64,000 nucleotides of DNA from a virus, in the IMG/VR virus record IMGVR_UViG_3300022907_000005, positions 32,484-96,483 of that record, one strand, 5' to 3'. This document shows, in pieces, positions 1 to 64,000 of the stretch. The notes below the pieces were generated by a model. The model ran no database searches. It saw nothing but the letters and a program-made list of their open reading frames with translations, and was not told the DNA's origin. Every line of letters starts with the position of its first letter. The stretch's first letter is position 1. The position numbers and the translations under genes are program-made.

Positions 1-563
1 TCGTTGAACATAACCTTGGCATCATTTTTTCTTAGAAAGAACATCGTACCTTTCATAGAGCCAAACTTTCTATCAAAGCACAACTCATCGTCCCATTTAA
101 CATTGAGATAATTTTTATCAAGATTGCTGTACTTGTCTTTGAATGCGCCGTCTCCCGGTCTACCGTCCCAGTGAGGGAAGAACAGATCAACACCCTCAAA
201 ATTCTCTGGGTATTCTGTGAGTACGTCACATATGTTGATACCTGTGTGTGAGAATTCTGCGTGTTCTTTTAGTATAGCATCGTTGTCCATAAACAACGCC
301 CACTCATGTGTGCTATCTGCATAGAAAGCCTCAAGCAATACGTTTCTCGCTTTCCCAGGCGGTACCAAAGCATGCGGTAAATACTGAACGCCAGGTATAT
401 ACTCATCTGCGTAATAGTCTTGTGCTAAAACTTTAATTTCCATATTAGGACAAGTCTTTCGCCAGAATTCAATTTGCTGTTTGTGATTTTCTACCCGGAT
501 GCTTCTCGCTTCTGGTTCATCCTTACTGCCAAAGTAAGATATGATGTATGCTTTCACGTTCAT
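1..563 (-). CDS. Glycosyltransferase-like protein, cut by window edge
   Basis: The frame is open from the ATG at 561-563 to the left edge, about 187 codons, so the C-terminus is missing. The protein begins MNVKAYIISYFGS and has a central LFMDNDAIL segment. That D-N-D fits the metal-binding DxD of GT-A fold glycosyltransferases, and the preceding GKARNVLLEAF helix fits the nucleotide-sugar domain. Its ATG overlaps the uvsW stop by four bases (ATGA), so it is probably translated with uvsW. Several other sugar-transfer genes in the window make this reading plausible. Acceptor and donor are unknown. Confidence 0.6.
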   Translation of the reverse strand, partial: MNVKAYIISYFGSKDEPEARSIRVENHKQQIEFWRKTCPNMEIKVLAQDYYADEYIPGVQYLPHALVPPGKARNVLLEAFYADSTHEWALFMDNDAILKEHAEFSHTGINICDVLTEYPENFEGVDLFFPHWDGRPGDGAFKDKYSNLDKNYLNVKWDDELCFDRKFGSMKGTMFFLRKNDAKVMFN

Positions 564-2050
564 TTCTTTTCCCCATAAACATCAAGATTTACTATCTTGT
601 AGTCAAAACTTTCTTCGTTGTACAGCTTGATTCGTTCAATCATGTGGTTCAGTGTGTAGTTCTTCTTAGACTTCCAAGACAGATCATCGCCAACATCATA
701 TAGGTTGCATGTAGTTTTGTCGTCACCTTTCCTAAGCCCTCTACCAATAGACTGTAAGTTTCTTATTCGGGACTTGCTAGGTGATGCGAAGATAACATTG
801 TGCAGGTTTCTTATGTTGATACCTGTAGAGAATGTACCATATGATGCAACAATTATAGCATCATTTGCTTTCTCTGTCAATGCTCTAATCTGCTCACGCT
901 GATCAGTATCAGTGCCGCCGTATACGAAATACACGGGGCGACCATCAGATACTTTGCGTCTAATCATATCGTACAATATTGCGCCATGCTTTTCAACATA
1001 CTGAAATAGTACGAGAGAGTTCCCTTTTTGTGTAGTTGCTAGATTTCTGAGAATCACATTTCTCTTGTCATTAGATACGAGATAATCCATCTCTTCTTGA
1101 TATGACATTCCCTTGACTTTTTTCCTTTCTTCGTCAGGGTATTGTAGGACGATGCAGTTCACTTTTAATTTAGCGATGCTACCTTCGTCCATGAGTTTTT
1201 TTGTGGTAGTGACATTTATCACTGGTCCGAAGCAGCCTTCTAATACCAGTTTATGTGTCTTTGTTCCGTCAAGCGTACCAGTAGCACCGAAGCGATAAGG
1301 CGCATTCTCACATTTATTCATAATGCTAGTTAGTGATTTTGCTTTAAATAAATGCGCCTCGTCTCCATATACAACATCAAATTTCTCAAACCATTTCTTT
1401 GGAAACTTGTATACAGATTGCCACGTTGTTACTGTGATTGGAAATTCATTTGATTTTTCTTTACCACCGTATATACGATGGACATTTTCAGATGCTTGCC
1501 AATCTGTTTCTGATGCATAGTCTTGAAAGTCCCCGTACATTTGCTCCACTAATGAAGTGGTCGGGACAACCAAGAGTTGCTTTTTTCCTAGGCGCTGATA
1601 ATAACGAACCAGGGTAAAAAGAATGAGAGACTTACCACTGCTAGTGGGGCTAAGTAAGAGTTGGCGTCCTGAGCGAATTGCAGTAGACGCGGCTTCAATT
1701 TGATAATCACGGGCTTCAATTGGTTTGCCATTAGTGTGTAGATTTAACTCCTTTGTAAAGTTTTCGATATATGAATTTGATACCGGGTCGCCGATAACGT
1801 CGATATTTATACTTATGGTGTATTCTAGCTGCTTTGCGAATCCTTCTAGATATGATAGCAAGCCTACTGGTAATTCTTTCGCATAGATGTTAAACAGTCT
1901 AGCTTTGCCGTCCCACATGCGTGACTTGTACGCTGGCATAAATCGTGCGCCTGGTACTTCAAAAGTAAAGAAGTCATTGATCTCTTGTAGAGTGCTAACA
2001 TCGCAGTCTACAATCAAATATACTTCATTCTTTTTAGTCACTGTTATCAT
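560..2050 (-). CDS. uvsW: UvsW-type superfamily 2 DNA helicase
   Basis: This 496-residue protein is the ATP-dependent helicase that in T4 unwinds branched DNA and R-loops and shifts replication from origin to recombination mode. Visible motifs are the Walker A loop SPTSSGKS (about residues 134-141), the DEAH box (about 230-233), GATGT motif III (about 255) and an arginine-finger motif VI, SIGRGLRKG (about 435). The first 110 residues match the N-terminal DNA-contacting domain of UvsW in position. Its ATG overlaps the uvsY stop (TAATG) and its stop overlaps the next ATG, so three genes are coupled. Gene order gp23-gp3-uvsY-uvsW is that of marine T4-like phages. Confidence 0.93.
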   Translation of the reverse strand: MITVTKKNEVYLIVDCDVSTLQEINDFFTFEVPGARFMPAYKSRMWDGKARLFNIYAKELPVGLLSYLEGFAKQLEYTISINIDVIGDPVSNSYIENFTKELNLHTNGKPIEARDYQIEAASTAIRSGRQLLLSPTSSGKSLILFTLVRYYQRLGKKQLLVVPTTSLVEQMYGDFQDYASETDWQASENVHRIYGGKEKSNEFPITVTTWQSVYKFPKKWFEKFDVVYGDEAHLFKAKSLTSIMNKCENAPYRFGATGTLDGTKTHKLVLEGCFGPVINVTTTKKLMDEGSIAKLKVNCIVLQYPDEERKKVKGMSYQEEMDYLVSNDKRNVILRNLATTQKGNSLVLFQYVEKHGAILYDMIRRKVSDGRPVYFVYGGTDTDQREQIRALTEKANDAIIVASYGTFSTGINIRNLHNVIFASPSKSRIRNLQSIGRGLRKGDDKTTCNLYDVGDDLSWKSKKNYTLNHMIERIKLYNEESFDYKIVNLDVYGEKK

Positions 2051-2493
2051 TACAAAAGTCCGTTAGTGAATTTAGTCCACTCTATACTGTTTTTGATGTC
2101 CCACGTTCTACTATTTAGATTGCGTAAAACTCGCTCTAAAAAATCACCGACAGTTGCAATGTACTCAACCTTGTTTGTTTGTTCAATCACATCATCATCT
2201 GAATCGAGCATTTCATTCATATCAGATTTTAGCGGCTTGGGTCCTAGCCATTGGTCCCATCCTAGTGCAACGAGTTCTTCTCTAGACAGTTCACCGCGAA
2301 AGTACGATGTCTTTACCTTGCGCAATTTGTATAGAGCAGCCTGTGATCTGCGCAAATGCAAACGCACATCTGACATGTGATTTAGGTATTTTGAGTGTAG
2401 CTCAGGCGTGCGTGTAGACTCTTTGCCAAGTGATAGTTCATCAATCTTACAGTCTACAGCCCAAGAGTCTTGGAGTTCTTTCAATGTTATCAT
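2050..2493 (-). CDS. uvsY: UvsY-like recombination mediator
   Basis: This 147-residue protein has the size and layout of T4 UvsY (137 residues), which loads the UvsX recombinase onto gp32-coated single-stranded DNA. It opens MITLKELQDSW, then has a basic helical segment (HLRRSQAALYKLRKVKTSYFRG, about residues 47-68) corresponding to the charged DNA-binding part of UvsY, and an amphipathic C-terminal helix used by UvsY for hexamer formation. Position between gp3 and uvsW supports the name. A late-type promoter at 2510-2517 lies 17 nt upstream of the ATG, although T4 uvsY is also expressed from middle promoters. Confidence 0.85.
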   Translation of the reverse strand: MITLKELQDSWAVDCKIDELSLGKESTRTPELHSKYLNHMSDVRLHLRRSQAALYKLRKVKTSYFRGELSREELVALGWDQWLGPKPLKSDMNEMLDSDDDVIEQTNKVEYIATVGDFLERVLRNLNSRTWDIKNSIEWTKFTNGLL

Positions 2494-2509
2494 AATAATC
2501 TCGAGGTCT

Positions 2510-2517
2510 TATTTATA
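2510..2517 (-). promoter_or_regulatory. T4-type late promoter upstream of uvsY
   Basis: The minus strand reads TATAAATA exactly, the consensus -10 element of T4 late promoters. It lies 17 nt before the uvsY ATG. Start of transcription would fall near 2504. Confidence 0.6.
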
Positions 2518-2522
2518 CATAT

Positions 2523-2541
2523 TATACCGCATTACGGTATA
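2523..2541 (-). other. Hairpin between gene 3 and uvsY
   Basis: TATACCG and CGGTATA form a perfect 7-bp stem around a 5-nt loop. It lies downstream of the gene 3 stop and just upstream of the uvsY late promoter. No U-rich tail follows on the minus strand, so it may be an attenuator or RNA-stabilising hairpin and not a standard terminator. Confidence 0.45.
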
Positions 2542-2552
2542 GAAGTCAAGTA

Positions 2553-3140
2553 CTATTTGACCGATTCTACTGTAAACAGTCGATATCTGAATGCTGCGAC
2601 ACCAACAAAGTAGTTTTGATCACCAGAGCTAATGTCGAAATCTAGACCTTCCAAGCTAATCGGGAAGCAGTCTACAAAAGAAATACGATTTGAAGGATTA
2701 TTATTACTATCAAGAACGAAAAGATCAGCATCACTGAACTGACCAAGGTCTTTAGCTCTTTGATTTTGATTCGGAAATCGGTATCGTTGTCCATCTATAT
2801 ACTTTGTAAATTGTTTATGGTCTTCAGGAGAACCCAAGCCTATCATCCAGTCGTACAATTCTTTGTAATTAGCCATATCTTCTTGTACGAGGAATCTAAT
2901 AACTAGCTCACCGAATCTCAGCTTGTCACCGGGAAACGCAAGAGTTGATAGTGGAGTCTCTACTTCAGGAGAACCAATAGACATCTGTGGCAAGTTAGCT
3001 GCCTGACAAAAGAAGGATACATTTGGAATGTTGTGTATCTGAAACTTGAACCCAGTAGGTCTAAGAAAATCTAATTCATCTGGATTCGATGCGCCGGTAT
3101 ATCCTGCTTCTGCTACATTTGTTATTGGATTGTATGCCAT
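2553..3140 (-). CDS. 3: Tail completion/tube terminator protein (gp3-like)
   Basis: The 195-residue product lies between gp23 and uvsY, the place of gene 3 in marine T4-like phages; T4 gp3 has 176 residues and caps the tail tube end. The sequence has tail-tube-family character: FKFQIHNIPNVSFFCQAANLP near the N-terminus, a middle segment about a 'DWMIGLG' region, and a closing beta-rich ISLEGLDFDISSGDQNYFVGVAAFRYRLF. This resembles the gp19 fold pattern in which a 'tube' beta-sheet ends in an aromatic-rich strand. The name rests mostly on position; a second tube-like protein with another role is possible. Confidence 0.65.
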   Translation of the reverse strand: MAYNPITNVAEAGYTGASNPDELDFLRPTGFKFQIHNIPNVSFFCQAANLPQMSIGSPEVETPLSTLAFPGDKLRFGELVIRFLVQEDMANYKELYDWMIGLGSPEDHKQFTKYIDGQRYRFPNQNQRAKDLGQFSDADLFVLDSNNNPSNRISFVDCFPISLEGLDFDISSGDQNYFVGVAAFRYRLFTVESVK

Positions 3141-3161
3141 GATAGCTCCTAGTTACTGTAT

Positions 3162-3169
3162 TATTTATA
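3162..3169 (-). promoter_or_regulatory. T4-type late promoter for gene 3
   Basis: Exact TATAAATA on the minus strand, 21 nt upstream of the gene 3 ATG at 3140 and just downstream of the gp23 terminator. Confidence 0.7.
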
Positions 3170-3173
3170 AGGC

Positions 3174-3198
3174 AAAAAAAAGCGCACCGAAGTGCGCT
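3174..3198 (-). terminator. Intrinsic terminator after gp23 with UUCG loop
   Basis: On the minus strand AGCGCAC-TTCG-GTGCGCT forms a perfect 7-bp stem with a UUCG tetraloop, followed at once by seven T. It lies about 50 nt after the gp23 stop and before the gene 3 promoter, so it separates the abundant capsid transcript from gene 3. Confidence 0.92.
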
Positions 3199-3247
3199 CT
3201 TAAAATTGTCCTAAGGAAAATTAATTGTCCTTTACGGATTCTTTTTC

Positions 3248-4519
3248 TTACATCAAATTGGTTACCTTAACGGCTCGGTAATATTGATTACGATCAGCAG
3301 TGAACGTATCAGCATCAGTTGTGCCATTGGCTTGTGTTACGAACGGGTTAGCGATCATACCGTAGCGAGTCTTGAAGCCGATCTTTGGCTGGAATGTCGC
3401 TGGGTCGATTGCACGAACCATCTGTAAAGGAACATATGGGCAGTAGAAAATACCTGCGTCATAAGCACTAGAACCTTTGTATCCTGCAACGTAGAACTGA
3501 CTAGCAGCGCCTGTGTTAGCTGAATAAGGATCGATGAATACTTTGTAACGACCGTTCAATGTACCAGCAAATGTGTTGCCAGTGTCATCAACGTTTAAGT
3601 CTGTAGACAAAGCAGGAGTATAGTCAAGAACGCCTGACATAGCTAAAGCACTTGCAACGTCTGCTGAACAGATGATGAAGTTACCTTTTCCACGCCTTGT
3701 GTCTTGTGCGATTACGTTTGCATCACGCTCGATGTTGAACAACAAGCCTTTGAAACGCTCTACAGACCAACGACCGTTAGAGTCAACGTCCAAGTCGAAA
3801 GTACCAGGAGTTGCAGTAGATGCAGCACCAGGCTTAGCGACTTTGTAGATTGTGCGAATTACTTCGCGGTTAATTTCAGCAAGAATTTCTTGAGACAAGA
3901 TGTTGCTCAACTCGCCTTCTGCGTCAAGACCGTGTACTGCTTTCAAGTCTTGTGCAAGTTCTACTGTGTACTCAGCTTTCAACGCGCGGGTCTTAGCAGT
4001 AACAGTTGTCTTTTCGATGCTGAATGCCATCTCATTAAGAGTAACACTGTCACCGAAGTCCTCGCCAGTTGCTGTTGCAACGCCAGTACCTGTTGTGTAA
4101 GCACCATCTACTGGGTTAGAACCGTCATGAGCACCAGCGCCAGAGAAGTCAGTATCGGCTTCGTTGAACAGTGCTTCAGCGCCGGCCTGTGTGCCGTAGT
4201 GTGACTTCATAGCAAAGATAAGACCAGTAGGTCCAGTCATTGGCTGAACGCCAGCGACATCATATGCCATAAGGTTAGGAAGTGCGCGTCTTACCAATGA
4301 GATAAGAATCGGATCGTAGTTGTCGATTCCGCCACCAGTTACGCTGTTGCTAGGTGCTGCTTCTGAAAACAGAGCTTGCTTTTCTTCACGAAGAGCTTTC
4401 TCTTGGTTTTCCAGAATAACAGTAGTAACGGCGCGCTTGTGCGGGTCTTTAATGGCAGGCAAGTCAGCGTGTTCGAGGACAGGACTCCATTTCTGTTGTA
4501 ATTGCTCTGAAAGATACAT
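3248..4519 (-). CDS. 23: Major capsid protein gp23
   Basis: This 423-residue protein forms the hexamers of the T4-type head. It aligns along its length with T4 gp23: N-terminal delta peptide (LSEQLQQKWSPVLEHADLP...), then VRRALPNLMAYDVAGVQPM (about residues 77-95), AEYTVELAQDLKAVHGLDAE (about 204), GNFIICSADVASAL and the closing FQPKIGFKTRYGMIANPF. At 423 residues against 521 in T4 it lacks part of the insertion domain, as marine relatives do. A likely gp21 cleavage site is FSE-A near residue 49. It has its own late promoter (4561-4568) and terminator (3174-3198), which suits very high late expression. Confidence 0.97.
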   Translation of the reverse strand: MYLSEQLQQKWSPVLEHADLPAIKDPHKRAVTTVILENQEKALREEKQALFSEAAPSNSVTGGGIDNYDPILISLVRRALPNLMAYDVAGVQPMTGPTGLIFAMKSHYGTQAGAEALFNEADTDFSGAGAHDGSNPVDGAYTTGTGVATATGEDFGDSVTLNEMAFSIEKTTVTAKTRALKAEYTVELAQDLKAVHGLDAEGELSNILSQEILAEINREVIRTIYKVAKPGAASTATPGTFDLDVDSNGRWSVERFKGLLFNIERDANVIAQDTRRGKGNFIICSADVASALAMSGVLDYTPALSTDLNVDDTGNTFAGTLNGRYKVFIDPYSANTGAASQFYVAGYKGSSAYDAGIFYCPYVPLQMVRAIDPATFQPKIGFKTRYGMIANPFVTQANGTTDADTFTADRNQYYRAVKVTNLM

Positions 4520-4560
4520 TTAAGTTTCTCCTTACTTGGTTGTGTATATAATATTATTAC

Positions 4561-4568
4561 TATTTATA
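4561..4568 (-). promoter_or_regulatory. T4-type late promoter for gp23
   Basis: Exact TATAAATA on the minus strand, 41 nt upstream of the gp23 ATG and just after the gp22 stop. An SD-like AAGGAG lies between promoter and ATG. Confidence 0.8.
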
Positions 4569-4573
4569 AAAAA

Positions 4574-5728
4574 TTACTTTTTGACTGCTTTGCTAATAGA
4601 CTGCGTGTATATAGCCATTGCATTGTTTTCGGTAATGAATTCTTCTTCTACCGTATCTTGCATTTTGTCTTCGGTTGTAGCCTTAACCTTAGGGAAATAA
4701 TTCTCTTTGATTACAGATACTTTCTCAGCAAACATGTCTTCAGTATCAAACTCAACGTTCTCAACCAATTTAGCAAGTTTTTCGGCTTCTGTTACGGTCA
4801 GATCAGTAGACGCTTCAGTTAGTGCCTGTTGACGTTGAAGTGCTACTTTTTCAGAAACCATTGCAATTTTCTCTGCAACGTTCTCGTCCAACTTAGTCTT
4901 CAGTTCATCAATTTGAGTCTGCATTTCACCTAGTACGTCATACTTCTCAGCAGGTACTTCGATGTAATGATCTTCAAACAAGCCCTTCATGCCTTTGATA
5001 AAGTCTTCAGTAATTTCTGTCCTGAGTCCTCGCTCAATTGCAAGTTCGTTTTCCTTCATCCAATTTTCAGCAACATATGAAAGATACGCATCGATCTTCT
5101 CGACCATATCAGTACGGAACTCTTCTTCCGCTAATTTTGCTTCTTCTCGAATGTCAGATTCAATAGCGTCAATTTCTGATGCTACTCTAGCAGTTAGTAC
5201 TGCTTCAAAGATAGATGCAGCTTTTACTTTGAAGTCTTCGCTTAGATGTTCTTCGTCAGCAAATAGTGAAGCGATATCATGCTCTACTAGTTCACTTTCG
5301 TCTTCAGCGGAAATTTCTTCTACTTCATCTTCAGCGATAACTTCCTGATCTTCTTCAACTTCTACTTCTTCCTCTTCGCGGACGCCAGCAGATGTTGGGT
5401 TGTTTACAACAGACGCAGAGTCTGTGCCACTGTCATAGTTTGGAGCTTGTCCAGCGCCGTTACCTTTAGGCAGTGTTGTGTCTTTGGATGCTTTTGCAGA
5501 TGCAGCTTTTCCAACAGGTGAAGTTAATCCACCTTTGTCATCTGATCCTGATAAGTCTTCCTGTTCTGGATTAGCATTTGAGTCACCCTGTGTAGGGATA
5601 GTCTTGTCACCAACATCTTTCGAGTTTGGTAAACCAGCCTTTTCCTCAATGCTTTGAGCTTCTTCAACAAGGGTGTCTACTTCACCGACCTTGCCAAGGA
5701 GCTCTCTGATTTTGGATTCAACAGCCAT
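4574..5728 (-). CDS. 22: Prohead scaffold core protein gp22
   Basis: This 384-residue, highly acidic protein lies between the prohead protease and the major capsid gene, the fixed place of T4 gene 22. The product forms the inner scaffold of the prohead and is cut to small peptides by gp21. A poorly conserved acidic stretch (about residues 115-160, many E and D) is followed by long predicted coiled-coil helices (about 165-300) rich in A, E, K and L, as expected for a scaffold. It is longer than T4 gp22 (269 residues) because of a low-complexity N-terminal region with many G, S, D and N. Own late promoter at 5760-5767. Confidence 0.88.
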   Translation of the reverse strand: MAVESKIRELLGKVGEVDTLVEEAQSIEEKAGLPNSKDVGDKTIPTQGDSNANPEQEDLSGSDDKGGLTSPVGKAASAKASKDTTLPKGNGAGQAPNYDSGTDSASVVNNPTSAGVREEEEVEVEEDQEVIAEDEVEEISAEDESELVEHDIASLFADEEHLSEDFKVKAASIFEAVLTARVASEIDAIESDIREEAKLAEEEFRTDMVEKIDAYLSYVAENWMKENELAIERGLRTEITEDFIKGMKGLFEDHYIEVPAEKYDVLGEMQTQIDELKTKLDENVAEKIAMVSEKVALQRQQALTEASTDLTVTEAEKLAKLVENVEFDTEDMFAEKVSVIKENYFPKVKATTEDKMQDTVEEEFITENNAMAIYTQSISKAVKK

Positions 5729-5759
5729 TTAATGTCTCCTTAAAGTTTGTTAACTTGTT

Positions 5760-5767
5760 TATTTATA
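5760..5767 (-). promoter_or_regulatory. T4-type late promoter for gp22
   Basis: Exact TATAAATA on the minus strand, 31 nt upstream of the gp22 ATG, in the short gap after the gp21 stop. Confidence 0.75.
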
Positions 5768-5772
5768 TAAAT

Positions 5773-6429
5773 TTAAATTTTGGATAACTTGTTCAAGAAT
5801 GAGCTAAACACCTGAATCTTCGCTTCTTCTAGTTCACGGCTAGATGCTTTGCGAATTGTTTGTTGTGCCTGTTCCATATCCCTTGCAGTCCAGATACCGT
5901 CAACCATTACCCATTCTCTATTTTCCATAATACCTTCAACATATGCATCTGGTGCAGAAGGATCTGCTACGATGTCAGCGGCTGTTGCCAGCATAAAATC
6001 GTTTTGGACTTCATTGATTCCATTCTTTTCTTTAATGGATCCAAGCCCTCTTGAACTGACGCCTAACTGAGCGCCTGCTTCAATTAAATTAGCTGCGATT
6101 TTTCCCATTGGAGTGTCTAAAATCTTAGCTTTACCTATCCAGTTATCGCCGTCTTCTTTCAATGATACGATCATGTGTGACACGCGATCAAGATTAAGTG
6201 ACGGTCCTTCTGGGTGACCAAGTTCGCCTAATGCTCTCTTCTTGTCAATACTTTCGGCGGTGTATCGTGCGACTTCATTTCGCATAACTTCTTTAGGGTA
6301 TACTCTGCCGTTACGATTTTTTAAATTTGATTGTAGGAAAACGCCCTCGATGAAAAGATTCTTCTTTCCATCTTTGCTTTCTTCTAAAAAGTATTGAACG
6401 TCTTCATTTAATTCTTTGATTAATCTCAT
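5773..6429 (-). CDS. 21: Prohead core protease gp21
   Basis: This 218-residue serine protease matures the T4-type prohead by cutting gp22, gp23 and core proteins. The family catalytic residues can be placed: His in GELGHP (H72) and Ser in GVSSRG (S125 or S126), with acidic residues in the following LATAADIVADPSAPDAYVEG segment. Length is close to T4 gp21 (212). Its ATG overlaps the upstream stop (TAATG), so translation is coupled to the gene before it, and gp22 follows directly. Confidence 0.95.
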   Translation of the reverse strand: MRLIKELNEDVQYFLEESKDGKKNLFIEGVFLQSNLKNRNGRVYPKEVMRNEVARYTAESIDKKRALGELGHPEGPSLNLDRVSHMIVSLKEDGDNWIGKAKILDTPMGKIAANLIEAGAQLGVSSRGLGSIKEKNGINEVQNDFMLATAADIVADPSAPDAYVEGIMENREWVMVDGIWTARDMEQAQQTIRKASSRELEEAKIQVFSSFLNKLSKI

Positions 6430-6824
6430 TAGCCTAGATCTCCATCAGCGCCTTGGTGTTGTTGTGAGCCGTAACCTGCAATCTTTGCTGCCTGTACAAT
6501 TACTGTACCACCAGCGCCAGTGACACTAACGACAATATCAGACTCGTTCTCTCTGTTATCAGAGAAGCCGAAAAATTCTAATTTTCCTGACATGTGTAAA
6601 GTATGCAGCAAGACACTGTTTCTTGTGATAGTAGCAGTCGCACCATCACCGAGTGTCCAATAAATGGCACTAATATCTACAACCGGGGTACCTACAGTTT
6701 CTGTTGATTTTTTAAGTTCATTATTCAAACGAATTGTCTGAGCAGCAGGTGTACTGCCATCTTCAGAGACAACAGTAACACCTTGAACCTGTGTTAATTT
6801 AAGATTTGCTTGAGTAGATGCCAT
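6429..6824 (-). CDS. Conserved-type small structural protein of head operon, unknown function
   Basis: A 131-residue protein between gp68-like and gp21 that has no T4 counterpart I recognise. It is rich in T, V, G and A with beta-strand patterning (LKLTQVQGVTVVSEDGS, TVGTPVVDISAIYWTLGDG, SGKLEFFGFSDN) and ends in a short Gln/Gly tail. No signal peptide, membrane segment or catalytic motif is seen. Its stop overlaps the gp21 ATG. Position in the capsid operon suggests a minor head or decoration protein; this is inference only. Confidence 0.7.
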   Translation of the reverse strand: MASTQANLKLTQVQGVTVVSEDGSTPAAQTIRLNNELKKSTETVGTPVVDISAIYWTLGDGATATITRNSVLLHTLHMSGKLEFFGFSDNRENESDIVVSVTGAGGTVIVQAAKIAGYGSQQHQGADGDLG

Positions 6825-6837
6825 TTAGTTTTATCCC

Positions 6838-7275
6838 CTACTTCTTTTTCTTGTGATTCATATGGGAACCTTCTTCTAGCACTTCCATGCTATAAGTCTC
6901 ACACGTTTCGATTCCATGTTCAAACATAACTTTATACCACCAGACGGTGCCATTTGCATCTGGTTCAGCATGCTCACCCATGATCGGCTTACCTTCACCA
7001 AACTTAGGATGCACTACTTTAGTTGCGCAATTGTGTGTCAACTTAGGATCTTCAGAGTCACCCTGCTTTGGAGGTGTAGTATCACCTTCAGTGCTAGGCG
7101 CTTGGGGGTGCGCGGCAGTTGGCTTTTCTTTAGAAGTTTTAGCAACTGGCATCGCTTCTTCTGCTGCCATCTTTGCTAGTTGCTTTTGCTTTCTAGCGGC
7201 TCGACGTTCTGCTTTTGCGCGAATATCTCCCGCATCGTCTGCGGCAGATTCTCTAAACTCGTTAAATTTTTTCAT
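6838..7275 (-). CDS. 68: Prohead core protein, gp68 position
   Basis: About 145 residues from the ATG at 7275 (MKKFNEFRES), preceded by AAGGA four bases upstream; an in-frame ATG at 7326, with GGAGG three bases before it, would add 17 basic residues. The N-terminal half is a highly charged helix rich in A, K, E and R, as in prohead core proteins. The middle is Pro/Thr-rich, and the C-terminal 50 residues (VVHPKFGEGKPI...VMFEHGIE) form a small beta domain resembling Tudor-like modules. It occupies the T4 gene 68 slot between 67 and 21; similarity to gp68 itself is not clear. Confidence 0.6.
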   Translation of the reverse strand: MKKFNEFRESAADDAGDIRAKAERRAARKQKQLAKMAAEEAMPVAKTSKEKPTAAHPQAPSTEGDTTPPKQGDSEDPKLTHNCATKVVHPKFGEGKPIMGEHAEPDANGTVWWYKVMFEHGIETCETYSMEVLEEGSHMNHKKKK

Positions 7276-7594
7276 CTGATCCTTGACCCTGTTGGGGTTC
7301 CTCCGATTCTGTTTCCGGTAGTTCATCGTCCTCCACCTCTACTTGAGTTTCATCGTTATCCATCTCTGCATATTCAACGTCGGTTTCAATCGCATCGTTG
7401 TATATAGCAGCGGCTATATCTGCTTTTTTATCAGCAACTAAATCGTCAGCGCGTACATTCATGATCCCATTAAAAGAATCTTGTGCGTCTGTCAGTTCTC
7501 CGTTAGCCCACTTGTCCATCATATCTCTGATGGCATCCTGTCTAGCATCTTCTGGGCTAACTTCTAATTCGATTTCTGTTTCAACTTCACTCAT
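7262..7594 (-). CDS. 67: Prohead core protein gp67-like (Pip)
   Basis: The start at 7594 (MSEVETEIELE) is chosen because AAGGTGA lies six bases upstream; an ATG at 7627 is inside gp20 without such a site. The 110-residue product is strongly acidic. The segment ELTDAQDSFNGIMNVRADD followed by LVADKKADIAAAIYN aligns with the core of T4 gp67 (LVAARKVFADVMAARAEAIV...KIELA). T4 gp67 is the internal prohead protein that fixes head shape and is processed by gp21. The start overlaps the end of gp20 by 8 nt. Confidence 0.72.
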   Translation of the reverse strand: MSEVETEIELEVSPEDARQDAIRDMMDKWANGELTDAQDSFNGIMNVRADDLVADKKADIAAAIYNDAIETDVEYAEMDNDETQVEVEDDELPETESEEPQQGQGSDEKI

Positions 7595-9092
7595 TATTAT
7601 CACCTTCTGGTTTTGGTTCGCTTGCAATCTGAGAATTAATCTCTGTTATTTCTTCATCACTGAGCATAAGAATTTTCTTCTGAACATACTCTCGACTGAA
7701 GAATTGTCCTACGAATGGCGCAACACCATTCAATACTTCTGTTCTACTTCTAAGAATTTCCTGATCTTTCGATTCAGTGTAGTAGGCATCTGAGGCAAAC
7801 TTATATATGATTGTCTCTCTAATATCAGCCCATTCATCTTCTTTGATGACCCCTTTTAATACTAACTGAGTCTTTAACAAGTCATCAAAAAGTACACTGA
7901 ACCTACGTCTTAGCTTAGAAATAAATTTAACAAACTTCAATTCATCTCTATTTATCTCGGCGCTACGACCGAAATTTAAACCTGCTTGCTGTTCTAAACG
8001 AGAGACAGGCACGTTCAAAGATTGGTATAACTTTCTTTGGAAGTACTCTATGTCGCCTGTCTCACCTAGATTTGAACCTCCAGGTAATGTCTGAATCTCT
8101 GTGCCTCTGCCACCCTCTCTTCGTGGTAACCAGAAGTCTTCAAGCATAGACATGAATTTCTTATCATCGCGGATCTCGCCAGTAGAGGCATCGTATACTA
8201 ATTTGTTACGATAGCGATCCATAATATCTTTTAAGTATTGCTCTGCTTTCATTCTAGGCAGATTGCCTGTATCTACATAAAAGATTCTTCGTTCTGGTGC
8301 GCGAGTGATACGATAGATCACCGCAGCGTTTTCCATCATTCTTAACTGATTCGCTGGACGAATCGCTTTATGTAAGAATGACAAAGGAATATTTTTATCT
8401 TGATCTACTAGTCCTGATGGGCAGTATGCAATTGCATCTTTAGTAATACGCAACGCTTTGCTATCATGCAATGCATTATTTGACTGTATTTGCCCAGGCT
8501 TACTAGCAATTCCTTTATCATCGTATACAAAATATTCTTTAATTTCTTTAATGAAATTGACGCCTGTATTCGGATCCTTTTCCTTTTTAACATCTCGTAT
8601 TAAACGTATTTTTCTAGGGTCGATATATCTAATATCAGTAATGCCCTGCTTTGGCTTTTGCATGTCAATCACTTTGTGAAAGTAGATTAGACCGTCAATA
8701 TACCAACGTCTAAAATAATCTTGCGCTCTATTGTTAAAGTCAAACAATTTCAGCACTTCATTGAATTCATCGTGTATTGCTTTTTTTACAGCGGCAGAAA
8801 CATTCACCGAATCAGTATCAACTGAGACGGGTCTCTCATCATCTAGATTTGAAATAGTGTCGTTGACGATATCTTCAATAGCAGTATCTACATCTGCCAT
8901 CATAGAGATGTCACGATATCTTTTTATCAATTGCTCTTGAGTGTTTGCAACACCGTCGATGTCCAAGTAAGTGCCATAGTGTCCGCCAGCATTGCGAACG
9001 GTATCTATAGCACCGTCTTCAGAAGGAGGCACAAACGACTTTTCAGACGCGAGTGCCTTTTTCCTGTTTATTTCAAACCCAAATATTTCCAT
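7587..9092 (-). CDS. 20: Portal vertex protein gp20
   Basis: This 501-residue protein is the portal (T4 gp20 has 524), a dodecamer at the head vertex through which gp17 pumps DNA. Recognisable segments are RRWYIDGLIYFHKVID, the ITDIRYIDPRKIRLIRDV strand pair, ENAAVIYRITRAPERRIFYVDTGNLP and the C-terminal SRLEQQAGLNFGRSAEINRDELKFVKFI. The ATG at 9092 follows AGGAGA at good spacing. It ends overlapping the gp67-like start. A near-consensus late element GATAAATA lies 24 nt upstream at 9117-9124. Confidence 0.96.
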   Translation of the reverse strand: MEIFGFEINRKKALASEKSFVPPSEDGAIDTVRNAGGHYGTYLDIDGVANTQEQLIKRYRDISMMADVDTAIEDIVNDTISNLDDERPVSVDTDSVNVSAAVKKAIHDEFNEVLKLFDFNNRAQDYFRRWYIDGLIYFHKVIDMQKPKQGITDIRYIDPRKIRLIRDVKKEKDPNTGVNFIKEIKEYFVYDDKGIASKPGQIQSNNALHDSKALRITKDAIAYCPSGLVDQDKNIPLSFLHKAIRPANQLRMMENAAVIYRITRAPERRIFYVDTGNLPRMKAEQYLKDIMDRYRNKLVYDASTGEIRDDKKFMSMLEDFWLPRREGGRGTEIQTLPGGSNLGETGDIEYFQRKLYQSLNVPVSRLEQQAGLNFGRSAEINRDELKFVKFISKLRRRFSVLFDDLLKTQLVLKGVIKEDEWADIRETIIYKFASDAYYTESKDQEILRSRTEVLNGVAPFVGQFFSREYVQKKILMLSDEEITEINSQIASEPKPEGDNNE

Positions 9093-9116
9093 TATAATCT
9101 CCTAATCCACACTATG

Positions 9117-9124
9117 TATTTATC
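9117..9124 (-). promoter_or_regulatory. Late-promoter-like element upstream of gp20
   Basis: GATAAATA on the minus strand, one mismatch from the T4 late consensus, 25 nt before the gp20 ATG. Confidence 0.4.
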
Positions 9125-9635
9125 TTACATCGTAGTGGGTGTATTGGAATGTCACTGTAAATTCTTCAAGGACGTCGTTCTGTGCATATTGCAATGCGAT
9201 TTCAGACATGTTGATAGGGAAAGCATTGTTTAATGTGTAAGTGCCACCTGGCAATACGTCATTGTTTCTATCCAAATGCTTCACTACTATGTCTGCTTGA
9301 TATTCACTTGGTGTAAGAACACCTGTGTTATCTTCACGACCGTTCATGCCGTTCATCCATTCTTCAAAGGGTTGACGTAAAGAAAATCCTGAATCGTTAA
9401 CAATCGTAATTGTCCACGGATCAAAAATTCTTTCGCCAGCTAGTTTGATCTCACGACCTCTGTACTGAATGATAGCTGGGTTTACGTTAGAAGCGGGCAA
9501 TGCAGCACCCGTAACCAGAAGACTGTAAGACGGATCAACACCGCCTACATATCCTGGGAACGTTAAGTCCACTTCAAATTGATTGGGTCTCGCTCCACCA
9601 GCGCCCAATCTTGCTTTAAAATCTTCAATATTCAT
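9120..9635 (-). CDS. 19: Tail tube protein gp19
   Basis: This 171-residue protein forms the stacked hexamers of the tail tube. It aligns with T4 gp19 (163 residues): ARPNQFEVDL at the start, REIKLAGERIFDPWTITIVND in the middle (T4: RKINVAGDRTFDDWTVTVMND), EYQADIVVKHLDRNND, and the closing MSEIALQYAQNDVLEEFTVTFQY. It sits directly after the sheath gene as in T4. A weak late element (AATAAATA, 9658-9665) lies 22 nt upstream and an SD-like GGAGAAC precedes the ATG. Confidence 0.96.
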   Translation of the reverse strand: MNIEDFKARLGAGGARPNQFEVDLTFPGYVGGVDPSYSLLVTGAALPASNVNPAIIQYRGREIKLAGERIFDPWTITIVNDSGFSLRQPFEEWMNGMNGREDNTGVLTPSEYQADIVVKHLDRNNDVLPGGTYTLNNAFPINMSEIALQYAQNDVLEEFTVTFQYTHYDVR

Positions 9636-9657
9636 TGAATTGTTCTCCTGTTGATTC

Positions 9658-9665
9658 TATTTATT
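9658..9665 (-). promoter_or_regulatory. Late-promoter-like element upstream of gp19
   Basis: AATAAATA on the minus strand, one mismatch from consensus, 22 nt before the gp19 ATG and overlapping the gp18 stop region. Confidence 0.35.
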
Positions 9666-11571
9666 AGGCGCCTAACTCTTCAAAACTGATGCCTGTGCGT
9701 GTTGCAACAAACGTCAGAGTGATGAAGTTGATAGATTTAGCAGGCTTCAAGAAGATGTCTGCTCTGAATTGGTTTTGATCAATAACTTCAGCAGTGTTAT
9801 TAGTTTCATCACACACTACTCGGAAGTCATAGACACCTCTTCGACCTTGCACATCGCGCAAGAAAGGGCTAACCAATGAACGGAACTGGGCTCTTGTGAA
9901 ACCATCGTTAAATTCAAATAGTTGGAATTTAGCTGCTGTTGCAATTGCCTTTTCAACTGTAATAAACAATCTACGAACATTGATTCTGTTGAATGCGCTG
10001 TTCTTGTTAAGCAGCGTCTTGTCACCGAATAAGATGATACCTTGTCCTTGTGAACCAACTACTGGGTTGATGCCTGCTTTATAAAGCGTATCTCGGTCTG
10101 CTTTGCTTGGGCTATACGCGAGTTTAACCGCATTCTTGATAGAACCACGTGATGCGCCTGCAGGAGAGAACCAAGGATCAGCCGTTGCGTCAGCCGTAAC
10201 ACATGCACCAGCAATATCACCACTGCAAGGTACCCAACGATACTTGTCGTTATACTTGTCGTACATGTACTTCCAACCGCTGTCCATTGAAGCGTAAGAA
10301 GATCTTGTGTAGTTAGACAATTCAGCAACAAGTGCTGTAGTTTCACTGCCTGCGTTGTTCACTACAGATGCTGACTGCGGTGATACAAACACCATGCAGT
10401 CTTTGCGTACTTCAGCAACGTTATCAATGATAGCGTCTTGTACTATTGCACTGTGCCGACCGCCGATAAGAAGGTTTACGTCAACCAATTCATCGTTAGC
10501 AAAAAGATCGTATCCAGATGTCAACTGACCGTCACTTGGTGCAGCATCTGCGCCTGCGCTTAGAGAATTATCTAAGTCGCTGTCACTTGAAAGCAAAGTA
10601 ACAAATGCTGCGTTACCTACTGTAGATGTGTCCCAATCCGTGCCATTGCTTGGTTTCGTAACAGCCCAAATCCACTTAGAACGATTGTTGATTACATCTT
10701 TGTAGAAATTAGACTGATTAGAATCATCTTTAGCGTCTGATGCTTTAGAGACGCCTGCGAATTTTTCTAGTACTGTTCCTGCACGACCTGTGATTGCGCC
10801 GTCTTCGTCGATAACAATAACGTGTATCTCATCTAGTGATGTGCTGTTATTAGCAGCGTATGCAGATGTTCCTGGAGCACTATCAAACTGATTTGCGTAA
10901 GTCCAAGCTGTAACCATTGTTGCTGTAGCCGCTGCACCGGTGCCGCCGCCGCCAGTAAATGTTATAGCAGGAGCACTTGTGTATCCTAAGCCAGCAAACG
11001 AAACGATTATCGAACCTACTGTATCGCCGGCAAGTACCGCTGTAGCTGTAGCAGTAACACCGCCAGCTGGCGCGGCGTCCACTACCACATCAGGAACAGT
11101 TGTGTAGCCTGAACCAGCAGTATCAACTGCAATAGAAGCAATAGATCCACTACTGAATGTAGTAGAGTCTGCCATTGCTACTTTGAGACTGTTACCCAAA
11201 GAACCTGGGTACTTAGCTGCAAAGACACCTACAGTCTGGGCACCGAGTGCTTCAAAAGCATCTTCGTTTTTGACTAGCAACGCGCCGCCGTTTGCAGTTG
11301 CGTTAGCAGCAGCACCCACTGTTCGTACTACTTTAAGAGCCGATCCATATGCAAGAAAACTTGCGGCTGTTAAAAAGTCTACATTTGCTGTTGTGTTTGG
11401 TTTACCGAATCTCTCTACCAGTTGATTTTCACTTGCAACTGTGATGATCTCATCTGCAGGACCCCAATTGAAGTCGCCTACAAAACCACCGATAGTGGTT
11501 GCGACTGCGGGAACTACGTTTGAGGCATCTTGTTCCTGTACGAGAACGCCAGGGGAAAGCTGAAAAGCCAT
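9664..11571 (-). CDS. 18: Contractile tail sheath protein gp18
   Basis: This 635-residue sheath protein (T4: 659) contracts to drive the tube through the host envelope. The N-terminus MAFQLSPGVLVQEQD and the C-terminal core (FGDKTLLNKNSAFNRINVRRLF, FDGFTRAQFRSLV-like segment, FRADIFLKPAKSINFITLTFVATRTG) are characteristic. An inserted beta-repeat module at about residues 142-218 has two GxGYT..P motifs each followed by a GGGGTGA-type turn; the same module recurs in gp15, gp7, gp8 and the giant structural protein. Insertions in T4 sheath domains are surface-exposed. GGAGAAT lies before the ATG. Confidence 0.95.
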   Translation of the reverse strand: MAFQLSPGVLVQEQDASNVVPAVATTIGGFVGDFNWGPADEIITVASENQLVERFGKPNTTANVDFLTAASFLAYGSALKVVRTVGAAANATANGGALLVKNEDAFEALGAQTVGVFAAKYPGSLGNSLKVAMADSTTFSSGSIASIAVDTAGSGYTTVPDVVVDAAPAGGVTATATAVLAGDTVGSIIVSFAGLGYTSAPAITFTGGGGTGAAATATMVTAWTYANQFDSAPGTSAYAANNSTSLDEIHVIVIDEDGAITGRAGTVLEKFAGVSKASDAKDDSNQSNFYKDVINNRSKWIWAVTKPSNGTDWDTSTVGNAAFVTLLSSDSDLDNSLSAGADAAPSDGQLTSGYDLFANDELVDVNLLIGGRHSAIVQDAIIDNVAEVRKDCMVFVSPQSASVVNNAGSETTALVAELSNYTRSSYASMDSGWKYMYDKYNDKYRWVPCSGDIAGACVTADATADPWFSPAGASRGSIKNAVKLAYSPSKADRDTLYKAGINPVVGSQGQGIILFGDKTLLNKNSAFNRINVRRLFITVEKAIATAAKFQLFEFNDGFTRAQFRSLVSPFLRDVQGRRGVYDFRVVCDETNNTAEVIDQNQFRADIFLKPAKSINFITLTFVATRTGISFEELGA

Positions 11572-11617
11572 ATTATTCTCCTCGAATTAAGTTAGCGTTA
11601 TATTATATTACTTTGTT

Positions 11618-11625
11618 TATTTATA
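11618..11625 (-). promoter_or_regulatory. T4-type late promoter for gp18
   Basis: Exact TATAAATA on the minus strand, 46 nt upstream of the gp18 ATG, overlapping the gp17 stop codon. Confidence 0.7.
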
Positions 11626-13264
11626 AATCTAGTAATTTAGGTTCTTCAAATAACCACAAATCTCCACCCATCACTTCCATTTCCTGCTGTTGTCCATCAT
11701 CAATAATTCCAAAAGGTGTCAAATCGTTTTCAATTGCCCGCATTTCTGAATTATACAGACCTTCTCTAACATTAACATTTGTCAAGTCCGAGAAAAATGT
11801 GTTGGTTGTAACCCAGCCAAACAAGACCAAGCACATTGCTAAATCATCGTTGTAACCTTCGTCAGCCTGATAAGAACCACTTCGTTCAATAAACGTTGAT
11901 AGCTCTGATATAATTTCTGGGTCAAATAAAAGAAGTTTTCGTTCTTCCATCAAACTTTTGAAACTAAAACACCCCTGTCTCTTCACTGCTTTAGATGTAG
12001 TTACACCTAATCGCGCTGCTTTACCGAAGCCAGGAGTTATGTATTGTCTGTTGTTCTCTGTGACTGTTGTGAATATATTCTCATATTCATTTTCCTGATG
12101 CAGAATAGTGAGAACCTGTTGCCCAATATCATTTGCTTCTACTAGAATAAATGCATCATTATAGTCTTTACCTACTTTCTCTATAATATTTGGATATAAT
12201 AACGGAGAAATCTTGTTGTGTCGATATTTACCTACGACGGTGTATGGCATCTGTGTCACATCGACAACAACAAACGCAGAGTAGTCACCACCAACGCCTC
12301 TAGCAACGTCAGCGACTAGTATGTAATAGTTATTTGCTTTCGGCTCTTCGTAAATATCTAAGCCATCTTTAGAGTATATTGGCACTTTAGCACTAAGAGA
12401 TCCTAGTGTTTTGCCGTTGATAAGTGTATTAGAGGATCCTAAAAATTCACACAATACCTCTTGGTTGAATTTCAATTCACCTAATAGCTGTAACTGTTGT
12501 TCTGCCCATGCATCATCTCTGCCAGGAATCTCACTGTAATGAATGAACATGTGCTCAAACCCGTTACGCTTCTCTACAGAATCGTTCCAAAACTTCCAGA
12601 AGTGATTATAACCTAACGGCGTAGATGTCAAAAGAATCTTTGTCGTTTTACCAGCAGAAATCGTAGGATATACAGAAGTAAAAAATTGTTCTGCTACATT
12701 GTTAGGAATGATTGCAGCCTCGTCAATGTATAGCCAGTTTACAGATTTGCCTCGAATACCAGAAGCAGTTGTTGCCGCAGTGAATACTCTAGATCCGTTT
12801 TCTAAATCAACATCACCCTTGTTCCAAGTCTTTACGCCTTGTTGCATCCATATAGGCAAATTTTCATACATGATTTGATAACGAGCAAGTACTTCCATCG
12901 CCGCCTTACTTTTATTCGCCATGATAGCAACAGTCTTGCTGTCTTGAAATATAGTGTAATGAAGAATACACGCAGCCGCAGTTACTGTTTTACCTTGCTG
13001 CCTTCCTTCCATAAGAATGCAGCGTCGATTGTCCATAATAAATTTGACTTTTTCTTTCTGACAATCGTACAATTTGAATGGCTGCAACCCTGTATCTAGC
13101 GTGACAATCATACAATAGGTTTCAATAAAATATATAGGGTCTCCCATACATTTTTGATATTCTATAATCTGCTCAGGCGTCCACTCATGATTATGCCCGA
13201 TTGATTTTAGATTTGGATTACCGTGGTAAGAAGTTGCTTCTTGATTAGTCAGTTGCGGAATCAT
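11621..13264 (-). CDS. 17: Large terminase subunit gp17
   Basis: This 547-residue packaging motor has an N-terminal ATPase with Walker A GRQQGKT (about residues 87-93) and Walker B WLYIDEAA (about 178-185), and a C-terminal nuclease whose first acidic strand is ILVADVARG (about 318). T4 gp17 has 610 residues. I chose the ATG at 13264; the frame can be opened six bases earlier only with TTG. It overlaps the end of gp16 by 20 nt, the usual coupling of the terminase pair. It acts at the gp20 portal during late infection. Confidence 0.96.
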   Translation of the reverse strand: MIPQLTNQEATSYHGNPNLKSIGHNHEWTPEQIIEYQKCMGDPIYFIETYCMIVTLDTGLQPFKLYDCQKEKVKFIMDNRRCILMEGRQQGKTVTAAACILHYTIFQDSKTVAIMANKSKAAMEVLARYQIMYENLPIWMQQGVKTWNKGDVDLENGSRVFTAATTASGIRGKSVNWLYIDEAAIIPNNVAEQFFTSVYPTISAGKTTKILLTSTPLGYNHFWKFWNDSVEKRNGFEHMFIHYSEIPGRDDAWAEQQLQLLGELKFNQEVLCEFLGSSNTLINGKTLGSLSAKVPIYSKDGLDIYEEPKANNYYILVADVARGVGGDYSAFVVVDVTQMPYTVVGKYRHNKISPLLYPNIIEKVGKDYNDAFILVEANDIGQQVLTILHQENEYENIFTTVTENNRQYITPGFGKAARLGVTTSKAVKRQGCFSFKSLMEERKLLLFDPEIISELSTFIERSGSYQADEGYNDDLAMCLVLFGWVTTNTFFSDLTNVNVREGLYNSEMRAIENDLTPFGIIDDGQQQEMEVMGGDLWLFEEPKLLDL

Positions 13265-13691
13265 GCTCAATCACTTCTTTTTTTGCACTCAATGCTTTTA
13301 ACAAGTCAGAGGTGCTACCATTAAATAAAATGTTTGTTTGATTTTCTATTTTCGATGCTTGCTTAGGATCTGTGAGATCGATCTTCTGTTTCTTTTCTTG
13401 TATTTCCATAGCATCTTTTGCTTGATCAGACATCAACTTGATAGCTTGCACTGCAACCTCAAATGCTCTTGGGTTGTCGCTATTTTGCGCGACTTCTAAT
13501 ATACTTTGTACAGCAGATTCACTGTAAGCCATTGCGCGTTTTAAACTACTCCTAGCTTCCTGAAAATCATGTTCTAGTTGTTCGTCTTTTTTACCAACAG
13601 GAACAATAGGCCTAGAAATTTCTTCAGCCTCAGTCATTGTGCCAAAAGTTTTATCTAACGCATCAAATACTTTATTAGACATAGGTTTCAT
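13245..13691 (-). CDS. 16: Small terminase subunit gp16
   Basis: The start at 13691 (MKPMSNKVFDALD) is preferred because GGAGGAG lies six bases upstream; ATGs at 13721 and 13682 are less well placed. The 148-residue product matches T4 gp16 (164) in size and position. Residues about 40-120 form the long helical pair (ARSSLKRAMAYSESAVQSILEVA ... AVQAIKLMSDQAKDAMEIQEK) that builds the oligomeric ring of small terminases. It regulates gp17 and initiates packaging. The start overlaps the end of gp15, the end overlaps gp17. Confidence 0.87.
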   Translation of the reverse strand: MKPMSNKVFDALDKTFGTMTEAEEISRPIVPVGKKDEQLEHDFQEARSSLKRAMAYSESAVQSILEVAQNSDNPRAFEVAVQAIKLMSDQAKDAMEIQEKKQKIDLTDPKQASKIENQTNILFNGSTSDLLKALSAKKEVIEHDSATD

Positions 13692-14664
13692 CAAACTCCT
13701 CCAAGAATCGATATGCATCATCTATTGTTTGTGACCCTGCATCTGGTCCCTCTATAGTAACTGTTGGCGCACTAACATATCCAGATCCAGCATCGTCAAT
13801 AACAATGCTGCCTATCTTATCACCATCCATAACTGCGTGTGCCCTTGCGTTTCCTGTAAGAGTAACGTTAGGTTCTGTTGTATATTTTGTACCTGCATAA
13901 GTAAGCGTAATTGCGTTTACCGCATCACCTGAAATTGTAGCAGTAGCGGTTGCTCTTGCATCTTCTACACTATACGTCTGTCTGACAAATGCCCCCTGAA
14001 AGTCTGGGTTCTGATATATTGTAGAAATAGCCTCTCGTATAACACTTTGATTTGATACATAACCGTAAAAATTTAATTTCATGTTAAAATTCAAAGTCCA
14101 GATTATACTCTGTCGATCTGCAAATGTTCCAGCAGTGTTATCTTCATACGAGATACCATCTAAGACAATCTTTATGTCTCGTTTTATATCCATTTCAGGC
14201 AAATCATTCAATGTGATATTAAAATCAGGATTGAAGTATGGTAAAATTTGTTCTAATATTTGAAGCCCGTCTTCTTGGTTCTTAGCAAAGATATACAATG
14301 CAAGATTCATATCATATGGTGTTGATACGAATTGACGAGTGACATTCAATGCATCCGAGCTTATCGTCTTTCGATGTTTTTGTATCTGTGATATTTTTCT
14401 ACTAGGATCATATTGCAGCCCTAGAATTTCAAATCCCATTCTAGGTAGAATAATTGCAACATCGCCTCTTGATTCTACTGTCGGTGTCTGCTCAATGCGA
14501 GTTAAGAATTTTTGTTTTGTAGAGTATGCTAAAGGCACTCTAAGATTCTGTACCGCTACATCCGATGTATTCTTTCTTTCAATATTAATACCATTGAAAA
14601 TTGTGCCAAAAGCAATTATTGCTTTGCGTACATGCTCATGGTAAAACTGCTTGCCTTTAAACAT
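13675..14664 (-). CDS. 15: Tail sheath stabiliser/terminator gp15 with appended repeat module
   Basis: Residues 1-225 align with T4 gp15: MFKGKQFYHEHVRKA, NLRVPLAYSTKQKFLTRI, AIILPRMGFEILGLQYDP, QILPYFNPDFNITLNDLPEMDIKRDIKIVL. gp15 caps the tail at the neck. At 329 residues it is longer than T4 gp15 (272) because residues about 230-320 carry the GxGY..P beta-repeat module also found in gp18, gp7 and gp8 (TYAGTKYTTEPNVTLTG, DDAGSGYVSAPTVTIEG). It overlaps gp14 by 8 nt and gp16 by 17 nt. Confidence 0.93.
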   Translation of the reverse strand: MFKGKQFYHEHVRKAIIAFGTIFNGINIERKNTSDVAVQNLRVPLAYSTKQKFLTRIEQTPTVESRGDVAIILPRMGFEILGLQYDPSRKISQIQKHRKTISSDALNVTRQFVSTPYDMNLALYIFAKNQEDGLQILEQILPYFNPDFNITLNDLPEMDIKRDIKIVLDGISYEDNTAGTFADRQSIIWTLNFNMKLNFYGYVSNQSVIREAISTIYQNPDFQGAFVRQTYSVEDARATATATISGDAVNAITLTYAGTKYTTEPNVTLTGNARAHAVMDGDKIGSIVIDDAGSGYVSAPTVTIEGPDAGSQTIDDAYRFLEEFDETYV

Positions 14665-15412
14665 CTAATTCACCAAATGGGTTTAATTCTGAGAAGTCTA
14701 AAATGTCACCTGCAGTTTCTTCATTGGTGAAATCTTGATTATCGCCTGCAACACCTGGTTTGACTGAGAAGTCTTCTTTGATTATAGCACCACCAGATTC
14801 AAGCAACAGTCTGTCACCATCTTCTTTCTGCAATTCAAACAACCGCTGATCCAATGAATTGTCATCTTCAATCTGATCAATCGCGCCAATACCTGTAGTA
14901 ATCTCCTCTGAACTATATTCAAACAATTCAGCGGTTATTCTAAACGTGTAAATTTTACCTAGCTGATAGAAAGGATTCTGAAACTCTACAAACTTAATTT
15001 CAAACAGTGAACGAGTTTTGCCAAAGTAAAGTAGATCGCCTTCCATTGGTCTAGCGCCATCTTGCACAAAATCGCCACCAGTACTATTACTAACAACCAA
15101 TTCATCCCATCTACGTCTCGCAAGAATGAAAGTTGCTTGGTCGCGAGTCTCCAATCCAAAGCGACTGAATAACTCACCATCGCCTTCGTAGCCAGCAACG
15201 TTTTCCATATACATTTCTAGTGGATATGCTTGTGTAAATTTAGATAGAGAATCTTCATCAAAGATTGTATCTCTATTTACAAAAGTTCTAGGCAAGTAAT
15301 AGACATCGTGTCCGTAAATCTTTAAGGATTCGATTACTAGGTCTTCTACAAGTAACTGCTCACTTGTGGTACCCGATGTGTCTCCACTTTGAAAATAGAA
15401 ATTTGTTGGCAC
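14657..15412 (-). CDS. 14: Neck protein gp14
   Basis: The 251-residue product (T4: 256) begins at a GTG codon (15412), one base after the gp13 stop; no ATG nearby fits better. It has the gp14 layout: MPTNFYFQSGDTSGTTSEQLLVEDLVIESLKIYG, then YYLPRTFVNRDTIFDED (T4-type LPR..v..D..fgE) and later FQNPFYQLGKIYTFRITAELFEYSSEEI. gp14 with gp13 closes the filled head and joins the tail. The acidic C-terminal 60 residues resemble the D-rich end of T4 gp14. Confidence 0.93.
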   Translation of the reverse strand: MPTNFYFQSGDTSGTTSEQLLVEDLVIESLKIYGHDVYYLPRTFVNRDTIFDEDSLSKFTQAYPLEMYMENVAGYEGDGELFSRFGLETRDQATFILARRRWDELVVSNSTGGDFVQDGARPMEGDLLYFGKTRSLFEIKFVEFQNPFYQLGKIYTFRITAELFEYSSEEITTGIGAIDQIEDDNSLDQRLFELQKEDGDRLLLESGGAIIKEDFSVKPGVAGDNQDFTNEETAGDILDFSELNPFGELDV

Positions 15413-15413
15413 G

Positions 15414-16388
15414 TTAGCCTACCATAAATGCGGGAGGAAGTTCGTACTTAGATTGCATTTCTTCTTCAGTCTGTTGAATTTCTGCAACCGCTTCTTGAAA
15501 TATCTGATCTCCGTTGAGTATCACACCACCTGGCAATTGAATGCCGCCAAACTTTTTCATGTTCTCTCCCCACTGTCTTTTAATAAGTGCAGTAGTGTAT
15601 TTCTTTAAAAACATGTCGTTATACACTTCAGCGTAATCGGTGCCTGCAATCATAGCCTGACCTTCAGCAATCACATAGTCGCCAACATCGAATGTCTTAT
15701 CAAAGTCTGTGTCAATGTAAAGTCTATTAGTTTTTCGATTGAATCGTATTTGTCTTTCAGTAACGAAAATGCTTTCTAGTGTAGATAAGTGAGTTTTCAC
15801 CATAGAGTAATATGTCAAGTCTGCACTGAGTAAATTGTACAAGTCATTCAATGCAAATTGATAATCAACATCAAACAAGCCGTCTGACTTGCCGCCAGTT
15901 GTCGCGCCAAACTTAAACATTCTAGTAACGCCAAGAATATTGTCACCTATAGGAATGTAGCCGTTTTCTAAGTCGCCTTTAGAGTATGCGGTAGACGAAG
16001 ATGTGGTTGTAGCATATCCAGACTGATTGCCTGTAATGGTTTCAGATAAAGAAAAAGTTGCGCCACCAGGCTTTACATTATCTACGGTGATTTCTGCACC
16101 ATCTGTACTGACAACAATCGCGGTTGTTCCCGAAGTACCACCAGTAACAGTTTCACCAACAGTAAAGTTGTTAGCCAAGGATGCTTGTAATGTGATCTTT
16201 GACCCTGTAAGTTTGTGTTTGATGTAGGCTCTTTCGGTACCATCAAAGTGATACTCTTGCCAAAATTGGATTGCGTCATCTACGCGATCACTTACCTGAT
16301 CGTCATCCACATTGATTTCAATAACAGGAAAGCCCAGTCTGCGTAAGCTATAATCAATCAACTCTTGTCTTGATGCTAGTACAGCCAT
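15414..16388 (-). CDS. 13: Neck protein gp13 with inserted beta module
   Basis: This 324-residue protein has the gp13 start (QELIDYSLRRLGFPVIEINVDDDQVSDRVDDAIQFWQEYHFDG) and end (WGENMKKFGGIQLPGGVILNGDQIFQEA). Between them, at about residues 65-135, is a T/G/V-rich insertion with two GETVTG..SG motifs. A similar [10 protein letters not shown] element occurs in the giant structural protein at 33829-40413. gp13 forms the neck ring below the portal. The gene starts the packaging operon and is followed at one base by gp14. Confidence 0.92.
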   Translation of the reverse strand: MAVLASRQELIDYSLRRLGFPVIEINVDDDQVSDRVDDAIQFWQEYHFDGTERAYIKHKLTGSKITLQASLANNFTVGETVTGGTSGTTAIVVSTDGAEITVDNVKPGGATFSLSETITGNQSGYATTTSSSTAYSKGDLENGYIPIGDNILGVTRMFKFGATTGGKSDGLFDVDYQFALNDLYNLLSADLTYYSMVKTHLSTLESIFVTERQIRFNRKTNRLYIDTDFDKTFDVGDYVIAEGQAMIAGTDYAEVYNDMFLKKYTTALIKRQWGENMKKFGGIQLPGGVILNGDQIFQEAVAEIQQTEEEMQSKYELPPAFMVG

Positions 16389-16404
16389 CAGTATCTCCTA
16401 GTTA

Positions 16405-17007
16405 TTATGGATCGTAAGCGTATAGTTCTGCTCTGAGTGCAGTCAATTCCGCTTGTACATAAGCCGTAGTAGCAATCTGCGTGGTGTTTGTACCTGCAGA
16501 TGCTGTTGGTGCAGCAGGAGTTCCAGTCAACGTGGGGCTTGCTAATGGAGCCTTTGCTGCCAATGCGTTTGTTGTCGTTGTCGCATAGTTCGCGTCATCA
16601 CCAAGTGCTGCTGCTAATTCGTTCAGCGTATCTAATGCACCAGGAGCAGAGTCAACTAAATTCCCTACCGCAGTATCAACATAACTTCTTGTCGCAATTG
16701 TGCTAGTATCAACCGTAAGTGTACCCGACGAAATGCCTATGCCAGTACCTGCTGTCAAATATGAATCGATTTCACTGTCTACCCTAGCGTTAGTAAAGTA
16801 CAGATTGGTGCTACCTTCACCAATATCATCAGTATCTCCAGTGACATTAGTTAAATCGGCAAGCAATAAAGATTTACCGCCCTGTGTTGAGCCATCATGC
16901 ACTCGCAAATGGTAATCTGTGGTGCTGACGGATAGTTCTCCCTGAGCACCGGTAAACACATTATTCTGAGTAGTTGTCCCTCTTCTAAATTGTACTTGTT
17001 TAGGCAT
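16405..17007 (-). CDS. Short tail fibre protein with phage-fibre C-terminal repeat
   Basis: A 200-residue modular fibre. It opens with the QFRRGTT...FTGAQGELSVSTTDYHLRVHDG segment typical of the fibre N-terminal domain also seen in Mtd-like and hyaluronidase-like phage fibres. It then carries the EGSTNLYFTNARVDSEI motif shared with the fibres at 19904 and 21898. The end (LASPTLTGTPAAPTA...TNTTQIATTAYVQAEL) is the trimeric fibre repeat of many tail fibres. Likely a host-recognition or connector fibre. Own late promoter at 17033-17040. Confidence 0.82.
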   Translation of the reverse strand: MPKQVQFRRGTTTQNNVFTGAQGELSVSTTDYHLRVHDGSTQGGKSLLLADLTNVTGDTDDIGEGSTNLYFTNARVDSEIDSYLTAGTGIGISSGTLTVDTSTIATRSYVDTAVGNLVDSAPGALDTLNELAAALGDDANYATTTTNALAAKAPLASPTLTGTPAAPTASAGTNTTQIATTAYVQAELTALRAELYAYDP

Positions 17008-17032
17008 GTATCCTACTCCTATATATTACATC

Positions 17033-17040
17033 TATTTATA
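17033..17040 (-). promoter_or_regulatory. T4-type late promoter for short fibre gene
   Basis: Exact TATAAATA on the minus strand, 25 nt upstream of the fibre ATG at 17007. Confidence 0.7.
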
Positions 17041-17058
17041 ATAAATTTTAAGACCAGT

Positions 17059-19893
17059 TTATTGGTAGAAAATATAAAATCTACCAGTGGTGTGATTGGT
17101 GTTCAGAACAACATTTTCTGATGAAAATTTTGTTGGCCCATACTCATAAAGCGATAAATTGTTGGTATCCCTATAAGCCATAAAACTATAATCGCTTCCA
17201 GTTAGAGTGGCACCTGATGTTTCACTCCACCAATGTACTCTAAAGCTAGTAAAAAACCCAAAGTTATTTGGATTGATTGTTGTTGTAGGTGCAGGCTTAA
17301 CGTTAGCACCCTCAATTGTCGAGCGAGCAACCATCGCATAATTCTCAAGATTATCTCCCCACACATACCAAACACGATTAGCTGTTGTGGCTGCTCGTAC
17401 AGCTTGGAAAGCTGAGTCACTTAATATAACGTTAGTGGAATCTGAAGGAAGTGGATTACCTTCTGTAACACTGACTCCGCCAACTGGTTGCCAATCTGGT
17501 GAGTTAAACGTAGCAACCAACGTTCCGTAGGTTGGATGAGTATAATTACCTACAGAAATCGCATCTGTACCTAATGACGTAACACTGCCAGACGTACCTC
17601 CGCCTTCTGTATAGTTAGCAGTGACGGTGATAACAGCGTCCAGATCTGCTTCTACTAGTGTATATGTAGTAGCGGTGGCACCTGTAATAGCTACCCCGTC
17701 TCGATTCCACTGATAACTGATGGCACTGATGCCATCACCATCAGCCAGATTATTAGAAGCAGTTAGCGTTGAGCCTAGTATTGATTCACCATTAATAATC
17801 GCAGTGCCTGTTGTTAAGTAGTACGCCTCAGTTGGTCCTGGGCTATCATACATAAAATTCCCAACACTACTGCGTACTATCAATGTAAGCGCATCGCCAG
17901 ATAAGTATACGCTGCTAAATTTAGTATACGATGAAACATCTGGTAATATTGGCACAGGATCTTGTGCCCAGGTTTCTCCTGTTTTAGTAAAGGATCGTAC
18001 TATACCTGTGTTGTCATCACCGACCGCGATATTGCTACCTGATACAATTCTGTCACCTGAGTTACTCATACTGTTGTATGTAAATATATTACCGTCAGGC
18101 GAAGTTATATCAGCTTGCTGCGTCCAGGTTGCGTCTGATCGAGTGAATAAGTTAAGCGCAGTAGAAGTAAAGTCCCGTGAGATTAAGGTATTTCCATCAC
18201 CCGATAACTGGAGCCCGCCACCGAAATAAACATACGGGTCCGTGCCGTCGCTTATCTTGGCCTGGAAGTTGTATGTGTGAGGCCAGGAGAAACTGCCATC
18301 TACAGCTCTGTTTCGTGTATAGATATATATGGCACCAGCGGTGGAGTCGTCGGCAGTGGCACCGATGGCGAGGGTACTTGCATCATTAGAGATCTTAACA
18401 TCAGATCCATACCGGGCTCCGGCTTCTTGTTGGCCTATAGTAGAAGCCAGCAGTTTGATCTGATTGCTAAATCCCTGGCCATGGGCGGCACGTTGATAAA
18501 CATAAACAGCACCAGCATCAGCGCCAGCTGCATCTTCCCACTGGGCACCGGCTATTAGAGTGTTACCATCACCAGATATACTGACTGTGCTGCCAAACTG
18601 ATCACCATCCTGTTTATCACTGGCTTGTAGATACTGCGTCAGTGACCAGGATGTACCATTTCTGCTATAAACATAAGCGGCGCCCGCGTTGGCAGGAGTC
18701 TCTCTTTGCCTTCTACTGCCTACAACAATGGTATTGCCATCATCAGAGATTGCGCAACTATATCCGTAGATATCACGGTCGCCTGACAGGTTGCCACTAC
18801 CCTGATATGTAGCCTGTATTGCCCAGCTTGAGCCTGTCCTAGCAAGGAACCATGCCTTTCCTGCATAATCTGCCGTGGTAGTCTGATATGCGTTAGTATA
18901 GACAGCAGTGTTGCCGTCGCCTGAAATAGCAAATGTTTCTTTAAGTGGGCCCACTGTGGTAGGCTGAATTAAAGTGCCTTCTTGTATGTAAATAGGATCC
19001 GGTAGAGGTTCTGGAGCTACCGTCGACCACATAGACTCACCCCAACTGTATGTACCTGAATGTACGCCATGAGTATTATTGTTAGCAGACAATTCATAAG
19101 TAGTAGCATCCATAGTCTGCGCTGTTACTGCATTAGTTAGCGTTGCACCGGTGGTGCCAGGAGCATATCTAAATGCATTATTATTCAGAATTAGACCTGA
19201 CCCGCCAGCATAGTCGTTTGTACCATTTTCAGTAGTGTAAAAACTACAGTTGTTTAACACAGACGTGTTAACTTGACTATTGTCATACTGTAAAGCCCAG
19301 TTACCATTCGCATTGGTTTCTTGAAACACACAGTTGTAAAAGTCACCTTGGCTGTATGCCGTCGAACCGTTAAACATGCCTACAGAATAAGAGTTTGATT
19401 TTCCATTGTTGTTTCTTTTTAGAATTGCGCCATACACTGCGCTATTAGTGTTTTGTAAGTTTACCATAGCGGCATCACGTTGAGCAGTGGTAGCCGTCCA
19501 CTGAAATACCACCTGTCCAGCTGCACAAAAGAAAGTTCTAGGTAAATTGCCATCGCTGAACCCAGCAGTAGTAAATTGTGGTACCTGTGGGCCTACTGTA
19601 ACTGGTGTAAGATCATAAACGCCTGGCTTGATCACATACATTACAGCAGTGCCGATGGCAGCAGTCTGAGATTGAGCATAACTTAATGTCTGATAAGCAG
19701 TAGCATCAGTGTCTCCATTATTACTGTCGGACCCATTGGTGATATCAATATACTTTTTATCACCTGAAAATGAATTGATAAAGCTAGTAGCCACCGAGCC
19801 AAAATTTGGGACAAACGGGATAACCGGATCTAAGAAACGTTTTAGTGTTTTACCTGCTAGAATTTTACCTGAAAATGATGTAATACGTGGCAT
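17059..19893 (-). CDS. Large adhesin-like tail fibre: beta-helix, seven-repeat propeller, Ig-like domain
   Basis: This 944-residue protein has distinct parts. Residues about 45-290 look like a pectin-lyase-type right-handed beta-helix (GSDSNNGDTDATAYQTLSYAQ, then repeated short strands). Residues about 310-690 hold seven FG-GAP-like repeats of the type 'GDGNTxxxGA...VYxR', as in integrin-alpha propellers. Residues about 700-780 resemble an Ig-like bacterial domain (ISYQWNRDGVAITGATATTYTLVEADLDA). The C-terminal 160 residues are unassigned. No transmembrane segment. It lies within the fibre cassette, so it is probably a receptor-binding or glycan-binding fibre; it could also be an enzyme on sugar polymers, but I see no catalytic residues. 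Confidence 0.75.
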   Translation of the reverse strand: MPRITSFSGKILAGKTLKRFLDPVIPFVPNFGSVATSFINSFSGDKKYIDITNGSDSNNGDTDATAYQTLSYAQSQTAAIGTAVMYVIKPGVYDLTPVTVGPQVPQFTTAGFSDGNLPRTFFCAAGQVVFQWTATTAQRDAAMVNLQNTNSAVYGAILKRNNNGKSNSYSVGMFNGSTAYSQGDFYNCVFQETNANGNWALQYDNSQVNTSVLNNCSFYTTENGTNDYAGGSGLILNNNAFRYAPGTTGATLTNAVTAQTMDATTYELSANNNTHGVHSGTYSWGESMWSTVAPEPLPDPIYIQEGTLIQPTTVGPLKETFAISGDGNTAVYTNAYQTTTADYAGKAWFLARTGSSWAIQATYQGSGNLSGDRDIYGYSCAISDDGNTIVVGSRRQRETPANAGAAYVYSRNGTSWSLTQYLQASDKQDGDQFGSTVSISGDGNTLIAGAQWEDAAGADAGAVYVYQRAAHGQGFSNQIKLLASTIGQQEAGARYGSDVKISNDASTLAIGATADDSTAGAIYIYTRNRAVDGSFSWPHTYNFQAKISDGTDPYVYFGGGLQLSGDGNTLISRDFTSTALNLFTRSDATWTQQADITSPDGNIFTYNSMSNSGDRIVSGSNIAVGDDNTGIVRSFTKTGETWAQDPVPILPDVSSYTKFSSVYLSGDALTLIVRSSVGNFMYDSPGPTEAYYLTTGTAIINGESILGSTLTASNNLADGDGISAISYQWNRDGVAITGATATTYTLVEADLDAVITVTANYTEGGGTSGSVTSLGTDAISVGNYTHPTYGTLVATFNSPDWQPVGGVSVTEGNPLPSDSTNVILSDSAFQAVRAATTANRVWYVWGDNLENYAMVARSTIEGANVKPAPTTTINPNNFGFFTSFRVHWWSETSGATLTGSDYSFMAYRDTNNLSLYEYGPTKFSSENVVLNTNHTTGRFYIFYQ

Positions 19894-19903
19894 ATATTTC
19901 GCC

Positions 19904-21349
19904 TTACACCGAACCGAATGCTGTTACAGTTCCGAGAACCGTCCAAGCACCAGCAAACCTAATAAGGGTAAAACTAGCAATATCAGTAGCACTCGGAGTT
20001 GACGTAGGAGCTGATGCGCCTTGCCATAAAATTGTCTGAGCCGCACCATCAATCTGAACGGCAGTGGGTAAATACCCCGTGGCTCCTTGACTAATAATTA
20101 GTGCCGCAGAGAGAGTTCTATCATCAGTAGTCGGCACATTAGTAAAGTTAGCAGTGAAATCAGCAGCTACCGAACTATGTATAAACAACGATCTAGAAGT
20201 GATGTCATGAGTAACTACACCGGTTGCACCAGTTAATGTTGTTGCTATTTCCGTAGTTGAACCAAAAGTTGTTAAAGCAGTAAATGATGTAGTAGCAGCA
20301 GGAGGTGTATATGTAAACACACCAGTTGAGTTATCATAAGCAACAGCACCGTCACCTGATGCAGGTGCAGCGGCGCCTACTGAGATATCAGTTAGTGCTA
20401 TTCCTCCGCCACTGCCGATCTCAGTATAATTAGTACCGTCGTTTGTAAATGCCCAATAACCTTCGCTTTCGTCCCAAATTAACGCAACATCAGCAGCTGA
20501 GCCTCTGTTAACGCTTATACCAGCATCTTCAGTTGGAGTGCCGGATGCATCTCTGTTCAATTCGATAATGTTGTCTGCTAAACTTGTAATCTGCGAGTTA
20601 ACAATAGTTTGTGTGCCACTGATTGTGACGTTGCCGTTAAACACTGCGTCATCGCTGTATGTTTTAGCACCTGCGATAGTTTGTGGACCACTGGTTCGGA
20701 CCACTGTGCTGTCTGCTGTCAGGACGCCTGCACTGACGGACACACCATCGCTGCCGGTGAGATATGATGTACCATCAACATATGCTTTTACTGACTGTTG
20801 AGATGGCAATCTAGTAGCACTATTGGAAGAAAAGTTATCTTCGTCAATGAGTGCCGCGGTAATTCTTGCATCTGCTCTAGCATTTGTAAAGTATAGATTG
20901 CTTGACCCTTCACTCAATTCATCAGTGTCTGCTGCTCCAGCAGTAATACTAGCAGTAGTAACAGCGGTCACTCTACCTTTCGCATCTACTGTGACAACAG
21001 GAATAGCCGTAGAGCTACCATAACTAGCAGCGGTGACACCTGAATCAGGAGTTGATATTGTAACCGAGTCTGTGCCTACTGCAACATCAATTTGATTCGA
21101 TGTGCCGTTGACTGTAAGAGGAGTATCAGTTCCTACAACAATGGTAAAAGTATTAGTACCGTCACTAACAGTCCAACCCGCTGTTGAGTTACTTAGGTCA
21201 GCCCTAGCAAATTCTATTCCACCACTAGTAGATCCGTCATGCAAATGCAATGACTTATTAGTAGTGTTTACTGTCAGTTCACCTTCTGCTCCAGTGAACG
21301 AAGACATATCTGAATTGGAACCACGTCTTAACTGTAGTTGCGTAGGCAT
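19904..21349 (-). CDS. Modular tail fibre protein
   Basis: This 481-residue fibre begins MPTQLQLRRGSNSDMSSFTGAEGELTVNTTNKSLHLHDG, the same N-terminal module as the 200-residue fibre at 16405. It carries the EGSSNLYFTNARADARI motif and a STAIPVVTVDAKGRVTAV strand pair that recurs in the fibre at 21898. A later segment, GNVTISGTQTIVNSQITSLADNIIELNRDASG, is found in many marine phage fibres. The C-terminal 150 residues are beta-rich and more variable. Likely part of the host-binding apparatus. Nine bases separate it from the adhesin gene. Confidence 0.8.
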   Translation of the reverse strand: MPTQLQLRRGSNSDMSSFTGAEGELTVNTTNKSLHLHDGSTSGGIEFARADLSNSTAGWTVSDGTNTFTIVVGTDTPLTVNGTSNQIDVAVGTDSVTISTPDSGVTAASYGSSTAIPVVTVDAKGRVTAVTTASITAGAADTDELSEGSSNLYFTNARADARITAALIDEDNFSSNSATRLPSQQSVKAYVDGTSYLTGSDGVSVSAGVLTADSTVVRTSGPQTIAGAKTYSDDAVFNGNVTISGTQTIVNSQITSLADNIIELNRDASGTPTEDAGISVNRGSAADVALIWDESEGYWAFTNDGTNYTEIGSGGGIALTDISVGAAAPASGDGAVAYDNSTGVFTYTPPAATTSFTALTTFGSTTEIATTLTGATGVVTHDITSRSLFIHSSVAADFTANFTNVPTTDDRTLSAALIISQGATGYLPTAVQIDGAAQTILWQGASAPTSTPSATDIASFTLIRFAGAWTVLGTVTAFGSV

Positions 21350-21350
21350 T

Positions 21351-21662
21351 CTAGGTCAACCCTCCGAGATCTTCAATTTGAATAGAACCACTTGGAGTAT
21401 CTAGCGCGTCAAAACTTTGACTTGTTGCTTGACCAAAAGCATCAACCGATAACGCACTGAGATCTCCATAATCTCCTATAGGGAAAACTAGATTGGGATC
21501 ACTCGCAGAAAAGTTAGCAATAGTCTGGATTGCTCCAGACGAATCTCGCATGTACACTGTTTTGTCAGGTATATTTACCGCAATTTCGCCTATCGCAAGA
21601 TCTGATGTACTAGGCGCTGAGTTTGCAGTGTTACTTCTTTTTGGCTTTATTATGTTCGACAT
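21351..21662 (-). CDS. Small fibre-associated protein
   Basis: A 103-residue protein opening MSNIIKPKRSNTANSAPSTS then DLAIGEIAVNIPDKTVYMRDS. The 'PKRS...P...DLa.GEiAvN..d...y.rd' pattern is the fibre N-terminal module seen in its neighbours (compare DLAVGELAYAMD in the 458-residue fibre). It ends one base before the next fibre gene and starts 32 nt inside the coiled-coil gene upstream. It may be a connector subunit or a detached fibre N-terminus. Confidence 0.65.
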   Translation of the reverse strand: MSNIIKPKRSNTANSAPSTSDLAIGEIAVNIPDKTVYMRDSSGAIQTIANFSASDPNLVFPIGDYGDLSALSVDAFGQATSQSFDALDTPSGSIQIEDLGGLT

Positions 21663-21831
21663 CTGCTTCTACAAACTCGCTTTGTTGTGGTTCTACTTGC
21701 GCGTTGTCATACTCTGCCAATTTCTCATTTGCAATTGCAAGTTTAGATTTAAGCAGAATATTCTCTAAGTTTAAATCATTCATTTGAGATGCGAGTGCAT
21801 TCACATAAGTATTTATTAATTTCTCATCCAT
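21631..21831 (-). CDS. Small coiled-coil protein in fibre cassette
   Basis: A 66-residue protein, MDEKLINTYVNALASQMNDLNLENILLKSKLAIANEKLAEYDN, forms one leucine-heptad helix and ends in a charged tail rich in K. It is preceded by a late promoter (21881-21888) and its stop overlaps the next fibre gene by 32 nt, suggesting coupled translation. Function unknown; a fibre chaperone or trimerisation aid would fit. A 64-residue coiled-coil protein stands similarly before the fibre genes at 33632. Confidence 0.6.
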   Translation of the reverse strand: MDEKLINTYVNALASQMNDLNLENILLKSKLAIANEKLAEYDNAQVEPQQSEFVEADVEHNKAKKK

Positions 21832-21848
21832 TTCATTATCTCAAAATT

Positions 21849-21870
21849 GAGAGGACTGTATTGTCCTCTC
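21849..21870 (-). terminator. Hairpin downstream of the TGNV-repeat fibre
   Basis: GAGAGGAC and GTCCTCTC form a perfect 8-bp stem with a 6-nt loop, followed on the minus strand by AATTTT. It lies after the stop of the 458-residue fibre. The late promoter at 21881-21888 is upstream of it, so transcripts from that promoter also contain the hairpin near their 5' end; partial termination or mRNA protection are both possible. Confidence 0.6.
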
Positions 21871-21880
21871 TTCATAATTT

Positions 21881-21888
21881 TATTTATA
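21881..21888 (-). promoter_or_regulatory. T4-type late promoter for small coiled-coil and fibre genes
   Basis: Exact TATAAATA on the minus strand, about 50 nt upstream of the ATG at 21831. Confidence 0.65.
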
Positions 21889-21897
21889 CTAATTATA

Positions 21898-23274
21898 TTA
21901 GTAGGTTCCGCCATCAATCGTAGCCGCATTAATTGTTTTAGCAGTGTTGCTAGTCAAGAATGTGCCTACTCTCGTATCTGTGTAATACAGATTAGTAGAA
22001 CCTTCGCTAATGTCATCAGTATCATGATTTGATACATCGGAAACTGTGCCTGTAACGTTACCTGTAACGTTACCTGTAACATTGCCTGTTAAGTTGCCTT
22101 CAAATGCAGCGACAAGTGTAGCGACAGTGTACCCTGTTCCTGATTTATTTACTGTTGTGCCTGGAACTGCTTGCAGTGATTTAAATAAATGCCACTTATC
22201 ATCAGATGCATCTCTGAATAAACCAGAGTACAAATCTAGTGATCCAGATGTGTCGTAAAGTCCATAGAAACCTATGTCAACAGCATCAGATGAATCGTTG
22301 CCAGTTGCTAATGAAAACAGCGGATCATTTACTGCTAAGTTTGTAGTATCAACAGTAGTTGTTGATCCACTTACTGTAAGATTTCCTGATACTGTCAAGT
22401 TACCTGATACAGTTGGGTTAGTTGCAAGACCTACTGTCATTGTATCAGTAGCACTTACAACAACATCGATTTCATTTGTTGTGCCACTTACTGTTAGCGT
22501 ATCACCGCCTGCAACAGACTGTGTGTTGGAACCGTCTGACAAAGTAAATGCAGTGCTGATAGCCGCAGTAGAAACCGCAGTTACAAGACCTTTAGCATTT
22601 ACAGTAACAACAGGAATAGCAGTTGTGCTACCGAAGTTACCTACGTTTGAGTTTACAGTAGCCAGTGTACCAGTACCCGTTACGCCGGCAGTACCATCAA
22701 AAGATGCTGATGTATATGCTAGGTCGCCCGTAATGGCAATAGTTCTACCAGTTGCCAATGCAGTTGCAGTGTCGGCATTACCTGTAAGGTCACCAGTTAC
22801 ATCGCCAGTTACGTTACCTGTTACATTACCTGTAAGGTCGCCAGTTACGTCACCAGTTACATTACCTGTAATGTTACCAGTGATATCGCCGATTAAATCG
22901 CCAGTTACGTTACCTGTGATATTACCCGTTACGTTACCAGTAAGGTCACCTGTAAGGTCACCAGTTACATCGCCAGTTACGTTACCTGTAAGATCAGCTG
23001 TAATTGTTCCTGCAGAGAAATCTCCACTTGCGTCTCTCTTAACAAGCTGTAAAGCTGTGTTAGAGGAAGAGGCACCGTCTACAATATCGGTGTAATACTT
23101 ACCACCAATAGCATGAATAGCAGCACCGCCGCTGTTTGTCGATTCGATGTAGAGTTTAGAGCCTACACCATCATTTGCGGTATCCATTGCATATGCAAGT
23201 TCACCTACTGCTAAGTCTGACGTAGTAGGGGCTGTTGCAGCAGACCCACGTTTAATTTGAATGGTCGAAGCCAT
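21898..23274 (-). CDS. Tail fibre with TGNV/TGDL tetrapeptide repeats
   Basis: The 458-residue fibre starts MASTIQIKRGSAATAPTTSDLAVGELAYAMD, the shared N-terminal module. Residues about 93-166 are about 18 tandem four-residue units of the form T-G-[ND]-[VIL], with a second short run near residue 415. The STTAIPVVTVNAKGLVTAV and EGSTNLYYTDTRVGTFL motifs are shared with neighbouring fibres. The repeats probably form an extended trimeric beta-structured shaft. Likely a host-recognition fibre. Confidence 0.8.
   Translation of the reverse strand: MASTIQIKRGSAATAPTTSDLAVGELAYAMDTANDGVGSKLYIESTNSGGAAIHAIGGKYYTDIVDGASSSNTALQLVKRDASGDFSAGTITADLTGNVTGDVTGDLTGDLTGNVTGNITGNVTGDLIGDITGNITGNVTGDVTGDLTGNVTGNVTGDVTGDLTGNADTATALATGRTIAITGDLAYTSASFDGTAGVTGTGTLATVNSNVGNFGSTTAIPVVTVNAKGLVTAVSTAAISTAFTLSDGSNTQSVAGGDTLTVSGTTNEIDVVVSATDTMTVGLATNPTVSGNLTVSGNLTVSGSTTTVDTTNLAVNDPLFSLATGNDSSDAVDIGFYGLYDTSGSLDLYSGLFRDASDDKWHLFKSLQAVPGTTVNKSGTGYTVATLVAAFEGNLTGNVTGNVTGNVTGTVSDVSNHDTDDISEGSTNLYYTDTRVGTFLTSNTAKTINAATIDGGTY
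22777..22998 (-). repeat. 12-bp codon-phased tandem repeat (TGNV units)
   Basis: About 18 imperfect 12-bp units encoding T-G-[ND]-[VIL] inside the 458-residue fibre. Units differ mainly at third codon positions, so selection seems to act on the protein. Such arrays can expand or contract by slippage. Confidence 0.9.
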
Positions 23275-23301
23275 TGTTCTCTCCTAAGTTTATTGAATTT
23301 A

Positions 23302-23634
23302 TTATGACCCGAATGTTCCACCGTCTAACGTTGCGCCTGCATCCAATGTAGCTTGAATTGCAGTAGCTACTGCGGAACTAGTTCCGACTGATTCATCGAC
23401 CTTAGTTTGCAGTGATACGGATTCCCATTTCTCAGTCTCAGCATTATAAACTAGAGTTTCCCCTGTAGCAATTACGCCATCTTCACCCTTATCTAAATTT
23501 CCTATATTGTCTTCTAACTTCGCAATTTTAATCTTGGAAGCGGCTGTTGTAGTAGCGATGATTGTACTGCCGCCGACAGAAACTCTCGCTGAATTGCTAC
23601 CACCTGTAACTCGTACTTGTACTTCATTAGCCAT
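23302..23634 (-). CDS. Small structural protein of fibre cassette, unknown function
   Basis: A 110-residue protein with an N-terminal beta segment (EVQVRVTGGSNSARVSVGG), a short helix with heptads (SKIKIAKLEDNIGNLDKG) and a module LVYNAETEKWESVSL common in marine phage fibres. It ends TLDGGTFGS, and the neighbouring 458-residue fibre ends NAATIDGGTY, suggesting a common assembly signal. No T4 counterpart recognised. Confidence 0.6.
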   Translation of the reverse strand: MANEVQVRVTGGSNSARVSVGGSTIIATTTAASKIKIAKLEDNIGNLDKGEDGVIATGETLVYNAETEKWESVSLQTKVDESVGTSSAVATAIQATLDAGATLDGGTFGS

Positions 23635-23661
23635 GTTATTTCGCTACCTCTTGCTTCTGAA

Positions 23662-23997
23662 TTACTTTGTTGCTTCTGGGGTAACTGTTACGATACCTTC
23701 AATTACTCTAAGCGTTTCAGAGTCTGCAATTGAGACTACTTCTAAATCATACACATACCTACCTGCCTTCAATGTACTGGTCTGTGTTGCAGTTAAAGAT
23801 AGCGTTATTACGCCTCCAGTAACATCAGTTTTTACTGCTGTAAATGCAGTATAAGTATTAGTGTAATAACTTTTACGAATGTGTGCAGTGGGTGTGTAGT
23901 TGGTCAGGTCTTTAGCTGTTCCATCTGGATTTGTCATGTTTACCACAATAGAAAACGTGGTACCCTGATCGATTAGCAAATTGTTGATAGTAGCCAT
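23662..23997 (-). CDS. BppU-like baseplate/fibre-attachment protein
   Basis: The 111-residue product is a single beta-sandwich-like domain: INNLLIDQGTTFSIVVNMTNPDGTAKDLTNYTPTAHIRKSYYT, then TLKAGRYVYDLEVVSIADSETLRVIEGIVTVTPE. The 'QG.tf...v...d..G...dLt.y...a.ir' pattern is that of the N-terminal domain of phage BppU-type baseplate proteins, which anchor fibres. It is the first gene of the leftward fibre cassette and has a late promoter 22 nt upstream. Confidence 0.6.
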   Translation of the reverse strand: MATINNLLIDQGTTFSIVVNMTNPDGTAKDLTNYTPTAHIRKSYYTNTYTAFTAVKTDVTGGVITLSLTATQTSTLKAGRYVYDLEVVSIADSETLRVIEGIVTVTPEATK

Positions 23998-24019
23998 ACC
24001 GCACCCTTAAAGTTTATAT

Positions 24020-24027
24020 TATTTATA
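24020..24027 (-). promoter_or_regulatory. T4-type late promoter at divergent junction
   Basis: Exact TATAAATA on the minus strand, 22 nt upstream of the ATG at 23997. The plus strand of the same stretch reads TATAAT at 24024-24029, 12 nt before the glycosyltransferase ATG, which could serve the opposite direction. Confidence 0.65.
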
Positions 24028-24041
24028 ATAACACGAAACTT

Positions 24042-24728
24042 ATGAAAACTATACTCACCCTGAAATATGGGAACAAGTACAGCGCGTCTGATGTAAACAC
24101 TATTTATGACGCTACTGAGGGCGCATATAACTATGTTTGCTTGACTGACGATCCTATAGGACTTTACAGTGACATAAAAACAGTGCCCGTCGATGCTGAG
24201 TATGGTCATTGGAACAAGGTTCTAATGCTAGGTCTAAAGGATCTAGGTGACGTACTGTACTTAGATTTAGATGTCCATTTACAGCAATCAATTGTTGACA
24301 TCTGGAAGCATTGTCAGTATACTGCGTCTGTCGCTTTCACATACTGGAAATCAGATACTTTTCCGACTAAGCGTTTAGAGTCTAATCCAGACCCTATGAT
24401 GAGCTATCTCGGAAACTACAATTCAAGCGTTATGCTATGGCGAAGTGGTCACTGCAATCACATAGTAGATAAATTTGTAGCAGATGAAGATTACTACATG
24501 GTTAAGTATTGCGGTGGCGATGATCGATTTCTTTGGCATGAATGCGAGTTGAATGCATTGCCTAAAGGATTGATATACTCATACGTCTATGGCGCAGACT
24601 ATATATATGATAACAAATCATTTGAATACCGACCTGACTATATGATCGCCTTGTTGAATGGGATTGATCGACACAAAAATGTGAGACAACGATACTATGA
24701 TGCACTTTCTGTGCATGAAATGGGGTGA
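24042..24728 (+). CDS. DxD glycosyltransferase, KWGxKY paralogue 1
   Basis: The 228-residue protein is the first gene of a plus-strand island that interrupts the leftward late genes. It begins with K-Y-G-N-K-Y and a later VN, a signature shared by three more genes here. It has the GT-A metal motif YLDLDV (D75-x-D77) and the following strand-helix pattern, then NSSVMLWRSG as in GT8-like enzymes. It probably transfers a sugar from a nucleotide donor, with acceptor unknown. It overlaps the next gene by about 30 nt. Confidence 0.75.
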   Translation: MKTILTLKYGNKYSASDVNTIYDATEGAYNYVCLTDDPIGLYSDIKTVPVDAEYGHWNKVLMLGLKDLGDVLYLDLDVHLQQSIVDIWKHCQYTASVAFTYWKSDTFPTKRLESNPDPMMSYLGNYNSSVMLWRSGHCNHIVDKFVADEDYYMVKYCGGDDRFLWHECELNALPKGLIYSYVYGADYIYDNKSFEYRPDYMIALLNGIDRHKNVRQRYYDALSVHEMG

Positions 24729-26904
24729 TAAGTATTCCCCTGATTATGTAAACAATCTTTACCACATGGTCAATAGAAATTATAGTAAGAGATTTAAATT
24801 CTTTTGCTATACTGACGATGCCTCTGGATTAGAGAAAGGAATACAAGTCAGAGCGATTCCTGACATAAAGCCATTGCATCCCAAGCACTGGTTTGGCAGA
24901 GAAAATTACTGCTGGGACAGAGCAAAGTTTCTACTGTTCAATTCTCACTACTGGCTAAAAACGAAAGGACCCTTTTGCTACTTTGATTTAGACGTTGTTA
25001 TTCAAAATAACATCGATGACTTTTTCGAGTTAGCAACCGCTGGTCCGCATATGGTTTACAGTAACTGGGATGACCCAGCAAATCTGAATCATAGAGCATT
25101 TAAAAATATCAAAGGCACTCCTTATAATTCTAGCGTCATGCTATGGAATAGTGATCAGTGTGAAAAAATATACAATGATGTAATTAAGAATACAGATGTT
25201 GTATTTAAAACATTCTTCAAAGGATCTGATAATTATCACTACTGGCGTGAAGAACACGTTGTGGGTAAAAACTTTTGGAAGTTTCTATCTGATGATTCTG
25301 TCTACTCTTACAATAGGGGTAGAAAATTCCCTGAAGATATTGAAGAACATCTGTACAGAGAAGATGCGCAAATATGTCTGTTCAACACAGACTTAGTTCC
25401 AGGTGATCGCGTACAATACAAGCCGCACGAATTGCAGAAAGACTATGACTTGCTGATTCACTGGCATGGTAAAGATGACTTTGAAAGATTGTGGTTACCT
25501 AAGCTGCCTGAAAACTTCTTTGACTATACTACAAAAGACCTAAAAATAATTCAAGACATGGTTGATAGAGAAGACCATGTACAAATAGCAGATAAGTTTT
25601 TATCTGAGTTCCCTAGATTCACGCGAGAATGGGGTAGATATCACAAAGACTACGACAAGATGAAAAACTGGTTGCAGTTTGAATGGTTGAAAGAACGAGC
25701 GATCACAGACCGGTATTTGAATTATGAAGCACATCAACTCATAAAAGAAAACTATGATTCTGGTGATCTTGTTTCTATGCATAAAACATTTGTCGATGCG
25801 TTTCCAGAAGATACTACTATCAAAGAAGCTGATCAGAGTATGCTATGGAACATGTCATACGAAGAGATCTGTGAGACCTTCGATACACTGTATGCATATC
25901 AACGACAAGATTGGCTAATGCAACAGTACAAAGAGAACGGACCGTCTGTTTTCTTTTGGCATGCGACTTATAATGAGCTTGCTGAGTTGTACAAAAAATA
26001 CTACTTCCACAATCTGACTGAGTTGTTTTACGATGAAAGATACGAAGAAGTATTTGAGAGACTCTACAACATCATGCCTAGAGAAGAGTTGCTGCGTGTT
26101 CTGAATCAACAGGGCGATGATAATACGCTGTTTAAATATTTTCAGAGTTACGGCGAAGAGTTTAGCGACTTGTACAAAGGGCTGTATGATGAGAAGCCTG
26201 ACGGTGCAATCATACAAATGTCTACTGCTAGAAATGATACGGGCAACGAATTCAACGATATCTTTATTGATGGGCAAGAAATGTCTGCAAAGAAACTCGG
26301 TGAGATATTTGATGGGTACGATGTAAATTGGATTACACTCTCATGCGAAATAGCAGAGCCTGTATTGTGCGACAATTTTACAGAGGTGTGTGAGTTCTTT
26401 AATAAGCGAAACATCCCTATAACTCTGCAAACTAGATTAAAAAATCTAGTATTAGATGTTGATGTCGCTGAAATAGTTTACCTCCCACCTGAAGAAATAT
26501 CTGAAGAAGAACAGTCTGTGCAGGACACGATTGATAACAACAAGCCCGTCGATTTAGAAACTCTGCGTAAGTTCTATCACACTATAGAGACTCGCAATAG
26601 AAGAACAAAAGCAAAAGACAAAGATCCTGTTTGGTGCGATGCAAGAAAGAGTTCATACTTCTACATAAACTCTGCGGGCAATACTTTCCCATGTGCATTC
26701 ATTGCAAGAGATGTCACCGAAAACAAATTATTTCCGTATCATCCTATTGACTACCCTTTCAATATGCAGTATAATGATAGTACAAAGTTTCCTATTGAAG
26801 AGATAATATATAATAGCGATATGCAAAACATAAGTGAACATTTAAAGAGAAATCCTTTGCCTATATGCAAGAAGAAGTGTGGAGATTGTAATGCGTCGTG
26901 TTAA
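24700..26904 (+). CDS. Glycosyltransferase fused to SPASM-type Fe-S domain, KWGxKY paralogue 2
   Basis: About 734 residues. The start at 24700 makes the N-terminus (MHFLCMKWGDKY) line up exactly with its paralogue at 28281; an ATG three bases earlier is also in frame. Residues 1-270 are a DxD glycosyltransferase (YFDLDVVIQ at about 105). Residues about 290-490 are helical and unassigned. Residues about 500-600 resemble the barrel half of radical SAM proteins (DGYDVNWITLSCEI, then NKRNIPITLQTR) but the CX3CX2C cluster motif is absent. The C-terminus has WC-X13-G-X4-C and C-X3-C-X2-C-X3-C, the pattern of SPASM auxiliary clusters. Function cannot be assigned beyond a two-part enzyme. Confidence 0.75.
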   Translation: MHFLCMKWGDKYSPDYVNNLYHMVNRNYSKRFKFFCYTDDASGLEKGIQVRAIPDIKPLHPKHWFGRENYCWDRAKFLLFNSHYWLKTKGPFCYFDLDVVIQNNIDDFFELATAGPHMVYSNWDDPANLNHRAFKNIKGTPYNSSVMLWNSDQCEKIYNDVIKNTDVVFKTFFKGSDNYHYWREEHVVGKNFWKFLSDDSVYSYNRGRKFPEDIEEHLYREDAQICLFNTDLVPGDRVQYKPHELQKDYDLLIHWHGKDDFERLWLPKLPENFFDYTTKDLKIIQDMVDREDHVQIADKFLSEFPRFTREWGRYHKDYDKMKNWLQFEWLKERAITDRYLNYEAHQLIKENYDSGDLVSMHKTFVDAFPEDTTIKEADQSMLWNMSYEEICETFDTLYAYQRQDWLMQQYKENGPSVFFWHATYNELAELYKKYYFHNLTELFYDERYEEVFERLYNIMPREELLRVLNQQGDDNTLFKYFQSYGEEFSDLYKGLYDEKPDGAIIQMSTARNDTGNEFNDIFIDGQEMSAKKLGEIFDGYDVNWITLSCEIAEPVLCDNFTEVCEFFNKRNIPITLQTRLKNLVLDVDVAEIVYLPPEEISEEEQSVQDTIDNNKPVDLETLRKFYHTIETRNRRTKAKDKDPVWCDARKSSYFYINSAGNTFPCAFIARDVTENKLFPYHPIDYPFNMQYNDSTKFPIEEIIYNSDMQNISEHLKRNPLPICKKKCGDCNASC

Positions 26905-27706
26905 TTATGTTTGCTCTAAGTGGGGTACGAAATACGGTCCGCATTTTGTGAACCGACTTAAAAATATGGCATTCAGAAATACTTCATCTGAGTTTGAAGC
27001 GCATTTCTATTGCTATACCGATAATGCAGAGGGTTTAGATGCCGACATCAATGTTATCGATTTTCCTGATATTCCTAATATCCATCCTAAGTATTGGTTT
27101 GGTGCTGAAGATTTTAAGTATGGTATGGCTCGTTGTTGGGACAGGCCTAAGACTTTTGTTTTCAACACTCACAATTTTGCTCATGACAAGCCTACTGGTC
27201 GTTTTGTTTTTTTCGATCTCGATGTTATCATCCAACGCGACCTTACTCCTATTATAACATATAACTTGGAGCGACCTACTAAGATGAAGTCTTGGTGGCA
27301 AGATCCTAGACCAATGAATACGAGACGATTTAAACTTTCCCATGGTGCGTATACTAATGGTAGTTGCCAAGTCTGGAGTGACGATCAATGCGAACCTATT
27401 TGGAATGATGTATTAGAAAATCAAGAAAAGATATGGTTCACATTTACTGATGGTACCGACAATTATCATAGTTGGCGTTGGGGTAGATATGGCGCAGATC
27501 TCTGGGATCACTTTCCCAGCTGGATGGCATACTCTTACAATCGAGGCAGGTCGTGGGACGAAGATGATTTGAATGTAGGTATCTACAGGGACAATTGCAT
27601 CGTATGTGTGTTCAATGTTGACTTACTTCCGTTTGAAGATGAAAGCAGAGGTAGCACGAAACAAGATGAATTGGTAGATCCAAATTTACTGGCACATTGG
27701 AAATGA
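26891..27706 (+). CDS. DxD glycosyltransferase, KWGxKY paralogue 3
   Basis: The start at 26891 (MRRVNYVCSKWGTKY) is chosen because GGAG lies six bases upstream and the N-terminus then matches its paralogues. The 271-residue protein keeps the shared layout: KWGTKYGPHFVN at the start, FYCYTDNAEGL, HPKYWFGAEDF, the metal site FFDLDVIIQ (about residue 105) and SYNRGRSWDED near the end. It overlaps the preceding stop by 14 nt and the next ATG by four (ATGA). It is closest to the N-terminal part of paralogue 2. Acceptor unknown. Confidence 0.78.
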   Translation: MRRVNYVCSKWGTKYGPHFVNRLKNMAFRNTSSEFEAHFYCYTDNAEGLDADINVIDFPDIPNIHPKYWFGAEDFKYGMARCWDRPKTFVFNTHNFAHDKPTGRFVFFDLDVIIQRDLTPIITYNLERPTKMKSWWQDPRPMNTRRFKLSHGAYTNGSCQVWSDDQCEPIWNDVLENQEKIWFTFTDGTDNYHSWRWGRYGADLWDHFPSWMAYSYNRGRSWDEDDLNVGIYRDNCIVCVFNVDLLPFEDESRGSTKQDELVDPNLLAHWK

Positions 27707-28284
27707 ACGAAATACGAGTTTGGAATAATCGAAACTGGCTTTGGCCTGTAGAAGATTATTTCTGCTGGAGAGACAACACACATTTCCATGCTACAATGCC
27801 GTATGATATTATTGATACGATAGGCAATGTTTCAACAGTAGTCCACGCAGGAGGTAACTGCGGCATCTATACGTCAATGTATGCATCGCTTGCAAATGAA
27901 GTTATAACATTTGAGCCAGAGCTAAACAATTTTAAATGCCTGTTGCATAATGTGTATGAAGAGAATGTGATAATGCATAACGCAGCATTGGGTGATAAGA
28001 CTACTGGTGTTAGTATTTCAATAGATCCAATAAACGCTGGCGCATCTTATGTAATAGGAGAGGGGCTTATACCTCAAGTTAGACTAGATGATTATAACTA
28101 TGCTCCCGACTTGTTGCATTTAGATGTAGAAGGGTACGAAGAGTATGCATTGTTAGGCGCACTTGAAACTATAGAAGAACATCGACCTGCCATTGTGCTT
28201 GAAAGAGGCAATGGTGAAGATATAATTTACGATTTAGGATATAAGAGCGTGAAAAAATTCGGTCTAGACTGGCTTTACATATGA
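27703..28284 (+). CDS. FkbM-type SAM-dependent methyltransferase
   Basis: The 193-residue product starts at the ATG at 27703 that overlaps the previous stop (ATGA). It has the class I methyltransferase motif I VVHAGGNCGIYTSMYAS (about residues 44-60), an acidic motif II VITFEPELNNFKCL (about 67-80), then VRLDDYNYAPDLLHLDVEGYEEYALLGA, the FkbM-family end of the Rossmann core. FkbM enzymes O-methylate sugars or polyketides. Lying between two glycosyltransferases, it may methylate the glycan they build. Confidence 0.8.
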   Translation: MNEIRVWNNRNWLWPVEDYFCWRDNTHFHATMPYDIIDTIGNVSTVVHAGGNCGIYTSMYASLANEVITFEPELNNFKCLLHNVYEENVIMHNAALGDKTTGVSISIDPINAGASYVIGEGLIPQVRLDDYNYAPDLLHLDVEGYEEYALLGALETIEEHRPAIVLERGNGEDIIYDLGYKSVKKFGLDWLYI

Positions 28285-28955
28285 ACATTTATACTGTGAA
28301 ATGGGGCAGCAAATATGTTGCTTCTCATGTAAATCAGTTACTGGATAGCTGTAAGCAGCATCTGAGTTGCCCTTTTCAATTTCATTGCATCACTGAAGAT
28401 GGTGAAGGATTGTCAGAAGAAATAAATGTTATTCCCATTCCAGAGAACAATCGTATGGAAAAGTGGTGGAATAAAATGTATCTGTTTGATGATTTGATTG
28501 TCACTCAGAAAGGTGAAAAAATGTTCTTTGACTTGGATGTAATCATACAGAAAAATATTGATGTGATTGCAGAATGGGAAACGGGTGACTGCTTGACATT
28601 CGTTAAGACATGGTGGCATGACTTGGATGATTCGTATGAAAACACTCGCCACATCCCGCATAAATATACAGACTTAAACTCTAGTGTTCTACGTTGGAAT
28701 GATTCACTTGATACTAGGGCAATCAAAGAATACTTTTTAAAGTATAAGAAGCAAATTTTATGGTATTATCGTGGGCTTGACAATTTCTTTTATAATAGAA
28801 GAGTAGTAAAGCAGAAACTGTTTCCAATAGGTTGGGTGTATAGTTTCAATCAGGGCTTCTTGTTTCCGCAAGATACCGAAAAACATGTCTATAGGGAATT
28901 GCCCTATATTTGTATTTTTGACTCAATGGGAAAAAGTGAAGATGTCAAATTCTAA
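28281..28955 (+). CDS. DxD glycosyltransferase, KWGxKY paralogue 4
   Basis: The 224-residue protein begins MNIYTVKWGSKYVASHVNQLL, the family signature, and overlaps the previous stop by four bases (ATGA). It has FHCITEDGEGL, the metal motif FFDLDVIIQ (about residues 83-91), NSSVLRWN and the late VYSFNQGFLFPQD found also in paralogues 2 and 3. GT-A fold enzyme by motif; donor and acceptor unknown. Four tandem paralogues imply local duplication, and sequential sugar additions are plausible. Confidence 0.78.
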   Translation: MNIYTVKWGSKYVASHVNQLLDSCKQHLSCPFQFHCITEDGEGLSEEINVIPIPENNRMEKWWNKMYLFDDLIVTQKGEKMFFDLDVIIQKNIDVIAEWETGDCLTFVKTWWHDLDDSYENTRHIPHKYTDLNSSVLRWNDSLDTRAIKEYFLKYKKQILWYYRGLDNFFYNRRVVKQKLFPIGWVYSFNQGFLFPQDTEKHVYRELPYICIFDSMGKSEDVKF

Positions 28956-29637
28956 GTTGAACAGTAACTTTCTGAATAACTATAAAAACTGGGGTGAAGC
29001 GATGCATGTGATCGAAAGACGCATGCCGCACAAGCTGACAGATTTTCGTGAATCATTGTCTAATAATAACGTCGAAGCGAGTATATGGCTCGTTGAAGAA
29101 CTGAAAGAATATCTTGAGGAGCATTATCTAAAGACAGGTAACTTGCGTGTACTGATATTGAATTCTTGGCTCGGCATTCCAATGGTACCATTGTTGTGTG
29201 AGAATCTAGATATTTCACAGTTGCATTTGGTTGATATAGACGAAGAGGCAATTGAACTATCTAAGATTTTTCACAAGTACTACGCGCAAGAAAAGTTCAT
29301 CAAGACTAGGCATCACAACCTAGACATCCCGTTTGAATTTGACAATCTAAACAAGATTGAAGTTGATGTTGTAGTGTGCGTTCAGACTGAACAGATGTAT
29401 CCTCTCAAAGATCTACGAACAAAGAATCCGCATGCTGTGTTCGCATTGCAAAATAGCAATGTCGTAGAAGAGATGTATGGCATAAATTGTGTTGATTCAA
29501 TCGATGCACTTAAAGATCAGATTGGATTGGATGAGGTGAACTACGAAGGCTCTAGACCGCAAAACTATTATGCTTGGGACGGTAAGAAAGAGTTTGAAAG
29601 GTATATGATTATCGGTCAACGAGACGGGCTGCTTTAA
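28942..29637 (+). CDS. Methyltransferase-like protein
   Basis: I chose the ATG at 28942 (MSNSKLNSNFLN), 14 nt inside the previous gene, over a longer upstream frame. The 231-residue product has a Rossmann-like core: NLRVLILNSWLGIPMVPLL in motif I position, LHLVDIDEEAIELSKIF with the acidic ribose-binding residue, and EVDVVVCVQTEQMYPL as motif IV. Motif I lacks the usual GxGxG, so SAM binding is uncertain. Its stop shares a TTAA with the converging gene at 29634. Confidence 0.6.
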   Translation: MSNSKLNSNFLNNYKNWGEAMHVIERRMPHKLTDFRESLSNNNVEASIWLVEELKEYLEEHYLKTGNLRVLILNSWLGIPMVPLLCENLDISQLHLVDIDEEAIELSKIFHKYYAQEKFIKTRHHNLDIPFEFDNLNKIEVDVVVCVQTEQMYPLKDLRTKNPHAVFALQNSNVVEEMYGINCVDSIDALKDQIGLDEVNYEGSRPQNYYAWDGKKEFERYMIIGQRDGLL

Positions 29638-30266
29638 CAACCCCCTATATCTTCCACCATCATTTCCCACATATCTTTGTCAGGAATGACCATACCAAAA
29701 GTGTGTCTAGGTGAATCAGATCCTGCGCAGTGCCAATAATGCAAATCTTCTGATTCATGCTTGCCGCCATAGTAGCCTACTTTAGCTGACCATCCAGGTG
29801 TATCATGTAATGTGATAATTTCATCTTCTCGTTTGTCATAATATTTAAACCAACCTTTGCCTCGTGGATTATAGTTGATTAGAATATTGTAACCTGGGCA
29901 ATCCCAGTTGTTATGCCATCCCATGTAATCGCTTGGCATGTAGAATACATGTACAGCACTAAACTTAGCACCTAGAAACTTTACGAGTGCGTCATTAATT
30001 TCACTTGACTTTTTTCTGTGTTCGGCAGGTATATCTGGTCCCGCTTGCAAGTCTCGTATTTTAGATAACTCAGGGGGACCTTTATGTGATGCATCACTCA
30101 TAACTTCTTGCAAGTATTTTCTTGCTGATGCAGTCTCTGAGTTGTGTGCTATCCAGTCTCCGTTCTTATGTACTGGTAGATTCTCATAGTCCGTATCAAA
30201 GAACCATTGCATATATGGTTCTAAGATCTCAATTAATTCTGGATTAATTTTTTCTAATATCTTCAT
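29634..30266 (-). CDS. 2-oxoglutarate/Fe(II) oxygenase-like protein
   Basis: The 210-residue product resembles small phage dioxygenases. FYMPSDYMGWHNNWDCPGYNILINYNPRGKGWFKYYD is the double-stranded beta-helix core, with GWHNNWD as the probable first metal ligand segment (H-x-N/D), and LHYWHCAGSDSPRHTFGMVI supplies the second His and the R that would bind 2-oxoglutarate. The substrate is unknown; hydroxylation of a nucleotide, protein or sugar is possible. It overlaps the upstream glycosyltransferase by 23 nt. I cannot rule out a catalytically different cupin. Confidence 0.55.
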   Translation of the reverse strand: MKILEKINPELIEILEPYMQWFFDTDYENLPVHKNGDWIAHNSETASARKYLQEVMSDASHKGPPELSKIRDLQAGPDIPAEHRKKSSEINDALVKFLGAKFSAVHVFYMPSDYMGWHNNWDCPGYNILINYNPRGKGWFKYYDKREDEIITLHDTPGWSAKVGYYGGKHESEDLHYWHCAGSDSPRHTFGMVIPDKDMWEMMVEDIGGC

Positions 30267-30975
30267 TACGTTCTAAATCACTTTTAGGTATCGTGTAATG
30301 AAAAATCACACGTTCAGTATCTTCTAACTCTTTGTCAAAATACCCTATAACAAAATTCCATCTTGCATCAGGCTTAGGAAACTCACCTACATTTATAATG
30401 TCTTTATACTCTGTCTTGTTCAACAGATACCACATTGAGAATGTATCCCAGCGTCTAACTTCCCACGGATAAGGATCAGAGTTCCAATCAGGTTCGAGTT
30501 GTTTCATATACTGCTCGTACCAAGCATCCATTAATTTAAAAGTATGTTCATTACTCTTATAAACAAAAAGACCACAGTGCCAAATCATTTCTTCGGTATC
30601 AGAAAGTTTAGTAATCTTAGCGTTGTATGGGCGATTGCGCGTGAAGACTATATCGTGGTCATCACAGAAATCAAACACGTCCGCAATATCTTCTGATTCA
30701 ATTATTGTGTCCGCGTCTATGTATAAGGTTCTATCGTATGGAGTTTTTGATAGTGCCCATAGTTTTGCTCTGATATTTTTCGGCACATCTTCTGTAATGA
30801 TTGTGTCGAATATCTCATAGTCTTCTTCTTCAACCCACCATTCGTGCGTTGCTAAAGTTATCTTTGCTTCAGGATAAAAGTCTAACAGAGACTCGGCAGA
30901 CTTCTTTGCTGCGTAGTAGTAAGATTTGTTTACTGAAGCGACATAGATGTAGCCGTTATTCAACATCTGCGGCAT
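30244..30975 (-). CDS. GT8-like glycosyltransferase
   Basis: The 243-residue protein starts MPQMLNNGYIYVASVNKSYYYAAKKSAESLL, typical of GT8-type donor-binding domains. It has the DxD motif YIDADTII (D87-x-D89) after KLWALSKTPYDRTL, and MIWHCGLFVYKSNE in the acceptor half. It differs from the KWGxKY group on the other strand. It sits in an overlapping minus-strand trio with the oxygenase and an unknown gene. The true start may be the second ATG, at 30966. Confidence 0.75.
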   Translation of the reverse strand: MPQMLNNGYIYVASVNKSYYYAAKKSAESLLDFYPEAKITLATHEWWVEEEDYEIFDTIITEDVPKNIRAKLWALSKTPYDRTLYIDADTIIESEDIADVFDFCDDHDIVFTRNRPYNAKITKLSDTEEMIWHCGLFVYKSNEHTFKLMDAWYEQYMKQLEPDWNSDPYPWEVRRWDTFSMWYLLNKTEYKDIINVGEFPKPDARWNFVIGYFDKELEDTERVIFHYTIPKSDLERNEDIRKN

Positions 30976-31390
30976 ACTCTGATTGCATCAGAATAGTAGC
31001 ATATGCTTGTGCCTCAATAGGAGACTTGGCTTTTCGGATAAGTTTTTTGAGTTCTTTGTTCTTGGACTTCTTGACTAAATCAATTTCAAAGATCTCTAGC
31101 TTCATGTTGAAAAGAATCTCTTGCTTTTGACGTTGGAACTTTTGTTCTTCTTGTTCTCTTCGCCTGGCTTGCTGCTTCTTTTGACCATCTTTATGGATCT
31201 GAGTTCTTTGATCTAAGCCCTCGATACCAAATTGTTCAACGATAGCATCATAGTCTTGATTGACTCCGCCTTCACTTTCAGGTCCAGCAATAACATGCGC
31301 TACTGAATACTCGCCATTGCCTTGCAGCATTTCACATACAAGATGTCTTCTCTTTTTATCCTGCCAGATAGGATTTCTATATTTTTCCAT
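30956..31390 (-). CDS. Unknown charged helical protein, downstream of repeat fibre
   Basis: The 144-residue product begins MEKYRNPIWQDKKRRHLVCEM, contains a beta-like first part (EMLQGNGEYSVAHVIAGPESEGG) and then a strongly charged helix rich in K, Q, R and E (residues about 70-115). It follows the YTG-repeat structural gene and has a near-consensus late element (31424-31431) upstream. Genes directly after fibre genes are often fibre assembly chaperones, but no diagnostic motif is visible. Confidence 0.6.
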   Translation of the reverse strand: MEKYRNPIWQDKKRRHLVCEMLQGNGEYSVAHVIAGPESEGGVNQDYDAIVEQFGIEGLDQRTQIHKDGQKKQQARRREQEEQKFQRQKQEILFNMKLEIFEIDLVKKSKNKELKKLIRKAKSPIEAQAYATILMQSEYAADVE

Positions 31391-31423
31391 AATATAACTC
31401 CACTTGTTTTATAATTATACAAT

Positions 31424-31431
31424 TATTTATG
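31424..31431 (-). promoter_or_regulatory. Late-promoter-like element
   Basis: CATAAATA on the minus strand, one mismatch from consensus, 33 nt upstream of the ATG at 31390. Confidence 0.4.
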
Positions 31432-32758
31432 CGATTCGTAGGAACAGTTTCTTAGACTCTTGTGTTGAGGATGTCGCCTGAACAGTGGCACCTACATAAG
31501 TGCCAGTGAAACTTTGCGAGTAGGTGCCCGCGTATGCTTGGTTATATGTTCCAGCATAGGCACCTGAATATGCAGCAGTATATGATCCGGTAAATGCACC
31601 GGTATATGATCCCGAATATGTTCCAGCATATGCACCCGAAAAGTTCTGACTATAGCTACCAGAGTATGTACCGGCATAAGCACCAGCATAGGTGCCTGCA
31701 TATGCACCAGTGAAATACCCGCCGACTGATCCCCCGTAGAATAGAGTGTACGCACCAGAATATGAACCAGTGTAGTAGCCAGTATAATAGCCTGTGTACG
31801 AACCAGTAAAGTATCCAGTATACGCACCGGTATAATAACCAGTATACGCGCCTGTAAATCCTTGTGAATAGGTTCCTGCATATGCTCGGTTATATGTTCC
31901 AATATATGAGCCTGTGTATGCAGCAGTATACGAGCCAGTGAAAGCGCCGGTGTATCCACCAGTGTAAGTTACATCAGTTATAGTTTTTAATTGGTCTGTA
32001 AGAGTCTCACCTTTCTGCTGCCAAGTTCCTGTACCTGGAGCGGAAGATACTACTTCATAAGTACCAATATTATTTGAAATAATCCTATTTCTAAATCTAT
32101 TTGTCAATGATTGTAGTTCAGCATCAGTTGCCTCTACTACACCATCATCAGCAAATTTAATAAGAGTTCTGTTTGTTGCGGATGAGGGCACTGTTGTTGC
32201 AGCGGTCTTTTGCCAAAGATACTTTGTTACAGTTGTTCCATCTGTTTGAGTATCATCAACTTGCCCACGATTTACCCATGTGCCCCCTGCAGGAGCCGTT
32301 GCCGCTAACCAATATTGTCCAGCAGTATTCGCATCATCGGTTATCATTGCATCGATTAGTTCATCTATAATCTCTGAGTCGATCTCACTGTCCGTAGACT
32401 CTGCTACCTCACCGTTACTGTTTATTCTAAGCGGTGTGAATGTTTTATTGTCTGTAGCAGTACTATCGTTTTGACCAAAAGTATATACTTCTGTAGTTGT
32501 TGTGCCTACTGCTGGGTGATCTCCTACATTCTCTACTCTGACCCTATTAGTAAATGTGCCAATACTAGAAAAATTCGTAGTTAGAGATCCGTCTGCTGAA
32601 GTCACTTCAATTGAACCGACACCAGCAGTTCCTGCAAATGCAGTCGTGATTATATTTGCGGTATAATCTTTTAGTTCGGACGCAGATAGCTCTTGTAATC
32701 CTTCGATAGTATCACCTGAAGTGATATCCGCTGTCTTTATTTTTAAGGGACCAGCCAT
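31427..32758 (-). CDS. Structural protein with about 41 YTG-type tetrapeptide repeats
   Basis: The 443-residue protein has an N-terminal part (residues 1-260) with fibre-like modules: LKIKTADITSGDTIEGLQELSASEL, then three repeated 'ddGvveATDaElqsL' style segments. Residues about 264-427 are a run of four-residue units of the form x-[YF]-[TAS]-G, with aromatic residues at every fourth place. The C-terminal 16 residues end LFLRIA. It is in a gene cluster with other fibres. The fold is unknown; a regular solenoid or shaft seems likely. No catalytic motif. Confidence 0.75.
   Translation of the reverse strand: MAGPLKIKTADITSGDTIEGLQELSASELKDYTANIITTAFAGTAGVGSIEVTSADGSLTTNFSSIGTFTNRVRVENVGDHPAVGTTTTEVYTFGQNDSTATDNKTFTPLRINSNGEVAESTDSEIDSEIIDELIDAMITDDANTAGQYWLAATAPAGGTWVNRGQVDDTQTDGTTVTKYLWQKTAATTVPSSATNRTLIKFADDGVVEATDAELQSLTNRFRNRIISNNIGTYEVVSSAPGTGTWQQKGETLTDQLKTITDVTYTGGYTGAFTGSYTAAYTGSYIGTYNRAYAGTYSQGFTGAYTGYYTGAYTGYFTGSYTGYYTGYYTGSYSGAYTLFYGGSVGGYFTGAYAGTYAGAYAGTYSGSYSQNFSGAYAGTYSGSYTGAFTGSYTAAYSGAYAGTYNQAYAGTYSQSFTGTYVGATVQATSSTQESKKLFLRIA
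31478..31969 (-). repeat. 12-bp tandem repeat encoding x-[YF]-[TAS]-G
   Basis: Forty-one consecutive 12-bp units in frame. An eight-unit block (AFTG SYTA AYTG SYIG TYNR AYAG TYSQ GFTG) recurs with few changes 29 units later, so the array has both a 12-bp period and a larger duplication. Confidence 0.92.
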
Positions 32759-32769
32759 TTTTTAACCTT

Positions 32770-33621
32770 TTAGTTTAAGAGTGTGCCACTTGAATCATAT
32801 ACTGCTAATGGTCTATGCACACGCCAATCAGTAGCATCTTTACAAGAAAGTGTGTAAGAAGTATTTGCTGGCAACGTGATTGCTGCATTAGCTGAACCAC
32901 CGTTAATAGTATCCGAAGAATTTGGATACAGTTTACAGTCAGTTGCCGTAGAGTTAAATACAGTTACCGTTCTTCCTGCTACTGCAACCGGAAGTTTGAC
33001 ACCTGTAGTATCTGCTGATACTGTGGTTACTACAGTAATAGTTTCAGCTATTTGAGTAGCGTCACCTTGAGAAGATCCCGCTGAACTTAGTGCGGGTGTC
33101 ACACCGCTTTGCTCAAAGCCGCCTACAGTCAAATCGCCACTAGTTGTAACCGAAGTTACATCTAAATCAGTAAGATCTGCTGTGATTTGCTCCCAAGAAG
33201 TTGCACCAGTAGCAATTGCGTCAAACACATTACCCGGTCTGAGTACTACGGGAGCGTTTAATGAGCCACCATCGATTGATTCGCTTGTTGCGGGATATAT
33301 TTTAATATCATTGGCAGTTGAATTATACACCGTCACTTTAAGGCCTGCTGCTGCATCTGGGAGCTTGACTCCTTGGTTAGCTGATGCAGATTGAACTAAG
33401 TTGTAAGTCTTAGTCAGAGCAGTTGCGTCGCCTTGTACGGTACCAGCGGCAGTTACAGATGCATTCATTCCTGCAACGAAATTGCCCGTATATGTAACGG
33501 CACCCACACTAATGTCATCAGACGCTTCATACTTATCGGTATTTAAGTTGGTAAAGTTATTGTCTACTTCTGTGTTAGTAAGTGGACTGCCTTTACCTGC
33601 TCTTGTAGTTAAGGTTGACAT
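32770..33621 (-). CDS. Structural/fibre protein with an internal duplication
   Basis: The 283-residue product has two copies of an approximately 85-residue unit (about 61-145 and 171-256). Each reads 'G..QGDAT.......V...SA...GVKLP.A.AG..VTV.NSTA.D.K.YP....I.GGS.NA.I.L...' and ends at a DW or SW. The first 45 residues (MSTLTTRAGKGSPLTNTEVDNNFTNLN) are a module frequent at the start of marine phage fibres. Probably a trimeric surface protein. An exact late element lies 73 nt upstream inside the preceding small gene. Confidence 0.75.
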   Translation of the reverse strand: MSTLTTRAGKGSPLTNTEVDNNFTNLNTDKYEASDDISVGAVTYTGNFVAGMNASVTAAGTVQGDATALTKTYNLVQSASANQGVKLPDAAAGLKVTVYNSTANDIKIYPATSESIDGGSLNAPVVLRPGNVFDAIATGATSWEQITADLTDLDVTSVTTSGDLTVGGFEQSGVTPALSSAGSSQGDATQIAETITVVTTVSADTTGVKLPVAVAGRTVTVFNSTATDCKLYPNSSDTINGGSANAAITLPANTSYTLSCKDATDWRVHRPLAVYDSSGTLLN

Positions 33622-33631
33622 TTATTTTTTC

Positions 33632-33826
33632 CTAATTTTTCTCTATTAAAAATTTGAGTGCTTCTTTTATTGCAGTTAGTTCAGATTTCAAACTATTTAT
33701 ATCGGATGAAATCTCGTCTACGCGCTTAGCCTGCTTTTTTTTCATCTTATACTGTTTAAGGCCTTCGTCATCGTTACTAATAAACACACCGCCACCTTGT
33801 TGTTGATATTTATGTTCTATACTCAT
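33632..33826 (-). CDS. Small coiled-coil protein
   Basis: A 64-residue product: a glycine-rich N-terminus (YQQQGGGVFISNDDEG) followed by a coiled-coil helix (RVDEISSDINSLKSELTAIKEALKFLIEKN). It lies two bases after the giant structural gene and is the kind of small helical protein that trimerises or chaperones fibres. Function unknown. Compare the coiled-coil gene at 21631. Confidence 0.6.
   Translation of the reverse strand: MSIEHKYQQQGGGVFISNDDEGLKQYKMKKKQAKRVDEISSDINSLKSELTAIKEALKFLIEKN
33694..33701 (-). promoter_or_regulatory. Internal T4-type late promoter candidate
   Basis: Exact TATAAATA on the minus strand within the small coiled-coil gene, 72 nt upstream of the duplicated-domain structural gene at 33621. 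Confidence 0.4.
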
Positions 33827-33828
33827 AC

Positions 33829-36800
33829 TTATGCCTGTAATGCAATTCCTCGTAGGTTCTTAACTGCAGGAACCGAAGAAGAGTTTGAAGATTTCAATAC
33901 AATCTTAATTGCAAAATCATTAAATCTAGTGTAAGTAATAGTAGATACTGCCGCTGTAGCTGTTGCACTTGTGCCACCACCTCCAGTTAATGTTATAGTA
34001 GGAGCACTTGCATATCCTCTACCAGGATCAGTTACTATTATACCTGTGACAGCACCACCTGAAATCTGAGCAACGCCTGTTGCCTGTTTCCAAGCACCTC
34101 CACCAGAGAACGTTACAGTAGGAGCACTTGTGTATCCTGAACCACCAGCAGTAATTGTTGTACTACTTACACGCTTAATAATGTATTCTAATACATCATT
34201 GTCAGAACCACCAAGTCCTACATTATTAGATCCTCGCAACGGAAGAGTGTAGACCGTTTCTACAAACTTATTCGGAGATGATACTGCGTCAGATGATGTT
34301 GCCATCTGTACCCAATACAAATCATCTCTAAATTTCGCGTCATCTTCTGTTGCTCTGAATTTCGCGTAGACTTCAATGCTACCTTCTACCGGTATACGTT
34401 GATCTAAGTACACGCGCATATCTTCAGATTGATTCTCTTTGTTTAATTGTACAATCTTAGAGATGTACTTACAAGTAGCATCACCACTATTTCTATCATC
34501 TTCATTTGTAGAATCATTGTTAATAACATTGGCTTCTAGTTGATATGTCGCTCTTGACAAGTCAATTACCGGTGATATAAAGTTGTTTGGTGATGTAAAG
34601 ATCGCCTCAGTTTTAAAAGATTTAGCTTGCCCAGTTAACCCAGTTATTTCATTTGATCTAGAGAAAACTGCATACTCTGAGGGAGTGAATGCTTCTTCTG
34701 CTCTACCAATCTTAGTTTCTACAGTACCAGCTGCCGATGCTGCTGACCCTGTGCCGTAAAAACTGTAGTCTAATCTGCTGTTAGCAGGAGTCAAGTCTGT
34801 GAAGTTGTGGGCGATTCTATTGTATGTCTTATTGTTGATCGTGTCGATTGTTGCCTGAGAAGACCCAGTACCAACAACATCACCAACAGCAAATGACCCA
34901 GAATCAATATCTACCGTACAAGTTGTAAACTTATTCTTAAATTCAACCACACTCGCAGTGTTTGTAGTGATATTGAATGTAGCACCAGTACCACTACCAT
35001 CTGTAGACGCCTGTGCAACGGCTGAACCATTTGCAGTGTAGTTTGTTCCCATCAATCCAGCTTTCACCCCGGTAATTGCACCTGAGTTTACAGTGGTAAC
35101 AATCAAAGTTGCCCCTGTGCCGTTACCGAAAGAATTCAAAGTAACGACATCATCTACGACATATCCTGAACCACCGCCCGCTATCGTAACATCAAACTGG
35201 TGAATAGCATCAATGTTGCTAAAGAATCCAGTTGTGAAGTCTTTCAAAGTCCAGTAATCAAAGTCTTCGTTATTGAAGACAGCTTTCCCGCCGAGTTTAC
35301 TGAAACTAGCTCTCTTTAAACTGTACTTAACATCTTCTGCTTGAATCGCGTTCCAAGTTCTATTGTTTGAAGATACAAACAAAACACCCACTGAAGAATC
35401 TCCTGCCTGTATGCGTTCTGTTGTTCCTAACTGATTCTGTCCTAATTCTGATACCCATGCTTCATATCCTGGGTCATTCGCTTGGGGCATCAACACAAAG
35501 CAATACTCTTTACCAGATCCTAAATACACTGGAGAGTCAAACGTGAACGTTGTTGCCGTTGTTGCATCTTCTGAAATGTTTACATTAGCAGCCGTCTTGA
35601 ATACAGAACCGTATGGTACGATGCTGCTTCCAGGATATCCGTTAACGACTTCTCTTATTTGTAGAGTTATGCCATTAGTAGCAGATTTTGTCTTAAAGAA
35701 GACATCAATGCTGCTTGCAAATATACCATGTCCATTCGTAATGTTGAATGTCTGTGCGAGTGGGTCTGCGCCGGTCATACCGATATCACCAATTCCAATA
35801 TTGAGTTGGAAGTCTGTCCAATCAAAAACAAAATCGTCCGGAAGCGTAAAGCCCGCATCCTCTGCTTCTGTTACCACCTCTACCGGCACCTCAGTAGTGG
35901 GCGGGTCAACGGGATCTGGAGTAACCGGGGGTTGCTCTGCTGCCGGCGCAACTGCGACTGGGGCACCGGGTATAGTTTCAAGCGATTCGTTAATCGTATT
36001 AGCCGTAGTGTTGGTAGTTTGATTGAGTGAAGCATTTAACCTTACACCTGTCGTAACCGATCCAACTACTCGCGAGGGCGGATTTGCTGCTTGAAAGCCC
36101 ATTGTAATATTTGGTCTAACAGTACTCAAGTTGAGCCTGGAAGATTCAATTGTTGTATTTACAAATGAGGAATATTCAGACGCAGCAGATGATGTCACAA
36201 AACCATTTCTATTTTTAATATCATTACTGAGTACAATTAACTTATTGCCTACGCGATATCTGTTAGGTGGTATGCGGATCTGCGCTACTATTCTACCAGT
36301 AGAATCAGACTCTACATAGCCATTTGTCCAAACACCTGCGCTTGTAACTGCACTGTAAGAGCGTCTCTTCTGTGCTGCCGTGAGACCATCAAAGAATGCT
36401 GTTGGAATCTGTCTGACTTTCGCCGCAGTTGTTCCTGTGATTCTATCGCCTTCAAGCGCACCATCAAAAAATACATAAAATCTTGTGTTAGGCATTAACC
36501 GAGTAGCTTCAACAAAGATAGTTCGCTGTCTGATAAACTCGCTGAATGAAATGTCCCTGACTGCTGTGAATGAACCTTCTTCAAAGTCAGATAAGTTAGC
36601 GTTTGTATTTACACCAAGAATTTCCGTAAACTGCGAAATGTCTCTACTGGTAACAGTCAATTCACTGTCTATCGTTGTGGTAGTAGTATCAACATATTCG
36701 ATATCTGTGGTTCGTAATACAGTGTCTGCCGTAGACTGACCATCTCTCAATGTCTGTGTTTCTGCTTCAACTTCCTGTGTAACAAAAGTAGACGAGGAAC

Positions 36801-39800
36801 TAGATGTTGAAGTATCACTCTGAGTTGTATCAGATGCGCTACCCATTGTGATAGTGGATCTAGTTACACCTGCTGTTCCTAAGTTATCAAATGCATTTAC
36901 TAGCGCAGTAGCAGAACCTTTCAGTCTGATATTTACTGGCTCAGGAGATACATCCTTATCCGAAGATGTGTCAGATGTAGGAAATACTTTCATATCGCCA
37001 TTGTAATTAAATAGCAATTCACCTACGCAATTTCTTGGCTTAGATGCAGCATTGTTTTTGCTGTATTCTACTTGTGTGTATGGCAGTGTAATAAGGTTAC
37101 CTGTAACTTGAACATTTGCAGATGACCCTGAATTGTACTCCAAGTCAATGCTATGCTCTAATATAGTAGGACCACCTTCGTGTAACATATCATTGATACC
37201 AAAGTTTAAGTCGGCATCGTTTACGTTCATCAGATCGTGGTTACTAAAACTATCTACAAAGAATCCATTCTTGAATCTATCTAAGCCGTTTGCATCTGGT
37301 ATATTTTTACTTGCAGTTGCAGACTCTAGGAAGTTCAATGAAGCGTAGTATTCTAATCTACCAATTCGCTTTTCAATCGCTGCAATATCTTGCATTGTAA
37401 AACGTCTGTTTTGTTTTACGTCAATTCGGCATGCTAAATCAAGTCTAGATTGTTTCTTAGCTAATGAATACGGAAGTGATGGATAAGGCGGAATGACCAA
37501 ATCTGCAATCAACATGCTACCAGGATTAAAGATAGGTGCTGTTGGATTAGGAGCAGGACGCCCCTCAACGTTAGTAATGTTACCATCATCTGACATCAAA
37601 ATTCTATCAACTCTTCCCTCCCAGTATTCGCCGTCAGTTGCATAAGTCTCCCTAGGCATTGGAAATTGATACCCACCGCTGACTGTTCTGATATCATTTC
37701 CAATTGCAGGGTTTTCAGTAGCTCCCCCAATGGTGCTAGAATCAGCTGCCGTGTTATCAATGTATGGTCTGAAATCGATTGCATCTCGTAGATCTACTCT
37801 TCGCTTTCCTCGCAATGTGTGCATAGGAATTTGATATGTGTAGAACGAAGGAGTGACCGCAGTCAATTCATCTGCTGGATACGAGTCTACTACAAAGTAT
37901 GTTGATTGACTTGCAGCGTAGTTGGGCTCCAAGTAGCTTAACTTAACAAGAATACTTTTGCTTGATGTGTCTAAGTTGCCAGTCTTGATCAATTGTGAGT
38001 GTGTATACAGGTTATCAGTCTGACCAGTAGTCGATTTGAATAATTCTTTGTAATCTGTTGTAGTATCATCGTATGAGCTACCAACAAAAACACCTTCAAT
38101 ATCGTATACGTTGCAGATACCTAAGTTCCAAGGACCTGTTGAACCACCTGCGTTTGTTGCAGTATCGATCTTCACATACTTGCTCTTATTAGCAGTAAGA
38201 GGTACTGGGGTAGTATCAGTCTGTTTTACTTTAATATAAAACTTTGCGTCCGCAGTGTTACTTAATGTTGTGCCGATATCTAAAGCGATAGCTGTTGCAG
38301 ATGTACTTGTAAAATGCGATGATTGCAAATCAAAAATCTGACCAGCAGCATATGCTGTTCCATCAACAGTAACTGCCTCTTTAAACACCATGATGAATTC
38401 ATCATCAATTTGTGTCTGAGACGGTGTCGATGAATATGGGAACGTTTCTGTACCGCTCACACTTAGAGTAGAGGTGCCATTAGTAGCAAAAGTCACAGTA
38501 AATTCTTTCTGGAATGTGAAATTGTTGTCGTATGTGTTGATAGGGTCAACTTCAATTGTCTTCATTGCCCTTGCTGGCATTGGGAACAACATTTGATTCT
38601 GCAATTGATTGAAGATTAACGGAGAGCCACTGTTGTTGTCAAACAACACATCGCCCGCACCATTAAAGTTGCTTGTAGCTGAATCAAAGTAAACCGATTT
38701 AATGTTCGCTAAAGCACCGCCGCTCATATTGATGCTGTATAAGTACAAGCGATATACTGCTTCAGGTGCGCCTGGTGTGCCACTTTCTCTTGTGATATGT
38801 CGCACTCTAGCACTACCAATAATATTACTTGGGGCTGCAACCGCTCCATATGTGTTTGCTCTACTAGAACCTGTAGTTAACACATCGAAAGTAAGCGATG
38901 CGCCGCCGCCAGAACCCAATCTGCTGTCAGGCACAGTGATAGTTTCATCAACTATGAAGCCACTACCACCTTCAATTATTTGTACTGTAGCCGCACCAGC
39001 AGCACTGATAGTGATCAAGAATTTTGCATCAATACCACTATTCTGTGTTGTGTATGCGCCAGGCTCAATTAAATAAGTGCCTTTTAATCTTAGAGTATCT
39101 GCGGCTGAGATTGTGTCAACAGTAAGAACACCATCAGTGTTCATGTTTGCATCTAGTGCAGCATCACCAAAATTTATCTGACTTCCTGTAGAAATGTCCC
39201 ATTCACCTGCAAGGTTGTTTACGCGAATATAGTTTCCGTAAACAGTTGATGTTGTAATAGACTCTTGCAGTATGAAGTCCTTACCTTTTCTAACCTTCAA
39301 GTAAGTAGGAGCGATAAGTTCATGTGTTCTTCCGCGAACAACCGCTTTACCATCTGCAACACCTACAGCAATGTGTGAAGCTGATCCACCTCTAGCTGTT
39401 TCAAGTAAGCCGTCATTTTCAGCGGTTAGATCGTTTAAATGCTCTCTTACAGAGACTTGAAAGTTTTTGCTTGTGTAATGTCCACTTTCTAAATATGTCC
39501 TTTCTGCTAATCTGTCGCCGATCAAGTTGTAGATAGACAAGTCATCTTCTACAACAGATGTAGATTTTTTACCGTCTACAATGCGAGAAAGACTTACAAA
39601 AGTATCCTCGATTGTATCAGTATCAGATCTGAACACCAGTTCAGTGTAGACCTTATATCTGTCTGCACCAGGAGCACTGAAGTTGAATGTGCCAGATGCT
39701 GGATCTAACAGCGTGTTGTCATCACCTGAGTTGACGATTGCTTCTTTAATTAATACACCGACAAATCCATTAACTGGGTCACCAAATTTACTAACTAGAA

Positions 39801-40413
39801 CGTCTTGCGTTGCATGCTCAATGAACTTACCGCCGAAATATATTAGCCCAGCGTCAACCGAAAAGTGTGTAGAGTCGCCTCTGAAATGCTTTGCGCGTTC
39901 TAGGCTTTTGTTTGAATCAACGACAAAGGTATCGCCATTTCGACCACCATCAGATGATGATACGGTAAGCACTTCACTAGCACCGAATCGCGTTTCAGTT
40001 GTAGATGAGGAACCTTCTACATATGCTAAGTACAAGGTCTTTTTCAAAGAGACATCTGTATCGTCACCAGTCAAAACTTTTTTGATTACAGCTTTTACGC
40101 CGCTTGTGCCGCCGGTAACAGTGTCGCCAATATAGTCTGCTAAAGTAGAATTTGAAACTGCAACAGAGCTATTGTCCAAATCGTCAATCTTTACGAATGG
40201 ATATTTTTGCAGAACGTCTTTGCAGCCGAGTACAGGAGAACCGTCAACAAATATATGCTCACCAAAACGAGCAATTTGATTCTGTAAGATACTCTGTAGT
40301 TGAGTTAATTCTCTTGCTTGTACAGCGAATCCAGGCTTAAAAAGAATTCGGTTAAAATTCTTGGTAGCGTCAAAGTCGTCATAATATGGACCTGTGTTTA
40401 GATTCAATGCCAT
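33829..40413 (-). CDS. Giant structural protein, DUF4815-type N-terminus
   Basis: At 2,194 residues this is the largest gene in the window. The N-terminus ([47 protein letters not shown]) is the DUF4815 start typical of large baseplate or fibre proteins of marine T4-like phages. [15 protein letters not shown] module near residue 95 resembles the gp13 insertion. GxGY repeat modules occur near residues 470-500, 1,735-1,830 and 2,090-2,180. A Pro/Thr/Val-rich linker near residues 1,480-1,520 divides the protein. It lies downstream of gp8 where T4 has gp9-gp12, so it may replace the T4 wedge-fibre connectors. Role inferred. Confidence 0.8.
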
Positions 40414-40425
40414 TTTTTCTTCGCC

Positions 40426-42021
40426 TTAAAAATTGAATATTACTTTTACAGTTTCGACTTGATCTGCGTCTCTAGTAATAGGTTTTCGGTTGTCAATGTA
40501 CATCACATCGCCTGAGTGTACTGACATCTCTGGACTTGTCAAACTATTTATAGTCATTCCGGTAACGCCCGTATTTACGTTATTGAAAGAGCCGCCTACA
40601 GTTATACCTGGGAGAATCTCTTGTAAATATACTGTTTCGATGGTACCGTCATTATTTGTATCTAGTTTCTGAATGACCCTAAATCTACCACCACTATCAA
40701 CAGTAATTATGTCATCTAGATTATACGAAGATGGATTTGATACTGTTATAATAAAACACGGGGTGCCGGTAGACAATGTGAACAATGCATCTTCAGCATA
40801 ATTTTGTATATTCTTGATCAGACCAATCTGTCTGAATTCGTTACCAATAATGATATCATCATTCGTGCTTGTCAATGAAGTTGTAATACCTACATTGCTT
40901 GCGAATAATTCTTTGGGAGGATTTCCCCCATGACCTTCGTATGGGCCTACAATAGCTCGCAGTGTGCAGCCTGTACCACTGCCTACCGTCTGCGTTAAAG
41001 TTAAAGTAGCAAATGTATACCCCGAGCCTGGATTCGTCACGTTGACTCCTGTGACTGTTCCTGCTGCATCTACTGTAGCACTTCCAGTTGCGCCAGTGCC
41101 ATCGCCGTTAATCAATACGACTACATCTCCTTGGATGTAATCTTGACCGCCGGCAGTGACCAGTACTCTATCAAGCGTTCCGGAGACCGCAGTTGACTCT
41201 ACTGCTTGTTGCAATGAAGGTGTTTCAGTAGATCCTAAAACCGCAGTAGCTGTTGCGCCTGTACCATCTGTACTTGTAATATTTACAATCGCAAACGAAT
41301 ACCCCGTTCCCGCTGATGTTATAGTTATCGCTGACACCGCGTCGCCGGTAATAGTTGCAGTTGCTGTTGCTCCAGTGCCGTCACCAGTAACAACAACCGT
41401 TGCATTAGTGTAGCTAGAACCGCCGGCAGTGACTGATATTGAATCAATTTCACCGTTAACATCAAATGCAGGATTACCTGTTCCCGCAACCTTTCTTACG
41501 GGCATAAACGCAGACGATAAAAATTTAGTTCTGTCTGCCGCGCCTATTTGATACATGAATTTCCAAACGTATCCGTCGCTCAATTCAAATATTTCTGTGC
41601 CTGTTGCTGTAGGTTCAACGGTACTAGCTGAATTGCCGTTATTATTCAGACATTTGTATACGTTGAAATCATCTGTCATCACATAGAAATTAGCGTCTGC
41701 TAAATTGGTAGCACCTGAATTCGATTGATATGCAGATGAATAACTGTCATCATATTGATCGTACACCGTGCCTGTAACCCAATCGTATCTCTTAGTCAAA
41801 AGAACCGTATCCGCTGCCCCGATTTTTTTCACAAAAAGCATATCACGCTTATATTGCTGCATATATGCCTGTGAGTCTACCGGTGTTTCTGGCAAGGCAT
41901 CGTCATCCCAGGCTTGTGCCCGGGATGCGAAAACATAAAAATAATCGTTTACGTTATGTATATCTCTAAAAAAAGATCTAGCTAACTGTTGACGACCGGT
42001 TCTTCTAACTAAGATTGTCAT
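40426..42021 (-). CDS. 8: Baseplate wedge protein gp8 with inserted repeat modules
   Basis: The C-terminus SVHSGDVMYIDNRKPITRDADQVETVKVIFNF aligns with the end of T4 gp8 (LMRHSGEMIYMENRPPI...QTEEINILFTF), and residues 100-155 match its FKVYKCL...T...EP..GDGYVWKFMYQI segment. T4 gp8 has 334 residues; this protein has 531 because about 170 residues (about 191-360) of four GxGY beta-repeat units are inserted. gp8 joins the baseplate wedge with gp6, gp7 and gp10 in T4. It is preceded by a small unknown gene and followed by the giant structural gene. Confidence 0.9.
   Translation of the reverse strand: MTILVRRTGRQQLARSFFRDIHNVNDYFYVFASRAQAWDDDALPETPVDSQAYMQQYKRDMLFVKKIGAADTVLLTKRYDWVTGTVYDQYDDSYSSAYQSNSGATNLADANFYVMTDDFNVYKCLNNNGNSASTVEPTATGTEIFELSDGYVWKFMYQIGAADRTKFLSSAFMPVRKVAGTGNPAFDVNGEIDSISVTAGGSSYTNATVVVTGDGTGATATATITGDAVSAITITSAGTGYSFAIVNITSTDGTGATATAVLGSTETPSLQQAVESTAVSGTLDRVLVTAGGQDYIQGDVVVLINGDGTGATGSATVDAAGTVTGVNVTNPGSGYTFATLTLTQTVGSGTGCTLRAIVGPYEGHGGNPPKELFASNVGITTSLTSTNDDIIIGNEFRQIGLIKNIQNYAEDALFTLSTGTPCFIITVSNPSSYNLDDIITVDSGGRFRVIQKLDTNNDGTIETVYLQEILPGITVGGSFNNVNTGVTGMTINSLTSPEMSVHSGDVMYIDNRKPITRDADQVETVKVIFNF
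40545..40552 (-). promoter_or_regulatory. Internal T4-type late promoter candidate
   Basis: Exact TATAAATA on the minus strand near the 3' end of gp8, 131 nt upstream of the giant structural gene. Could be a coincidental match in coding sequence. Confidence 0.35.
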
Positions 42022-42032
42022 TCTAACTCCTA

Positions 42033-42488
42033 TTAGGTGTCAGAAACAGTGACAGTCCACGTGATCTTCAACGTATCATCAGCGCCTTTATTGACCACTG
42101 AAAACACTGTCCTACATAGAAGGGTGCCACCTGAAGCAGCGTTAAGTACACCCGCTTCTACAATTGCGCCAGTACCAGTACCTGCAGGAAAGTCACCAAT
42201 ATATTCGATGGCATTCGATGTTACAGTAGTGCTTGTGAGCGCCACTCTTGAAGCAGCAATAGCTGCACCCAAAGCAGTGTCGCCAGCAGCGGCTGCTGTA
42301 TTGTCGGTGCCAACTTCCATATGAGACATAGCAGTTGCACTTGCATCTTTCATTCTAGATGCGATGTAATCTAGGCCAGTGTCAACAACAAGGTTGCTCA
42401 CTACTTGCTCATCTTTGATCGTACCTTCAGGCGAGATAAGTTGTAATTTAACTTGACCTTGCGCTCTGGTTTTTTCTAAGTTAAACAT
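42033..42488 (-). CDS. Small structural protein between gp7 and gp8, unknown function
   Basis: The 151-residue protein begins MFNLEKTRAQGQVKLQLISPEGTIKDEQVVSNLVVDTGLDYIASRM, then an A/T-rich middle and a beta-rich end (LLCRTVFSVVNKGADDTLKITWTVTVSDT). This layout is seen in small phage tail proteins that carry a conserved 'V.N..v..G' start. No T4 equivalent. The late promoter at 42527-42534 makes it the first gene of the transcript that includes gp8. Confidence 0.65.
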   Translation of the reverse strand: MFNLEKTRAQGQVKLQLISPEGTIKDEQVVSNLVVDTGLDYIASRMKDASATAMSHMEVGTDNTAAAAGDTALGAAIAASRVALTSTTVTSNAIEYIGDFPAGTGTGAIVEAGVLNAASGGTLLCRTVFSVVNKGADDTLKITWTVTVSDT

Positions 42489-42526
42489 TTTTGGTTGTTC
42501 TCCGTTTTCGTAAAATGTTATTTAGT

Positions 42527-42534
42527 TATTTATA
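42527..42534 (-). promoter_or_regulatory. T4-type late promoter upstream of the gp8 operon
   Basis: Exact TATAAATA on the minus strand, 38 nt upstream of the ATG at 42488, adjacent to the end of the gp7-like gene. Confidence 0.72.
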
Positions 42535-42537
42535 CAG

Positions 42538-45500
42538 TTAAAAAGTAGTAGATGATACTCCTGAGTAACTTTCTACATAGTCCTCAGCAAAATAGTCCCC
42601 AGCGTAATTTTGCATATAAATCGTTCCAGCATCAGAAACTTCATAGTTGTCTGCTTTAGTTGCTACAAAAAGCAATATTGCAGGATCTACAAAGTCTGCT
42701 GTATCAGCAAGCGGTTTGCCTACATCGAATGAATCCAATGCATCGCCAGTTGTTGGGTTCTCAGTCTTTATTAAGTTTGGCTGCAATGAAGGAGCGTCTT
42801 GTATTTCAAGCTGCTCTGCTTTAACCAAACCAATTGCAAATATAGCTGCGTCTTGTGTAAACGGATCTTCTGTTGGATTTCTAAGAATCTGTAATAGTGT
42901 ATCAAAGGTTTCTGAGAAAGTTATGGATTCTGTGATATTGTTCTTGTTAAATGCTTTCCCAACTACTTCAGGTAAATCAACAGTTTCTGTCTTATTTAGT
43001 TCGACATCAAAATCAACATTTGTGTCGTCCATCTCAGCCGTTTCTGTCTTCACTAGTCCAGGCTCAAGAATAGCCTCATCATCCTGTGTCGCAAAAGTAT
43101 CAGAGACTGGTCGAGAAAAACTCAGTATTACTAACTCTTGAGTCACCGGCGTCTCAATAGTAGGCGTGACATACAAAGCATACGCTGTCGGTCTAATATT
43201 GAAACTAAGTCCAACGTTAACATCGTGCAAGATTTGTAAATCAGAAAATGCAACCATGCCTGAAGGATTTGCAATTCTATCTAATATCTCACCCCACACA
43301 CCTTTAGGCTGTGACGATTGTATCTGATATGAATAAGATTGATAGATTTTATTATCTTGTAAGCGGTTTGCGTCAGACAAAAATCCTTGTGAATTTTTAA
43401 ATTGACCAGGGAACGTGTGCGCGAAGCCTGTTGTACAAGTGATAACAGCACTTTCACCATTCCCGCTGTTGCAAGTAAAATCAAATGTCTGTCTTTGAAA
43501 TAATACACCTGTTGCAATGATATCAAATGTTAACGGATAATTGGATGTATCAATTGTACTGATTCGTATATATGCATTATTATCCACACCTGTTAGGGTG
43601 TAATCTTCAGAGAAATAATCAATAGCGTATTCACCCAATACATTGCCAGCTTCAGCTACCTTGAATACTTGACCAATTTTAAACCCACCGTCCGCAGCAC
43701 CGGTATTACTTTTTAGAGCAGTTGCATTTAATACTCTAACTAAGAATGCTCTTTTGTTTTCTATTTGATCCAGAGTCTCATTTTCAAATGAAATATATGA
43801 ACGATAAGGTGTAGTATCCAATACTAAAGTTGGTGCAGTATTATAACCAAGACCTTCTTCAGATATTACAATGCTTGAAATAACGTTGCTAGTAAGTCGA
43901 GTTTCAATAGTAGCGACAGTTGTTATTGTATCAGTAGGATCCGCTAGTACAATGACATCAGGATTTGCGCTGTAACCTTGACCTGCATCAGCAATTGTTA
44001 CACTTTTAATTGCACCTTCTGTAATAGTAGCAACATTAAACGTCAGTGCAGCACCGCCGCCGCCTCCCAATATAGCATCAGGAATAGTGATAGTCTCCCC
44101 TGGTGCATAGTCAATGCCAACAGTATCTACTGTAATAGTAGCAGCACCGGATCCATTAACTACTACTGTAAATTGTGCGCCAGTTCCATTGCCCGATGTA
44201 GTAAACCCAGTATCGATATCATAACTGCCGGCAGCTCTGAGAACGTCTGCTGCACCAATTGTACCAACAGTTGCAATCTTACCACCGATGACAGCAGTTA
44301 GTTCTCCTAACACACCAGGTCCAGGTATTGCGGTATCTGCGACTAAATCCAAGTCCAATTCATACGTTGCTGGATTAGTAAATGCAATCTTTTTAGCCTG
44401 CGTGATTGCAGTTGTAAATTTCTTTCTTACTGTTATAGATGCGGTAGATTCGTAATAATGAATATCTACCTTTCTTGCCTGAAGATCTAGAGGATTGTAA
44501 TCAGTTGCCCTCTCGTCGTTCTCCGTTACCTTAATTGCAAGTTTCTTAGACCAAATACCATCAGAAGGTCGAAGCACATACTCAGAAGGTTTAAATACTT
44601 CTACTTCTTCCCCATACATCATTCTGAAAAAAGTCTTTATGCTTTCAGATGATCCTTTAGATGTGTAAAAATCACGAATACGTTTAATCAACAAACGAGT
44701 ATCAATTTCTTTACTGTCAGGGAAGTCTAGTGCATATTGCTGCAACAATGTTTCTAAGAAATCACCATGATAATGTGATACACTAAATCTGTCTAATAAT
44801 TCTTGCAATACATAATTTGGTGACTGTGACGATGCACCTATTGCAGTAGTGACATCTGAATCTGCATCTAAGAATGAGAAATAAGTTGTAATGAAATTAG
44901 AGAATTTTGGATACTCATCTCGTATCCATTCAGGTATCTGGTATTCTGAGATATAAGAAAAATTTTGGTGAAAGTATAATTGTGGTCTATTCAGATAAAA
45001 AATAGAAGGTGTTAATACTGCGCCTGATCCACTAGCTATAGTCGCTGCTGTGAGTATTATATCAGCCGCTGATCCATCACCACCAACAGAAGTGTCTGCG
45101 ATTGTGATCGTGTCGCCTTCTGCGTATCCTGTTCCCGCAGCAGTGACAGTTGCACCAGTAACTTGACCACTAGCATTTACTACTATTCTAAACTGCGCAC
45201 CGGTACCTATTCCTGAAGAGCTTACTTGGCCAACATTATTAAAAGTTCCCGTGCCTCTGTTAGAATCATCTTGTGCTGTAAACGAGACAGTAGATAGTAT
45301 GCCTACAAGTTTTACTGTGGGTGTAACATCATACCCATCACCTGCTTCAGTTATGGTTACTACTTCTACTGCACCGTTTGAAATAGCAACCGTTGCCACT
45401 GCCTGGACTTTATCTTGCCCTGTATTACTAGCTGTTGGCGCGCTTATAAAAATACTGGGTGGATTAACACTGCTATAATTACTTCCCGCAGAAGTGATTA

Positions 45501-45546
45501 CTATGGATTCAATATACTGCTTAAAGTTTGGTCCTGTTCTAGACAT
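42538..45546 (-). CDS. 7: Baseplate wedge protein, gp7 position
   Basis: At 1,002 residues it matches T4 gp7 (1,032) in size and lies between gp6 and gp8. Direct similarity to T4 gp7 is not obvious to me. Residues about 190-330 form the recognisable core: FHQNFSYISEYQIPEWIRDEYPKFSNFITTYFSFLD and LLIKRIRDFYTSKGSSESIKTFFRMMYGEEVEVFKPSEYVL. GxGY-type repeats flank it (residues about 10-170 and 430-580). The C-terminal 230 residues contain repeated '.ETa.....D......L.KTE' acidic units. Its ATG overlaps the gp6 stop (TAATG). Confidence 0.75.
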   Translation of the reverse strand: MSRTGPNFKQYIESIVITSAGSNYSSVNPPSIFISAPTASNTGQDKVQAVATVAISNGAVEVVTITEAGDGYDVTPTVKLVGILSTVSFTAQDDSNRGTGTFNNVGQVSSSGIGTGAQFRIVVNASGQVTGATVTAAGTGYAEGDTITIADTSVGGDGSAADIILTAATIASGSGAVLTPSIFYLNRPQLYFHQNFSYISEYQIPEWIRDEYPKFSNFITTYFSFLDADSDVTTAIGASSQSPNYVLQELLDRFSVSHYHGDFLETLLQQYALDFPDSKEIDTRLLIKRIRDFYTSKGSSESIKTFFRMMYGEEVEVFKPSEYVLRPSDGIWSKKLAIKVTENDERATDYNPLDLQARKVDIHYYESTASITVRKKFTTAITQAKKIAFTNPATYELDLDLVADTAIPGPGVLGELTAVIGGKIATVGTIGAADVLRAAGSYDIDTGFTTSGNGTGAQFTVVVNGSGAATITVDTVGIDYAPGETITIPDAILGGGGGAALTFNVATITEGAIKSVTIADAGQGYSANPDVIVLADPTDTITTVATIETRLTSNVISSIVISEEGLGYNTAPTLVLDTTPYRSYISFENETLDQIENKRAFLVRVLNATALKSNTGAADGGFKIGQVFKVAEAGNVLGEYAIDYFSEDYTLTGVDNNAYIRISTIDTSNYPLTFDIIATGVLFQRQTFDFTCNSGNGESAVITCTTGFAHTFPGQFKNSQGFLSDANRLQDNKIYQSYSYQIQSSQPKGVWGEILDRIANPSGMVAFSDLQILHDVNVGLSFNIRPTAYALYVTPTIETPVTQELVILSFSRPVSDTFATQDDEAILEPGLVKTETAEMDDTNVDFDVELNKTETVDLPEVVGKAFNKNNITESITFSETFDTLLQILRNPTEDPFTQDAAIFAIGLVKAEQLEIQDAPSLQPNLIKTENPTTGDALDSFDVGKPLADTADFVDPAILLFVATKADNYEVSDAGTIYMQNYAGDYFAEDYVESYSGVSSTTF

Positions 45547-47465
45547 TAGTAATCAGACACCCTAGCAGTTGCGTTGACCGTCACCCCAGAAAACACGTTG
45601 TTGGGTATATCTCCCGTAGTGTTATCTAAAACCAGTATGACGTTCTTAGATGGTTGTGGCATAACGGCAGACCCAGAAGATGACTCCACTGTAGTTGAAA
45701 CTAGTATTTGAGTTTTGATATCTTTCGATGTTTCATGTGGGGTTACTGTCACGCTCAGTGTTGTATTGTTCGTTCCTGAGATAGCTGTAATCTTTGTGCC
45801 GTTTAAAATAACAAGACCTGTGTCATAATTAACAGTGCCTGCATTTGCGACAACCGTTGTGTCACCCGATATTGTTTTCAGCGCAATTGTTCCGCTACCA
45901 TTGTATGCAGGAGCAACAACAGTCGCGTCTGGCACATCAACCAGTTTAACTTCATAAACTTTACCATTGACATCTACACTGAAATTGTTGCTGTTCAATG
46001 CATAAGGATTGATCTTATTATTAAAGTCAAATTGATATTTTGTTGATATGTTCAAAGCAGGAGTTGCTGTCTTTTTCAGTCTAAGCGCAATATTCGCGCC
46101 AATAATTGAATTGTCGGCTTTAACAAGTGCAGTAGCCAATGATGAATAATAGAAATTAGTATCTAGGGTGTTTAGTGTAGTATCAAAGAAATTAGTGATT
46201 TCATCGTCTACAATGGTTGCTATCTCACCTGATGTTGATGTAGTTCTCTTTGAGTCATAATCAACATTCACATCCATACCGATGCTTGTAAACTCTGGAT
46301 CTACAAATTCGGTCAACAAGGAGATGGGCTGTCTAGGCTCAATAAAATCTTTTAAGATTCTGTCCTTATCAACGTCTGTGATAATGAAACCATCTTTTGC
46401 TTGCAATGAAACAAATACTTTGCCGTAAATTGGGGGAACGTTTCTTTCTCCGCCCCACACAGCAACCGATTTTACATTTGGGTTGTTGTCTAGTATCAAA
46501 CTTTGATAATCGTTTGATGTGATTGCTCTATTCTTTGTAGCATTAAATCTCGGAGCACTAAAACGTATGCTATCCGTAGACTCTTGTGATGCACCACCAG
46601 ATGCCTGAGATACTAAAGTTATCGTAGTGGTTGAGCCAGAACCCGTAAGACCTGATGGGGGTTGAAAGACTTTTGCTCCGTTACCAGCTTCAGCGTTTGT
46701 TGCAATATAATCAACTCTAACAACGTTGCCTACTGTTAACTTATTACCAATATTACCATCACCAAATATTACTTGATAGTAACCATTCAGAGCCTCTTCA
46801 ATAAAAAATACTTTACTGTCGCCTTTAACTGAAATGATGTTATCAGAAAAATTGTATGTTGTCAATGTAACATCAGTCAACGAGGCTTGCACACGCACTC
46901 TTGTTGTTGTAGTGTCTACATCAGGATTCGCCATCAGCACTGGTCCCTGTACACTAGTATTTTCTACCAGTTCAGAGTTTATTACTCTTGACCCTTCTAT
47001 AATCTCAACATTTGTGAACGAGAATACTTCTACACCATTTAATAAAGACCTATCTGCAACATAATCTTCTTTCGGGTAATAGTTTAATGTTTTACCGTCA
47101 ACAGAACTTTTAAAAATAGAATCTCTTGATAGTGTAAAATTGCTACCAACGTATGAGGAAGATGGTACAATAGTTACATTTATGATAGCTCTTGCTGCTC
47201 TAGCTGACCTTGCTGTGTATCCCATAGTCTTAGCAATAGATGCTACTGAATTCCTCTTTACCGCAGAATCTAGAAATGCTTCATTAGCTGTCATGTGTGC
47301 CAACATAGCATTGTAGTGTGTGTTGTATGACAGCAGATCAATCAACACAGCCATACCAGAGGCTTCAAAATCATAGTCTTGAAACTCGGTTTGATCTTGC
47401 AGGTACAATTTTAGATTGTTTTTAATACCTTCAAAATCTAGTTCTGTTAAACTTCGTGTTGCCAT
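45546..47465 (-). CDS. 6: Baseplate wedge protein gp6
   Basis: The 639-residue product (T4: 660) has the gp6/J-like start: LTELDFEGIKNNLKLYLQDQTEFQDYDFEASGMAVLIDLLSYNTHYNAMLAHMTANEAFLDSA. Later segments include YYQVIFGDGNIGNKLTVGNVVRVDYI and NRAITSNDYQSLILDNNPNVKSVAVWGGE, features shared with the J family of contractile injection systems. gp6 dimers form the ring of the baseplate wedge. It follows gp25 and is coupled to gp7 by overlapping stop and start. Confidence 0.95.
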   Translation of the reverse strand: MATRSLTELDFEGIKNNLKLYLQDQTEFQDYDFEASGMAVLIDLLSYNTHYNAMLAHMTANEAFLDSAVKRNSVASIAKTMGYTARSARAARAIINVTIVPSSSYVGSNFTLSRDSIFKSSVDGKTLNYYPKEDYVADRSLLNGVEVFSFTNVEIIEGSRVINSELVENTSVQGPVLMANPDVDTTTTRVRVQASLTDVTLTTYNFSDNIISVKGDSKVFFIEEALNGYYQVIFGDGNIGNKLTVGNVVRVDYIATNAEAGNGAKVFQPPSGLTGSGSTTTITLVSQASGGASQESTDSIRFSAPRFNATKNRAITSNDYQSLILDNNPNVKSVAVWGGERNVPPIYGKVFVSLQAKDGFIITDVDKDRILKDFIEPRQPISLLTEFVDPEFTSIGMDVNVDYDSKRTTSTSGEIATIVDDEITNFFDTTLNTLDTNFYYSSLATALVKADNSIIGANIALRLKKTATPALNISTKYQFDFNNKINPYALNSNNFSVDVNGKVYEVKLVDVPDATVVAPAYNGSGTIALKTISGDTTVVANAGTVNYDTGLVILNGTKITAISGTNNTTLSVTVTPHETSKDIKTQILVSTTVESSSGSAVMPQPSKNVILVLDNTTGDIPNNVFSGVTVNATARVSDY

Positions 47466-47484
47466 GTTTGATCTCTTTTGATTT

Positions 47485-47492
47485 TATTTATG
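47485..47492 (-). promoter_or_regulatory. Late-promoter-like element upstream of gp6
   Basis: CATAAATA on the minus strand, one mismatch from consensus, 19 nt before the gp6 ATG. Confidence 0.45.
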
Positions 47493-47502
47493 CACTAAAA
47501 AA

Positions 47503-47892
47503 TTATCTAACTCTCTTCAGAGAGGTGCTAAATGTCTGTGGTGCTGACACACCCAAAACATGAAAGTCAAGTTGTATCTTATACAAATTATTGTTAAAGT
47601 CAGGGTAAACTATTACTTGGTCGATCCTAACTCTCGGCTCGTAATTTGATATAGTTTCATCGATTATATTAGCAATTGCACTCGCTGTAATGTTGTCCAT
47701 TGGTTCAAACAACAACCCTGCAATAGGCGATCCATAATTTGGTGCAAATGGCTTAGAATAAAAAGGGGTAAGCATTATATTTTTTAACGCTTGCTTCACT
47801 GCTTCAACATTAGTTTTTTTGTAGATATCCTGAGTTACAGGATTTGCTGCAAAATCCATATCTATATCTGAGTATATTCTTGCTGTAGCCAT
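47503..47892 (-). CDS. 25: Baseplate wedge protein gp25
   Basis: The 129-residue product aligns with T4 gp25 (132): RIYSDIDMDFAANP at the start, VKQALKNIMLTPFYSKPFAPNYGSPIAGLLFEPMDNITA in the middle, NYEPRVRIDQVIVYPDFNNNLYKIQLDFHV near the end. The EPR motif conserved in gp25 of contractile systems is present. gp25 links the wedge to the sheath and helps start sheath assembly. A late promoter ends only six bases before the ATG. Confidence 0.96.
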   Translation of the reverse strand: MATARIYSDIDMDFAANPVTQDIYKKTNVEAVKQALKNIMLTPFYSKPFAPNYGSPIAGLLFEPMDNITASAIANIIDETISNYEPRVRIDQVIVYPDFNNNLYKIQLDFHVLGVSAPQTFSTSLKRVR

Positions 47893-47898
47893 AATAGT

Positions 47899-47906
47899 TA
47901 TTTATA
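47899..47906 (-). promoter_or_regulatory. T4-type late promoter abutting the gp25 start codon
   Basis: Exact TATAAATA on the minus strand. If transcription starts six bases after the element, as in T4, the gp25 mRNA would have at most a one-base leader. Confidence 0.6.
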
Positions 47907-47912
47907 TGTCCT

Positions 47913-48710
47913 TTAGTTGCCGGATACGGTATCTACTGTACTTTCTACAGTGTCTAAGCCTTCTTGTACTTTATCTAATATATCACCAAATAAATTGTCG
48001 CCAGCACCTTCTTTCAACGCGCCAAACGGGTTGCCGCCTTTGAGTGCGTCTAATGAGATGTTTCGTTTTCTAGCGAATCTAGGCACGCCATTCATTCTAA
48101 ATGCTTGTCCAGGTTCTTCGCTCACAGTGAATCCTTGTTTATCTGGGTCCAACTCTACCTCGACTTCTACATTCCTAGCAGCGTCTTTGAAGTTGCCAAC
48201 TACATCTGGGAATTTACCTTCTGCTGCAATACGCTTTACATTGATTTCTGGCATCGATAATGGAATGCCTTTCAGTACAAACTCACCACCAATGTTTTGT
48301 ATGTTAGGAACAATCTCACATATCTTGTCAAGATCATTTCCTGCTTCGTTTAAAATGCCTACGATATTATCAATATCAACATCTAAATCGCCGTATTTGT
48401 CTTTAAGATTCTTCAAATATAATGCAGAACCTACAACACCTGCTGCGACACCAGCATATTCATCAACAAAGCCTTTTATATCAGCCGGCAGTCCTGGAAT
48501 CACACCGCCTAGTGCATCAAGAGGATTTGCCAAGAGTTGATTTAAAAGTTGTATCTTTGACTGCAACGAAGTCAGCAATTGCGCTTCCACGTATCCTGGA
48601 ATGGATGCGATTTTAAACGGTAACGCTACTAATGCAGTATCTGCAATAGTGAGTAATTGCTCAACGTTAGCTGATAAATCCTTTACAAGTTCTGCGGGAC
48701 CACAAGACAT
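47913..48710 (-). CDS. Baseplate-operon protein of unknown function
   Basis: The 265-residue protein lies between gp5 and gp25, a place where marine T4-like phages often carry an extra gene. It has helical N-terminal 110 residues (LVKDLSANVEQLLTIADTALVALPFKIASIPGYVEAQL), a weakly hydrophobic GVAAGVVGSALYL stretch (about 87-100), and a beta-like second half (GEFVLKGIPLSMPEINVKRIA). It ends in an acidic tail. No signal peptide or enzyme motif. A structural role around the spike or hub is inferred from position. Confidence 0.6.
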   Translation of the reverse strand: MSCGPAELVKDLSANVEQLLTIADTALVALPFKIASIPGYVEAQLLTSLQSKIQLLNQLLANPLDALGGVIPGLPADIKGFVDEYAGVAAGVVGSALYLKNLKDKYGDLDVDIDNIVGILNEAGNDLDKICEIVPNIQNIGGEFVLKGIPLSMPEINVKRIAAEGKFPDVVGNFKDAARNVEVEVELDPDKQGFTVSEEPGQAFRMNGVPRFARKRNISLDALKGGNPFGALKEGAGDNLFGDILDKVQEGLDTVESTVDTVSGN

Positions 48711-48723
48711 TTAAAACTCCTTA

Positions 48724-50250
48724 TTAAAATGAGACTGGGGGTGTTGTTCCGCCAGCTGGCGGAACACCAGCAGAGGACCCGCCGATTACACCGTGTCTGT
48801 GTGTTGCCAAAGTTGCAAGACCAGATGCAATTAATGGTGCGACAACAGACGTTGCGGTAACTGCCCCAGTACACGCTACAGTTGCAGACGTAATTGTCAC
48901 GCCTGCTGCTGTAATACCTAGTGCGGCTGTTGTTATCGATGTTGCCGCAGATACTTGCGTGTATGCCGCAGAATTCACGATGTGCGCACCGATCGTATTA
49001 GTTGTGAAGATACCACCAGTATTGATTGTTGTCGCGCCAATCGTACCGACATTAAAAAACCCGGATGAGAAACTAATTGCACCTGTAAGTGCAGTACCGA
49101 AGTCCATATCTCGCAATGAGAATACTCGATACGCGCCTAGTTCGGATGTGATGTTGTATCCCATCAATGCTGACTGAATGATCTTCATGCCTACTTGTGT
49201 ATTGTAGTTCTGACCGACCATCACATCTCTACGACCTAGAACAGTAAGTTTGTCACCGCCCAATCCTAGTCCGCCCTGACTACCTACACGAACGCCTCTG
49301 TTACCGTTGATGTTCATACCGTAATCTGATTCGATCTCACTTACATGATTACCCTGTGTCTTCTCATGTCGAGTTCCTCGAACAGTAGAAAACTTATTGC
49401 CTGTGATGTCTTCATAAAAGTCACCCTTGACATTCAGCGTCATGTCACCTTCTACAGTGATATTAAAGTCACCCTTGATAAACATATTTTTATCTTTGAT
49501 GACTATCTCATAATCTTCACCAACGACTTTGTTTACTTTTGTTCCATCGGGCTGTATCTCTTCAAACGTCCCTGTTCTATGAAAGTTGTGAATTCTTTCT
49601 GCACCTGGGGTATCATCGACTTCAAATATATGACCACTTTCAGTTTCTCGCACATGATTGTATGGGTACTTTGTTTTCGTTTCCGCTGACCCTTGAGGAT
49701 CGGGTTCGTCCCAAGATGATTCGGTCTTCCTAGCTTTTACTGGATCGCCATCGATCTCAGGTGCAAATGCAATTGGCACACCTTCTACTTTCATTTCACG
49801 CTTGACTGCTAAAGAATAATGCTTCTCTGCAATGTCTTCTCTACTGAGTCTAGGTATGTCAGACTCTGGAACTGTGTTTCTGCCTGATGCATTATCACTG
49901 AATGGGTAGACGCCATTAGGATCATTGAATCCAACGTTTTCATTTGGTGGCTGCATAGAAAGTGCAGACAGAGATCCCATAATGACAGGTATCTGTGAAT
50001 CGGCGCCATCAGCAAAAAACCCAAATACATGTGAGCCTTCTACAAGTCCGGTTGCTGATTGTCCTATACCCGAAACACTTGCTGAAGTTACTGGATTCAT
50101 TAGCACTGCAAGAGGCAGATCTTCTGTAGGTAACTCCGATTTGTCCGCAGTGTGATATCCTAAGATTCTTACTCGCACTCTTCCGATTTTAGCAGGATCG
50201 TTTCTATCTTCTACTACACCTTGCCACCATGTAAATTGCGGATATATCAT
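48724..50250 (-). CDS. 5: Baseplate hub spike gp5 lacking the lysozyme domain
   Basis: The 508-residue protein has the gp5 OB-fold start (FTWWQGVVEDRNDPAKIGRVRVRILGYHT; T4 has FVGVVEDRMDPLKLGRVRVRVVG) and the needle part (YPYNHVRETESGHIFEVDDTPGAERIHNFHRTGTFEEIQPDG, then repeating beta-helix strands). In T4 a lysozyme of about 170 residues lies between these; here only about 55 linker residues remain. The C-terminus ends LATHRHGVIGG, a His pair as found at metal-binding spike tips. It forms the piercing needle with the gp27-like hub. Confidence 0.94.
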   Translation of the reverse strand: MIYPQFTWWQGVVEDRNDPAKIGRVRVRILGYHTADKSELPTEDLPLAVLMNPVTSASVSGIGQSATGLVEGSHVFGFFADGADSQIPVIMGSLSALSMQPPNENVGFNDPNGVYPFSDNASGRNTVPESDIPRLSREDIAEKHYSLAVKREMKVEGVPIAFAPEIDGDPVKARKTESSWDEPDPQGSAETKTKYPYNHVRETESGHIFEVDDTPGAERIHNFHRTGTFEEIQPDGTKVNKVVGEDYEIVIKDKNMFIKGDFNITVEGDMTLNVKGDFYEDITGNKFSTVRGTRHEKTQGNHVSEIESDYGMNINGNRGVRVGSQGGLGLGGDKLTVLGRRDVMVGQNYNTQVGMKIIQSALMGYNITSELGAYRVFSLRDMDFGTALTGAISFSSGFFNVGTIGATTINTGGIFTTNTIGAHIVNSAAYTQVSAATSITTAALGITAAGVTITSATVACTGAVTATSVVAPLIASGLATLATHRHGVIGGSSAGVPPAGGTTPPVSF

Positions 50251-51647
50251 TATACCACATCCCCTATACTATCACGCGCAATTTCTAATATCATTTCATG
50301 TTCTCTTGTCACGCTGATTTGATGTCTGATTCCGGTAATTACATATATGCCAGATATTTGAGGGTCAAACAATTCTTCAACATTTGGATTTATACCCTTT
50401 TCACCTACGTTGGGATAGTTAAAACGTATCAGCTTACCGACTTCAATGTCTGTTTTACCTGGTACAGTTATTTCATATTTTATAGCAGACAGTTCAGCTA
50501 GTGCAGTATTTCTAAATGAAGTTGCTGTAACCTGATTGACATTGAATGCATCATTTTCACCGAACAATCCAGACGCACCAGCTTTAAAGTTGATTACTGA
50601 TAGAGGATCTGATTTGACCGTCTCACCATGAGGTGCTGTCTTTGTAATATGTTTAAATGTGCCAAATGTATCTGGTAGCAAATTCTTTAACTGCGATGAA
50701 CGTTCTGCATGCTGACTAGTATAATCAAATCGAATGTCATATAGATCTTTGTTTGCAAAGTCATATGCAAAAGTAGTGTTGCCGTAGTAACCACTCATTC
50801 TATTATCTAATTGGTCATAGTATACAGGAAAATCTACATTACCGACAGTTATCATTTGATCAGATTCATAGGGCGAGGAATATGTAAATCCAGCTGTTCT
50901 ATTGTCCTGCCTAACATCTTTCGACTCATCCAGAGTACTTACATAACTATATTCATCGTATAGAGTTTTAGACTTTATTTGTTCCTGAACCAAAGACGAT
51001 ATAGAAGTAAAATAAAAATACTTATTGGATTCAAAGAACATTACATTAGGCATCTTTAATTGTTGCCCAATAGAATTCTTAGCTAGAAAATTTAAACATT
51101 TGAATGGCGACCAATGAGATGCGATAAACTCAAAGTTGCTTGTATTGTGCGGCGTGTCGTGCAATAGTACTTCACTGGTAGTTGAATCTCCTCCCTTAAT
51201 TCTAGGCTCTTTTAAGTCTTCAAATATCTGAGACGCAATAACATCAGTACCGCCTGTGTATTTTTTTGCAAGGCGTGTTATACTATCTTTTTGACCTTCG
51301 ATTGACATAAACTGAAGTTCATAAAATTGCTGCCTATCATTGTCAAGTTTTCTATTCGTCACCGAATATATCGAAAAGGTTTTGTGTATTACTTGACTCG
51401 GATCATCGGATAGAAAAGGTGTTCTAAGTTTAAAGGTTATAAACTCATCGCCCGTAAATAACTGACCTAAAATATTCGCTGCATCAGAAATTAACGCACC
51501 ACCAAACATACATGGCTGATAGATGCTCTCTGACAATGAAAGTTCCATCAAAAAGTTATTCAGATCTACTTTCTCACCGGCAGATGTTGTTAGAAAAACT
51601 TCTTCAACTCTCACATCACCGGCAGTTTGTTGGGCACTTTCAGCCAT
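50250..51647 (-). CDS. 27: Baseplate hub protein, gp27-like
   Basis: The 465-residue product lies next to gp5, as hub proteins do in marine T4-like phages; T4 gp27 has 391 residues. Segments such as LNNFLMELSLSESIYQPCMFGGALISDAAN (N-terminal tube-like domain), HWSPFKCLNFLAKNS and DIEVGKLIRFNYPNVGE...SGIYVITGIRHQISV (C-terminal hub domain, typical 'G.y.i..v.h' strand) fit a gp27/gpD-type hub. It overlaps the gp5 ATG by one base. The assignment rests on position and general layout. Confidence 0.7.
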   Translation of the reverse strand: MAESAQQTAGDVRVEEVFLTTSAGEKVDLNNFLMELSLSESIYQPCMFGGALISDAANILGQLFTGDEFITFKLRTPFLSDDPSQVIHKTFSIYSVTNRKLDNDRQQFYELQFMSIEGQKDSITRLAKKYTGGTDVIASQIFEDLKEPRIKGGDSTTSEVLLHDTPHNTSNFEFIASHWSPFKCLNFLAKNSIGQQLKMPNVMFFESNKYFYFTSISSLVQEQIKSKTLYDEYSYVSTLDESKDVRQDNRTAGFTYSSPYESDQMITVGNVDFPVYYDQLDNRMSGYYGNTTFAYDFANKDLYDIRFDYTSQHAERSSQLKNLLPDTFGTFKHITKTAPHGETVKSDPLSVINFKAGASGLFGENDAFNVNQVTATSFRNTALAELSAIKYEITVPGKTDIEVGKLIRFNYPNVGEKGINPNVEELFDPQISGIYVITGIRHQISVTREHEMILEIARDSIGDVV

Positions 51648-52156
51648 TATGCAGCAACCAACAGTTTGAATTCTTGTACAAAATCATTCAGATGTACAGG
51701 ACGTAACAGAAGAATTTCTTGTCTTGCTTCATTCTCTAATTCTTCGTGTTCTAAATGTGTGATAGGAATCAACTCACCACTTTCTATCTGTGTAGGATTG
51801 TAGTCACTGCATATCAATGGTCTAGCTGCCAGTGCATAATGATGTATTTCATTTTCATTCCCTGCACCATAACGCTGTGTTACCATTGCCAGCAATTGTT
51901 CAGGCGTATAGTACCACTCATTGTAAGGGTCCACTATATTGTTTATCAATAAAATCACCCAATGATATTCAGGATCTTTGTATAATTGATATGCGATGTC
52001 CTCAGGCCTTTCGCCGGATCTAAGCGTGTAGCGTTCAAGAAACATTTCATTCACAATGAATTTATCTCGTGGCACCACTCTTCGGAATATATCGGTTACG
52101 ATCTCTTTCTTTGGATCGAATGGGTATAACAATCTGGGAAAATGATTAAAAAACAT
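51647..52156 (-). CDS. 53: Baseplate wedge protein gp53
   Basis: The 169-residue product has the gp53 pattern (T4: 196 residues): TDIFRRVVPRD near the start, then YTLRSGERPEDIAYQLYKDPEYHWVILLINNIVDPYNEWYYT, matching T4 YYIKGSPRPEELANAIYGNPQLYWVLLMCNDNYDPYYGW. The last helix (ENEARQEILLLRPVHLNDFVQEF) corresponds to T4 LENEKLRQIKIIAKSDINSFM. gp53 joins neighbouring wedges. It overlaps the hub gene by one base and follows gp48 by four bases. Confidence 0.95.
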   Translation of the reverse strand: MFFNHFPRLLYPFDPKKEIVTDIFRRVVPRDKFIVNEMFLERYTLRSGERPEDIAYQLYKDPEYHWVILLINNIVDPYNEWYYTPEQLLAMVTQRYGAGNENEIHHYALAARPLICSDYNPTQIESGELIPITHLEHEELENEARQEILLLRPVHLNDFVQEFKLLVAA

Positions 52157-52160
52157 TTAA

Positions 52161-53411
52161 TTAGAATCCTTGCTCTGCTGCGTCTTTATTTAATACTTCT
52201 AATTCTTTGAATACCATCTGCATAGTAATTTCTGATGGGGCGCCTTCAGTTCCTGCAATCGTTGTAAAGGTTCCGCCGCTGCCATATACTATACTCAAAT
52301 CTACCAATGCACAAGATTTTATTCTGTGTAACCATTTATTTCTTGAAGAATTGTAATTAAATTCAATATCGAATTCTGATGGATATATTAAAAAGAATCC
52401 TTCCGTTGATCTTTCTGAATGCATATTCTTTTTGAATTCTGCTATGATTTTATGCACCGCGTCATTTTCAGCCGCGTTTCTTGGTGCAAATTTATAATCA
52501 AATGCAAACTGCCTAAAATTCATAGACTTAAACAATTGCTCTTTATTCGGATTAGGCACCTTACCAGAAGCTGCTTGCAATGCACCCGAAACGTTTATAT
52601 CAGCGCCAAGAGCTTTTGGGATATCTGACAAGCCTGCAAGTGTTCTTCCCATAAATTCTGCCGCTTCACCTGTCATAGCGGTGTCTAATAGAGAACTTAA
52701 ATCACCACCACTTCTAGCTAATATTCCTGTCAATGCACCAATATCAGCCTCTTGCCATTGAGCACCGTACTTGACTGATGGCGAAGTAGGAATATGGAGT
52801 GTAATTGATGTGTTCGTTTTAACCACTCGATTTGAAGCCAGCATGTTGCCAGCTTTTTCGCCTAGTGCCTGCCCTGCTGCAAAGCCCCCACCAGCTCCTG
52901 CCAGGCCAAAGGCGCCTTTAACTAATGAATTATTACCACCACCAGTTGCTAATTTTGCTAGTCTATTTCCTACAACAGCACCAGCAACACCGGCGCCTAA
53001 TGTTATTAGATTTTTACCTTCTTCATTAGTCAGACGACCGTTGCTATTATTATCATATTCAACGTCTTTATTATTTTTAACAAATGCTTTACCAGCAGTA
53101 GAGTTTTCTCTTACTTTAATTCTAAAAGTAACATTATGTGGCTGCTCTATATTATCTTGCCCTATATTAGAAGGATATCGAAGCATTTGCATACTACCTG
53201 CAGCTTGACCTTGGCTCTTTGCTTTATCTATTGCTTCCTTAGCATCTTGCTTAGATTTTGCAACAGGATTTTTTACTATCACTGCTTGATCAGAGGACGC
53301 TTGTTCATCGTCTATAACAGTGCTGACAGACTCATCACTCTTAGGAAGAACCGTACTATTTGCAGCCCTACGAGCGTTCTCTTTTCTTCTTGTCTCAGAG
53401 CGTGAAGCCAT
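52161..53411 (-). CDS. 48: Baseplate tail tube cap gp48
   Basis: The 416-residue product has a charged, low-complexity N-terminal 90 residues, a Gly/Ala-rich central segment (LITLGAGVAGAVVGNRLAKLATGGG and GLAGAGGGFAAGQALGEKAG) and a C-terminal tube-like domain (MNFRQFAFDYKFAPRNAAENDAVHKIIAEFKKNMHSE, ending LVDLSIVYGSGGTFTTIAGTEGAPSEITMQMVFKELE). The last part has the pattern of gp48/gp54-type tube initiators, which top the hub. T4 gp48 has 364 residues. The promoter at 53445-53452 serves it. Confidence 0.82.
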   Translation of the reverse strand: MASRSETRRKENARRAANSTVLPKSDESVSTVIDDEQASSDQAVIVKNPVAKSKQDAKEAIDKAKSQGQAAGSMQMLRYPSNIGQDNIEQPHNVTFRIKVRENSTAGKAFVKNNKDVEYDNNSNGRLTNEEGKNLITLGAGVAGAVVGNRLAKLATGGGNNSLVKGAFGLAGAGGGFAAGQALGEKAGNMLASNRVVKTNTSITLHIPTSPSVKYGAQWQEADIGALTGILARSGGDLSSLLDTAMTGEAAEFMGRTLAGLSDIPKALGADINVSGALQAASGKVPNPNKEQLFKSMNFRQFAFDYKFAPRNAAENDAVHKIIAEFKKNMHSERSTEGFFLIYPSEFDIEFNYNSSRNKWLHRIKSCALVDLSIVYGSGGTFTTIAGTEGAPSEITMQMVFKELEVLNKDAAEQGF

Positions 53412-53413
53412 GT

Positions 53414-53421
53414 GATAAATA
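53414..53421 (+). promoter_or_regulatory. Late-promoter-like element for gp4
   Basis: GATAAATA on the plus strand, one mismatch, 30 nt upstream of the gp4 ATG at 53452, inside the leader of gp48 on the other strand. Confidence 0.5.
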
Positions 53422-53444
53422 CCTGTACGTTATCTAATTTATAC

Positions 53445-53452
53445 TATTTATA
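53445..53452 (-). promoter_or_regulatory. T4-type late promoter for gp48 and the leftward baseplate operon
   Basis: Exact TATAAATA on the minus strand, 33 nt upstream of the gp48 ATG; it touches the gp4 start codon on the plus strand. Confidence 0.72.
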
Positions 53453-53895
53453 TGCCATATAACAAACAGATTCATCAAGGACGCTTTAAACCGAAAAATG
53501 TCCACAAGTATAAAGGGAATCCAACTAATATTATTTATCGCTCTGGATATGAGCTAAAATTCATGAATTGGTGCGACAAGAACGATGATGTGCTTGCATG
53601 GGGCTCTGAAGAGATTGTGATACCCTACAGATCGCCACTAGACAATAGAGTGCATAGATACTACCCAGATTTCGTCATCAAGATACGAGATACGACATAT
53701 CTAATAGAAGTCAAGCCATTTAGATTCACACAAGAACCTAAGATACCTAAAAGAAAAACAAAGAGATTCATAACTGAAGTTAAACAATGGGGCGTAAACT
53801 TGGCGAAGTGGGAGAGTGCTAAAGAATTCTGCTTAGATCGAGGCTGGGAATTTAAGATAATCACCGAAAAGGAACTTGGCATATCGTATAAATAG
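53452..53895 (+). CDS. 4: Head completion protein gp4 (nuclease-fold)
   Basis: The 147-residue product aligns with T4 gp4 (150): GRFKPKNVHKYKGNPTNIIYRSGYELKFMNWCDKN (T4 GKWVPKNISKYRGDPKKITYRSNWEKFFFEWLDKN), then AWGSEEIVIPY and FITEVKQWGVNLAKWESAKEFC. The nuclease signature is visible: PDFVIK followed by YLIEVKP (D...E-x-K). gp4 is needed to finish filled heads. The stop codon lies inside a TATAAATA element that precedes the next gene. Confidence 0.95.
   Translation: MPYNKQIHQGRFKPKNVHKYKGNPTNIIYRSGYELKFMNWCDKNDDVLAWGSEEIVIPYRSPLDNRVHRYYPDFVIKIRDTTYLIEVKPFRFTQEPKIPKRKTKRFITEVKQWGVNLAKWESAKEFCLDRGWEFKIITEKELGISYK
53887..53894 (+). promoter_or_regulatory. T4-type late promoter abutting next start codon
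   Basis: Exact TATAAATA on the plus strand, overlapping the gp4 stop. With T4 spacing, transcription would start at the A of the ATG at 53900, giving a leaderless message; no SD is present there. Confidence 0.5.
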
Positions 53896-53899
53896 TCAC

Positions 53900-54469
53900 A
53901 TGGCTACTTTAAACGACATACGAGCAAACGATCAAAATCAGATCCGATCTGTTGATTGGTACCGAAAACAGGTGCAATCATTACCAAATACATTTGGCAG
54001 CCCAGCGGGCGTCATGCGATCTAACCTAGGAGAGCGAGATGCTCGTCCTGAAGTTGGTAGTATGTACTTGTATCTGTACGATCCGAAGACAAAAAAGAAA
54101 CTACCATATTACGATACGTTCCCTCTCGTTCTTCCTTTTGAAGATGCGAAAGGAGGATTCTATGGGCTGAATCTTCACTATTTACCTTATGGTCTTAGAT
54201 TTGAGTTACTTGAACAATTGAAACGAACAAAGAATACTCGCACTATAAATCAAGATACTCAATTTCAACTTAGTTGGAACTTATTAAAATCAGCATCAAG
54301 ATTTCCCGCAGTTCAGCCAACTATTAAACGATACTTGTATTCGCAAATACGATCAAGATTACTAAAGATAAACCCACAAGATTGGAGCACAGCCGCAGCA
54401 CTTCCCGTAGAGCAATTTGAGGGAGCAAGCAAACAGACTGTATTCAACAGGTCAAGGAAAGCAATTTAA
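53900..54469 (+). CDS. Conserved-type virion-module protein of unknown function
   Basis: The 189-residue protein starts at the ATG at 53900 (MATLNDIRANDQNQ), five bases after gp4. A distinctive core is MYLYLYDPKTKKKLPYYDTFPLVLPFEDAKGG then FYGLNLHYLPYGLRFELLEQL, followed by a basic helical C-terminal half. T4 places gene 2 (DNA end protector, 274 residues) next to gene 4, so gp2 is a positional candidate, but I see no sequence support. The stop overlaps the gp54-like ATG (TAATG). Confidence 0.65.
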   Translation: MATLNDIRANDQNQIRSVDWYRKQVQSLPNTFGSPAGVMRSNLGERDARPEVGSMYLYLYDPKTKKKLPYYDTFPLVLPFEDAKGGFYGLNLHYLPYGLRFELLEQLKRTKNTRTINQDTQFQLSWNLLKSASRFPAVQPTIKRYLYSQIRSRLLKINPQDWSTAAALPVEQFEGASKQTVFNRSRKAI

Positions 54470-55119
54470 TGGCAACTTTAAATGACTTTGTAAGTAAAAT
54501 AAGAACAGGTGATCTTGCAAGAAGCAACCGTTTTGAAGTAGAGATATTATCACCCGGTGCAATAGATAGTAACGATGTAAACATACTATGTGAAGATGCA
54601 TCAGTCCCTGGATTGATTATTCCATACGTCCCGATAAAAATTGGAAACATAACAGAACCTAGAGCGCATGGAATGGAGTTCTTCGGTGACAACGCAACAT
54701 TCACATTTTTCTGCGACACAAATTGGGATGTGAGAGCATACTTTGAAAACTGGATGGCAGCTACTGTAGATCCAGTATCTAGAGAAGCAACATTCTTTGA
54801 CTTGTGCGCGGGTACAATCAACATATTTAGCTTGAACAGAAAAGATGCTAGGGTGCGTGGTTGGCAGTTAGTAGACTGCATCCCTAGAAATATATCACTT
54901 GGAAATTTTTCACAAGGCAACGAAGCACCAATGCGAGTGTCAATATCAATCGCATATAAGAAATGGGTTGCTTTAGGCACCGCAGATGTAAGCCCCGAGA
55001 ACACACTAGAATCTGCGGTTGGTGATCCAAGTACTAACATACCGCTTAAAGGCCTTAAAGGCCCTATCACCGACGATGTTAGAAGTTTTTCAAATTTATC
55101 TATAGAACAATACGCTTAA
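54469..55119 (+). CDS. 54: Tail tube initiator, gp54-like
   Basis: The 216-residue protein is a tube-family protein: MATLNDFVSKIRTGDLARSNRFEVEIL (compare ARPNQFEVDL in gp19 of this phage), VPGLIIPYVPIKIGNITEPRAHGMEF with FGDNATFTFFCDTNWDVRAYFENWM in the middle, and WQLVDCIPRNISLGNFSQGNEAPMRVSISIAYKKW at the end. T4 gp54 (320 residues) lies on gp48 and starts tube polymerisation. It is longer than gp19 and away from it, near other baseplate genes, which favours gp54. Coupled to the previous gene by TAATG. Confidence 0.75.
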   Translation: MATLNDFVSKIRTGDLARSNRFEVEILSPGAIDSNDVNILCEDASVPGLIIPYVPIKIGNITEPRAHGMEFFGDNATFTFFCDTNWDVRAYFENWMAATVDPVSREATFFDLCAGTINIFSLNRKDARVRGWQLVDCIPRNISLGNFSQGNEAPMRVSISIAYKKWVALGTADVSPENTLESAVGDPSTNIPLKGLKGPITDDVRSFSNLSIEQYA

Positions 55120-55134
55120 TTAATGGAGAATATT

Positions 55135-55836
55135 ATGGCATTACCTAGCATTGATGCACCAACATATGAGATTGAAATACCTCATACAAAAGAGACTAAG
55201 AAATTCAGACCATTCTTAGTAAAAGAAGAAAAACTTCTTGTCTTGGCAAATGAGTCTGGTGAACACCGTGACATGATACGAGCAACACAACAAATTGTCA
55301 CGAATTGTTCGTTTGGTGAGATCGACGGGGAGAAGTTGCCGCTGTTTGCGCTGCAAAAAATATTCTTAGATATTAGGTCACAATCAATATCTAGTGTAAT
55401 CGATCTTGTATTGTCTTGTGGTTCGTGTGAAGCACAAAATGCGCATTCAATCGACTTAGCTACACTTGAAATTGAAGAGACTGAAGGTCATAGCACGATG
55501 GTGAAATTGAGTGATACATTGTTTATTGAGATGCAGTATCCTGATCCATTTCAAGTCAGTGAATTGCTAGATACTAGCGATCCTGAAACTGTATACAGAA
55601 TTGCAGGAAACTGCGTAAGTGTAATTTACGATGGAGATGAAAAATACAATGCATTTGAGTCTTCCGAAGATGAAAGAAGGGACTGGGTAGAACAGCTAAC
55701 ATTAGAACAGTTTGCAAATCTACGAAAATTTTTTGAAACTATGCCTGTCTTAGAACACGCAATAGATTTCGATTGCGTAAAGTGTGGTAAAGCAAACTAT
55801 ATTAACTTCAATGGGTACCAGGATTTTTTCGTTTAA
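55135..55836 (+). CDS. 26: Baseplate hub/tail assembly protein gp26
   Basis: The start at 55135 (MALPSIDAPTYEIEIP) has GGAG six bases upstream. The 233-residue product fits the T4 baseplate gp26 family (T4: 208): ETKKFRPFLVKEEKLLVLANESGE at the start, LPLFALQKIFLDIRSQSISSVIDLVLSCGSCEAQN with a CxxC, and DWVEQLTLEQFANLRKFFETMPVLEHAIDFDCVKCGKAN with a second CxxC, probably a zinc site. The reading frame ends at TAA 55834-55836, a few bases after a TTTTTTC run. A -1 shift there would fuse the gp51-like frame to its end. Confidence 0.88.
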   Translation: MALPSIDAPTYEIEIPHTKETKKFRPFLVKEEKLLVLANESGEHRDMIRATQQIVTNCSFGEIDGEKLPLFALQKIFLDIRSQSISSVIDLVLSCGSCEAQNAHSIDLATLEIEETEGHSTMVKLSDTLFIEMQYPDPFQVSELLDTSDPETVYRIAGNCVSVIYDGDEKYNAFESSEDERRDWVEQLTLEQFANLRKFFETMPVLEHAIDFDCVKCGKANYINFNGYQDFFV

Positions 55837-55943
55837 ACCTCTCCCATGATACGTTAGAGAATTATTTTAAGACCAATTTTCTACTAATGCAGGAACATAA
55901 ATATTCCTTAAGTGAAATTGAAAATTGGTTGCCTTGGGAGAGG
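55824..55943 (+). promoter_or_regulatory. Programmed -1 ribosomal frameshift site at the end of gp26
   Basis: The slippery heptamer T-TTT-TTC (55824-55830) is correctly phased to gp26 codons. Seven bases later CCTCTCCCA (55838-55846) can pair perfectly with TGGGAGAGG (55935-55943), a 9-bp stem with six G-C pairs spanning 88 nt. The zero-frame stop is at 55834. Heptamer phase, spacer length and stem fit a -1 frameshift stimulator. In the shifted frame translation continues to 56006. Confidence 0.8.
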
Positions 55944-56006
55944 CAAGTTTACATCGCTATGTTAATCGAGCATCTAAAGAAAAAGGCAGAAAGGGCTAAA
56001 AAGTAA
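55830..56006 (+). CDS. 51: gp51-like frame expressed as -1 frameshift extension of gp26
   Basis: In the -1 frame after the slippery site there are 58 open codons (RLNLSHDTLENYFKTNFLLM, then QEHKYSLSEIENWLPWERQV and YIAMLIEHLKKKAERAKK). The 'H.YSl.EIE.W.PWER..Y..ML' pattern is typical of tail assembly chaperone extensions. An internal ATG (55887) would give 39 residues but has no SD. T4 gene order is 26-51, so this is the gp51 position, and the stop overlaps the tape measure ATG (TAATG). Expressed as a gp26 fusion, most likely a tail assembly chaperone. Confidence 0.75.
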   Translation, partial: RLNLSHDTLENYFKTNFLLMQEHKYSLSEIENWLPWERQVYIAMLIEHLKKKAERAKK

Positions 56007-57775
56007 TGGGTATCTTAGACAACGCAGCGTCTGCTCTAGGCGGGCGCGTAAAAGAAAGTTTAGGTGTAAGCAAAGAAACTAAAGGCTTCGGTAACATTAT
56101 GGGAGGCGCGTTCAGTGCTGCGAACATGTTTGGGGCTGATAGCTTTCTCGGTGAAACATTCAGTAGCGATGAAGAACGAGACCGCGTAAAGCAATTCAAC
56201 AAAGATCAAAAATCATCCAATAAAGAAAAAGCCTCAAGTTCTGGTGGAGGTCTATTCGGTGGCGCTGCAAAAGTAGAAAACGCAGGTATCAACGCTGAGG
56301 GGTTGGAAGGTATAGCAGATGACGTAAAAACAATACGAGACATCTCAGAGGAAGAGTTTACTGCACCTCCTGCAGATAAAAAGGATGAGAAAGAAAAGCC
56401 AGAGTTTGATCAATTAAAAAAGACAGAAGAAGTAAAGAAAAAAGAGGTAGCTAAAGTTGTAGGTATCACATCAGCGCAAGGTGATACTATGATTGGGCTG
56501 CTTGAAGATATTGCTAGAGGCATTGGAGACATCGACGGCGGTGGTAGCGGAATGTCAACACCTAGCATACGTCCAAAACTTAAAACAGGCGCTAAATCGC
56601 CAAAACCAAAACCAAAAAGCGTAAAGCCAACAAAGGTGCCCACTAAGCCAACCAGTCCGTTAGCAAAAGCTACTAGTGCTGCAAAGAATGCAGGATCTAA
56701 AGTTGGAAGTGCCGCTGCGAAAGTCGGAGCAAAGGGTGTGCCCATACTTGGTACTGCACTTGCTGTTGGCGAAGGTGCGAAGGATGTATTTGATGCAGAA
56801 CAAGCTATGGAAAACTTGGAAAGTACCGCAGAAGAAGCACAAATCGCAAAAGGTGAAGGTATAGGAAAAGCATCTGGTACACTTGCTGGTGCTGCTGCTG
56901 GTGCTGCTGTAGGTAGTGTCGTTCCTGTAGTAGGAACAATAGTTGGCGGCATAGTAGGCGGTGCTTTGGGATACTTTGCAGGCGGTGAAGCGGGAGGAGC
57001 ACTTGCTGATGCATTGCCCGTTGATCCGGGTGAAATTGCAGAATCAAATGCAGTCGCAGAAGAGATACTAGAAGATGCAAGCACAAAGATAGATGGTAAA
57101 AAATTAGTAGACACAATACGAAGCGATGCCTCTGAAATTGAAGCTACATTAACAGAAGCCACACTTGAAGAAAGTGGAAAAGACGAGCTAAGTGAGAACG
57201 ACAAAGCCGCTATTGCAAATGCTTCACTAGTCAAAGCTATTCAAAATAACAAAGAAGCATTAGATGCAGTAGGGGTATCAATGGACCCCGAAGCAATGCA
57301 AGCAATAAATGAAAGAATAGAAAAAAGACAAGAAACCAATTTAGAAGCTGCCGAAGACTCTGGGCTGTATAACAAAGATATGATGGGCAATAGTGAAATC
57401 GACAAAGAGAAGCTGGCAACAACGGAAGATACAGGGCAGTTAAATGCAATGCTCATGGACCGTGACTTGAGCGAAGAAGATACTGCTGCGGTGCAGTCAA
57501 GACTCAATGATATAAAAGCAACCCCAGATCCTTTAGAAGCAAGCGTCTTGCGGTCGAATTCACAGTCAGCAAACGCGCCAGCAGCAACAGTTGAAGATGC
57601 TACCGATGTTGCAGCAACATCAAATGTACCTGCAGCCCCAATAGTAATACAAGCACCAGGTGGACAAGCAGCACCCGCTGCATCACCGGATGTCAACGTA
57701 CTAGTAACACTACCGAAAAGTATAAGCCCGAACAATGCAACAGGCAGTCGGTATCTTGCTTCGGTCATGTCATAG
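56006..57775 (+). CDS. 29: Tail length tape measure protein gp29-like
   Basis: The 589-residue product is almost the same length as T4 gp29 (590), the protein that sets tail tube length. It is Ala/Gly/Glu/Lys-rich, with a basic Pro-Lys linker (residues about 185-225) and a strongly hydrophobic Gly/Ala-rich stretch (SGTLAGAAAGAAVGSVVPVVGTIVGGIVGGALGYFAGG, about 287-325) typical of the membrane-interacting segment of tape measures. The rest is helical. It directly follows the frameshifted gp26/gp51 chaperone pair, the usual chaperone-tape measure order of tailed phages. Confidence 0.82.
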   Translation: MGILDNAASALGGRVKESLGVSKETKGFGNIMGGAFSAANMFGADSFLGETFSSDEERDRVKQFNKDQKSSNKEKASSSGGGLFGGAAKVENAGINAEGLEGIADDVKTIRDISEEEFTAPPADKKDEKEKPEFDQLKKTEEVKKKEVAKVVGITSAQGDTMIGLLEDIARGIGDIDGGGSGMSTPSIRPKLKTGAKSPKPKPKSVKPTKVPTKPTSPLAKATSAAKNAGSKVGSAAAKVGAKGVPILGTALAVGEGAKDVFDAEQAMENLESTAEEAQIAKGEGIGKASGTLAGAAAGAAVGSVVPVVGTIVGGIVGGALGYFAGGEAGGALADALPVDPGEIAESNAVAEEILEDASTKIDGKKLVDTIRSDASEIEATLTEATLEESGKDELSENDKAAIANASLVKAIQNNKEALDAVGVSMDPEAMQAINERIEKRQETNLEAAEDSGLYNKDMMGNSEIDKEKLATTEDTGQLNAMLMDRDLSEEDTAAVQSRLNDIKATPDPLEASVLRSNSQSANAPAATVEDATDVAATSNVPAAPIVIQAPGGQAAPAASPDVNVLVTLPKSISPNNATGSRYLASVMS

Positions 57776-57784
57776 GAGACAAAC

Positions 57785-57949
57785 ATGAAAGGATTCATTT
57801 TAGATAGATTAGCCGAAAGAACATCACTAGACGGCGCAGTATTAATTGCTGCTGGTGTTGCGTTCATACTCTTTAAACCAATAGCAGGTCTTATTGCATA
57901 CGGCGCAATTGCGTATGGTGCTTGGACTATTTGGAAGCGAGAAGAATAA
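57785..57949 (+). CDS. Small two-helix membrane protein after the tape measure
   Basis: A 54-residue frame with GGAGAC before its ATG, 9 bp after the tape measure stop. It reads MKGFILDRLAERTSLDGAVL then two hydrophobic segments, IAAGVAFILFKPIAGLIAYG and AIAYGAWTIW, ending in KREE. The product looks like a small inner-membrane protein with one hairpin. A holin-like role in lysis is possible, but holin assignment from such a short sequence is weak; a tail-associated membrane factor is the alternative. Confidence 0.65.
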   Translation: MKGFILDRLAERTSLDGAVLIAAGVAFILFKPIAGLIAYGAIAYGAWTIWKREE

Positions 57950-57996
57950 TGATAGAAGTAGCCGCAGCGTAACGTTTGGCGTTATTGTAACATCAT

Positions 57997-58020
57997 AAAA
58001 AAGGGGCACCGAAGTGCCCC
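57997..58020 (-). terminator. Intrinsic terminator after gp32 with UUCG loop
   Basis: On the minus strand GGGGCAC-TTCG-GTGCCCC forms a 7-bp stem with a UUCG tetraloop and is followed by six T. It lies 23 nt after the gp32 stop. The hairpin has the same GCAC-UUCG-GUGC core as the gp23 terminator. Confidence 0.9.
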
Positions 58021-58042
58021 CATAAAAGAGTGTGTAATCTTT

Positions 58043-58957
58043 TTAATCGTCTTCAGCTAATGCTGCAAAGTAACTAAGTGTATCTTCCTCATCAGCACTT
58101 GAAGCGACTGTGACTCTGGAAGAAGTAGCAGAGTTAACCGCCATCAAATCTTCAACATCATCAGTGCCTGTCTGTGCTGCAATAGTCTCAGCAGTGGTCA
58201 CTCTCGCGCCTCCCGTGAGTACTTGATTCAGCTTAGCCTTCAACTCATCATAAGTCTTGAAGTTCTTAGGATCAACCATCTCAGCAAGTGAATGCTGCTT
58301 GCCCCAGATTGCTTCAATCTCTTCATCAGAGTCTGCAACCGCAGAAGGAGATGATTCAAACTCAGACTTGTCGTAATTACGATAGCCTTCTACCTGACGC
58401 GCCTTCAACTTGAAGTTAGAACCTTCCCAGAAGTCAAAAGGATTTGATGCTGTTTCATCTTGAAACTCAGGTTGCATCTGATCTTTGATCTTGTCAAAGA
58501 TTTTCTTACCAAACTTGTAAAGCATTACCTGACCCTCGTTCTGAGGATTAGCAGGGTCTTTTACTACAAGAACATTTGCGTAATAAGACAATCGACGCTT
58601 TTGCTTTCGTGCGATGTCCTTACTAGATTCAACACCACTGTTCCAAAGTTCGCTGTTCAATTCTGATACAGGATCTTGTTGATTCAAAGTAGTAAGTGAG
58701 TTCTCAATGTACCACTTACCTGTAGGACCTTGAAAGCCATGATTCCATAAACGAACCCAGGGAAGTTCTTCACCTTTAGGGGGAGCAAGAAAACGTAAGA
58801 CAGCATACCCATTGCCAGCAGAATCTACTGTGAGCTTCCATTCGTTACCGTTGTCTCGGCCTTGTTGTTTAGGGGAATCGATCTTTTCAACTTCTTTCAT
58901 CAAGTTGTCGAAAGAGCCTCTTGCTTTGCGCAAGTCTGATAGGGAATTAAATGACAT
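58043..58957 (-). CDS. 32: Single-stranded DNA-binding protein gp32
   Basis: The 304-residue product (T4: 301) has a basic N-terminal B domain (SLSDLRKARGSFDNLM), an OB-type core (EWKLTVDSAGNGYAVLRFLAPP... LSYYANVLVVKDPANPQNEGQVMLYKFGKKIFDKI, near identical to the T4 core [33 protein letters not shown]) and an acidic C-terminal tail (DEEDTLSYFAALAEDD) for partner binding. No cysteine is present, so the zinc site of T4 gp32 is lost. The gene order 33-59-32 is as in T4. GGAG precedes the ATG, and its leader has a hairpin. Confidence 0.96.
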   Translation of the reverse strand: MSFNSLSDLRKARGSFDNLMKEVEKIDSPKQQGRDNGNEWKLTVDSAGNGYAVLRFLAPPKGEELPWVRLWNHGFQGPTGKWYIENSLTTLNQQDPVSELNSELWNSGVESSKDIARKQKRRLSYYANVLVVKDPANPQNEGQVMLYKFGKKIFDKIKDQMQPEFQDETASNPFDFWEGSNFKLKARQVEGYRNYDKSEFESSPSAVADSDEEIEAIWGKQHSLAEMVDPKNFKTYDELKAKLNQVLTGGARVTTAETIAAQTGTDDVEDLMAVNSATSSRVTVASSADEEDTLSYFAALAEDD

Positions 58958-58991
58958 ATTTTGTATCTCCGTATATGCGTTGTATTTTTGT

Positions 58992-59018
58992 ATAGTGTCC
59001 TGTATTAGCGGACACTAT
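58992..59018 (-). promoter_or_regulatory. Leader hairpin upstream of gp32, possible autogenous operator
   Basis: ATAGTGTCC pairs with GGACACTAT in a perfect 9-bp stem around a 9-nt loop, 34 nt upstream of the gp32 ATG. An A-rich unpaired stretch and the GGAG follow. T4 gp32 represses its own mRNA through an upstream structure with an unstructured A-rich run, so a similar operator is possible. No U tract follows, which argues against a terminator. Transcripts from the late promoter at 59019-59026 would lack part of the stem. Confidence 0.5.
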
Positions 59019-59593
59019 TATTTATAATGCCCACAAACAGCGAATTTTAGTTCTTCGCTGATTTGGACAAATGGACGATACTTCTTGATCAACATGTTGG
59101 TGTCTTCTAAGAAGATATCATCAGCCTCTATAGTAACATAATTGTAGAGTTTGTCAAGTGCTACAATCGTTTCTAAAGAAATCATTTTACCAAAATACAA
59201 TCTGTACACTAGAGGATGTCTCCCTGCGTGTGCATCAAAAGGAGAAGTCAATTCTTCTTTCTCCATTTCATAATCTATCTTGGCGATGTCTTGTTTAAAA
59301 CTGTACGCAAAGTTTTGTCGCACAGCCTTCCATTCTAAATATCGTTCCTTTGATTGCAAGTCAAACATTCCGCCCCAGCGATCACCGGATACAAAGTTAG
59401 CAACAAGAAAATCAATTGCTTCTTTGCGGCTGTAGTCTCTAGCGATCTTACGAATTGCAGTCAAGTCTTTTCGCTTCATAAAAGATTTTTGACTAGCTCT
59501 AACAGCACCCTTTGTTTTAGTGATGTCGTAATCCTTCTTTGTGAAGTGCAGTTTGAGTGCTAGGTAGAGTTTATATACTTCAAACGGTTCCAT
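59018..59593 (-). CDS. 59: Replicative helicase loader gp59
   Basis: I use the ATG at 59593 (MEPFEVYKLYLALK); the longer frame opens only with TTG. The 191-residue product matches T4 gp59 (217) in order: VYKLYLALKLHFTKKDYDITKTKG (T4 SVYKLYLMIKQHMNGKYDVIKYN), then AIDFLVANFVSGDRWGGMF (T4 ALIFISNLVANQDAWIGDI) and PLVYRLYFGKMISLETIVALDKL (T4 YIFKLLQSNIISFETFILLD). gp59 loads the gp41 helicase on gp32-coated forks. The gene starts two bases after the gp33 stop. Confidence 0.92.
   Translation of the reverse strand: MEPFEVYKLYLALKLHFTKKDYDITKTKGAVRASQKSFMKRKDLTAIRKIARDYSRKEAIDFLVANFVSGDRWGGMFDLQSKERYLEWKAVRQNFAYSFKQDIAKIDYEMEKEELTSPFDAHAGRHPLVYRLYFGKMISLETIVALDKLYNYVTIEADDIFLEDTNMLIKKYRPFVQISEELKFAVCGHYK
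59019..59026 (-). promoter_or_regulatory. T4-type late promoter for gp32
   Basis: Exact TATAAATA on the minus strand, 61 nt upstream of the gp32 ATG and overlapping the gp59 stop. Confidence 0.6.
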
Positions 59594-59595
59594 AA

Positions 59596-59892
59596 TCAAA
59601 AGGGTAGCTTGCCTGTTTTCTCTTTCATAAGATTTAGAGTTTCCGCTTCTTCTTTAACTTTTTCTTTAAGAGAAGGGGTCAAAAGTTTTCGGACAGATTC
59701 AATTTCTATCTCTTGTCTCTGGCAATAATCAACTAAACAATCAATCAATGGATTTTTAGTGTTGTATGCTTGTTTTTCAATGTACTGAGAAAATTCAACC
59801 TGTGTTTTGAATTGCTTAGTTATTAAAAATACGTCAGTCATTTTTGATGTATCGGTCATGTCATTGTCTACTATAAGTTTAAGTTTATGCAT
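59596..59892 (-). CDS. 33: Late transcription co-activator gp33
   Basis: The start at 59892 (MHKLKLIVDN) overlaps the epimerase stop by one base (TAATG). The 98-residue protein lies in front of gp59 and gp32 as T4 gp33 (112 residues) does. Residues about 35-75 (YIEKQAYNTKNPLIDCLVDYCQRQEIEIESVRKLLTPSLKEKVK) fit the helical core that binds the RNA polymerase flap, and the end MKEKTGKLPF fits a sliding-clamp binding tail (T4 ends LDFLL). gp33 links the clamp to polymerase at TATAAATA promoters. Confidence 0.82.
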   Translation of the reverse strand: MHKLKLIVDNDMTDTSKMTDVFLITKQFKTQVEFSQYIEKQAYNTKNPLIDCLVDYCQRQEIEIESVRKLLTPSLKEKVKEEAETLNLMKEKTGKLPF

Positions 59893-60746
59893 TACTGTCT
59901 TACCTTCCATTCGTGTATGTATTCGATCACATCAAATTCAGCTTTGATGTAAGGTAGCTCGCATTTAGTTTTTTCTACTTCACCTTTTCTATCAAATTCA
60001 AAAACAAATGGGTGCCCAAATGCCTCTGCTATTTCTAAAATTGTCTTAGGATCTCCTGCACCTAAATGAACCCAAGGAGGACGTTTTCCGTCGTGTGTTA
60101 GCAATAACTTTACGATGCCAGTAACAACATCAGTAACATAGGTAAAGTCTCTTTCTTTTCTACCATTGCCGTATATGTGTAGAGGTTCACCTTTTTTAAT
60201 TTGATTTTTGAATGCACGGACAACAGTGCTATGTTCACCGTAGTCAGCTTCTCTGGGACCGTAGACGTTGTAAAAATACAACAGATGCGATTGCACCTGA
60301 TACAATTTTTTGTACAGCCTCAGTGTTTCTTCCGCGAGAGTCTTACCGAACGTATAAGGATTTGCATACGGCGTACCTTGCAATCTACTAGATGACTGCG
60401 CAAAAAACACAGGGCACTCCCAATGTCTCGCCCATTCACATACTGATACTGTAGGACCCACATTATTCATAATAGAATCTGCTGGTTCTTGCATTGACAG
60501 CCTGACTCTAGGCGTATTCGCTAAGTGTATGATGCCATCAACTTGAGGAGTAGTCTCTTCAAACTTCACATCCTGAACTGCGCAATGAAGGTATTGCACA
60601 TAATTACTCTGTACAATATGTTCACCGTTTCGCTTATCGTCTACAACTGTGACATAACATTCCATTGCTGCAAGTGCTTCAACTAAATGCGAGCCTATAA
60701 AACCACATCCACCTGTAACGATGTAATGTGTCATGTTAAAAGCCAT
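59892..60746 (-). CDS. NAD-dependent sugar epimerase/dehydratase (extended SDR)
   Basis: The 284-residue enzyme has the NAD-binding motif TGGCGFIG (residues 11-18), an acidic end of strand 2 (VVDD, about 34-37), catalytic S118-S120 and YTFGK (Y131, K135), and the sugar-binding ERDFTYVTDV segment (about 200). It belongs with UDP-glucose/UDP-xylose-type epimerases or dehydratases. With the many glycosyltransferases here it probably makes a nucleotide sugar for glycan or DNA modification. The end overlaps gp33. A second in-frame ATG at 60734 is possible. Confidence 0.87.
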   Translation of the reverse strand: MAFNMTHYIVTGGCGFIGSHLVEALAAMECYVTVVDDKRNGEHIVQSNYVQYLHCAVQDVKFEETTPQVDGIIHLANTPRVRLSMQEPADSIMNNVGPTVSVCEWARHWECPVFFAQSSSRLQGTPYANPYTFGKTLAEETLRLYKKLYQVQSHLLYFYNVYGPREADYGEHSTVVRAFKNQIKKGEPLHIYGNGRKERDFTYVTDVVTGIVKLLLTHDGKRPPWVHLGAGDPKTILEIAEAFGHPFVFEFDRKGEVEKTKCELPYIKAEFDVIEYIHEWKVRQ

Positions 60747-60748
60747 AA

Positions 60749-61306
60749 TTAACGCCTATAAAATATATGATTGTCTGCAACCATTACCATCTCCATACTG
60801 TCTTTCCAGTAAGGCTCTACATACTTAGCATGATAAAACAGAGATCCTTCTGTAGTATCAATGCCTGCATTATACACTATTTCAGCAACATCGAACACCT
60901 TTTTGTATACAGACTGGTCGGCTACAAAATCTGGTTTGCCATCACAATACCAACTAAATTGACATTTGTTTCTCAGTGGAACTTTCTTACCATGCGCCTC
61001 TTCCCACCATTTAGAATACTGTGCTTGATAAACAACCTCGCACACTGTATTCGGAAACCTAGATGATTTCACCCTGTTCAAGGTAACACTAGCAACAGCA
61101 ACCTGTCCAGTGATTGTCTCTCCTCTAGCCTCATGATATATGTTGAGTGCTAGGCAAACTACTTCGGGGTTTATTGGAGTGGGTACAATGTATGTCGCCT
61201 TGGTTGCAATTGGAACTGGAGACAATTCTTTTCGAGGATCTACTTTTTCGCCTTGACAAGAAAAGCACCCGAGCAGTATGATAAAAATCATAAGACCTGT
61301 ACGCAT
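60749..61306 (-). CDS. SleB/CwlJ-type cell wall hydrolase, lipoprotein signal
   Basis: The 185-residue protein begins with a lipoprotein signal (MRTGLMIFIILLGCFSC; lipobox LLGC, C14) and contains the Hydrolase_2 catalytic pattern CLALNIYHEARGE (E59 likely catalytic), then QVAVASVTLNRV, FPNTVCEVVYQ, CQFSWYCDGKPD and LFYHAKYV. Such enzymes are lytic transglycosylases or amidase-like cell wall enzymes. Since gp5 has no lysozyme, this may be the endolysin or the envelope enzyme at lysis; lipid anchoring suggests membrane attachment. AAGGAG precedes the ATG, just after the tmRNA. Confidence 0.85.
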   Translation of the reverse strand: MRTGLMIFIILLGCFSCQGEKVDPRKELSPVPIATKATYIVPTPINPEVVCLALNIYHEARGETITGQVAVASVTLNRVKSSRFPNTVCEVVYQAQYSKWWEEAHGKKVPLRNKCQFSWYCDGKPDFVADQSVYKKVFDVAEIVYNAGIDTTEGSLFYHAKYVEPYWKDSMEMVMVADNHIFYRR

Positions 61307-61329
61307 TAGATTGCTCCTTTAACGTAAGA

Positions 61330-61668
61330 AATTGGGTTGCCTCTCCTTTTGGTAACAAGGCGAGAGACTCTCCCCGCTAACTTATGCAGCTAGTTGATAA
61401 ACGTCATCGTTTGCGTTTAGATTGTTTGCTTCTCAGTTTTACAGCCTTCTGCCTTGGCTGGCTCTCCACGCATCTACTACACCCTGTCGAAACCTGACTC
61501 CCCCATCAAAAACAAACTGCCTGCGGTATCTGCCTCCGCGTAACCACGCGTTCGTGGTAACTTAGTCTTTTCGTAGCTTTGCCACTTCTAGTTCAAGACA
61601 GTTTGCTTTTGGTGGAGGAGGGGGGAATCGAACCCCCGTCCAGTATGCCATCAAATTGCTTCATCAAG
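61330..61668 (-). ncRNA. ssrA: Two-piece circularly permuted tmRNA
   Basis: On the minus strand the acceptor piece comes first (about 61668-61610): T arm GGGGG-TTCGATT-CCCCC, then CTCCTCC, A and an encoded CCA ending at 61610. An intervening loop follows (61609-61505), closed by a 9-bp stem between 61597-61605 and 61513-61521. The coding piece begins at 61504 with GGGGGAG, which pairs with CTCCTCC in a 7-bp acceptor stem whose third pair is G-U, the alanine identity pair. It continues with TCAGGTTTCGACAGG as in other tmRNAs. The tag frame (61414-61382) is GCA AAC GAT GAC GTT TAT CAA CTA GCT GCA TAA, that is ANDDVYQLAA-stop. It ends in a hairpin-rich region near 61330; exact ends are estimated. 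tmRNA rescues stalled ribosomes with host SmpB. A late promoter lies directly upstream. Confidence 0.93.
61382..61414 (-). other. tmRNA proteolysis-tag reading frame
   Basis: Resume codon GCA followed by nine codons and TAA encodes ANDDVYQLAA. The end LAA matches the degron recognised by ClpXP, and the start AND is shared by most proteobacterial tags. Confidence 0.9.
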
Positions 61669-61673
61669 CTATG

Positions 61674-61681
61674 TATTTATA
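61674..61681 (-). promoter_or_regulatory. T4-type late promoter directly upstream of the tmRNA
   Basis: Exact TATAAATA on the minus strand. Transcription would begin near 61668, at the 5' end of the acceptor piece, and could continue into the cell wall hydrolase gene. Confidence 0.75.
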
Positions 61682-61699
61682 ATACGATATACGGAGCGG

Positions 61700-62359
61700 T
61701 TAGTCAATATCTATTTTCATTTTTTGGTACTCTTCAGTCCATTTATCGCTGTACATTGTGTTTTCGTAACCTTCAAACCAAGGACCGCCATCAGTATAAT
61801 GTATTGCTTTAGGATTGTCAAGCAAATAATAGTCATCTAAGCAGTTCCAGTCAAGTGATAATGATCCGATGTTTTCGGTCCAATTGAATTGATGAAAATC
61901 TAACCCAGGCTTATGATTGTTGAGATACTCTGGTCTGAGTTGTTTACAATCAGGATGTGCGTTGTTGAACACCATAAGACTCGCCCAGTTCTTTCTATAG
62001 TAACTGTTCTGAGTCATCGAATCCATCTTCTTATGTGAATTGGGTATGTATCGAGGATGTTGCGCACACCAAACTGCTTTTGACTGATCAGCTATTGCAA
62101 TATCAATCAGTTCTTCAGGGTCTGCTAAAAACAGAAAATCACAGTCAACAAATATTGAATACCCTGTGTATCTTGAAAGATACGGCACCCAGAATCGAGT
62201 GAATGTAAAATCTGTAGACTGGCGATCACCCGATCTCGTATATAGGTCAATATCTTTACTGTAAAGTTTGCGAGTGTCTATGACGCTGCGACTTTCAATA
62301 GAGAATTTACATACCTCGTAAGCAATATCTTCACAAGGATCATAGCCTATGTAAATCAT
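61700..62359 (-). CDS. GT8-like glycosyltransferase
   Basis: The 219-residue protein starts MIYIGYDPCEDIAYEVCKFSI, typical of this family, and has the metal motif FVDCDFLF (D72-x-D74) after TRFWVPYLSRYTGYS, then WASLMVFNNAHPDC and FNWTENIGSLSLDWN. This is the pattern of small GT8-type glycosyltransferases found in T4-like marine phages. Its ATG overlaps the stop of the SHMT gene by four bases (ATGA). Substrate unknown. Confidence 0.8.
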   Translation of the reverse strand: MIYIGYDPCEDIAYEVCKFSIESRSVIDTRKLYSKDIDLYTRSGDRQSTDFTFTRFWVPYLSRYTGYSIFVDCDFLFLADPEELIDIAIADQSKAVWCAQHPRYIPNSHKKMDSMTQNSYYRKNWASLMVFNNAHPDCKQLRPEYLNNHKPGLDFHQFNWTENIGSLSLDWNCLDDYYLLDNPKAIHYTDGGPWFEGYENTMYSDKWTEEYQKMKIDID

Positions 62360-63519
62360 CCCTCATAAGTCTCTGGGTCAGATAAAAGCAAATCACATAT
62401 GTCTTCTGCTATTTGTTCACACTCTTCAACGGTAAACCCAAGTGTTGTGATTGCCGCAGTTCCTAAACGAATGCCACTAGTCTCAGTAAATGATCTAGGG
62501 TCGTTGGGTACGCCATTCTTGTTTACTGTGATTCCTTCCTCTTCTAACAGATCAGCGGCTGCTCTACCACTCCAAGGAGTGTCGCTTAGATCCATAAGTA
62601 TGATGTGACTATCAGTCCCCTCTGTAAGCACCTTTAAACCATTGTCCATGAACACGTTTGCCATAGCTTGTGCGTTATCAATTACATCCTGCGCATATTC
62701 ATCAAAGTTCTTGGTGTTCGCTTCAATAAAGCATTGTGCCTTTGCTGCAATAACATGCATGAGAGGACCACCTTGTGTTCCAGGGAAAATTGCACTATTG
62801 ATCTTTCGCGTGTATTCTTCAGTGTTCCAAAGAATTATTCCTCCCCTAGGTCCACGCAAAGTTTTATGTGTTGTAGAAGTAACAACATCTGCATAAGGCA
62901 CGGGATTAGGATATGCGCCGCCTGCAATCAAGCCGCTGTAGTGAGCCATATCTACTAACAAGTACGCACCTACTGAATCAGCAATCTCCCTGAATCTACT
63001 CCAGTCGATAACTCTAGGATATGCGCTTGCACCCGCGACAATCATCTGTGGCTGTACTTCGTGTGCTTGTGCTGCAATAGCATCATAGTCTAAGAACCCA
63101 TCATCATCAACCCCATATGAGAATGAGTCATAGATCTTGCCTGAGAGATTCACCTTCGCGCCATGTGATAGATGTCCTCCGCTGGCAAGATCCATGCCCA
63201 AAATTTTGTCTCCAGGTTTTAGAAATGCCTGATAGACTGCTGTGTTTGCATTCGCGCCGCAGTGTGGTTGAACATTTGCAAACTTACTACCAAAGAGCAA
63301 TTTAGCTTGCTCAATAGCAAGTGTCTCAATGTCGTCCATGTTTTCACAGCCGTTATAGTAACGTTTGCCTGGATACCCTTCAGCATACTTGTTTGTAAAT
63401 ACTGACCCACACAAATCCATAACAGCTTGCGAGGCAAAATTCTCGCTTGCGATAAGTTCGATATCCATTCCCTGCCGCGTCTTTTCTTTCTCTAGAATTT
63501 TACCTATTCTGGCATCCAT
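62356..63519 (-). CDS. glyA: Serine hydroxymethyltransferase
   Basis: The 387-residue PLP enzyme interconverts serine and glycine and charges tetrahydrofolate with a one-carbon unit for thymidylate and purine synthesis. Family motifs are complete: ELIASENFAS, YAEGYPGKRYYNGCEN, SGGHLSHG, LLVDMAHYSGL, the PLP lysine in TSTTHKTLRGPRGG (K219) and FPGTQGGPLMHVIAAKA. It is slightly shorter than bacterial GlyA (about 415-420) at the ends but the catalytic core is intact. An AGGAA lies before the ATG. As a phage gene it is an auxiliary metabolic gene for nucleotide supply. It overlaps genes on both sides. Confidence 0.95.
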   Translation of the reverse strand: MDARIGKILEKEKTRQGMDIELIASENFASQAVMDLCGSVFTNKYAEGYPGKRYYNGCENMDDIETLAIEQAKLLFGSKFANVQPHCGANANTAVYQAFLKPGDKILGMDLASGGHLSHGAKVNLSGKIYDSFSYGVDDDGFLDYDAIAAQAHEVQPQMIVAGASAYPRVIDWSRFREIADSVGAYLLVDMAHYSGLIAGGAYPNPVPYADVVTSTTHKTLRGPRGGIILWNTEEYTRKINSAIFPGTQGGPLMHVIAAKAQCFIEANTKNFDEYAQDVIDNAQAMANVFMDNGLKVLTEGTDSHIILMDLSDTPWSGRAAADLLEEEGITVNKNGVPNDPRSFTETSGIRLGTAAITTLGFTVEECEQIAEDICDLLLSDPETYEG

Positions 63520-64000
63520 ATAACAGTTCCTTTTTTTCTATGTTGATGCAATTTATACATTGATTTTAGTGTGCGATTTGCAGCTTCCTGTTGTAAGGTG
63601 TTGTCCATAGCAAACTTGCTAAGAACTACTGCATTCGGAAATGATCTTTCTGTCAATTTGCGATTGCCTGATATTATCACAGACGGTACACCCAAGAATC
63701 TTGCTAACCACATAGCTGACCCGTGATAGCCAATTGCAAGTTTTGTGTGCAACAAAGTTTTTATTGCATCTGCAAGCGGTGTCTGATAATCGACAAATTT
63801 TTTATTCTCAAAGTTGTCGTAGATAGTGCTCCAATCACTTACTGGATCTTTCCATAACTTAGCTGAAGGTATAGGATAATCAGTAAAAGGAACTTTGTTT
63901 TGTTCTGTAGTTATGAATGTAACATAGTCTCCACGCCTAGACGCATTGCCAGGCTGCATCCAGTTATTAGATGCTAATCTGTAATTATGAAATTTATGCC
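63504..64000 (-). CDS. Glycosyltransferase-like protein, cut by window edge
   Basis: The frame is open to the right edge (no stop or clear start before 64000), so the N-terminus is missing; an internal ATG at 63957-63959 is unlikely to be the true start. The visible 165 residues include ADAIKTLLHTKLAIGYHGSAMWLARFLGVPSVIISGN, the C-terminal nucleotide-sugar-binding pattern of GT-B enzymes such as GT9 heptosyltransferases (a conserved H-G-S followed by 'a..lG.P.v...g'). It overlaps the SHMT start by 16 nt. Confidence 0.6.
   Translation of the reverse strand, partial: HKFHNYRLASNNWMQPGNASRRGDYVTFITTEQNKVPFTDYPIPSAKLWKDPVSDWSTIYDNFENKKFVDYQTPLADAIKTLLHTKLAIGYHGSAMWLARFLGVPSVIISGNRKLTERSFPNAVVLSKFAMDNTLQQEAANRTLKSMYKLHQHRKKGTVIWMPE

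Follow-up and report, generated by a model that had tools for sequence, protein, structure and literature searches.

The stretch of viral DNA analysed here (the window; 64,000 nucleotides, positions 32484-96483 of a 96,483-base viral record that is an incomplete contig) belongs to a marine-type, T4-like (Kyanoviridae-type) phage and carries on its minus strand an ssrA gene that is complete and circularly permuted. We consider it probable (roughly 0.75) that this gene is read both early and late, processed, charged, and used in tagging for ribosome rescue throughout infection. This reading builds on the anatomy of the gene, its maintained pairing, a late promoter superimposed on a sigma70 promoter, phage-only kinship, and the lack of an SmpB gene on the contig, all of them features of the sequence itself.

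Phage two-piece tmRNA is already known from a survey that counted 402 phages with tmRNA and 133 unique structures, with 53 two-piece, 50 of those aquatic (PMC9004378), and hence is not rare. A first-pass annotation of the window had described tmRNA genes as uncommon in phages, a view that did not hold: among loci from the viral-contig matches listed, which were gathered by two promoter-neutral scans, ARAGORN identified at least 205 permuted and 2 standard tmRNAs, comprising at least 162 distinct permuted genes, and annotated genes are present in the phages Melnitz and Mosig. New here are the composite promoter, the phage-only clade, the phage-typical tag, and an unrelated, helix-closed loop in a near-identical relative. 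Phage two-piece tmRNA, until now a curiosity, would thereby become a large family carried by phages, in which processing is conserved and tags are phage-typical.

Anatomy and setting of the permuted ssrA gene

ARAGORN called a single RNA gene in the 64-kb window, a permuted tmRNA at 61702-61291 on the minus strand with the tag ANDDVYQLAA. Covariance searches agreed, with scores above the gathering score for both RF04321 (98.9 bits versus 47, E = 5e-18) and RF01850 beta_tmRNA (90.9 bits versus 84, E = 3.9e-26), and the precursor folded better than shuffled sequences (z = -3.4). The Rfam E-values, the scores above the gathering score, and the fold exclude a chance origin. The first-pass annotation, which had proposed a permuted ssrA gene on this strand and had named Infernal with Rfam models and ARAGORN as the check, is borne out.

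Direct reading of the sequence places the acceptor piece, with its T arm and encoded CCA, 5' of the coding piece on the minus strand. The 7-bp acceptor stem (GGGGGAG/CTCCTCC, with a G3-U70 pair) can form only between the two pieces; it was read directly in the window, and a survey of such stems across ARAGORN calls is partly circular because the program itself favours paired stems. The tag frame begins at an Ala resume codon and ends with an AA degron and stop. Piece order, intermolecular stem, and tag frame were all recognized correctly in the first-pass annotation. Coordinates are given in Table 1.

Table 1. Features of the ssrA locus and neighbouring genes (window coordinates)
Feature	Position	Strand	Remarks
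Upstream ORF, phrog_28018	61700..62359	minus	function unassigned; neighbour anchor for finding relatives
sigma70 -35 hexamer TTGACT	61702..61707	minus	within last codons of upstream ORF (GAT ATT GAC TAA)
sigma70 -10 hexamer TATTAT	61679..61684	minus	3-nt overlap with late box
T4-type late box TATAAATA	61674..61681	minus	predicted start ~61668, the acceptor piece 5' end (inferred)
Acceptor piece	61610..61670	minus	P2 5' strand, T arm, CTCCTCC acceptor strand, discriminator A, encoded CCA; 5' end inferred
Intervening segment, 105 nt	61505..61609	minus	presumed excised; closing helix arms 61609-61596 and 61522-61509
Coding piece	61333..61504	minus	GGGGGAG acceptor strand, GGTTTCGACAG core, resume region, tag, 3' region; 3' end per beta_tmRNA model
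Tag reading frame ANDDVYQLAA and stop	61382..61414	minus	ARAGORN
Cell wall hydrolase (PF07486)	60749..61306	minus	downstream; near enough for co-transcription with ssrA
NAD-dependent epimerase family protein (PF01370)	59892..60746	minus	domain match
gp33-like late promoter transcription accessory protein	59596..59910	minus	phrog_254
gp59-like DNA helicase loader	59018..59599	minus	phrog_269
gp32-like single-strand DNA binding protein	58043..58957	minus	phrog_224

The window encodes gp33, gp59, gp32, and gp6-like proteins, and the phage also encodes gp55 and gp45. Among cultured phages, gp6 places it nearest to Melnitz (38%), HTVC008M, and Mosig; no DNA similarity to cultured phages was found across the whole ssrA gene. 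The order phrog_28018, tmRNA, cell wall hydrolase, epimerase family protein, gp33, gp59, and gp32, together with the annotated SsrA just upstream of gp33 in Mosig and Melnitz, indicates that the general neighbourhood is shared. An Rfam scan of window positions 59000-64000 recovered the tmRNA only, with no riboswitch beside ssrA, whereas Melnitz has one. No SmpB gene was found on the contig, and since the contig is incomplete, little weight can be put on a lack of SmpB or tRNAs.

Other genes of possible interest include a phage serine hydroxymethyltransferase (PF00464, 510 bits; 62356-63519, minus strand) two genes upstream of ssrA and, beyond the window, a peptide deformylase (contig 20280-20816, L087:280-816) and a ClpP-like protease (contig 18730-19320, L086:18730-19320). 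A phage ClpP was considered as a partner of the tag and rejected: PF00574 was detected in only 4 of 28 records, and the match on this contig, a weak one, could represent a head maturation protease.

A composite sigma70/late promoter at phage ssrA

The site preceding ssrA in the window, TTGACT-N17-TATTAT, matches the sigma70 consensus at 10/12 positions, a score that alone is common by chance but that belongs to a layout conserved across phage ssrA. The octamer TATAAATA occurs 17 times in the window versus 4.5 expected, with 16 of the 17 on the minus (coding) strand. This enrichment and the presence of gp55, gp33, and gp45 uphold the T4-type late box that had been noted beside the tmRNA. The accompanying claim of late-only expression is not supported, given that the box lies over a sigma70 promoter close to consensus.

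A late box was identified before 63 of 158 non-redundant phage ssrA genes, and in 62 of these 63 it coincides with a sigma70 site matching at 9/12 positions or better. The box starts at offset 0 relative to the -10 hexamer in 45 genes and at +3 in 13, and the spacer is mostly 17 nt. None of 44 bacterial permuted ssrA genes is preceded by a late box. The composite-promoter state requires 10 changes on the tmRNA tree. In the literature searched, no account of such a composite promoter at phage ssrA was found. A late box on a sigma70 promoter is a layout typical of phage ssrA, and from these motifs the promoter looks readable early by host machinery and late by phage machinery, a layout that predicts expression throughout infection. 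Outside ssrA in the fetched loci the octamer is not enriched (0.87-0.90 of the mononucleotide expectation), so for those phages its late role is a presumed one. A few composite sigma70/late promoters also precede protein genes rather than ssrA (L197:4403, L101:3479, and L138:3471).

Three simpler accounts of this promoter were weighed. It is unlikely that host sigma70 alone drives an early-only tmRNA, as proposed for Melnitz, where ssrA was assigned an early promoter only (PMC9004378), and that the late box arose fortuitously from an AT-rich -10 region. The near-ideal sigma70 spacing agrees with such an origin, but the exact octamer is over-represented at ssrA, being present at 56 of 82 ssrA sigma70 sites versus 20 of 793 other sigma70-like sites, counts that are not independent and carry inflated significance because the phage sequences are related. 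Moreover, in the offset-0 register the sigma70 -10 is TATAAA, a poor hexamer without the most conserved final T.

Somewhat less likely again is a late-only tmRNA, in which TATAAATA would be the sole driver and TTGACT present by chance. The coding-strand enrichment of the octamer and the phage-encoded gp55, gp33, and gp45 would be expected under this account; it is opposed by the occurrence of TTGAC[ACT] at the exact -35 spacing in 55 of 63 phage-ssrA late boxes versus 6 of the 293 found elsewhere in these loci, a contrast drawn from promoter-neutral samples and subject to the same relatedness. The background of 6/293 is a recount, an earlier figure of 33/313 having been too high because it included promoters of tmRNAs overlooked by ARAGORN. 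Among the 26 late boxes of the contig, the ssrA box is the only one with a -35 match of at least 5/6.

The third account, an improbable one, holds that the promoter serves a downstream operon of lysis or late-regulator genes, with ssrA as a passenger in the leader. The next gene has its own ribosome binding site, no terminator was found between it and ssrA, and two relatives (L008 and L012) retain the promoter despite deletion of ssrA. In L008, whose upstream gene is 82% identical, the composite promoter is joined to a 3'-terminal remnant of the coding piece (5560-5900); in L012 (5640-5760) and L014 the promoter is kept along with an apparent 5' end of the acceptor piece. The existence of close relatives without ssrA indicates that the gene is optional and dispensable in some phages. 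However, the genes directly downstream of the composite promoter and ssrA in phages fall into 13 clusters of proteins without detectable similarity, which suggests that the promoter goes with ssrA.

Loop, kinship, and tag

The intervening loop was previously described as closed by a 9-bp stem; the helix is present, but that length is too short, as it comprises 14 pairs with G-U allowed. A loop-end helix of at least 8 pairs was detected in 83% of 117 phage loops, versus 25% after 3' ends were swapped among loci. Comparison with the near-identical relative L004 is informative: the acceptor piece is identical at 61/61 positions, the coding piece at 179/183 (98%), and the flanks at 87/90 and 598/600, whereas the loops (105 nt in the window and 73 nt in L004) are no more alike than shuffles (likeness 0.74 versus 0.72), and each is closed by a helix. 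Unrelated loops, a kept closing helix, and unchanged pieces would be expected under selection for a cut precursor rather than for loop sequence. The retention of the closing helix across phage loci is indirectly consistent with excision into two mature RNAs. A presumably excised loop that changes quickly while the mature pieces on either side stay the same offers natural experiments on the processing requirements of tmRNA. The loops of Melnitz (L453) and L067 seemingly contain small ORFs with a ribosome binding site, which were not seen in the window loop.

In a tmRNA tree built without the tag columns, the window gene, L004, and five further phage genes with ANDDVY tags formed a phage-only clade of 7 (UFB 100, SH-aLRT 99), nested in a phage-only clade of 34 rows (94/95). 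Fourteen bacterial beta genes formed a separate clade (100/98), and the window gene did not group with them. The suggestion that the gene was captured from a bacterial lineage with two-piece tmRNA is therefore not sustained, its nearest kin all being phage genes; because it lies in a well-supported phage-only clade, the trees lend no support to recent capture from a betaproteobacterial host.

The 14 bacterial beta genes were themselves placed among phage genes with weak support, and an AU test keeps the alternative (p 0.38). It would be a doubtful step to read from these trees that phage ssrA represents an ancient lineage maintaining itself, equipped with tags of its own and an early-plus-late promoter, and that such phages were the source of the permuted ssrA of betaproteobacteria. 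A phage reservoir is nevertheless available for asking where bacterial permuted ssrA genes came from.

The ANDDVY tag pattern was plentiful among the viral-contig matches listed, and the same pattern had zero matches in 84,980 genomes of bacteria and archaea, in which a looser control pattern did find matches among those listed. A codon-free search for ANDDVY matched 1 of 369 genomes (class of a betaproteobacterial genome); the matching genome (L449, G142), gammaproteobacterial by class, has a one-piece tmRNA with the tag ANDDVYALAA, which rules out strict phage exclusivity. In the sequences searched, the tag is phage-typical and not phage-exclusive. Since ANDDVY is close to absent in the sampled bacteria, it is plausible that the window tag differs from that of the host.

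Proposed function and closest known systems

Under the favoured reading, in which the gene is expressed both early and late, host RNA polymerase would first read ssrA through the sigma70 promoter, and the gp55/gp33/gp45 machinery of the phage would later read it through TATAAATA, with transcripts beginning where the acceptor piece begins. The subsequent steps of processing, alanylation, SmpB use, tagging, and proteolysis are taken from established tmRNA biology. Host tRNA-processing enzymes would cut out the 105-nt loop to leave two pieces joined by the acceptor stem and P2, and host alanyl-tRNA synthetase would charge the product at G3-U70. Host SmpB would then bring the tmRNA to ribosomes stalled on mRNAs broken during the decay of host and phage messages in infection, and the LAA end of ANDDVYQLAA would direct tagged products to host ClpXP-type proteases. 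The outcome would be a phage supply of rescue RNA throughout infection that is independent of the host gene, and the benefit to the phage is likely ribosome rescue during mRNA breakdown in infected cells. A decoy RNA that shuts down host trans-translation by competing for SmpB, AlaRS, or ribosomes is very unlikely: a phage tmRNA without a CDS has been reported as an inhibitor of endogenous tmRNA in DS6A (PMC11915505), but here a full in-frame tag, stop, and LAA end are kept, as are tag frames across the surveyed phage ssrA genes. A phage-borne tmRNA family with expression predicted throughout infection opens the role of trans-translation in lytic infection to direct test.

Among known systems, the ssrA genes of Melnitz and Mosig resemble the window gene in encoding two-piece permuted tmRNAs of Kyanoviridae phages upstream of gp33 and gp59, and Melnitz shares the composite promoter (TTGACA-N17-TATAAATA). 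They differ in falling on the alphaproteobacterial side of the tree, whereas the window gene falls in its phage-only clade on the betaproteobacterial side, and in their tags (ANDNYVPVDYALAA and GEDNFALAA by ARAGORN reading, versus ANDDVYQLAA). Betaproteobacterial two-piece tmRNA (RF01850) is the best-scoring old Rfam model for the window gene, and the -10 of betaproteobacterial ssrA lies at roughly the distance from the acceptor piece that is seen in the phage. However, the betaproteobacterial genes have ANDERFALAA-like tags and CATAAT-like -10 hexamers without a late box, and the 3' terminator positions of the beta_tmRNA model are missing in the phage gene.

Stenotrophomonas phages of the genus Menderavirus (Moby, Bhz51, and kin) are, like the window phage, T4-like with a permuted tmRNA, and their cultured host is known; they provide a cultured phage with two-piece tmRNA and a gammaproteobacterial host. 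The loci were identified at OR797040.1 67979-68352 (L527) and MN095772.1 about 68052-68440 (L528), and in Moby part of the permuted tmRNA is annotated as a protein gene, CPT_Moby_106. Unlike the window gene, the Menderavirus tmRNA lies inside a tRNA array with no TATAAATA in the DNA just upstream, and its tag, by our reading from the resume codon, is ANDDSYTVRIAA.
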